From the IMG/VR virus record IMGVR_UViG_3300031837_000140, positions 1 through 27,732 of that record: a stretch of DNA of 27,732 nt. One strand, given 5' to 3'. Of this stretch, positions 1 through 27,732 are shown piece after piece (position 1 is the stretch's first letter; every line of letters begins with the position of its first letter). A program made the position numbers and the translations under genes. A model generated the notes under the pieces. It was not told the DNA's origin and did no database searches. It saw only the letters and a program-made list of their open reading frames with translations. The DNA is from a virus.

Positions 1-1
1 C

Positions 2-154
2 GCGCTGAAGGTCGGCGAACCGCAGAGCCTCAACGCGGGCAACATGCGCACCGAATACGCGCGCTGGAAGAAGTTCCATGGCCTGACCGGCGCGGTCGCC
101 AAGCCCGCTGCCGCCCCGGTGCCGGCTCCGGCTGCTCAAGGCGCCACGGCCTAA
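2..154 (+). CDS. 3' end of an unidentified phage protein (5' end outside window)
   Basis: An open frame runs from the left edge to TAA at 152-154 and encodes the last 50 residues of a protein. The visible part has a basic, aromatic stretch (RTEYARWKKFHGL) followed by a tail of alternating Ala and Pro with no predicted fold. A flexible Ala/Pro-rich C-terminus is common in phage DNA-binding proteins, but nothing identifies the family. A strong terminator follows 35 bases after the stop, so this gene ends an upstream transcription unit. The frame is supported by absence of stops and by the terminator position; the function is unknown. Confidence 0.6.
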   Translation, partial: ALKVGEPQSLNAGNMRTEYARWKKFHGLTGAVAKPAAAPVPAPAAQGATA

Positions 155-160
155 GAGCCT

Positions 161-178
161 GCGGTACACTGGTACCGC
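161..178 (+). promoter_or_regulatory. Short perfect hairpin upstream of the terminator
   Basis: GCGGTAC (161-167) and GTACCGC (172-178) pair perfectly over seven bases around a four-base loop, ACTG. It lies between the stop of the first gene and the terminator. No T-run follows, so it is not itself an intrinsic terminator. It could protect the 3' end of the upstream message or be a protein-binding palindrome. Confidence 0.4.
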
Positions 179-188
179 GCAACAGGGC

Positions 189-214
189 AAAGGCGCTTCG
201 GCGCCTTTGTTTTT
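189..214 (+). terminator. Rho-independent terminator before the preQ0 operon
   Basis: AAAGGCGC (189-196), loop TTCG (197-200) and GCGCCTTT (201-208) form a perfect eight-pair stem with the very stable UUCG tetraloop. G and five T residues (209-214) follow. This is a textbook intrinsic terminator. It also argues against any start codon for queE upstream of about position 215. Confidence 0.9.
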
Positions 215-257
215 GATTGCTCCGCAACCCGCCTCACGGCCACTTATCGGAGTCTGC

Positions 258-1001
258 ATGCAGCTGAACAGTCAGCCCATGGAACACATTGATGTCGCGT
301 CGGGAGACGTACTTGATGTCCATTCTATCTTCTACACCCTGCAAGGTGAAGGCCCCTTCACCGGCCGCCCCGCAGTGTTCATTCGCTTGGCGGGCTGCAA
401 CTTGCAGTGTCCAGCCTGTGACACGGACTACACCAGCGGGCGTGAGAAGCGAAGCGTGACCAGCATCATTGCCGGCGTACACAACGCGGCACCCGACAGG
501 GCAGCGCGACCACTTGTGGTCATCACGGGCGGCGAGCCTTTCCGTCAAAAGATCTACGGCCTGTGCCACGACCTTCTGCGCGAAGGCTACACGGTGCAAA
601 TCGAAACGAATGGCACGTTGCCGCCACCCAACCCGGTATTCGGAGATCTCTGTTCGACCGACTTGACGGACGAGAACGTGATCTTCATCGTATGCAGCCC
701 CAAGACGGGTCGCGTCAATCGATACCTGGAACCACTGGTGGCCGCGTACAAGTACGTTCTCGATGCCGACAGCGTGAACGATGACGACGGTCTGCCGATT
801 CTGGCCCTGGGCCACACGGCCCACCCGCACGTCGCCCGGCCGCCTGTTGGCTTCCTGGGGCCGGTGTACTTGCAGCCGGCCGACATGCAAGATGAGGCAC
901 TGAACAAGCGCAACCGTCAAGCCTGTGTCATCCTCGCTATGAACGCACCGGACCGTTTCACGGTTCAGCTTCAGACACACAAGATCCTCAATCTCGAATA
1001 A
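258..1001 (+). CDS. queE: 7-carboxy-7-deazaguanine synthase (radical SAM), QueE
   Basis: QueE converts 6-carboxy-tetrahydropterin to 7-carboxy-7-deazaguanine, the ring-contraction step of preQ0 synthesis. The 247-residue product has the QueE signature FYTLQGEGPFTGRPAVFIR, then the radical SAM cluster motif C47-x3-C51-x2-C54 (AGCNLQCPAC) and the SAM-binding TGGEP at 90-94. The length is normal for the family. I chose ATG 258 because CGGAG lies five bases upstream at 248-252. The frame stays open further upstream, but an earlier start would fall inside the terminator at 189-214. It is the first gene of the queE, gat-queC, queD, folE, dpdA run and its stop lies nine bases before the next start. 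Confidence 0.93.
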   Translation: MQLNSQPMEHIDVASGDVLDVHSIFYTLQGEGPFTGRPAVFIRLAGCNLQCPACDTDYTSGREKRSVTSIIAGVHNAAPDRAARPLVVITGGEPFRQKIYGLCHDLLREGYTVQIETNGTLPPPNPVFGDLCSTDLTDENVIFIVCSPKTGRVNRYLEPLVAAYKYVLDADSVNDDDGLPILALGHTAHPHVARPPVGFLGPVYLQPADMQDEALNKRNRQACVILAMNAPDRFTVQLQTHKILNLE

Positions 1002-1010
1002 GGTCACCAC

Positions 1011-2411
1011 ATGTGTTCAATCATTGGTGCAGTCTTGTACCGTCAAAGCGGGCTGCCTTGGGAATTGGAATCGCTGCTGCGTGTCACCTGGGGTAACAGC
1101 CTGCGCCGGGGTCGCGACGGGCGCGGGTTTGTGGCTCGTACTACCGATATCGAAGGCCGCGTCAAAATAGGGTTGAAACGGTCCGTCGTTCGGCGCGAGC
1201 ATTTCCCGGACATCTACCCGCACATCCCGCCGTTCACCACGTCGTTTGACATGGTGGGCAACCAGCGGGCGGAGCCGACTACCGAGTTTGTCCAAGACAA
1301 GCAAGAGTTCGATCAGCAGCCGTATTCGCACAGTGGTTGGCATGTTGTGCACAACGGCACTATCGCCAACGACAAAGAGCTGCGTACGGGTGACGTGCCC
1401 ACAAGCATCGACAGCGCGGCTATCGTCGAAGTGCTGGCAAGCGTGTCGCCGAACACAACGGCCTTCGCCAGTGCGATCCGGAAGTTGAAGGGTTCGTATG
1501 CAATCCTTGCGATGCATGACAGCCTGCCGGGCGTCATGTTTTCAGCCTGTAACTACCGCCCTATCTGGTACGTGCAGACGCCAAGCGGCTTTGTGTTTGC
1601 TTCAGAACGCGGTGCATTCCCACAAGGTTACGTTCCGCAGATGCTGCGACCGTACAGCGTGGCGACGTTCGGGTGCACGGGCACGGTCGAACGCGTTGCG
1701 CTGCTGGAACCTGTCGTTGACGGCGAAGCCCGCAAATCGCTCAAGACAGCGCTGGTCGTGTGCAGCGGCGGCCTGGACAGTGTGGTTAGCGCGGCGGCCA
1801 TGCAGAAGCGGGGCTATGAGCTTCACCTGATTCACTTTCAATACGGGTCGCGTGCGCAAACGCCCGAGCTAGAAGCGGTGCGCAAAGTGGCAAAGCACTT
1901 GGGGGCTGACTTCGACATCGTGCCTCTGCCGATTTACCGCAAGCAAGACAGTCCGCTCCTGGACCCCGACAGCAAGGTGGCAGGCGGCGAGGCGGGCGCC
2001 GAATTCGCGCACGAGTGGGTGCCGGCACGGAATACGGTGCTGCTCGCCATGGCGGTCGCATTTGCCGAAGCCAGGGGCTACGAAACGATCGTGCTGGGGA
2101 ACAACCTGGAAGAAGCCGGGGCGTACCCCGACAACGAACCGGAGTTCATTGCCCGCTGGAACGATCTGCTGCCGTTCGCTGTGGGTGACGGCAAACGCAT
2201 GCGCATCGAGATGCCTGTCGGCAACATGATGAAGCACGAGATCGTCGCACTGGGGCACGAGTTGGACGCGCCCATGGACATGACGTGGTCGTGCTACAGG
2301 GCCGGGGCGCTGCACTGCGGGTCGTGTGGGCCGTGCTACATGCGTCGGAAGGCGTTCGCGATCAACGGGCTTCCCGAAGTGATCAACTACCAGGATGAGC
2401 AAGATGTATAG
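1011..2411 (+). CDS. queC: Fused class II glutamine amidotransferase and 7-cyano-7-deazaguanine synthase (Gat-QueC)
   Basis: QueC makes preQ0 from 7-carboxy-7-deazaguanine using ATP and ammonia. This 466-residue protein is about twice the usual QueC length because an Ntn-hydrolase amidotransferase domain precedes it. Met-Cys at the N-terminus supplies the nucleophile Cys2, with RGRDGRGF (33-40) and HNGTIAN (114-120) completing a class II site. The QueC part has the ATP-binding PP-loop SGGLDS (252-257) and a zinc site at C428, C436, C439 and C442. Gat-QueC fusions are known in Crenarchaeota and in phages such as Escherichia phage 9g, where they go with formation of the amidine base archaeosine (G+) from preQ0. 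I infer the same here. The AAGGT ribosome site overlaps the queE stop, and the 3' end overlaps queD by 17 bases. Confidence 0.93.
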   Translation: MCSIIGAVLYRQSGLPWELESLLRVTWGNSLRRGRDGRGFVARTTDIEGRVKIGLKRSVVRREHFPDIYPHIPPFTTSFDMVGNQRAEPTTEFVQDKQEFDQQPYSHSGWHVVHNGTIANDKELRTGDVPTSIDSAAIVEVLASVSPNTTAFASAIRKLKGSYAILAMHDSLPGVMFSACNYRPIWYVQTPSGFVFASERGAFPQGYVPQMLRPYSVATFGCTGTVERVALLEPVVDGEARKSLKTALVVCSGGLDSVVSAAAMQKRGYELHLIHFQYGSRAQTPELEAVRKVAKHLGADFDIVPLPIYRKQDSPLLDPDSKVAGGEAGAEFAHEWVPARNTVLLAMAVAFAEARGYETIVLGNNLEEAGAYPDNEPEFIARWNDLLPFAVGDGKRMRIEMPVGNMMKHEIVALGHELDAPMDMTWSCYRAGALHCGSCGPCYMRRKAFAINGLPEVINYQDEQDV

Positions 2412-2850
2412 ATCGACTAAGACGTATGGGCATGACCTGGGCCTGTCCGCCTGCTTCCGCCAGTGGCGAGCTCAGTCGCACTGCAACCTTTTGCATGGGT
2501 ACGCGCTGGCGTTTACCATCACGTTCGACTGTGACAAGCTTGACGAAAATGGGTGGGTGATGGACTTTGGCGCACTGAAGCCTGTCAAGACGGAGATCGA
2601 ACGGCTATTTGATCACACTGTGCTTGTTGCGTGCGATGATCCTGAACTGAATCGATTCGTGGCGCTGAACAACGCCGGTATGATTCAGTTAGTCGCTGTT
2701 CAGCGCACGGGGTGCGAAGCTTTTGCCAAGCTGGTATTCGACAACGTGACCACATGGCTGCGCAGCTACCAGAAGGGTCGTGTGCGAGTGGTGTCGGTTG
2801 AATGCAAGGAACACGGCGCGAACAGCGCCATCTACATTGGAGGCAATTGA
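2395..2850 (+). CDS. queD: Divergent 6-carboxytetrahydropterin synthase (QueD family)
   Basis: QueD turns dihydroneopterin triphosphate into 6-carboxytetrahydropterin, the substrate of QueE. The 151-residue product aligns by eye with E. coli QueD: the catalytic Cys (C30, in HCNLLHGY), the DFGALK segment, the Asp-His pair in LFDHTVL and the late Glu in VECKEHG are all present. Two of the three zinc histidines are not. The usual first His is Cys (GLSAC, C20), and the usual HGH is HGY (H34, Y36). H29 beside the catalytic Cys might compensate. The gene overlaps gat-queC by 17 bases and folE by one, which suggests translational coupling. ATG 2404 is an alternative start three codons in. Position between queC and folE makes the assignment firm despite the odd site. 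Confidence 0.85.
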   Translation: MSKMYRSTKTYGHDLGLSACFRQWRAQSHCNLLHGYALAFTITFDCDKLDENGWVMDFGALKPVKTEIERLFDHTVLVACDDPELNRFVALNNAGMIQLVAVQRTGCEAFAKLVFDNVTTWLRSYQKGRVRVVSVECKEHGANSAIYIGGN

Positions 2851-3431
2851 TGAACGCACCGTACGAGAAGCCGCCGACTGTCAATGAGCAGATTATCTAT
2901 GACGTGCTGGCGCACCTGTGCGGCGAGAACCCCGAACGGGGTGGTCTGAAGGACACGCCGGCCCGTGTGGTCAAGGCGTGGGAATTCTGGACAAGCGGCT
3001 ACGGCATGAACGCGGCAGACATCCTCAAGACGTTTGAGGACGGTGCCGAGGGTTGCGACCAGATGGTCATTCGCAAGGACATCCCGTTCTACTCGCACTG
3101 CGAGCACCACATGGCCGCCATCTTCGGAACATGTACCATCGCGTACATCCCGAACGGGCGTGTGGTTGGCCTGTCAAAGATGGATCGCCTGTGCGAGATG
3201 TTCATGCGCCGGCTGCAAGTACAGGAAAGAGCGACCAACCAGATCGCCGATGCGATGATGGAGCACCTCATGCCGACCGGCGTGGGCGTGTACATCAACG
3301 CCCGTCATATGTGCGTGGAATCGCGTGGCGTGCGTAACGGCAACAGCGCGACAATCACGACGGCACTGCGCGGTGCGTTCCTCAACGAGCCGGCAACAAG
3401 AGCAGAGTTTCTCGCGGCAGCTCGCGGGTAA
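2850..3431 (+). CDS. folE: GTP cyclohydrolase I (FolE)
   Basis: FolE opens GTP to dihydroneopterin triphosphate, the first step of both folate and 7-deazaguanine synthesis. The 193-residue product has the zinc and catalytic motif FYSHCEHHM (C84, H86, H87) and the later zinc Cys in ARHMCVESRG (C155). The length matches bacterial FolE. I chose ATG 2850 over an upstream in-frame start at 2802 because GGAGG lies at 2839-2843 with six-base spacing and the start overlaps the queD stop (TGATG). A phage copy makes preQ0 synthesis independent of the host's folate-linked GTP cyclohydrolase. Confidence 0.94.
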   Translation: MNAPYEKPPTVNEQIIYDVLAHLCGENPERGGLKDTPARVVKAWEFWTSGYGMNAADILKTFEDGAEGCDQMVIRKDIPFYSHCEHHMAAIFGTCTIAYIPNGRVVGLSKMDRLCEMFMRRLQVQERATNQIADAMMEHLMPTGVGVYINARHMCVESRGVRNGNSATITTALRGAFLNEPATRAEFLAAARG

Positions 3432-3440
3432 AATGGCGCC

Positions 3441-4364
3441 ATGAACCTCTACTGCGCTGCTGTCTACACGAATAACTATAGAGCCGGACAGCGGCAGTAC
3501 CAGCATTTCAACGAGCGTGAACGCGAGTGTGTCGACGGTGTTCCCCACATTCTCGAATCGTTTCACTACGTGGGCAAGCAGAGTTTCGTTGACGATATGC
3601 GAAAAGATGGAGCGAAGATCTTCCTGGACTCCGGCGCCTTCTCGTCCTTCACCCAAGGCGTTGCGCTCGACGTGCGCGTGTACTGCGATTACATCAAGCG
3701 CAACATGGATATCATTCGCTTCGACGATGGGGTGATGATGGCGTCCGTGCTCGATGCGATTGGCGACCCATTGGAGACGTACCGCAACCAGCTTTGGATG
3801 GAAAGCCTGGGCGTGCGCCCGCTGCCTTGTTTCCATGCCAACGAAGACGAACGGTACCTCGAACACTATGTCAAAAACTACGAGTACATCACACTCGGCG
3901 GTATGGTGGGTGCCAGTTCGAAGCAACTGATGAATTGGCTGGACCGTATCTGGGACCGGTACCTTGTGGACGGCGCAGGGCGCCCGCGCTGCAAGGTGCA
4001 TGGGTTCGGTATCACAGCCGTGCCAATTATGCAGTCATACCCTTGGTGGAGCTGCGATTCGTCGTCGTGGATTCAATCGACCTCGTTCGGCACCATTGTG
4101 ACACCTGACTGGGGCCCGATCGCAGTGAGCGACAAGTCGCCCAGCCGGCACGACGCCGGCCAACACATCACGACGTTTAGCGAAGTGGAGCGCCAAGCCA
4201 TAATTGCCAAGCTGGCCGAGCAGGGCTACGACTGGGAGCGTCTTGCTACGGTGTACCAGTCGCGGGCGGCCTTCAATTTATGGGCATACTGCGAGTTGAA
4301 CAAACGAATGAACGTTGAGAACGACTACACGCAGATGACGCGCGTCAAACAGGAACTGTTCTGA
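3441..4364 (+). CDS. dpdA: Phage DpdA-like DNA guanine transglycosylase
   Basis: DpdA proteins are relatives of tRNA-guanine transglycosylase that exchange guanine in DNA for a 7-deazaguanine base such as preQ0. The 307-residue product has the LDSGAFSSF motif (Asp63), matching the active-site DSG of the TGT family, and a second Asp206 in WWSCDSSSW, the usual place of the other catalytic Asp in phage DpdA. TLGGMVGAS (151-159) is a typical glycine-rich barrel loop. The short length and lack of an obvious zinc-binding domain fit the compact phage branch rather than the larger bacterial Dpd-island protein. It begins nine bases after folE, and a complete preQ0 supply lies directly upstream. The ribosome site is weak, so translation may be coupled. 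Confidence 0.87.
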   Translation: MNLYCAAVYTNNYRAGQRQYQHFNERERECVDGVPHILESFHYVGKQSFVDDMRKDGAKIFLDSGAFSSFTQGVALDVRVYCDYIKRNMDIIRFDDGVMMASVLDAIGDPLETYRNQLWMESLGVRPLPCFHANEDERYLEHYVKNYEYITLGGMVGASSKQLMNWLDRIWDRYLVDGAGRPRCKVHGFGITAVPIMQSYPWWSCDSSSWIQSTSFGTIVTPDWGPIAVSDKSPSRHDAGQHITTFSEVERQAIIAKLAEQGYDWERLATVYQSRAAFNLWAYCELNKRMNVENDYTQMTRVKQELF

Positions 4365-4365
4365 A

Positions 4366-4566
4366 ATGAGCACCGTACCAATCGTCGCCAGCACCAAGCC
4401 CGACCCGAAGATTTATTGCAACGATGGGTGCAAGCGCGGCATGTTGCCAACTGAGATCGAATCGTCTGGCTGGCAGCTTCTCCAGATTACTCAGCGGTAC
4501 AGGTGCGTAGACTGCTGCCGCGAGCTGCGTGAAGCAAACGAAAGGCACGGAAATGGAAACCGATAA
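4366..4566 (+). CDS. Small cysteine-rich (zinc-ribbon-like) protein
   Basis: The 66-residue product has two cysteine pairs, YCNDGC (C18, C22) and RCVDCC (C47, C50, C51), separated by about 25 residues, the layout of a treble-clef or zinc-ribbon mini-domain. Its start lies one base after the dpdA stop, so it is probably co-translated with it, and its end overlaps the next gene by 14 bases. No specific family was recognised. A nucleic-acid-binding or protein-adaptor role is possible from the zinc-finger layout alone. Confidence 0.65.
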   Translation: MSTVPIVASTKPDPKIYCNDGCKRGMLPTEIESSGWQLLQITQRYRCVDCCRELREANERHGNGNR

Positions 4567-4843
4567 GCAACTGCGTGATCTGAAGATACAAAAACTTCAG
4601 GACCGCAGCCGCGAACAGAAACGCCGCATTGCCGCCGGCGAAATGCTTGTCTGTACGCAAGACAATCCTATTTCTGGCGAACGCGACGCGATGACTGGCA
4701 AGCCTGTTTATCATAAAGACGCTAGGCCAGGGCCGGACCACGACATACTTGCTATGACGTCAATCTCGGTCTGCCCGCACTGTAAAACCAACGTCACGAT
4801 CCATCGCAGGTTCTGGGATTACGAAAAGAAAGATTGGAGATAA
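4553..4843 (+). CDS. Small hypothetical protein with coiled N-terminus and CxxC
   Basis: The 96-residue product starts with a highly charged helix of about 30 residues (rich in Lys, Arg, Gln and Asp), continues with a Cys (LVCTQ), and ends with VCPHCKTNVTIHRR, a CxxC knuckle that with the earlier Cys or His could bind zinc. I prefer ATG 4553 to an in-frame GTG at 4529 because it is the stronger codon and has AAAGG upstream. It overlaps the previous gene and stops one base before the clamp start. Function unknown. Confidence 0.6.
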   Translation: METDKQLRDLKIQKLQDRSREQKRRIAAGEMLVCTQDNPISGERDAMTGKPVYHKDARPGPDHDILAMTSISVCPHCKTNVTIHRRFWDYEKKDWR

Positions 4844-4844
4844 C

Positions 4845-5804
4845 GTGCTGGCTGAGCTTAAGTTTGTGATGGGAGCGGTGTCCAAGAAGGATCTGATTCC
4901 GTCGATGGCCCACTTCGCGATCGACGGGGGCCGCGTACGGGCTTACAACGGCGTCGTTGCGCTGTGCAGCCCCATAGCCCTTGATCTGGAGTGCAAGCCC
5001 CGTGCAGAGCCCATGGTGCGAGCCATAGGCCATTGCAGCGAGACGGTAACGCTGGCCCGCACGCCGGCCGGCAAGCTAAGCATTAAGAGCGGCACCTTCC
5101 GCGCTCTAATCGAGTGCCTGCCAGACGAACAAGTGACACCACATGTCGAGCCTGAAGGTGATGTGGTGGAGATCAACGGCGCGGCGCTGCTAGAAGCATT
5201 CAAGGCGTGCTCGCCCTTCGTCGGCAACGACGCTTCCCGTGCCTTCAGCAACGGCATCCTTCTTAAGGAGGGTTCCGCCTTTGCGACGAACAACGTGATG
5301 GCGGTGCAATATTGGGTCGGCCACGCGCTGCCCCATGTGGTCAACATACCCATGAAGTGCGTGCAAGAAATGGTTCGCATTGACGAAGCGCCTGTCAGCG
5401 CGTTGTTCGCGGCCAATAGCATCACTTTCCACTACACGGGTGACCGTTGGATTCGCACGCAACTGCTGAACGTCGAGTGGCCCGACATCACGAAGATCTT
5501 GGATCGCGAGTCTAACGCCACACCGATCGACAAGGAACTGTTTGCAGCCATCGCCAAGGTCAAACCATTCCTTGACAAGTACGGCCGCATTTATTTCCAC
5601 GAGGGTGCTGTGTCGACACATGCTGACCACTCCGAGGGCACGTACGTGGAAATTCCTGGGTTCGCGAACGCTGGCATCTACCGTCACGAATACCTTGCGC
5701 TGCTGGAAGACACGGCAGAACGCATCGACTGGACAACGTACCCCGACCCTTGCATGTTCTTCGCTCCGCGCCTGCGTGGCGCCATCATCGGAGTTCACAA
5801 ATGA
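4845..5804 (+). CDS. DNA polymerase sliding-clamp-like protein (DnaN-type processivity factor)
   Basis: The 319-residue product resembles a shortened bacterial beta clamp. It has the segment KLSIKSGTFRALIECLPDE, which matches the strand pattern of clamp domain 1, the repeated strand and helix rhythm of a multidomain clamp, and a C-terminal AIIGVHK. It starts with GTG 4845, with GGAGA five bases upstream. Two genes downstream is a family B polymerase, the expected partner. Bacterial beta is about 366 residues, so one subdomain may be trimmed. No clamp loader is visible in this window. Assignment rests on motif resemblance and position, so a related processivity or fidelity factor is possible. 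Confidence 0.7.
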   Translation: MLAELKFVMGAVSKKDLIPSMAHFAIDGGRVRAYNGVVALCSPIALDLECKPRAEPMVRAIGHCSETVTLARTPAGKLSIKSGTFRALIECLPDEQVTPHVEPEGDVVEINGAALLEAFKACSPFVGNDASRAFSNGILLKEGSAFATNNVMAVQYWVGHALPHVVNIPMKCVQEMVRIDEAPVSALFAANSITFHYTGDRWIRTQLLNVEWPDITKILDRESNATPIDKELFAAIAKVKPFLDKYGRIYFHEGAVSTHADHSEGTYVEIPGFANAGIYRHEYLALLEDTAERIDWTTYPDPCMFFAPRLRGAIIGVHK

Positions 5805-5926
5805 TTCGACAAGCCATTCCCCGGCCTGTGCAACAGCCGTCACCCGTGTGCCCGTGGTGCGGTTGCACCTTCAAGTTCGTCTCATACGGACGCCATAAAG
5901 AACACTGCCCCAAGCGGCCGAAGTGA
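5801..5926 (+). CDS. 41-residue zinc-finger mini-protein between clamp and polymerase
   Basis: ATG 5801 overlaps the clamp stop in an ATGA arrangement, and the TGA at 5924-5926 overlaps the polymerase GTG start (GTGA). The 41-residue product has a disordered Pro/Gln-rich first third and then CPWCGCTF followed by YGRHKEHC. The pattern C17-x2-C20-x11-H32-x3-C36 could hold one zinc ion. The double overlap argues that it is translated and couples clamp and polymerase synthesis. Function unknown; a polymerase or clamp accessory is a guess. Confidence 0.65.
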   Translation: MIRQAIPRPVQQPSPVCPWCGCTFKFVSYGRHKEHCPKRPK

Positions 5927-7959
5927 GAAAAGACGCAATCGGCTTTTTCTGGGCCGATCACGAGAAAGAGAAGGCGGCTAAGAAAGTCGTCGAAAAGCGT
6001 ACGCCCCCCGCCCGCACCTGGGAAGCTGCGGGCTACCTGCCGGGGCTTGAAGAGGCGCAGCGCTTCAATGTCGATCTGTTTACGTGGGAAGAGTTGTTCG
6101 CGGCTGCAATCAACCGTGAAGAGCTATTGTTCGACTTAGAGGTCTACCCGAATTATTTTCTGGCGGCCTTCTGTTCATACAAGTCCGGCAAAGTGATCTA
6201 TTGCGAAGGCACACCAGACAACCCGCTGGATGTGCAGAAGTTGCGTTGGCTGATGGAGACGTTTACCACCGTCGGCTTCAACTCGATCCCGTTCGACATG
6301 CCTATCACCGCAATGGCGGTGGCCGGTTGCACCAATACGCAACTGAAGCAAGCGACGAACATGATCATCGTCGAAGGCATGCAGCGCCAAGACGTGCTGA
6401 AGCACTTCAAGGTCAAGAAGCTTAAAGGTTGTGACCACATTGATCTGATTGAAGTGGCGCCGCTCAGTGCCAGCCTGAAGATCTACGGCGGCCGGCTGCA
6501 TGCGCCTAAGATGCAAGACTTACCGTTCCATCCGGACACAGAACTGTCGCCCGAACAAATTGCTATCGTTCGTTTCTACTGCGTCAATGACCTGACGACT
6601 ACCGGTTTCCTGCGCAAGTGCTTGGACGAAGCGGTGCAACTCCGTGTTCAGATGAGTAAGGAATACTGTGTAGACCTGCGTAGCAAGTCAGACGCACAGA
6701 TTGCCGAAGTAGTGATTGCCGACGCCGTGGGCCGCATGAACGGGTACCGGCCCACCAAGCCAAGCATCGCAATCGGCACGACGTATTACTACGACGTGCC
6801 GCACTTCTTGCAGTACAAGTCGGCACTCATGCAATGGGTGCTGGAACAAGTGCGTCAGACGCCTTTCGTTGTCGGCGAACATGGTTCCATCAACCTGCCG
6901 CAGCACTTGGCAGACATGGAAGTCCGCATTGCCGACGGCGTATACCGCATGGGGATTGGGGGCCTGCACAGCAGCGAGCACACGGTCAGCTATAAGACCG
7001 ACGACACGCACAGCCTGCACGACTTCGATGTCGTGTCGTTCTACCCCAAGATCATCATCAACCAAGGCTTGTACCCAGAGCACTTGGGCAAGGCGTTCTT
7101 GCATGTGTTCAAGGACCTTGTTGACCGCCGCATTGCCGCTAAGGCTGCCGGGCGCAAGGGTGAAGCGAACAGCCGCAAGATTATTATCAATGGAACCTAT
7201 GGCAAGCTGGGGTCGAAGTACAGCATCTTGTATGCGCCGAAGCTGCTAATCCAAACCACTCTGACGGGTCAACTGGTGCTGTTAATGCTTATTGAGCGTA
7301 TGGAGATGGCAGGTATTCGTGTGGTCAGCGCGAACACCGACGGCATTGTGCTGCACTGCCCGCGCGACAAGCACGAGCTTATGCATGCCATCGTGACGCA
7401 GTGGGAACGCGACACCAACTTCGAGACCGAAGAGACCAAGTACGCGGCCCTGTACTCGCGTGACGTGAACAACTACATTGCGGTCAAGCTGGACGGTACC
7501 ACCAAGAACAAGGGGGCGTTCTTTAACCCGTGGACGGCCGACACCAAGGACCCCACCGAGAAGCTGAAAAAGAACCCGTCGACGCAGATTGCGATCGAGG
7601 CCGTTGAAGCATTCCTTGTCAAGCAGACTCCGATCATTGACACTATCAAGGCGTCAACTGACCCGCGCAAGTTCGTTAGCGTGCGCACTGTCAACGGCGG
7701 CGCAGTGCATGATGGCGAGTACCTAGGCAAGTCTGTGCGTTGGTACTACTCCACTACGCCACGCGGCGAGATGGTGTACGCAAAGACCGGAAACAAGGTG
7801 GCGCGCAGCGATGGGGCCTGCCAACTGCTGACTTTGCCGCAAGCTTTGCCGCAAGATGTGGACTTTGACTGGTATGAACGGGAAGCGTTTGACATGCTTT
7901 CGGATCTTGGCTACTCGGCAGGTAGTTTGAGCGTTAAGGATAGTTTGCAACCGCACTAA
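5923..7959 (+). CDS. Family B-like DNA polymerase with 3'-5' proofreading exonuclease
   Basis: This 678-residue protein is the phage replicative polymerase. The exonuclease domain is complete: Exo I LFDLEVYPN (D71, E73), Exo II VGFNSIPFD (N120, D125) and Exo III FYCVND (Y219, D223). The polymerase domain has motif A FDVVSFYPKI (D369), motif B RKIIINGTYGKLG (K419, N423, Y426, G427) and motif C SANTDGIVL (D473). Motif C reads NTDG where most family B enzymes have DTDS, so only the essential second Asp is kept. The GTG start at 5923 overlaps the stop of the preceding 41-residue ORF, consistent with re-initiation. The length is short for family B but usual for phage versions. Confidence 0.9.
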   Translation: MRKDAIGFFWADHEKEKAAKKVVEKRTPPARTWEAAGYLPGLEEAQRFNVDLFTWEELFAAAINREELLFDLEVYPNYFLAAFCSYKSGKVIYCEGTPDNPLDVQKLRWLMETFTTVGFNSIPFDMPITAMAVAGCTNTQLKQATNMIIVEGMQRQDVLKHFKVKKLKGCDHIDLIEVAPLSASLKIYGGRLHAPKMQDLPFHPDTELSPEQIAIVRFYCVNDLTTTGFLRKCLDEAVQLRVQMSKEYCVDLRSKSDAQIAEVVIADAVGRMNGYRPTKPSIAIGTTYYYDVPHFLQYKSALMQWVLEQVRQTPFVVGEHGSINLPQHLADMEVRIADGVYRMGIGGLHSSEHTVSYKTDDTHSLHDFDVVSFYPKIIINQGLYPEHLGKAFLHVFKDLVDRRIAAKAAGRKGEANSRKIIINGTYGKLGSKYSILYAPKLLIQTTLTGQLVLLMLIERMEMAGIRVVSANTDGIVLHCPRDKHELMHAIVTQWERDTNFETEETKYAALYSRDVNNYIAVKLDGTTKNKGAFFNPWTADTKDPTEKLKKNPSTQIAIEAVEAFLVKQTPIIDTIKASTDPRKFVSVRTVNGGAVHDGEYLGKSVRWYYSTTPRGEMVYAKTGNKVARSDGACQLLTLPQALPQDVDFDWYEREAFDMLSDLGYSAGSLSVKDSLQPH

Positions 7960-7969
7960 ACGGGTGTAC

Positions 7970-7985
7970 TGTGCGGTGTCGCACA
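7970..7985 (+). promoter_or_regulatory. Hairpin after the polymerase gene
   Basis: TGTGCG (7970-7975) pairs with CGCACA (7980-7985) around the loop GTGT, 11 bases after the polymerase stop. The downstream bases are CACTTTG, so T-run support for termination is weak. It may be an inefficient terminator or leader element for the next small gene. Confidence 0.35.
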
Positions 7986-8016
7986 CACTTTGATGCGGCT
8001 TTAATGGAGAGTTGAA

Positions 8017-8337
8017 ATGCAACTGACTAACGCAACCGAAAAGCGCCTCGAACGAGCTGTCATGGACCGGCTCAAGCATGTCATGGAACCTGCCGTGCGC
8101 TCGGCGCTCATGGAAGTTTTGCACGGCGGGCGCCGTACGCAGAACGGAGTGCAAGAACCTGCGCCCGGCAAATGCCGCGACGTGTGGGATGCCCTGGACG
8201 AATTTGCCAACCCTGTTCAAGTGAGCCTCGCTGACGCGCTGGCCGTTGCCATGGACAAGGGTTTCAACCCGAATAACGCGCGCATCGAGTTCTACCGCTG
8301 GCGTACCTTCAACGGGTTCGGCAAGGAAACACACTGA
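8017..8337 (+). CDS. Hypothetical 106-residue protein
   Basis: The start ATG 8017 has GGAGA at 8006-8010. The predicted product is mostly helical and charged, with an N-terminal amphipathic helix, a central basic segment (GGRRTQNGVQEPAPGKCRD) and a C-terminal helix rich in Ala and Asp, ending YRWRTFNGFGKETH. No family was recognised. It lies 57 bases after the polymerase and is the first of three small genes separated by hairpin-bearing gaps. The ribosome site and codon use make it a likely real gene. Confidence 0.6.
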   Translation: MQLTNATEKRLERAVMDRLKHVMEPAVRSALMEVLHGGRRTQNGVQEPAPGKCRDVWDALDEFANPVQVSLADALAVAMDKGFNPNNARIEFYRWRTFNGFGKETH

Positions 8338-8343
8338 CATCAA

Positions 8344-8365
8344 GTCCTGCCCGAGGAGGGAGGAC
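8344..8365 (+). promoter_or_regulatory. Hairpin between two small genes
   Basis: GTCCT-G-CCC (8344-8352) pairs with GGG-AGGAC (8358-8365) with one bulged base and a five-base loop. ATTTC follows, so it might be a weak terminator. TATAGT at 8376-8381, just after it, resembles a -10 element but lacks a convincing -35. Confidence 0.35.
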
Positions 8366-8406
8366 ATTTCTGGTCTATAGTGGGCTCACCAAAGAAGGAG
8401 CTCGCC

Positions 8407-8643
8407 ATGAACCGCCATACCATGTACATGCACGACGTGTACTTCACTGCCACGCACCATAGCGGGCAAGTAGCCGTGATGCGTCAACCGGCCGGATGCC
8501 TGACGGCAGCGCTGGTGACCACACTGCCGCTCAACGAAGCCATTCGGGCGTGCAACGCCTTGCGCCGCGAAGCGCGCACGCCTCTGGAGCTGCCTGACCG
8601 CGTTCTGCCGGCCGTGCTGCCCAACCCGCTTCTGCAGGACTAG
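8407..8643 (+). CDS. Hypothetical 78-residue protein
   Basis: I chose ATG 8407 because AAGGAG lies seven bases upstream. The frame also opens at a GTG at 8380, but that lies upstream of this ribosome site. The product begins with a His/Met/Tyr-rich stretch (MNRHTMYMHDVYFTATHH), then a short strand and helix region with LNEAIRACNALRREAR, and ends with a Pro/Leu-rich tail. No family was recognised and no membrane segment is present. Confidence 0.55.
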   Translation: MNRHTMYMHDVYFTATHHSGQVAVMRQPAGCLTAALVTTLPLNEAIRACNALRREARTPLELPDRVLPAVLPNPLLQD

Positions 8644-8691
8644 GGTTTCTACCTAGACACAAGTCATTTCGGTCATCGGATAATTGTTTCA

Positions 8692-8708
8692 CCGGCAAGC
8701 ACTGCCGG
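8692..8708 (+). promoter_or_regulatory. Hairpin in the leader of the next small gene
   Basis: CCGGCA (8692-8697) pairs with TGCCGG (8703-8708) around AGCAC, 27 bases before ATG 8736. No T-run follows, so a leader structure or operator is more likely than a terminator. Confidence 0.35.
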
Positions 8709-8735
8709 CAACGCCACTCACCTGAAGGAACCGAA

Positions 8736-8939
8736 ATGTACCAAGTTACCGTCTTCACCCGTACCGCCGCCCCCGAAGTTCACCTTTTCGAGTCTAAGCG
8801 TGACGCTGTTGCGGCTGCAGATCAGCTTGGTGGCGAAGGTCGCAGCGCCGAGGTCACCGACCAGCGCGACGGCACCTTCAACGATTCGGTGCAGTGCTAC
8901 TACTCGCGCGGCGCTTGCGCTGGTGCCCGCTACAAGTAA
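8736..8939 (+). CDS. Hypothetical 67-residue protein
   Basis: ATG 8736 is preceded by GAAGGAA at good spacing. The product reads as a small alpha/beta protein: a first strand (YQVTVFTR), a helix (SKRDAVAAADQLGG), a second strand and a Cys-containing end (VQCYYSRGACAGARYK). No family was recognised. It lies immediately before the structured helicase leader. Confidence 0.55.
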   Translation: MYQVTVFTRTAAPEVHLFESKRDAVAAADQLGGEGRSAEVTDQRDGTFNDSVQCYYSRGACAGARYK

Positions 8940-8947
8940 GTCAAGCG

Positions 8948-8965
8948 AGCGGGTGAAAACCCGCT
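8948..8965 (+). promoter_or_regulatory. GNRA-loop hairpin in the helicase leader
   Basis: AGCGGGT (8948-8954), GAAA loop and ACCCGCT (8959-8965) form a perfect seven-pair stem with a GNRA tetraloop. ACACTGC follows rather than a T-run, so it is not a standard terminator. TACACT (8965-8970) at its foot could serve as a -10 element, but no good -35 is seen. Confidence 0.45.
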
Positions 8966-8977
8966 ACACTGCACATC

Positions 8978-9009
8978 GCAGCACAACCCGGCGCGTCCGC
9001 CGGGGCTGC
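8978..9009 (+). promoter_or_regulatory. Two-part stem in the helicase leader
   Basis: An inner stem CCCGGCG/CGCCGGG (8987-8993 with 8998-9004, loop CGTC) is extended by an outer stem GCAGC/GCTGC (8978-8982 with 9005-9009) across an ACAA bulge. It ends about 23 bases before the helicase start. Its stability suggests control of helicase translation or RNA processing. No known riboswitch class was recognised. Confidence 0.4.
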
Positions 9010-9032
9010 ACCACACCTAAAGGAATACCGCC

Positions 9033-10571
9033 ATGAACCGTCCCGCCAACAGCCTGCCGCCCGTCCAGCCTTACGTCCGTGACCCGAACTGGGTCGACCC
9101 CACGCCCCCGGTGCGCGTGGCGCGTAATTGGTCGTCGTACCAGCAGGCCATCTTCGACTTCGTACGCACGGCAACGGGCAACGCGGTGATCAAGGCGGTG
9201 GCCGGCAGCGGCAAGTCGACCACCATTGTGGAAGCGATGAACTTGGTGCCGTCGCACCTGGGCACCGTGTTCCTGGCCTTCAACAAGTCGATAGCCGACG
9301 AGCTGAAGGGCCGAGGTGTCAACGCCAAGACGTTTCACAGCCTGTGCTACAGCGTGGTCACACGTTACAAGAACGTGCGCGCGGCCGACCCCGACAAGCT
9401 CTTCAAGTTGGTCAAAGAGCACTTCAGCGGCGCTGACGACCGAATCTACGGAGGCTTCGTCAAGCGGTTGGTGGGGTTGGGCCGTGGTGTGGGCATCGAC
9501 GCGCTGGTGCCCAACGTGGAGGCAAGCTGGCTGGAACTGATTGCGCACCACGACCTCGAACTGGACAACGAGGAGGGCAACCTTGGCCGCGCGATCGAGC
9601 TGGCGCAGGAGCTGCTCGAACTCAGCAATAACAGCGACATGATCGACTTCGACGACATGCTGTACATGCCGGTCAAGTTCGGCCTGTCGCTGCCCAAGTT
9701 CGACTTCGTGTTCGTTGACGAAGCCCAGGACACCAACGCCATCCAGCGCGCGCTGCTGCGCAAGATCCTCAAGCCTAACAGCCGACTGATTGCCGTGGGC
9801 GACCCTAAGCAAGCCATCTACGGGTTTCGCGGTGCCGACAGCGAGTCGATGAATATGATTGCCGAGGAGTTCGGCTGCATCGAGTTGCCGCTGACCGTGT
9901 CGTACCGCTGCGGTACCGACATCGTCAAGTACGCACAGAAGTGGGTGCCGTACATCGAGGCCGCTCCCAACGCACCGACGGGTGAAGTGCGCGACCTAGA
10001 ACTCGACTGGAAGCCTGCCACCCAGTTCACCGCCGAAGACCTCGTGGTGTGCCGTACCACGAGGCCGCTGATCACGCTGGCCTACACGCTCATGCGCGCG
10101 AAAGTGCCTTGCTACATCATGGGCCGGGAGATCGGCCAGGGCATGAAAGCACTCATCAACAAAATGAAGGCCAGCAGCATCAATGACCTCGAAGTACGCC
10201 TCGAGAAGTGGCGCGAGCGCGAGACCGAGAAGGCGCGGGCCAAAGGTGACGAGGCCAAGACTGAAGCTATCGATGACAAGTTCGAAGCTATCACGTTTTT
10301 GGCGGACAGCCTTGTCGAGACGCAACGCCACATCCCCGGCCTGCTGGCGCTGGTGGATAGCCTGTTCGCGGACGGCGTCGGCAAGGTGCGGCTCGCCACT
10401 ATCCACAAGTCGAAGGGCCTGGAAGCCGACGTGGTGCACTGGTTGCAACCCAAGACGGACTTCTCCCGCTGGATCAAGAAGGACTGGCAAAAAGAACAGG
10501 AAAAGCACCTGTGCTATGTCGCGGTCACCCGCGCGAAGTCGAAGTTGTACGTACTGAGCGAACAAAGCTAA
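9033..10571 (+). CDS. Superfamily 1 UvrD/Rep-like DNA helicase
   Basis: The 512-residue product carries the SF1 motifs in order: Q-motif-like SSYQQAIFDF (34-43), Walker A AVAGSGKST (55-63), motif II DFVFVDEAQDTNA (DEAQD 229-233), motif III GDPKQAIYGFRGA (about 257-269), motif V ATIHKSKGLEAD and motif VI CYVAVTRAKSKLYVL near the C-terminus. It is shorter than UvrD (about 720 residues), so accessory domains are reduced, as in other phage UvrD-like proteins. It presumably unwinds DNA for the phage polymerase or in recombination; translocation would be 3'-5' from the family. The start ATG 9033 has AAAGGA upstream. A hairpin and T-run terminator follow the stop. Confidence 0.9.
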   Translation: MNRPANSLPPVQPYVRDPNWVDPTPPVRVARNWSSYQQAIFDFVRTATGNAVIKAVAGSGKSTTIVEAMNLVPSHLGTVFLAFNKSIADELKGRGVNAKTFHSLCYSVVTRYKNVRAADPDKLFKLVKEHFSGADDRIYGGFVKRLVGLGRGVGIDALVPNVEASWLELIAHHDLELDNEEGNLGRAIELAQELLELSNNSDMIDFDDMLYMPVKFGLSLPKFDFVFVDEAQDTNAIQRALLRKILKPNSRLIAVGDPKQAIYGFRGADSESMNMIAEEFGCIELPLTVSYRCGTDIVKYAQKWVPYIEAAPNAPTGEVRDLELDWKPATQFTAEDLVVCRTTRPLITLAYTLMRAKVPCYIMGREIGQGMKALINKMKASSINDLEVRLEKWRERETEKARAKGDEAKTEAIDDKFEAITFLADSLVETQRHIPGLLALVDSLFADGVGKVRLATIHKSKGLEADVVHWLQPKTDFSRWIKKDWQKEQEKHLCYVAVTRAKSKLYVLSEQS

Positions 10572-10606
10572 GGCTTGCTTACAGGCCCGCAAGGGCCGTT
10601 TGGCTA

Positions 10607-10631
10607 GGGTGGCACCAGCCACCCCCGTTTT
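10607..10631 (+). terminator. Probable intrinsic terminator after the helicase
   Basis: GGGTGGC (10607-10613) pairs perfectly with GCCACCC (10618-10624) around ACCA, followed by CCG and four T residues (10628-10631). A smaller hairpin, GGCCC-GCAA-GGGCC (10584-10597), precedes it and another, GCCCC-CAC-GGGGC (10635-10647), follows. The T-tract is short and offset by three bases, so termination may be partial. Confidence 0.55.
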
Positions 10632-10684
10632 AACGCCCCCACGGGGCCGCCAGGGCGGTTCCCGGGGCATACCAAGGAGTGCAT

Positions 10685-10969
10685 ATGGCCGACGACGGCA
10701 CAATGGGTGAGTTTTTCCGGGATTGGGACAAAATGAAGGCCGAGAAGAAGGCCAAGCGGCTTGACCACAATGTGGAACAGCTCCTGACAGGCGGCAACGT
10801 GCCGGCGCGGGAGCAGTCGAAAGGCGTGTGGCGAGTCAACACGCCGGCCGGCGCAGTCATGTACTACCCCGCGACCAACTGCTGGCAGCACAAGGGCAAG
10901 GTTTGCCGAGGCGACGTAACAGCCTTCGTCGCGTGGTACCACAAGCAATCGTTCGCGAGGCCGCAATGA
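10685..10969 (+). CDS. Hypothetical 94-residue protein
   Basis: ATG 10685 has AAGGAG five bases upstream at 10674-10679; a GTG at 10679 in the same frame lies inside that site and was rejected. The product has a charged helical N-terminus (FFRDWDKMKAEKKAKR), then a beta-rich part (GVWRVNTPAGAVMYYPATN) and a helix (VTAFVAWYHKQSF). No family was recognised. It overlaps the next gene by four bases (ATGA). Confidence 0.6.
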   Translation: MADDGTMGEFFRDWDKMKAEKKAKRLDHNVEQLLTGGNVPAREQSKGVWRVNTPAGAVMYYPATNCWQHKGKVCRGDVTAFVAWYHKQSFARPQ

Positions 10970-11202
10970 AGGACTCAACCCTTCAAGCGGTCGCTACGGC
11001 ACTACTTATTACCCTGGGCGGCTTGCTGTTTGTGTCAACCTGGAAAGGCGACGACTACAAACCCCAGCACGCGCCCGAGCAGTACGCCGCACGCAAACAT
11101 GCCAACGCCGACGAGTGCCCAAAGTCGCCATGTGTCGACGTGCCGATGGCTTGCTACGTCCACGGCGGGGCGCCGCAGACGTTTCAGTGCCCGCATGATT
11201 AG
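10966..11202 (+). CDS. Small single-pass membrane protein with Cys-rich outer domain
   Basis: The start ATG 10966 overlaps the previous TGA. Residues 7-26 (QAVATALLITLGGLLFVSTW) form one hydrophobic segment, followed by a soluble region of about 50 residues with four cysteines (CPKSPC, ACYVH, FQCPHD). An N-in, C-out membrane anchor or signal-anchor with disulfides in the periplasm is likely. A lysis-accessory role is possible because it abuts the lysis genes on the other strand, but it resembles no spanin I know. It is the last rightward gene, and its TAG overlaps the holin stop codon. Confidence 0.6.
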   Translation: MKDSTLQAVATALLITLGGLLFVSTWKGDDYKPQHAPEQYAARKHANADECPKSPCVDVPMACYVHGGAPQTFQCPHD

Positions 11203-11597
11203 TGGCCGGAAGCTACGCCGTTCACCTTATCGAACGAACGCATGCCGCCAAGACCCAGCATACCCGTCAGCAGCGTCATCTCGACGCTAGTGTCGAAGGC
11301 GGGGAACTTGACCGGGTGACCTACCAGCGCCGCCAGCCATTCCAGCAGCGGGGCCAGGGCGTTGACGGCGAAGCCGACGCCACACACCCAGCCCACGAAC
11401 GGGCGCCAGCCGGCCACGAAGATTGACGGGTTGGCAGCCTCGGCCTTGTTGATGTCGAGTTGTCCTTGTAGAGCGGCCAGCAGGTAGGCGGCTTGCGCCT
11501 TCTCCTGATCGGTCTTGTCGGGCCAAATCTTGTCGATGCCGTCCTTGATGAGATCAGCGACGTCGCCGATGCCAGTGTTGATGATTGCGTCGCTCAT
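11199..11597 (-). CDS. Holin, three-TM gene-transfer-agent type
   Basis: The 132-residue product has a charged, helical N-terminal half and then hydrophobic segments carrying the pattern NPSIFVAGWRPFVGWVCGV, typical of the three-TM holin family first defined in gene transfer agents. Further hydrophobic stretches are NALAPLLEWLAALVG and LLTGMLGLGG. It would permeabilise the inner membrane to release the M15 endolysin encoded immediately upstream, whose gene it overlaps by four bases. It is the last gene of the leftward block. Confidence 0.85.
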   Translation of the reverse strand: MSDAIINTGIGDVADLIKDGIDKIWPDKTDQEKAQAAYLLAALQGQLDINKAEAANPSIFVAGWRPFVGWVCGVGFAVNALAPLLEWLAALVGHPVKFPAFDTSVEMTLLTGMLGLGGMRSFDKVNGVASGH

Positions 11598-12040
11598 GCT
11601 TGCACTCCTTCGGTATACGTGGTGTCGTGGCCGTCGTGGAAGTTGGCGGTGAGCACCTGCCCGCGCATCTTCGGGTCAAAGCTCACGTGCACCCAGGTCT
11701 TTTCCATGATGCATTGGTCGTACTTGATGCCGCTCTTCGCCAGCGATGCCACGATGTGCAACGGCGACCCGTACTGCGGCGCTTCAAAGTCCGCGGCGAA
11801 CCCCGTCAGGTGCGCACTGTCGGGCACCCCGCCAACCGACTTGTTCAGTTCCGAGCAACGGTACCCGCTGCTGACACGCATGGGCACGTTGCCCAGGAAC
11901 GCGCGGACGAGCTCCAGGCCCTGGGCCAATGTGGTCAGGTTGGCGATCATGGCCGCGTCGGGCGTGTTGTCGATGTGCTTCTCGGCAGCGGTTGCGCTGG
12001 CAACCAGTTCTTCGAGCGAGAAGTGCGGGGTGAGTTGCAT
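11594..12040 (-). CDS. M15 family peptidase endolysin
   Basis: The 148-residue product has the zinc peptidase signature of M15A D-alanyl-D-alanine peptidases: SSGYRCSELN, then SAHLTGFAADF (zinc ligands H77 and D84) and WVHVSF (H118). It lacks a signal peptide, so export depends on the holin encoded just downstream with a four-base overlap. It should cut peptide cross-links in peptidoglycan at the end of infection. The length suits single-domain phage endolysins of Gram-negative hosts. Confidence 0.9.
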   Translation of the reverse strand: MQLTPHFSLEELVASATAAEKHIDNTPDAAMIANLTTLAQGLELVRAFLGNVPMRVSSGYRCSELNKSVGGVPDSAHLTGFAADFEAPQYGSPLHIVASLAKSGIKYDQCIMEKTWVHVSFDPKMRGQVLTANFHDGHDTTYTEGVQA

Positions 12041-12041
12041 G

Positions 12042-12737
12042 TCAGTTACCTCGAATGTCGACCGCGACGGTCACGTTGTTGCCGCTGGGCACGACACCGA
12101 TATCGATCGTGCAGCCCGTCTGGCTCCACGTGACTGCGGTCGCACCTACAAACATATTGCCCGTACCCGTTGCGCCAGGATTTGATGCGAATGGTCGCGG
12201 CATGTTCGCGCTGTTGGGGAATGGGAATGGGTACGTGACGGTGATGATCTGCGCCCCGGCGATGCCCGGCACTTCGATCCACTGTTCGATATTGCCGGTC
12301 GTATCAATTTTATGACCGCTGGTACCGGACACGAACCCGCCTGCCGGTGACCACACAATGGCGGTGCCGTTGAAAGTCAGAAACTGGCCGGCGGTCGTCG
12401 GGGCTGTCAGGAAGCTGGTGACGTTGGCTGCGGACTGGTACAGTAGCTGTAGCGCGGCGCCGCCCGGCTTGGTGCCGAATAGGGAAGTGAGCTGCGTGAT
12501 AAACGCGCTAGTGCTGCCGTTGTCAAGGATGGCAACACCCAGCGTATTCGCCATCAACTGCGCAAGGCACGAAGCAACAAACGACGCTTGCCGAATTGCC
12601 TTGTTCATGATCGGAGACTTGGCAAGCCCGGTCTGGAAACCGTCGACATAGGTGCCATCAGCTACATAGGCTGATTGAGATGCTACGTTAGCAGAACCAT
12701 CAATTGCAAAAGGGAGGAAGTCGTTTGAACCGGACAT
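12042..12737 (-). CDS. Tail fibre-like protein with Gp53-like C-terminal domain
   Basis: The 231-residue product ends the tail module, just after the baseplate genes. The C-terminal third has the pattern GHKIDTTGNIEQWIEV, then ITVTYPFPFPNSA, resembling the small beta-sandwich tip domain found at the end of many phage fibres (Gp53-like). The N-terminal part is Ala/Thr/Ser-rich and probably attaches to the baseplate. Its small size suggests a short fibre or a receptor-binding tip. The domain assignment is by pattern only. Confidence 0.65.
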   Translation of the reverse strand: MSGSNDFLPFAIDGSANVASQSAYVADGTYVDGFQTGLAKSPIMNKAIRQASFVASCLAQLMANTLGVAILDNGSTSAFITQLTSLFGTKPGGAALQLLYQSAANVTSFLTAPTTAGQFLTFNGTAIVWSPAGGFVSGTSGHKIDTTGNIEQWIEVPGIAGAQIITVTYPFPFPNSANMPRPFASNPGATGTGNMFVGATAVTWSQTGCTIDIGVVPSGNNVTVAVDIRGN

Positions 12738-12746
12738 AATGATGCC

Positions 12747-13313
12747 TCAGATAATGGTTGCCCAGGATCCTACGTCGAAACCGGCGAAGGATGTGTTTTC
12801 GATATCGAACGCGAAGATGGGGCCTGCACCAGACTGGTATGCGTATCCAGCGATGCGGATGGTAACAGGCTTGACGTCCATGTACCCACCTGTCAAGAGT
12901 GTGATGATCTCAGCCGACGGGACTCCTGTACCAATGACCCCTAATGTGATGGACAGATCAGCGTGGTCTTCAATGAAGAATGAGAAACCCAACCCAGCAA
13001 ACAATTCGTTCGCCAACTCGTAAGCGCTGGGTTTGTTGCACTGCCAATGGTTGTTCAGGATCCGCACCTTCAGAATGATGCGATAGTAGTCGTCGCTGAA
13101 GCCGCCCGGTCGTTGCACACCGATCAGCATGCCAAGTGTATCCAGCTGAACACCGATGGCTTCATCAAGGTCGTAATAGCTGGGAATCAAACCCAGAAAT
13201 TGAGCGATGTCCGCAAACGGCTGCACCGACACACCCAGCATTGCCATGAAATTCGGCTGGCTACTGTTCGCGACCGGAACTAGGTTCTGGTACTTGCTGA
13301 TGTCTGCGCTCAT
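12747..13313 (-). CDS. Baseplate protein, DUF2612 family
   Basis: The 188-residue product begins with an Asn/Gln-rich stretch and then IPSYYDLDEAIGVQLDTLGMLIGVQR, which is characteristic of DUF2612, a baseplate family placed after gpJ in contractile-tail phages. By position it plays the gpI role: attaching fibres to the wedge. The start overlaps the gpJ-like gene by one base. The aromatic GGFSDDYYRIILKVRI segment is also typical. Confidence 0.8.
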   Translation of the reverse strand: MSADISKYQNLVPVANSSQPNFMAMLGVSVQPFADIAQFLGLIPSYYDLDEAIGVQLDTLGMLIGVQRPGGFSDDYYRIILKVRILNNHWQCNKPSAYELANELFAGLGFSFFIEDHADLSITLGVIGTGVPSAEIITLLTGGYMDVKPVTIRIAGYAYQSGAGPIFAFDIENTSFAGFDVGSWATII

Positions 13314-14509
13314 TACAGCACCGTGATTGCAGCGTTGGCAGCCACCGTCTGGGGCTGCTCGTTAAAAGTGATTGGGATGTCGGTGATTGTTGAAGGTGAA
13401 GCCGCCGTGCCCAGGTACAGCGCGGTGAGCTTGAACGTGTTGTTCGGGCGTCCATTGGCGTCAGGCAACCCGGCTGCCGAGATGGCTTGGAAGTACGAAA
13501 CTTCCTCGCCGATGTTAAGCTGGTTGGTGTACGATGCCAGCGCGGCCTGAATAAGACCGGGAGTATTGACGCTGTCGAATCCGGCCAGTGGTTGCACGGT
13601 GACTGCGTAGTAGACCGTGATGTCCGCCAGAATGAAGAAGTTGATTGGTGTGGTCAGTCCGTACTGGTCGGTATACGTACCCGATGTCGTACCGTAGGTC
13701 TGGGCACCGGGAGGCTTAGTTTCGCCGATAGCGTTGACAATATCGCTAATCGTCCCGCCACCAACGATGACAGCGATAGAGTGGGCGGGTACACCGTTAG
13801 AGTCAGTGCTACCCGTATCGTTATCGTACACCGTGCACGACGTAACGCCTGCAAGGTTTGATACAACAGAGAAGATCGATTCTCGAATACCGAGCGCAGA
13901 GATGGCCGTAGAATTGTACTGCCGCACGCGTAGTTCTGCATCGGTCTCGACTGCTGCGCCTGGGGTAGCTGCCGCAGTATTGACAACACTTTGCCAACCC
14001 AACTGCGGATTGTTGATGGTATTGATAGCACCAACAATTGCTTGAATGCTACCAGGAGTCTGCGCCGTAGCGGTGACGCTGATGCTGCCGCCCGACGGGA
14101 TGGTCACGCTGGTTGGCAGGTTCCAGAGGTTGCCTGCCGTGTCTTCTGCCACCCCATTAACAATCGTTGCGTTGGCCTGCCCGACGACATTGACAGGCGC
14201 CGTGCTGTTGGTGGGTACCCCGCGCGTGATGCCCGTCAATTTGACCAGCGACGACAGACCTGCGCCTTGAGCAAAGGTGGGCGAGAAGGCTTGGAAGACG
14301 GCAACTGCCGCTTGCCCGCTATCATAAATGGCTTGCGCCAGAACACCGATCCACTGGCCGTCCTGGCTGTCCGCTGCAATATAGATGTCAGAACCATAGA
14401 TCGATTGAAACGAAGCAATCAAACTAAGATAGATGTCGTTGTACGACGGGGCAGAAATGCCCGTGCCGTCTACGGTTGGTGCCAGGGTGGGCAGCGGGTA
14501 AGTAGGCAT
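13313..14509 (-). CDS. Baseplate J-like wedge protein
   Basis: The 398-residue product matches the baseplate J family: an N-terminal region ISAPSYNDIYLSLIASFQ with DGQWIGVLAQAIYDSG, a Gly/Thr-rich central sandwich with GVAEDTAGNLW, and ETDAELRVRQYNS, which is a strong gpJ signature. It forms the baseplate wedge and links sheath initiation to the fibres. It lies between the gp25-like and DUF2612 genes, the canonical order in P2-like and T4-like minimal baseplates. Confidence 0.9.
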   Translation of the reverse strand: MPTYPLPTLAPTVDGTGISAPSYNDIYLSLIASFQSIYGSDIYIAADSQDGQWIGVLAQAIYDSGQAAVAVFQAFSPTFAQGAGLSSLVKLTGITRGVPTNSTAPVNVVGQANATIVNGVAEDTAGNLWNLPTSVTIPSGGSISVTATAQTPGSIQAIVGAINTINNPQLGWQSVVNTAAATPGAAVETDAELRVRQYNSTAISALGIRESIFSVVSNLAGVTSCTVYDNDTGSTDSNGVPAHSIAVIVGGGTISDIVNAIGETKPPGAQTYGTTSGTYTDQYGLTTPINFFILADITVYYAVTVQPLAGFDSVNTPGLIQAALASYTNQLNIGEEVSYFQAISAAGLPDANGRPNNTFKLTALYLGTAASPSTITDIPITFNEQPQTVAANAAITVL

Positions 14510-14510
14510 A

Positions 14511-14864
14511 TCAGATGCTCACGTTGACGGTTGCGGGGCCATACAGCGTGTCGATAACCACAAACACGGAAGCGGCCCGCGTATCTGGGTTCACTGTGCT
14601 GCTGTACTGCGAGATATCGGTGACGCCTTGCGTGTTAAGAATGACGTCCTGAATGGCTGCGTCGTAGGTTGACACGCGGCCAGCGCCAAGGATCTTTGAC
14701 TGGTACGGGGTGCCGTAAGAAAGGTCAAGAAACCATTCGCCGACAGCAATCGCCAATCGCGTCCTGACCGCCTGTGCTACTGCCGCAGGAGAATTGATGA
14801 GAAAGTTGGTTCCATTCTGGCCGAACGTGTAGTCGCCAGTCGGGCTGAGCGTGCGATATCTCAT
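14511..14864 (-). CDS. gp25-like baseplate wedge protein
   Basis: The 117-residue product has the features of the small lysozyme-like wedge subunit: AVAQAVRTRLAIAVGEWFLDLSYG near the middle and a C-terminal strand-rich half. In contractile tails this protein (T4 gp25, P2 W) joins the wedge to the first sheath ring and has no enzymatic activity. It overlaps the spike gene by four bases and is one base from the gpJ gene. Identification rests on pattern and position. Confidence 0.75.
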   Translation of the reverse strand: MRYRTLSPTGDYTFGQNGTNFLINSPAAVAQAVRTRLAIAVGEWFLDLSYGTPYQSKILGAGRVSTYDAAIQDVILNTQGVTDISQYSSTVNPDTRAASVFVVIDTLYGPATVNVSI

Positions 14865-15565
14865 GGCGCAACGGGTCCACTAGTACCACCGCCGGTAGTT
14901 ACTCCGGTGTGTTCATGTGTATTGAAATTGTGCGTGCCGACCATGAGAACACCACCGCTAATATCAACACCGTCTTCTGCAACGATGCCACCTTGATTAA
15001 TGATTTGCCCGGTCGTCAAAATTATCGGTGCGTCGAGCTTGATCAGCGTGGTCGCCTTGACATTGACATTGCCACCAATGGGGTCTAGTTCAATTACATT
15101 GTTACCGTCAGCGGATCTGACTTGCAAAGTTGTCGCGCTAATTGAGCCGACAACTTTGCTGTTTGAGCGGAAGCCCGCGAACGCAAAACCATCGGACAGA
15201 TCGTGCATGCGGAACAGGGCCTGGGGTTGCACGCCTCCGTTCTGCCACCAGCCGTCGATACAGCGCGAAGCAAACACCACAAGGCATTCGTCGCCAGCGG
15301 CCACGGGAAACGTGATCGAACAGTTGCCGCCGTGCGGGAAGAAGAGAGGGCAATCGAGCAGAGGGCTGATTGCCTGCTGAGTGGTTTCGCCCGTCATAAT
15401 ATTGCGGACAGACATCTGGATTGCAACCTGCACCACGCAAGTCTGCTGATCAAGGTTTACTGACTGGATGATGCCGGGCATCGCCGACCAGATATCCGCC
15501 TGCCAACCTTGAAGCACGGCAATCAGAGTTTCGCGCAGATTATTGAGGCGTTCTTTAGGATCCAT
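14861..15565 (-). CDS. Baseplate spike protein, Gp138 N-terminal family
   Basis: The 234-residue product has an OB-fold-like N-terminal domain (about 25-130) with MPGIIQSVNLDQQTCVVQV, then the GDECLVVFASRCIDGWWQNGG segment typical of Gp138 and gpV-like spikes. A repetitive beta-helical stem follows (VNVKATTLIKLDAPIILTT). The end carries THNFNTHEHTG, with H212, H217 and H219 suited to hold the apical metal ion seen in contractile-tail spikes. It pierces the outer membrane at contraction. It overlaps the hub gene by 11 bases. Confidence 0.88.
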   Translation of the reverse strand: MDPKERLNNLRETLIAVLQGWQADIWSAMPGIIQSVNLDQQTCVVQVAIQMSVRNIMTGETTQQAISPLLDCPLFFPHGGNCSITFPVAAGDECLVVFASRCIDGWWQNGGVQPQALFRMHDLSDGFAFAGFRSNSKVVGSISATTLQVRSADGNNVIELDPIGGNVNVKATTLIKLDAPIILTTGQIINQGGIVAEDGVDISGGVLMVGTHNFNTHEHTGVTTGGGTSGPVAP

Positions 15566-16514
15566 TGGCGTTCGCCAGCGGGATTGAACCCAGCCGATTA
15601 GATGGGTTGGGCGTGACTGACAACAATGTCAGATGCGAGTACCAATCGTTACCCCGGGAGTCACCGCTATGCGTGACCACAAACGCCCGGTACAGACCGT
15701 CGGCATCAATTGGCGCGATCTGCTGCACACCAGCCCAACGATTGTAGGGTGTGCTCGTGGGGCTGTTTTGGATGAGTTGGTTTACCTCATTGTTGTTCAG
15801 CTTAATCTGGCATCCGATGCGGTATCGTGAATTCAACAACGTCGTGACGTTGATACCGCCATCTGTCTGCTCGGGAACTCCAATAAGCCCGGTGTTAATG
15901 TTGACATTCACCACTTGACCGTCGCGATAACCTGTGTTGTCTATCATCACAACTTGACCATTTTGCACAGACCAGGAGGCATCTAAATGGCTTGCCAGAT
16001 TGCGCATACGTGCTCGCGCCATACCGAACAGTACCTGACCGCGGATGCTCGGCGTATATTGAGCGGTTGTGGTCAGTGATCCGAAGTCTGTTCCTGCCGA
16101 CCCTAGTACAGTGCCAAGCTGCCCCGCTACCTGCTGGGGCGTCTGCCCCTTAGCCAGCGAGGTATTGATGACTGCATTGTTGTATCCAATGTCGCCGTCA
16201 GCGCCATAGATATCAAGGAAGGTGTCAGTTGGCCCTTCGCGGCCAACTTTGAATTGTTTGATGGTACCTTGGAAGATTAAGCCGAAATTGCCCTGTTCGT
16301 AGCCGGCACTGAGCTGTACCTGCCCGAACTGTTCCCGGATGTTTTTAATTGTGTTATCGGAAAGGTTGTACACGCGAATGACCGCCGTGTTGGGCGATTC
16401 AGTATCGGCGACCGTTGTCTCGAACCGAATACGCAATTCAGACAGGTCGAGCGCCTTATTGCCATTGAAGACCTGCAAAGAGATCTTGCGAATCCACTGG
16501 GTCTGGTCGCTCAT
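15555..16514 (-). CDS. Baseplate hub protein
   Basis: The 319-residue product starts with a beta-barrel-like stretch (WIRKISLQVFNGNKALDLSELRI shortened here to its core KISLQVF) and has TAVIRVYNLS, a motif typical of hub proteins that bridge the Dit-like ring and the spike. LVFQGTIK-type and TFLDIYGADGD segments also match. In Pam3/KPP10-like baseplates a protein of this size and position forms the trimeric hub that carries the spike. No enzymatic motif is visible. The gene overlaps its neighbours by 4 and 11 bases. Confidence 0.7.
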   Translation of the reverse strand: MSDQTQWIRKISLQVFNGNKALDLSELRIRFETTVADTESPNTAVIRVYNLSDNTIKNIREQFGQVQLSAGYEQGNFGLIFQGTIKQFKVGREGPTDTFLDIYGADGDIGYNNAVINTSLAKGQTPQQVAGQLGTVLGSAGTDFGSLTTTAQYTPSIRGQVLFGMARARMRNLASHLDASWSVQNGQVVMIDNTGYRDGQVVNVNINTGLIGVPEQTDGGINVTTLLNSRYRIGCQIKLNNNEVNQLIQNSPTSTPYNRWAGVQQIAPIDADGLYRAFVVTHSGDSRGNDWYSHLTLLSVTPNPSNRLGSIPLANANGS

Positions 16515-16933
16515 GCGTCCTCCAGGCCTCGACCGCCGACAGGCTCAATAGTCTTTTTGCCATCCGTGCCGAAATAGATATTCGTGTAGTTAGCCGGCTG
16601 CTGCACAACGACGGTCGTGACAACGAAATAGACGTGACCGGTAGTGCCGAGATTGCTGAACGTTGGTACCGCATCGGGATCGTGGTCTGTTTGCACAACC
16701 AGTTGACCGCCGAAGTTAAGATACCCAAACGGGCCAAGCAGATCGACCCCAGTCACCAACGGAATTGAATTGATGATTGGAATGTTGTTGATGTCTGCAA
16801 TGCTAATGTTCCAGCAGTTGCCAGCGGTGCTCCACCATAGGCTAATCGAATAGACGACACCGGCCAGGGCAATCTGGAACGTTTGCGCCGCTGGCTCAAG
16901 CGGAATCTCGTAGCTGGTCTGTACTGTGGTCAT
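16511..16933 (-). CDS. Baseplate plug protein, Pam3 gp18-like
   Basis: The 140-residue product is beta-rich with the pattern YEIPLEPAAQTFQIALAG, then LWWSTAGNCWNISIAD and PLVTGVDLLGPFGYLNFGG, which is the signature of the plug domain family named after cyanophage Pam3 gp18. Plug proteins close the tail tube lumen at the baseplate before contraction. It overlaps both neighbours by four bases (ATGA), so it is likely translated in coupling with the Dit-like and hub genes. Confidence 0.75.
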   Translation of the reverse strand: MTTVQTSYEIPLEPAAQTFQIALAGVVYSISLWWSTAGNCWNISIADINNIPIINSIPLVTGVDLLGPFGYLNFGGQLVVQTDHDPDAVPTFSNLGTTGHVYFVVTTVVVQQPANYTNIYFGTDGKKTIEPVGGRGLEDA

Positions 16934-17643
16934 GGCATGAGGATCCCCGCACCTTGGGGCGCCGGGGTGAGCGCCTTGCTGCCGTTGGTCTGATAAGTTG
17001 CGGTGTCTTGCGGGTTAGCCTGCAAACTAGCCGGCAATGTAGTCACCGACGTATTAACAAGAAATACCTGCTGGCATTCGACCGTAATCTCGAGCGAATT
17101 AGCACTCTTGTAATTCGTGCTGGTACGCAACGACTTACAGATCATGTTCTGGTACAGGCGTTTGCCTGTGATGACAGAGAACAACGATCGCGTCTGTTGC
17201 AACTTCAGCAGTGTCGCATATGCAGTGTTGATGCTTGTGGTACCTGCGCCTTGCTGGTTTGATGTGAAGCTTAGCGCGGCCTGCGCCGCCGACACCGCAC
17301 CGACCACCGAATTCGCGATGGCACTGTTTGCAGTCGCAATGCCAGTAATGTCACCTGACAACGTTCGAACGACAGGCGGGCTATTTGACCACATGAGGGT
17401 GAGAACCAAGTGCGCCGGCCTCACGAATGCGTGGTCGGTGATCGGTGCGCCGGTTTCGACCGGATGCACCGTCACTTCCATCTCGTCCTGGTGCTGTTCT
17501 TCAACCACCGCTTGTGCGATGATATCGTTCGAGCTAGTACCGTTGAATTGAACAATATTGTAGATGCGACGTGGCAGTGGAGCAATCGCAATAGCTTGAA
17601 GGCCAAGTTGTGCCCCAGCACTGACAAAACTTCCGGCACTCAT
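16930..17643 (-). CDS. Dit-like distal tail / baseplate ring protein
   Basis: The 237-residue product has VEEQHQDEMEVTVHPVETG followed by APITDHAFVRPAHLVLTL, the signature of the N-terminal domain of Dit-like proteins in short-baseplate myophages. It connects the last tube ring to the hub. The C-terminal half has strand-forming repeats with FSVITGKRLYQNMI and ends in a low-complexity Pro/Gly tail. The gene overlaps both the tape measure and the plug gene by four bases. Confidence 0.75.
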   Translation of the reverse strand: MSAGSFVSAGAQLGLQAIAIAPLPRRIYNIVQFNGTSSNDIIAQAVVEEQHQDEMEVTVHPVETGAPITDHAFVRPAHLVLTLMWSNSPPVVRTLSGDITGIATANSAIANSVVGAVSAAQAALSFTSNQQGAGTTSINTAYATLLKLQQTRSLFSVITGKRLYQNMICKSLRTSTNYKSANSLEITVECQQVFLVNTSVTTLPASLQANPQDTATYQTNGSKALTPAPQGAGILMP

Positions 17644-19115
17644 CGTACCGCTCCTTGACCGTCACGCAAGGCGTCACCGTACGTGCGCGCCTGCGCACCG
17701 GCCACCTTGTGTGCGATCTCGTTTGCGTTGCTGCCTGTGATGTGGAACGTGTTCTGGATAGTGATAGGATTGCCGCTTTCAAGCGCATGGTACTTGCCGA
17801 GATATGCTTGCGTCTCTGGCAGCATGCCACCAAGACCAACAGTGTCGAGGTGATGTGGGCCGCCGTTGTACGCAGCCAGTGCCATGTCTACGTTACCGCC
17901 GTACTTGCTCATCAGACGAGACAGGTACCGCTGTGCGGCTTTTGAAGACTTAACGGGATCCATTCGATCAGCATCAGTCTTCAGTCCGTAATCACCCCCA
18001 GTGTTCTTCACGAATTGCCATGGCCCCAACGCACCGGCAGACGAAGTTCCAGGGTTTGCCCCGAAACCGCTTTCAATGCCGTAGACGCGCCACATCATAT
18101 CATGAGGCAGACCTGCTTCTTTCTCGAGCGCATTAATATAGGCATGGGGATCCGAACCCATACTAGCCCCAGCAGGCCCCTTGCCGGCCCCGGCAGCGGC
18201 CGATCCCGGGATCGCTAGTACCCCTGTACTGCGTTGCGCTGCGGTCGTGGGCTTTCCGCTGCTCTTGCCGCCAAGCAAATCGCCAATCCAGCCGCGAATA
18301 TTATCCGAAGCCGCATTACTGATCGCACTGGGCAGTCCGAGCGTGCTTTCGTACCATGATTTGAGGACGCCGACTTTGCTGATGTGCTTCGTAAGGTCGT
18401 CCATTCCTTCGACAAGAACGGCATTGAAGCTCTTGAATGCCGGAAGGGCATGCGCGAGAATTGTCGTCTCAAGAGCCCCGAAATGCATCTTCAGGTTGTC
18501 CAGCGAGCTCGCGTATTCGTTTGAATCTTTGGCAGCCTTGTCCAGATCAACGCCCATATCGGCGTACGCCTGCTTCATCTGCTGTTGCTTGGCAATAATT
18601 TCATCCATGTGCTCGCGCATCTGGTGAAACGTGTCCGGATCCATACCGAACATGCCGGCAAACTGAGCACCCTGAAATTCGGGCATCTTGCTAATAGCCC
18701 GAACGTAGTCAGTCATGACATCGCTAACATCGCGGCCTTCAACCTTGATGCCGAACGATTCGACTAAGCCCTTCATCCCAGGGTTCAGGCGGAACGCCTG
18801 CGCCATGCTATGGATCGCACTGCCCATGGCTTCGGCAGAGATCCCAACCTGCTTCCCCGCGTACTCCAAGCTCTGCAGATTCTTGACGCTAGACTGTGCC
18901 AGTTGAGAGTCGAAGTAGACCTTCCGCATGCTGTAGGCAAATGATGCGGCAGCGGCTTCAACACCGGCCACCACGCCGGCCACAGCGAGGCCCACACCCA
19001 TAACTCGTTTCCCAACGAGTCCGAGCGATTCTTGGAACTTCTTGAGCTCGCCCTGGTCTGTCTTGAAGCCCAGCTTGACGAGGTATTCCTGTAGAACTTC
19101 AGAGGTGCCGGACAT
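17640..19115 (-). CDS. Short tape measure protein with lytic transglycosylase domain
   Basis: The 491-residue product lies between the tail chaperone ORFs and the baseplate genes. Residues 1-300 are mostly helical with a hydrophobic stretch at 38-60 (VMGVGLAVAGVVAGVEAAAA), as in tape measure proteins. A Gly/Ala-rich linker (300-320) leads to an SLT domain (about 325-445), with catalytic Glu348 in YGIESGF, GALGPWQF and ALAAYNGGP. The enzyme would open peptidoglycan during DNA ejection. Tape measures set tail length at roughly 1.5 Angstrom per residue, so at most about 70 nm is expected here, a short tail. Confidence 0.85.
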   Translation of the reverse strand: MSGTSEVLQEYLVKLGFKTDQGELKKFQESLGLVGKRVMGVGLAVAGVVAGVEAAAASFAYSMRKVYFDSQLAQSSVKNLQSLEYAGKQVGISAEAMGSAIHSMAQAFRLNPGMKGLVESFGIKVEGRDVSDVMTDYVRAISKMPEFQGAQFAGMFGMDPDTFHQMREHMDEIIAKQQQMKQAYADMGVDLDKAAKDSNEYASSLDNLKMHFGALETTILAHALPAFKSFNAVLVEGMDDLTKHISKVGVLKSWYESTLGLPSAISNAASDNIRGWIGDLLGGKSSGKPTTAAQRSTGVLAIPGSAAAGAGKGPAGASMGSDPHAYINALEKEAGLPHDMMWRVYGIESGFGANPGTSSAGALGPWQFVKNTGGDYGLKTDADRMDPVKSSKAAQRYLSRLMSKYGGNVDMALAAYNGGPHHLDTVGLGGMLPETQAYLGKYHALESGNPITIQNTFHITGSNANEIAHKVAGAQARTYGDALRDGQGAVR

Positions 19116-19274
19116 TTACTTCTGCCTCAACCGTTCTTCGTTTTCGGCCTGGACATCGAGCGCCTCGTTCAGCTTGCAGATGGCGAGCAAGTCTAGCGAC
19201 CCGTCATACAGTGATTCCGCCTTGAAAAGCCCTCGGAGGAGCGGTCGATACAGCCAGTCTTCCCCTGACGCCAT
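19116..19274 (-). CDS. 52-codon ORF, DUF6889-like; probable -1 frameshift extension of the tail chaperone
   Basis: Between the chaperone stop and the tape measure start is an open frame of 52 codons (ATG 19272-19274, TAA 19116-19118). The product, beginning MASGEDWLYRPLLRGLFKAE, resembles small proteins I recall as DUF6889 that sit beside tape measure genes. It has no visible Shine-Dalgarno site: the bases before its ATG are GACCTCGTGACG. It is in the -1 frame relative to the chaperone, and that frame is open back through the slippery T7 run at 19325-19331. It is therefore probably made as the C-terminal part of a chaperone fusion of about 189 residues rather than alone. Confidence 0.75.
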   Translation of the reverse strand: MASGEDWLYRPLLRGLFKAESLYDGSLDLLAICKLNEALDVQAENEERLRQK

Positions 19275-19276
19275 CG

Positions 19277-19684
19277 TCACGAGGTCTGTTCTGCTTCCGC
19301 TTCCAAACTGCCGAGGGCGGTACGAAAAAAATCGCCCAGGTTCTCCGCGATGACCATGGCGGTGACCGCAAAGATGTCTTCAACGGCAACGTCCTGAAAC
19401 ATGAAGCCACCTTGAGGGTTGGTCAGACGCACAAAGGCGCCTGTCACGTCTTGCGTGCTGACCACACCAAGGCACGCCTTGGTGACTTGGTCCGAGGCTT
19501 CGTCCGATAGGTTGCCCAGCAGCATCAGCGCCAGAAGGGTCTTGTCTTTGCCGGCGTTAGCTTTGGCAACCAGCGGTTGCACGATGGGAATCATGGCTCC
19601 CACCTTGCGCGCAACCAGCAGTTGCGCGGGGAGGGACAGCGTGCCGGTCATGTAGACTCGGCCGCTCTTGCCGGTGTGGGTCAT
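19277..19684 (-). CDS. Tail assembly chaperone
   Basis: The 135-residue product lies between the tube and tape measure genes, where tail assembly chaperones are always found. It is mostly helical (LSLPAQLLVARKVGAMIPIV, KTLLALMLLGNLSDEA) with an acidic C-terminus (LEAEAEQTS). I chose ATG 19682-19684, which overlaps the tube stop by four bases, rather than an upstream start that would run into the tube gene. Near its end, GAT TTT TTT CGT encodes Asp-Phe-Phe-Arg over a run of seven T residues, a candidate -1 frameshift site. The short product and a longer fused product would correspond to gpG and gpGT of lambda. Confidence 0.8.
   Translation of the reverse strand: MTHTGKSGRVYMTGTLSLPAQLLVARKVGAMIPIVQPLVAKANAGKDKTLLALMLLGNLSDEASDQVTKACLGVVSTQDVTGAFVRLTNPQGGFMFQDVAVEDIFAVTAMVIAENLGDFFRTALGSLEAEAEQTS
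19325..19331 (-). other. Predicted -1 programmed ribosomal frameshift site
   Basis: On the minus strand seven T residues are positioned as T TTT TTT in the chaperone frame, satisfying the X XXY YYZ rule. After a -1 slip the reading continues TCG TAC CGC, with 17 stop-free codons leading in frame to ATG of the 52-codon ORF. The zero frame ends 15 codons downstream at TGA (19277-19279). The site is thus at the end of the chaperone, as in many tailed phages. Confidence 0.7.
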
Positions 19685-20124
19685 GCAAGGGCTCCTAGGA
19701 CACGGTCGATCTGGCCGACGGTGAACGACCATTCGTTCATGCCGGCTTCCTTACCGTACACGAGGTTCGGCGCGCGCTTGAACGCCACGTTGCGGCACGT
19801 CACCAGATCGCCCAGGTTGGTATCCGTCAGCGTCAGCGTGTTCTGCCCGTGGTTAGCCGGGCTGCTGGTCTGGTAGGCGTACAGAAGAGCGAGTTGCTGG
19901 TTGATGGCGCTGGTCTTCAGCAGACGCACCGTGGCCGAGCCACTCTTGTTCGCATGCAGGCTGTGCATGGATGTTCCATCCGCGCCGATCACCATGCTGT
20001 CGATGTCTTCGGAGGCTTCGATGGTGATGCCTTCGTCGGACGTGCCGGCCCCTTGGCCCAGATTGATTGAGCCACCGGGGCCAACCAGCGAGCAGTTGAC
20101 GCTCAGGAACGAGTAGGTGGACAT
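19681..20124 (-). CDS. Tail tube protein (DUF3277 / KPP10 ORF10-like)
   Basis: The 147-residue product has the compact beta-barrel pattern of contractile tail tube subunits: YSFLSVNCSLVGPGG, then ITIEASEDIDSMVIGADG and a late NEWSFTVGQIDRVLG. These features match the KPP10 structural protein family that includes tail tubes. It follows the sheath gene by 12 bases, the canonical sheath-tube order, and overlaps the chaperone by four. Confidence 0.85.
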   Translation of the reverse strand: MSTYSFLSVNCSLVGPGGSINLGQGAGTSDEGITIEASEDIDSMVIGADGTSMHSLHANKSGSATVRLLKTSAINQQLALLYAYQTSSPANHGQNTLTLTDTNLGDLVTCRNVAFKRAPNLVYGKEAGMNEWSFTVGQIDRVLGALA

Positions 20125-20136
20125 GTAGTTCTACCT

Positions 20137-21627
20137 TTAGCGGTTGACGTTGATCAGGATGTCCACGGTGTGGATCGCGCCAGCCAGCTTGGCAGCGACT
20201 TGGAAGGTAACGGACTTGCGGGCCGCACGATCCGTGGGGTTCTGGCTGGCAATAGGCGGTGCGTAGACGTAGTATCCATTCGGCAGGAAGTCGCCGGTCG
20301 CCAGCGTGCCGAAGCCGGTCTGGTTCCAGATGCCCGGTGCGAGCAACCCATTGTTGACGTATGCCGACAGGCGGGCCGAGATTACGTTGACGATGCTGTG
20401 GTTGCCGGCATCCGTTTGCGGAATCTTGGTGGGACTGGTATAAAGGAAGTTGTAGACGTCCGACTGAATGTCCAGTGCCAGCGCGTCTGTACCAATCACG
20501 GTATCAATGAAGTCGCCCGAAGCACAGAGACCCGGTTCAATGATGGCAGTGTTATTGTTGTACGCCACGAAGACATTGCAGTTCTTGGCTTCGAGCGCAC
20601 TGATCTGCGAAACGTTCATGTTCTCCGCCACGATGCCCGGTTCCTGCTTGTACATCAGCGTGATGACCGAGTTGTTCGCGGTATAGTCCGTCGTCAAGAT
20701 GCGCGCCAGCATAGAGACCACGGCATATGGGTTGGAACTGCTGTACTGCGTAGCGGTATGGCGGTATCCTGCCTGATTGAGCAGATACGGAATGGACGTC
20801 GTGTCCGTACTATTGAGAACAGCCGCCTCTTGTGTGGTCACACCGAAGAAGTGGCGGTTCTCGCTACCTTCAATGTACGGAGCGATTGCCAGGGTATCGG
20901 CGTCCACGCTGCCCAGCACGGTCACGGCGTACCAGATTTGCCCGTAGTTGCTGTCAAACAGTGTCACAGCCGCCAGCGCCGTTTCGGCCACCGCGCCTTG
21001 AGCCGTGTAGGCGCCCAGGGCCGCCGTCATGCAGGTCAGCGCGCTGATGTCGGTGCCGCCCGTGCCTGCCGTGACGAAGCCAACAGTGGCGCCCGCGCCG
21101 GTAGCGGTGCTGGTGAGCTCGAAACGCTGGAAGGATGCGTTCCAGACGATGGTTGCCGCCACCGACGCGCCGGTCAAGGCCGTCTGGATAATGGACGCCA
21201 CACCGTTGAGATTGGTGGCGCCACTGAAGTTCATCGCCGTCAGCGACGTGACCGTGCCGCCGACGCTGACGTGCAAGGAACCGTTCGTGATGGCGTTCCA
21301 CGTCGCGATCAGTTGGTCCGCCGCAGGCAGCTCTCCACCGCGCAAGTACGCAGGCGATGCCGACTGCACCCAGCGGCCAATCAGCAGGCTCGTCGGTTGC
21401 GGAAGCTGTTCGAACCACAGCAGAGCAGCAAGGTACTCCGGCGCGGTCGTGCCGAAGTCGGTCGCCACTTCAGACAGGCCGTTGTAGACACGGTACCGTT
21501 CCGTCGGATCGATCGTGGCCGACGAACCCAGGATCAGGAGCTGCGACGTGTTCTGTGCGGCGGCACCACCGGGCGTAAGGTTGACCGACGTGCTGATCAG
21601 CCGGCTGATGGGAAGCGAAGCGGTCAT
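20137..21627 (-). CDS. Tail sheath protein (DUF3383)
   Basis: The 496-residue product is the contractile sheath. Its N-terminus (ASLPISRLISTSVNLTPGGA) and the segment YRVYNGLSEVATDFG followed by EYLAALLWFEQ are typical of DUF3383 sheath proteins, and the C-terminus has the conserved VTFQVAAKLAGAIHTVDI, which carries the arm that links neighbouring subunits. The presence of this gene makes the virion a myophage. A long opposite-strand frame over the same region is a composition artefact. Confidence 0.9.
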   Translation of the reverse strand: MTASLPISRLISTSVNLTPGGAAAQNTSQLLILGSSATIDPTERYRVYNGLSEVATDFGTTAPEYLAALLWFEQLPQPTSLLIGRWVQSASPAYLRGGELPAADQLIATWNAITNGSLHVSVGGTVTSLTAMNFSGATNLNGVASIIQTALTGASVAATIVWNASFQRFELTSTATGAGATVGFVTAGTGGTDISALTCMTAALGAYTAQGAVAETALAAVTLFDSNYGQIWYAVTVLGSVDADTLAIAPYIEGSENRHFFGVTTQEAAVLNSTDTTSIPYLLNQAGYRHTATQYSSSNPYAVVSMLARILTTDYTANNSVITLMYKQEPGIVAENMNVSQISALEAKNCNVFVAYNNNTAIIEPGLCASGDFIDTVIGTDALALDIQSDVYNFLYTSPTKIPQTDAGNHSIVNVISARLSAYVNNGLLAPGIWNQTGFGTLATGDFLPNGYYVYAPPIASQNPTDRAARKSVTFQVAAKLAGAIHTVDILINVNR

Positions 21628-21641
21628 AATTTAGTCCCGTC

Positions 21642-22235
21642 TTAAGGCGTGTTGACGTTGATGGTCGTCGTATAGATTTCGTTATCCAGTAGAATCTGGG
21701 CTGCTTCCAGCGTAAGAACTTGGTACTCGCGGACAATCTGGCGCTTGACCCGCATCTCCATATCAACGCGGCGGTACCACAGTTCTTTAATAATTTCTGG
21801 GGCGGTGACCTGATCTCCGAATTCAATCAGGCCCATATTATTCAGCTGGAATACTTCAAGATTCTGCGGGATCGCACCGCCGTCGCGTAGCATATCTGCG
21901 AAGCTACTGGCGTTCGGACCCCAGAAAGAATACCTGACAGTTAGGACTTGATGCCTGCGGAGTTGATTATAGCCTTGACCAGTTGCGAACTGCAAATTGA
22001 CGGCAAAGGTATCTGCGCTGCTCACGCTCACTTTAAAACTGCACCAGTCAATATCGTTTTGGGGGATATTCGGAGCATTCGTTTGCCATGATGGGCGCAC
22101 CATGGGTGCCGGGTAGCCAGTGAGCGCAACTGTCCAGGCTTGAAAGAAGTCTTCAAGCTGCTGGTCGTTTAGGGGTGGCGCTGGCGGGTTGCTGGGGAGC
22201 AGGGCGCCGCCCGTGGCGCTGGTGTTACCCGGCAT
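21642..22235 (-). CDS. Tail terminator / neck protein (gp12-like, LIC_12616 type)
   Basis: The 197-residue product begins with a Pro/Ala-rich segment, then DFFQAWTVALTGYPAPMVRP and a strand-rich core with WCSFKVSVSSADTF and LTVRYSFWGPNA. These match neck or tail terminator proteins found immediately before DUF3383 sheath genes. It caps the tube and sheath at the head end. The C-terminus ends in LLDNEIYTTTINVNTP. Confidence 0.72.
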   Translation of the reverse strand: MPGNTSATGGALLPSNPPAPPLNDQQLEDFFQAWTVALTGYPAPMVRPSWQTNAPNIPQNDIDWCSFKVSVSSADTFAVNLQFATGQGYNQLRRHQVLTVRYSFWGPNASSFADMLRDGGAIPQNLEVFQLNNMGLIEFGDQVTAPEIIKELWYRRVDMEMRVKRQIVREYQVLTLEAAQILLDNEIYTTTINVNTP

Positions 22236-22238
22236 GGT

Positions 22239-22574
22239 TTACCACTCGCGTGCGGTGTACTTGGCAGCGTTGGTGCCGCTGATGTGGATCTGTCCCGTCA
22301 GCACTGGGAAGCCGGCAGGCGGAAATATACCACCGGGAGCAACTTCCCAGGAACCGATCGTATTCGGAACCGCAGCCGCTCCCGTATCGTTGACCCACAT
22401 GCTAGTCACATCAATGTTCTGCATCAGCCAGCCCGAGCGCGTGGCATTGGCATCCATGAGAAGTTCACTGTCGCCAGTACCAGTCAGGGCACCACTGTGG
22501 TCAACGATGGCTTCCTGACCATGTACGATAATGGTTTGCGACGAACCCAGTGCGTCGATTACTTTCAGCAGCAT
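22239..22574 (-). CDS. Small virion-operon protein, unknown role
   Basis: The 111-residue product has a beta-rich composition with SGWLMQNIDVTSMWVNDTG and GSWEVAPGGIFPPAGFPV. It sits between two neck or tail-completion genes and overlaps the upstream one by ten bases. Similar small beta proteins occur at this position in KPP10-like phages, but I cannot name a function. A decoration, neck or stabilising role is inferred from position only. Confidence 0.6.
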   Translation of the reverse strand: MLLKVIDALGSSQTIIVHGQEAIVDHSGALTGTGDSELLMDANATRSGWLMQNIDVTSMWVNDTGAAAVPNTIGSWEVAPGGIFPPAGFPVLTGQIHISGTNAAKYTAREW

Positions 22575-23047
22575 ATTGCCCCCAGCGTGCTATTCTGTTG
22601 AACGTTAAAATTAGTCATTGAGCCAGCCACTACCGTACCTGTCGCCAAACCGGCCAGCCCCGACAGGATAGCAGGGTCCGTCAAGACTGTACTGCGGCAT
22701 TCTGCTTCGTAGAACCCTGGGCCAAAATGCCCATAGGGGTCCACGCGAATGACAAGGTACGTGCTACCCCGCCAAATAACGATGTCAGGCTGGCTACCTG
22801 TGATCTCACCCTGCAATTGAAACTGCGTGACCACAGTGATCTGGCGAGGCGTGACTTCGAAAGCATCTCGCGCATCGCGATCATTACTGCTGCCAGAAGT
22901 AATTACGCCGATCACGTTTGCGAACGTCGACATTGCGAATGTGTTACGTCCATTCGTGCCAATGGTTTCGACCCGACGTAGCACACCGAAGTCGGTGGCA
23001 AAGTCAGGGTCTGTTAGTGGCTCAGTGACGTCGAGAAACGGATTCAC
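22565..23047 (-). CDS. Probable head-tail joining (neck) protein
   Basis: The 160-residue product has a strand pattern ending QITVVTQFQLQGEI, PDIVIWRGSTYLVIRVDPYG and FYEAECRS, which recalls head-closure and stopper proteins that sit between connector and tail terminator. It overlaps the tail-completion gene upstream by four bases and the next gene by ten. The C-terminus is Gly/Thr/Asn-rich and probably flexible. Identification is by position and general pattern. Confidence 0.6.
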   Translation of the reverse strand: MNPFLDVTEPLTDPDFATDFGVLRRVETIGTNGRNTFAMSTFANVIGVITSGSSNDRDARDAFEVTPRQITVVTQFQLQGEITGSQPDIVIWRGSTYLVIRVDPYGHFGPGFYEAECRSTVLTDPAILSGLAGLATGTVVAGSMTNFNVQQNSTLGAICC

Positions 23048-23601
23048 TTGTTTCGCCTGATGACATAGTTGATGGCATTGCGCATCTGCGCCGTAGCAAT
23101 CAGCGGCTTAGCGTTATCCAGGCTTGGCGCTTCGCCATTCGCACGAGCCTTGAGTTCGGTTTTGGCCCCTTTAATTGACTTACGTTGGCGGATACGCTGC
23201 CACAACGTTGAGTCGGCCAACGGGGGGCCAATACCCTCATTGATTACACCACGGATTTCCGCCTGAGCCTTCATCCCTGCAAGGTTGAGGAAACGGACTG
23301 GGTCGGTTCCTTTTAGTGCAGCTTTCGCACCTTGCTTCAGGGCTTCAACAATGTATTTCTGCGCACGTTTGATACCGGGCCGCATGAATGGCCGAGCAGG
23401 TATATGCGCCGCCTCGCTGCCGTTGTCATGAATGAATGCGAGGGCCGCATTCGTCATGGGTCCTTTTTCTTGCTGCAATTGTTCGCGCGTCGTTTTCTCT
23501 GATGGCACACCGACAAATGTCGCGTTCAGCGTCAACTTGCTAATGCCAGAAAGCACCTTCGGCAGTTTGTCAATCGTCTTACTTGCAGCGTTTTTAGGCA
23601 T
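23044..23601 (-). CDS. Virion morphogenesis / HK97 gp10-like tail completion protein
   Basis: The 185-residue basic product has LNATFVGVPSEKTTRE and AALAFIHDNGS, followed by HIPARPFMRPGI, the hallmark of gp10-like and phage virion morphogenesis proteins, which act at the head-tail junction. The C-terminal half is Lys/Arg-rich (RIRQRKSIKGAKTELKAR). The start lies one base before the AT-rich PKD gene's stop, so it sits directly downstream of the likely insertion. Confidence 0.75.
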   Translation of the reverse strand: MPKNAASKTIDKLPKVLSGISKLTLNATFVGVPSEKTTREQLQQEKGPMTNAALAFIHDNGSEAAHIPARPFMRPGIKRAQKYIVEALKQGAKAALKGTDPVRFLNLAGMKAQAEIRGVINEGIGPPLADSTLWQRIRQRKSIKGAKTELKARANGEAPSLDNAKPLIATAQMRNAINYVIRRNK

Positions 23602-23602
23602 C

Positions 23603-24778
23603 TTATGTGCCGTTGCAAATCAAGTTAATTGCCGTTGCCGTCGCCATACTATGTGCAACTGAGTATCCAACGAATGTTCTGAATTGCGCTTCACTGTAGT
23701 TGCTCGAGAAGTTCACCGACGAAGCGTAGCAAATCTGCCCACCAGAAATTGGATTATTATCTACGCTGCCAGCAGTTCCATGAAATGTCGGATTGCCGCC
23801 GTCAACATAGATATTTACTTGTGTAATAAAAGTAGATTTTGTCGTATCAAAAACCACGGCGTATGCATCATCTGCATCCCCGCCGGTATAAGAATTTCCA
23901 TTCGCACTGCCAATGCCTACAAGAAGACCGCTGTTACCGCCTCCCAAAATAGCATAGGCCATGATGGCAGTCTTAGGCGATGCATTGGTTCCAAACATCA
24001 ACGGCAAACCGGTTCCAGTTGCCGGATACGGCACGCCCGTGAAGTAGAACGACATCCCGGCGCTCGCCGCAACGCTACCGGTAGTTGCCATACCGTCGGT
24101 AGTGCCGTTGGGTTGGAAATTACGTAGAATAGTGCCTGCGTTTACTACGAGCGGTTGCGCTCCAGCAGTCGGCTGAGTCATGTCTAAACCCATGCCACTC
24201 TGATCGTACCAAGTAACAAGATACGCAGAAGCTGAACCGACAAAGGCTGTCAGATTTGTAGTATCGGTTCCATCCGTTCCAGGGATAATGTCGGATTCTA
24301 CATTATCTGTAGAACGACGAACTCTATAAAGTCTTTGAGTTGCGTAGGAACTTAGAAGTGTTCTGCGTCCGTAGCAGAACATCATATTGGCGCTGTAGGC
24401 ATCAAGCGGCCCAGGAGGTGGGGGAGGAGCAGTTACCGTAATATAAGCAGGTTTTGGAACTACATAGTTATTGGTATCAACCGTGACTGTCATAGTCACT
24501 TCATAACTTCCTGCCGATGCGTACGTATATGATGGATCTTCAAGTGATGAAGTACCGCCATCACCAAAAGTCCACGCCCAGGCCGTAGGTATACCACCCA
24601 TGGTCAGGTCAGTGAACAATACCGTCAGCGGCACTTCTCCAATTGTTGGTGTCCCTTCAAACTCTGCAATTGGTGCTGGCGGTGGCGCTGGTTCAGGCGT
24701 GGTGTTTTCAATAGCTAGATCCCCACCGATGGTAATATGCACCAGTCGGTCGAGCGTTGGGGCAATTTGATTAACCAT
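23603..24778 (-). CDS. PKD domain plus AbfB catalytic-like jelly-roll protein (virion-associated glycan binder?)
   Basis: The 391-residue product has a short N-terminus, a Pro/Ala linker (28-36), a PKD domain (about 37-117) with AWAWTFGDGGTSS and YTYASAGSYEVTMTV, a second Pro-rich linker (117-124) and a long C-terminal domain (about 126-391). The latter, with RLYRVRRSTDNVESDI and YLVTWYDQSG, matches the concanavalin-like catalytic domain of alpha-L-arabinofuranosidase B, which recurs in phage virion proteins, often probably as a glycan-binding module. The start ATG 24778 avoids overlap with the DUF4054 gene. Two 60-base blocks I counted (23821-23880, 24301-24360) are 40% GC, against 67% in a helicase block, so recent acquisition is likely. 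Confidence 0.75.
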   Translation of the reverse strand: MVNQIAPTLDRLVHITIGGDLAIENTTPEPAPPPAPIAEFEGTPTIGEVPLTVLFTDLTMGGIPTAWAWTFGDGGTSSLEDPSYTYASAGSYEVTMTVTVDTNNYVVPKPAYITVTAPPPPPGPLDAYSANMMFCYGRRTLLSSYATQRLYRVRRSTDNVESDIIPGTDGTDTTNLTAFVGSASAYLVTWYDQSGMGLDMTQPTAGAQPLVVNAGTILRNFQPNGTTDGMATTGSVAASAGMSFYFTGVPYPATGTGLPLMFGTNASPKTAIMAYAILGGGNSGLLVGIGSANGNSYTGGDADDAYAVVFDTTKSTFITQVNIYVDGGNPTFHGTAGSVDNNPISGGQICYASSVNFSSNYSEAQFRTFVGYSVAHSMATATAINLICNGT

Positions 24779-24780
24779 AG

Positions 24781-25278
24781 TCACGAAAAATTCGTGAACC
24801 CCGGAGTGACGTCCGGGCCGCTCCAAGCTCCAAGGCTGGTGAAGGTACCGTTACCCCATGCGGGGCCAGGGGCTCCGACTTGCACCGGGCCAGCGCCGAA
24901 GAGACGGATAAGCTGCCACAGGCGCACGCCGAACACGGTGAGCCCATAAGCACCCATGAATTCCTGCTGCATGGCAGACACGTCAAGGCCGACCGACACC
25001 TTGTCGACAGACTTCGAGTTGACCACGCCAATGCCGCTGCCGTTCGCGCCGGGCACTGCCCCGTTGGCTGCTTCGGCGTTCATGCGGGCTTCCAGGACAC
25101 AGTTGTGCGCGGCGTAGAGCTGCGCGCCCAGATCAAGCTGCCGGCCCCAGCGCGATGCATTCAGCATCATATACGCCACGTTCAGCCAGAACTGCACCAT
25201 GGAGTTCGGGAAGATGGTGGTCGACGCGAACTCGGTAAAGTTCGCGCGGAACTGGGGGACAGTGACAGGGGCGGACAT
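24781..25278 (-). CDS. DUF4054 head-tail connector protein
   Basis: The 165-residue product begins with VPQFRANFTEFAS, followed by an Ala/Asn-rich helix region with WGRQLDLGAQLYAAHNCVLEAR. This is the DUF4054 pattern, a helical head-completion or connector adaptor encoded near the capsid gene of many myophages. The Gly/Pro-rich C-terminus (GPVQVGAPGPAWGNGTF) is probably extended in the neck. Confidence 0.82.
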   Translation of the reverse strand: MSAPVTVPQFRANFTEFASTTIFPNSMVQFWLNVAYMMLNASRWGRQLDLGAQLYAAHNCVLEARMNAEAANGAVPGANGSGIGVVNSKSVDKVSVGLDVSAMQQEFMGAYGLTVFGVRLWQLIRLFGAGPVQVGAPGPAWGNGTFTSLGAWSGPDVTPGFTNFS

Positions 25279-25281
25279 GTC

Positions 25282-25881
25282 TTAGTCCATCTCGCGGGCC
25301 AGGGGGTGCCACGAGCCGACCGATTCCTTGTACTTGTAGTTCACTTTGATGAACTCGCTGCGCGCCGAGGCGAACCCTCGTGCGTGGCGGTTGCCGCCGC
25401 TGGCTGCAAATTCGTCGGTGAGTTTCTTGTACGCGGAGCGGACTTGCTTGTCGAGATCGCCTTCGGCGTCACGCACCGCGTCGGTCATCTTCGAGTCAAA
25501 GACGAATCCTTGCTTGCGATCGCGCAGGATATCCGTCACGCTGCGTTGCACGTTCCAGTCGTTGAGGCAGAGATAGTTCTCGGCCGTCGCGTTGGTGCAG
25601 TCGCCTTGCTTGGCGACTTCCATGATGCAGTTGCGGCGCTCGATGTCAGTGGCTGGCTTGCCGGACTTGTTGGCGGCGAGGTCGTGTGTACGATCTGCGC
25701 GTTCCCACGCCTGCACAGCACGATCAAGGTCCCAGCCCTTTGCAACGAGGTAAGACTCCGCATCTGCGCGGTTCTTAGTCTCCGTCTTGATTAGGAAATC
25801 CTTGATAGCAATCTCACGTTGCTTCGGGTCTAACTGAGCGTCAGCCGTGCGCTTGTGCACGTGAATGTGGACTTTTCCCAT
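25282..25881 (-). CDS. Protein with two UBA-like helical repeats, unknown role
   Basis: The 199-residue product contains two copies of a three-helix pattern. The first (24-61) has KDFLIKTETKNRADAESYL then KGWDLDRAVQAWE; the second (83-120) has NCIMEVAKQGDCTNATAENY then NDWNVQRSVTDIL. The T..... A..YL....WD...AV arrangement is the signature of UBA/TAP-C/EF-Ts-N-like three-helix bundles. The C-terminal third is charged and helical (RDAEGDLDKQVRSAYKKLTDEF). It lies in the head operon between two small genes and the DUF4054 gene. A scaffold, assembly chaperone or host-protein binder is possible; none is shown. Confidence 0.65.
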   Translation of the reverse strand: MGKVHIHVHKRTADAQLDPKQREIAIKDFLIKTETKNRADAESYLVAKGWDLDRAVQAWERADRTHDLAANKSGKPATDIERRNCIMEVAKQGDCTNATAENYLCLNDWNVQRSVTDILRDRKQGFVFDSKMTDAVRDAEGDLDKQVRSAYKKLTDEFAASGGNRHARGFASARSEFIKVNYKYKESVGSWHPLAREMD

Positions 25882-25896
25882 AACGGCTCCTATGCT

Positions 25897-26157
25897 TCAG
25901 CGTTCGCCGATAGGTTTGACGAGCTTGACGTTGGCCGCCATCGCAGTGCACTCCGACTTGATGATGTCGATTTGCTTCTTGATGGCTTCGATGTCTTGCC
26001 GGTCCATCTCGCGCGCCAAATTCGCAATCTGCTGTCCTGCTCGCAGCACAATCTGGCCGCTCGCTGCGAGACCGTAATCGTGCTGACGTTCGGCATCAAC
26101 GGCCGGTGCATTCATGTCCACGACACGAACGGCAGCCTTGAAATACTTGTCGCTCAT
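25897..26157 (-). CDS. Small helical head-operon protein
   Basis: The 86-residue product is mostly helical (GQIVLRAGQQIANLAREMDR, DIEAIKKQIDIIKSE), with a beta-like N-terminus. Its start overlaps the previous stop by four bases. A small structural or chaperone role in the head is likely from position. No family was recognised. Confidence 0.55.
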   Translation of the reverse strand: MSDKYFKAAVRVVDMNAPAVDAERQHDYGLAASGQIVLRAGQQIANLAREMDRQDIEAIKKQIDIIKSECTAMAANVKLVKPIGER

Positions 26158-26363
26158 TTCGTTCCCCAGAACTTGTCGTGTGCTGCGTTGAGCGCTTTCG
26201 CGTCCATGCCGCCAATGCAGTCGACTCGCCCGGTGCGTTCGTCGGCTGCCCGTTGTTCGCTGTAGGCGATCGCCACTGCCTGTTTCTGCGGCTTGCCCGC
26301 AGCCATCTCGGTCTTCACGTTCTGGCCGAAAGCGGCTTCGGACTTACCTTGTTCGAGCGGCAT
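26154..26363 (-). CDS. Small conserved phage protein (MPLxxGKSxxAFxxNVxxE type)
   Basis: The 69-residue product begins MPLEQGKSEAAFGQNVKTEM and continues GKPQKQAVAIAYSEQR, a very common short family in tailed phages found near structural or packaging genes. Its function is not established as far as I know. The C-terminal half (GGMDAKALNAAHDKFWGTK) is more variable. Confidence 0.75.
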   Translation of the reverse strand: MPLEQGKSEAAFGQNVKTEMAAGKPQKQAVAIAYSEQRAADERTGRVDCIGGMDAKALNAAHDKFWGTK

Positions 26364-26378
26364 GGCGATCTCCTGTGA

Positions 26379-26783
26379 TTAAGACTTCTTGTACACTTCG
26401 ACGCCGTTCGCCTTTGCCCACCAGTGCTCGGCGTGCGACAGCAGCATCTCCTGAACACCCGCCTTGTACGGGAATTCGTGATGCGTGATGGTCGTACCGT
26501 CAGTGGTCGACAGGCGCAGCGTGAAGGGCTTCTTCACGGTAACCGTCACCGTGACGTCGCTGGCAACCTCGGGGACTGCACCGGCCAGGGCCACGGCGGT
26601 ACCGCTGGCAGCCGAGGAATCGGGGCTTGCGGCGCCGATCGCGGGCGTGGTGGCACCTTGGGTGCTGGCCGCAAGCGCCGCCGCTTGGCGGGCTTGCTCT
26701 TCGGCCGCCGCTTGCTGTGCGGCATCGGTCGGCAGGGTACCGGGGTTGTCCCAGGGGGCGGGGGCTTTGTTGGCTTCGGGCAT
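26379..26783 (-). CDS. Head-operon protein with disordered Ala-rich N-terminus
   Basis: The 134-residue product has an Ala/Gln/Ser/Pro-rich first half with no predicted fold (about 1-70), then VTVTVTVKKPFTLRLST and a folded end, FPYKAGVQEMLLSHAEHWW. Similar small proteins lie next to capsid genes. It could be a capsid decoration or a head-associated assembly factor. The gap to the capsid gene contains the attenuator at 26799-26826. Confidence 0.6.
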   Translation of the reverse strand: MPEANKAPAPWDNPGTLPTDAAQQAAAEEQARQAAALAASTQGATTPAIGAASPDSSAASGTAVALAGAVPEVASDVTVTVTVKKPFTLRLSTTDGTTITHHEFPYKAGVQEMLLSHAEHWWAKANGVEVYKKS

Positions 26784-26798
26784 TTTCTACTCCATGTG

Positions 26799-26826
26799 AA
26801 AACGGCGGGCGCTTGCCCGCCGTTTT
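26799..26826 (-). terminator. Strong hairpin between capsid and downstream genes (attenuator-like terminator)
   Basis: AAAACGGCGGGC (26799-26810) pairs perfectly with GCCCGCCGTTTT (26815-26826) over 12 bases around GCTT, with four T residues at the end of the stem in either direction. It lies between the capsid stop and the next gene. It probably ends most transcripts after the capsid gene, allowing high capsid expression with limited read-through. Confidence 0.85.
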
Positions 26827-26831
26827 GGCTG

Positions 26832-26865
26832 CTGTGAACCGGCTAGTCGCCGGCTGTAATCACAG
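26832..26865 (-). promoter_or_regulatory. Second hairpin at the capsid stop
   Basis: CTGTGA (26832-26837) pairs with TCACAG (26860-26865), enclosing CCGGC-TAGTC-GCCGG (26839-26853). It overlaps the capsid stop codon. It may assist termination or stabilise the 3' end of the capsid message. Confidence 0.4.
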
Positions 26866-27732
26866 ACCGTCGAAGTAGCCGACGACTTCCGGGTACACGA
26901 CTTCGACCGCGCCCAGACGACAGAAGTACGTCGTCTTGTGGTAGATCGAGTCGTATTGGATCGGCGTGCGGTTGAGAAGCGTCATGGGGAAGCGCACGCG
27001 CTTCTTGTCCTTGACGTACACGACCGCACGATCGACCGTACCCGTGGTGCCAATGGTACCACCGACGCCCGAGCCGATGCACCACTTGACCGGCAGGATG
27101 GTCAGCTGGCCCTTGCCCGAGGTCGTCAGGAGGTTGTTCTCCATGATGTACCGCAGGATGGACACGTTACCGGCCGACGAGACCTTCTGCGTGCTGATAT
27201 AGCCGAACTGGGCCGGCGGCAGGAGCAGGCGGTCCGGCATGACGGCCCAGGCCGCCGCTTGCCAGACGCTGGTCAGCATCGTATTGACGTCGGCCAGGAT
27301 CTCGTCGGCGGTCTTCTTGGACCACTGCGAGAAACCCGAGGCGCCGTTCGGCAGGTTGGACACGTTGGTGACCAGCGAGTTGTTCACCAGACCGGTGTCG
27401 CCCGTGCCGGTGTCGCCGATGTACACCTGCTCGTCGATGTCCATCTGGTGCTTGAGCTGGAGGCCCTCGTACTTCTGCTGGTCGATCGGGCGGCCCAGCT
27501 TGGCCGCCGACTCGAGTTCCAGGATGGTGTACTTGAGCTCCATGGCCCACGGGCGCAGTTGATGCGGGATCTTGGCGATGTCCGCCGACACACCCGTCAC
27601 CTGATCGGTGTTCTTGCCGATCCACGCCTTGCCGTTGCCGATGCCGTTGCCCGAGCCGGTAGAGCCGGCGCTGCCGAAGGTGGACAGAGTGAAGCTGGAC
27701 ACCTCGTCGGCAATGGTCACGTCTTCGCGCAG
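26860..27732 (-). CDS. Major capsid protein, DUF2184 (5' end outside window)
   Basis: The visible 290 residues form the C-terminal part of a capsid protein of the DUF2184 family. Matching segments include VTIADEVSSFTLSTFGSAG near the visible start, PWAMELKYTILELESAAKLG, DRLLLPPAQFGYISTQKV, and the ending YFCRLGAVEVVYPEVVGYFDG. A GTG at 27718-27720 could be read as a start, but the frame is open to the edge (LREDV before it) and this family has more N-terminal sequence, so the gene continues beyond the window. It would be the most highly expressed gene of the leftward block. Confidence 0.88.
   Translation of the reverse strand: MREDVTIADEVSSFTLSTFGSAGSTGSGNGIGNGKAWIGKNTDQVTGVSADIAKIPHQLRPWAMELKYTILELESAAKLGRPIDQQKYEGLQLKHQMDIDEQVYIGDTGTGDTGLVNNSLVTNVSNLPNGASGFSQWSKKTADEILADVNTMLTSVWQAAAWAVMPDRLLLPPAQFGYISTQKVSSAGNVSILRYIMENNLLTTSGKGQLTILPVKWCIGSGVGGTIGTTGTVDRAVVYVKDKKRVRFPMTLLNRTPIQYDSIYHKTTYFCRLGAVEVVYPEVVGYFDGL

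Follow-up and report, generated by a model that had tools for sequence, protein, structure and literature searches.

A predicted 9g-type deoxyarchaeosine pathway with an unusual QueD in a contractile-tailed phage

What would a phage gain from five adjacent genes for making and inserting a modified guanine? Such genes lie near the start of the window, by which we mean the whole stretch of 27,732 nucleotides analysed here (IMG/VR virus record IMGVR_UViG_3300031837_000140, positions 1 to 27,732). The original prediction had read them as a complete preQ0-to-deoxyarchaeosine (dG+) pathway, and this reading is supported by gene content, order, motifs and identity, which fit a 9g-type cassette, with dG+ itself expected by analogy. 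We consider it highly likely that the locus encodes a complete, functional 9g-type dG+ pathway of a contractile-tailed phage, whose chemistry, product and protective effect we infer from characterised relatives. Part of the phage guanine is very probably replaced by archaeosine.

A compact cassette beside the replisome genes

Family matches placed FolE, QueD, QueE, Gat-QueC and DpdA next to one another on one strand, between positions 258 and 4364, exactly where the original prediction had put them. Judged from sequence comparison, the matches of these five genes far exceed chance. The features of the region are as follows.

179-220, + strand: strong UUCG-loop hairpin flanked by a 3' T run, a possible terminator immediately 5' of the cassette
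258-1001, + strand: QueE (phrog_2076, 2.9e-49; Pfam Radical_SAM, 30 bits against a cut-off of 29.5)
1011-2411, + strand: Gat-QueC, a fusion of preQ0 synthase and class II glutamine amidotransferase, predicted to form archaeosine (phrog_10428, 4e-193)
2395-2850 (start at 2395 or 2404), + strand: QueD of a second subfamily, CxxxHGY (Pfam PTPS, 1.7e-19)
2850-3431, + strand: FolE, GTP cyclohydrolase I (Pfam, 5.4e-64)
3441-4364, + strand: DpdA of the 9g type, DNA-guanine transglycosylase (phrog_887, 6.5e-85)
4845-5804, + strand: sliding clamp of the phage replisome, in the conserved neighbourhood (phrog_947, 5.7e-65)
5923-7959, + strand: DNA polymerase of the phage replisome, in the conserved neighbourhood (phrog_1252, 1.2e-200; no Pfam match)

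The cassette forms a compact operon, in which Gat-QueC shares 17 bases with QueD and QueD 1 base with FolE, and both remaining intergenic gaps measure 9 bases. The hairpin upstream folds (176-222) with -23.4 kcal/mol and a z of -4.3, equalled by none of 200 shuffles; a consensus scan for promoters and terminators found no excess over shuffles, and the hairpin at 179-220 is absent from its list. Barring small extra ORFs, the order queE, gat-queC, queD, folE, dpdA, clamp and polymerase is common to 9g, MiCath, PaMx25, Vid5 and R7M, and the block from queE to the polymerase resembles the early region of the Queuovirinae. The polymerase is 53-59% identical to those of the Pseudomonas phages JG054, JG012, NP1 and PaMx25, and the cassette shares full-length identity with its counterparts in 9g, PaMx25, MiCath, Vid5 and R7M. 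The genes are present in this order with intact motifs, DpdA and QueD have the fold of their families, and purifying selection acts on each of the five (dN/dS of 0.058-0.179, measured against G002).

In the proposed route, FolE would convert GTP into dihydroneopterin triphosphate, QueD would yield 6-carboxytetrahydropterin and QueE 7-carboxy-7-deazaguanine. Gat-QueC would then make preQ0 and also, through the fused glutamine amidotransferase domain, the amidine (archaeosine, G+). DpdA would exchange guanine in phage DNA for the modified base, whereby part of the phage G would become dG+. The last steps may follow either of two orders, with preQ0 inserted and then amidated, or with G+ made first. 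Once in phage DNA, dG+ would block many host restriction enzymes.

FolE and QueE both carry their active-site motifs, although QueE remains below the NCBIfam cut-offs (89.6 bits with the best QueE model, under a cut-off of 240). Its CX3CX2C motif occupies residues 47-54, its identity to six phage QueE proteins ranges from 46% to 53%, and its dN/dS is 0.105. FolE passes TIGR00063 (202 bits against a cut-off of 181.6) and has HCEHH at residues 83-87. Gat-QueC is a QueC-amidotransferase fusion with an N-terminal Cys; it matches Pfam QueC (2e-56) and GATase_7 (5e-8), just passes TIGR00364 (150.8 bits against 150.3), and shares 52-57% identity with five phage Gat-QueC proteins. Its motifs, common to five phages, comprise the MC start (Cys2), HNGTI, SGGLDS (252-257), VPARN (337-341) and a four-Cys motif (428-442).

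With regard to DpdA, the protein is 62% identical to its 9g counterpart and 68% to that of MiCath, and it harbours the motifs of the 9g type, namely, FLDSGA (61-66), H187 (corresponding to H196 of 9g) and SCDSSSW (204-210). It has the TGT fold (Z 18.8). There is no Pfam match, and the NCBIfam DpdA model gives just 16 of 200 bits; a PDB sequence search with either the single window DpdA or the single window QueD as query returned nothing useful.

The CxxxHGY QueD

QueD is the least ordinary part of the cassette. Its description as divergent in the original prediction proved apt, as it shares only 22-23% identity with the QueD proteins of 9g, PaMx25, Vid5 and CAjan, versus 47-57% with those of MiCath, R7M and ZHS. 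With its CNLLHGY motif and 47 bits in TIGR03367, below the cut-off of 89.25, the protein falls outside canonical QueD (PTPS-I); the 9g QueD, which is of the canonical CxxxHGH kind and 23% identical to that of the window, likewise fails this model (63.1 of 89.25 bits). Pfam PTPS, on the other hand, recognises the window protein (70.4 bits against a cut-off of 22.4), its AlphaFold2 model (pLDDT 95.3) superposes on E. coli QueD with a Z of 14.1, and a PDB search with a profile of 57 QueD sequences worked, unlike the single-sequence query.

Of the three zinc histidines of canonical QueD, proteins of the CxxxHGY kind lack two. Among 57 aligned members, 50 have F at position 21 and not one has His there; at position 36, all 57 have Y. 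Cys30, Asp73, His74 and Glu139 are invariant throughout this set and align with the QueD catalytic residues. His13 was considered as a substitute zinc ligand and rejected, as all 11 members of a phage and virus set have it but just 39 of the wider 57. We also observe that the QueD of the window differs in kind from the tested 9g QueD, a point counted against the best explanation.

It could be asked whether this protein is a 6-carboxytetrahydropterin synthase at all, or whether the phage relies on its host for this step and the gene has another role. We judge the latter unlikely. In its favour are the replacement of two of the three zinc histidines across the 57 sequences and a literature search that, among the papers it covered, found no tested CxxxHGY member. 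Moreover, 38 of 80 genome loci have no QueE, QueC or FolE nearby (flanks of up to 6 kb, some of which end at contig ends), and 8 of 20 genomes possess an additional TIGR03367-type match. Against it, the CxxxHGY gene fills the QueD slot: among 21 virus records, 10 have a strong CxxxHGY QueD (three of them from the window's own clade), nine have the 9g kind, two have weak matches alone, and none has both kinds strongly. The weak type B matches (CA8, VPv62, PaMx25) and the weak type A match (MiCath) fall on the single QueD gene of each phage. The catalytic-position residues are invariant, and folE, queE and queC adjoin CxxxHGY QueD in some bacterial and archaeal genomes; both QueE and QueC occur in the flanks of 16 of the 80 loci, and FolE in 36. 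In the remaining 12 of the 20 genomes, CxxxHGY QueD is the sole TIGR03367-type match, and these include six Euryarchaeota whose locus also contains queE, queC and folE. The type A flags in 12 of the 80 genome loci mark the same ORF as the type B flag, and 27 type A flags, counted raw, were found among 80 viral contigs.

The window protein is probably a genuine QueD whose metal site is altered, and would be an active enzyme. A broader proposal, which we hold to be evenly balanced, is that CxxxHGY QueD represents a widespread second 6-carboxytetrahydropterin synthase of phages, alphaproteobacteria, SAR86 and Euryarchaeota. Having lost two of the usual three zinc histidines, this form would have a rebuilt metal site (candidates being His34, His or Asp29, and His140) or be zinc-free, and in dG+ phages it and the canonical enzyme would replace each other at one and the same operon position. 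A DpdA tree of 17 proteins, from which an 18th row, RHEph04, was dropped because it is annotated as a hypothetical protein only, is mostly unresolved: the best tree has five QueD-type changes, well supported branches force only one, and of 500 shuffles 173 and 152 gave equally low counts. The useful new point of this locus lies here, in a protein that comes from a family of zinc enzymes, has itself lost two ligands and belongs to an easily tested pathway (queuosine gel shift, EcoRI resistance).

The predicted base in phage DNA

The DNA of 9g contains dG+ at 25-27% of G (PMC6884629, PMC5567051, PMC8306585), and that of Vid5, which has Gat-QueC and a 9g-type DpdA, contains 7.55% dG+ and about 0.005% dPreQ0 (PMC8306585). 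The same sources report restriction resistance conferred by the 9g-type cassette (PMC6884629, PMC5567051, PMC8306585). The 9g folE, queD and queE genes complement E. coli mutants, and 9g gat-queC together with dpdA converts about 9-18% of plasmid G to dG+ in wild-type E. coli, and 5.5-9.2% when queC is deleted (PMC6884629). Forecasts from genes have not always held: Streptococcus phage Dp-1, for which dPreQ1 or dG+ was expected, has dPreQ1 and no dG+, and nt-1, for which dG+ was expected, has more dPreQ0 than dG+; both rely on QueF-L and ArcS rather than Gat-QueC (PMC6884629).

The case of nt-1 bears on the possibility, in our view rather improbable, that the cassette works but that its main base is an intermediate (dPreQ0 or dADG), owing to a weak amidotransferase step or to a preference of DpdA for preQ0. 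Expressed alone, the 9g DpdA does insert preQ0, up to 0.3% of G, but on plasmids with gat-queC the modification is nearly all dG+ (PMC6884629). The minute dPreQ0 fraction of Vid5 points the same way, as do Cys2 and the amidotransferase motif HNGTI, both intact in the window Gat-QueC. That the cassette serves host tRNA with extra queuosine precursor, as proposed for phages with preQ0 genes but without DpdA, is scarcely credible given the 9g-type DpdA of the window and the reported failure of 9g dpdA and gat-queC to complement tgt and queC mutants, respectively, while the pair modifies DNA (PMC6884629).

The dG+ reading also agrees with what was found when additional modification genes were sought in a 63.7-kb contig that comes from the same phage, overlaps the window and is probably a complete genome. 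As the original prediction had noted for the window, QueF was not seen in either, the sole PF14489 match of the contig being a cross-hit inside FolE, and neither an ArcS domain nor YhhQ gave a match in the contig, where positive controls were detected. QueF as a second enzyme of the cassette was also rejected, as the PF14489 matches of the window (by position) and of three relatives lie inside FolE.

Tail type and closest known systems

Queuovirinae are siphoviruses. The phage of the window possesses a tail sheath (phrog_205, 5e-110) and baseplate wedge and hub genes, and so departs from the non-contractile, sheathless tail of that group; it is a contractile-tailed phage represented by sequence data only.

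The nearest tail sheath, at 54-55% identity, is that of Edwardsiella phage vB_EpM_ZHS. This phage carries FolE, QueC, a DpdA-like gene and a QueD of the window kind, and its 'organic radical activating enzyme' may be QueE. However, its modification genes are scattered, its DpdA is just 35% identical to that of the window, and its QueC has 294 residues (annotated coordinates) versus 466 in the window, which leaves no room for a fused amidotransferase domain. Enterobacteria phage 9g (Nonagvirus), filed in Queuovirinae, has the same five functions (DpdA 62%, Gat-QueC 51-54% identical), but an extra 762-base ORF separates its QueE-type gene from gat-queC, and it has no match to the window's sheath. 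The Pseudomonas phage PaMx25 (Nipunavirus), which alone among phages gave a megablast match (404 bases at 76.5%), shares the gene order and a Gat-QueC at 55-57% identity; its QueD is canonical, and it likewise has no match to the sheath.

The nearest relative with a test is the Pseudomonas phage MiCath (OP882271), examined by restriction digestion (PMC10710427). Its DNA is uncut by EcoRI, BamHI and EcoRV, a result in favour of the dG+ reading; HaeIII, NdeI and RsaI digest it completely and BstXI partially (PMC10710427), which is counted against that reading. MiCath has the cassette order and QueD kind of the window and a similar early region, a myovirus shape by electron microscopy, and a tail sheath and baseplate annotated on the opposite strand; yet the window's sheath has no match in the MiCath record at E 0.001, and the Gat-QueC proteins are only 52-55% identical. 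Beside MiCath, the phage of the window would be a further contractile-tailed carrier of the 9g-type dG+ pathway, with an overlapping, probably complete genome, which suggests that this pathway moves between tail types together with the replication block. Apart from one unusual enzyme, QueD, the cassette is a further instance of a system already known.

The cassette and its enzymes

The window, at 27,732 bases, is one entire IMG/VR virus record. The original prediction named five genes, and all are present at the positions it gave, on one strand with operon-like packing; their surroundings are as follows.

179-220: UUCG hairpin with a T run, strongly folded, immediately 5' of queE
258-4364 (+): queE, gat-queC, queD, folE and dpdA
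4366-4566 and 4529-4843: small frames in the dpdA-clamp interval, without a match in Pfam or PHROG

Family searches of the window returned QueE, QueC with a fused class II amidotransferase, a QueD of the PTPS type, FolE and a phage DpdA, and their sequences leave little doubt about kinship to these families. The curated NCBIfam cut-offs were passed by Gat-QueC (TIGR00364) and FolE, and QueE, QueD and DpdA all fell below them; the NCBIfam DpdA model gave the window protein 16 bits, with 200 needed, and a Pfam search of this DpdA yielded no match. The radical SAM cysteines of QueE and the HCEHH motif of FolE are intact, as are, in Gat-QueC, Cys2, HNGTI, SGGLDS and VPARN together with four cysteines. 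PMC13329287 names the QueC motifs, and the canonical zinc motif given there is one residue longer than the form shared by the window and 9g. DpdA retains DSGA, CDSSSW and H187, the counterpart of 9g histidine 196, which is singled out in PMC6884629, and its AlphaFold2 model (pLDDT 89.2) matches tRNA-guanine transglycosylases (Z 18.8, 257 residues, 3.2 Å). Against G002, a relative from the same clade with a DpdA 85% identical, dN/dS was 0.105 for QueE, 0.179 for Gat-QueC, 0.118 for QueD, 0.114 for FolE and 0.058 for DpdA, values that are rough because synonymous sites are near saturation.

By tblastn, DpdA relatives occur in 228 of 50,697 phage records (at least 80% coverage in 153), with identities of 68% for MiCath, 64.5% for Vid5, 62.6% for VPv62 and 62.3% for 9g. 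Gat-QueC was matched in 232 records, 64 of them with coverage of at least 80%. Among the six IMG/VR records with this DpdA kind, window included, four match Gat-QueC over its length; in another (G003) the QueC part alone was matched (30%), and the 20-kb G004 gave no Gat-QueC match. The order queE, gat-queC, queD, folE, dpdA, clamp, polymerase is common to the window, 9g, MiCath, PaMx25, Vid5 and R7M, interrupted in places by small extra genes; in 9g, one additional ORF separates the QueE-type gene from gat-queC, and in MiCath and Vid5, as in the window, small frames occupy the dpdA-clamp interval. PaMx25 has annotated terminators just 5' of its queE, where the window has its hairpin. In Edwardsiella phage ZHS, by contrast, the 7-deazaguanine genes are scattered (L024:8844-15679 and 29288-29785) and DpdA is distant (35%). 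At the DNA level, the phage is remote: megablast of the first 24,000 of the 27,732 bases matched PaMx25 only, over 404 bases at 76.5%.

A second QueD subfamily

The QueD, described beforehand as divergent, is indeed only 22-23% identical to those of 9g, PaMx25, Vid5 and CAjan, compared with 47-57% for MiCath, R7M and ZHS. Its model (pLDDT 95.3) adopts the QueD fold, with Z scores of 14.1 against 4ntk and 17.0 against 3jyg. Residues were mapped to E. coli QueD, whose histidine triad binds zinc, by profile alignment, and counted over 57 sequences. Residue 21, aligned with the first histidine of the triad, is F in 50 and His in none, and Y36, aligned with the third, is Y in all 57. Cys30, His34, Asp73, His74 and Glu139 are invariant (57/57), His140 is found in 56, and at position 29 His occurs in 51 sequences and Asp in the other six. 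QueD2, the zinc-regulated second QueD of some bacteria (PMC9508795), resembles the model in structure (7v0f, Z 14.1) and has HGH within the profile-aligned part, where the window QueD has HGY.

Among 21 whole virus records, in which the window, G002 and G001 (an overlapping IMG/VR contig) form one clade, the CxxxHGY QueD was found in 10 (E 1.2e-41 or better) and the 9g kind in nine (E 1.4e-14 or better), two actinophages giving weak QueD matches only; no record of the 21 matched both kinds strongly. Around 80 cellular-genome loci of the CxxxHGY QueD, itself unmatched in one, flanks of up to 6 kb contained QueE in 23, QueC in 18, both in 16, and FolE in 36, and none of the three in 38. The gene stands alone in this sense in L093, L112, L115, L118 and L127, with Caulobacter, Brevundimonas and Maricaulis represented. 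In 12 of 20 genomes chosen from the 80, many of them drafts, a single TIGR03367-type match was obtained, at the coordinates of the CxxxHGY QueD gene (six Euryarchaeota, three SAR86, two Maricaulis, one Caulobacter); the other eight have a further such match. One locus binned as a Verrucomicrobiales genome, L087, is probably a phage contig, since along with QueE, QueC, FolE and the CxxxHGY QueD it carries a strong DpdA (511 bits).

MiCath, with the same QueD kind, has partly restriction-resistant DNA, uncut by EcoRI, BamHI and EcoRV, partially cut by BstXI and fully by HaeIII, NdeI and RsaI (PMC10710427); its QueD step may be supplied by the host. The simplest reading is that the CxxxHGY QueD acts in preQ0 synthesis.

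Genome context and tail

G001 (63,707 bases) holds the same phage: in the stretches compared, 0 of 6,582 and 0 of 296 bases differ, and 1 of 300 does at its very start. Its two ends repeat each other over 145 bases with a single mismatch, and it is therefore most likely a complete map, about 63.6 kb long. The 20 ORFs scanned outside the window, one straddling its start, include terminase, portal, DNA ligase, a DUF3987 protein, an AAA_24 ATPase, a Cas4-domain exonuclease, a helicase, a MazG-like protein and the thymidylate synthase ThyX (L017:10474-11235, +, on G001; Pfam Thy1 5.1e-38); another has weaker matches to head protease. A C-terminal domain (phrog_11298/18634 matches) is common to three separate genes of this phage (window 8017-8337, L002:4181-5167 and L002:6055-6714). 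The proposed search for further modification genes beyond the window was made by whole-record family searches of G001: the sole QueF match was a cross-match of FolE, and neither YhhQ nor DUF5591, a domain of ArcS, was found; the controls of these searches were positive in 8, 9 and 3 of 14 genomes.

The minus strand of the window encodes a tail sheath, tail assembly chaperone, tape measure, baseplate hub and wedge, and a major head protein; with sheath and baseplate genes present, the virion should be contractile-tailed. The closest sheaths are those of ZHS (54%) and Burkholderia phage Magia (49.6%), and among the 21 virus records this sheath was matched strongly in the window, G001, G002 and ZHS, with two weak matches in RHEph04.

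Comparison with known systems

The combination of a contractile tail with a 9g-type cassette is already in print, because MiCath has annotated sheath and baseplate genes of its own and is a myovirus by electron microscopy (PMC10710427). As for the product, 9g folE, queD and queE complement E. coli mutants, and the pair gat-queC and dpdA from 9g converts about 9-18% of plasmid G to dG+ (deoxyarchaeosine) in wild-type E. coli and 5.5-9.2% without queC, with partial protection from EcoRI (PMC6884629). In 9g itself, replacement affects 25-27% of G, and the DNA withstands about 71% of over 200 enzymes (PMC5567051); Vid5 DNA contains 7.55% dG+ (PMC8306585). Kinship to these cassettes supports the dG+ pathway proposed originally, and by analogy the present one should do as they do, placing dG+ in DNA and protecting it from restriction. 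The cassette is thus a system of an already known kind.
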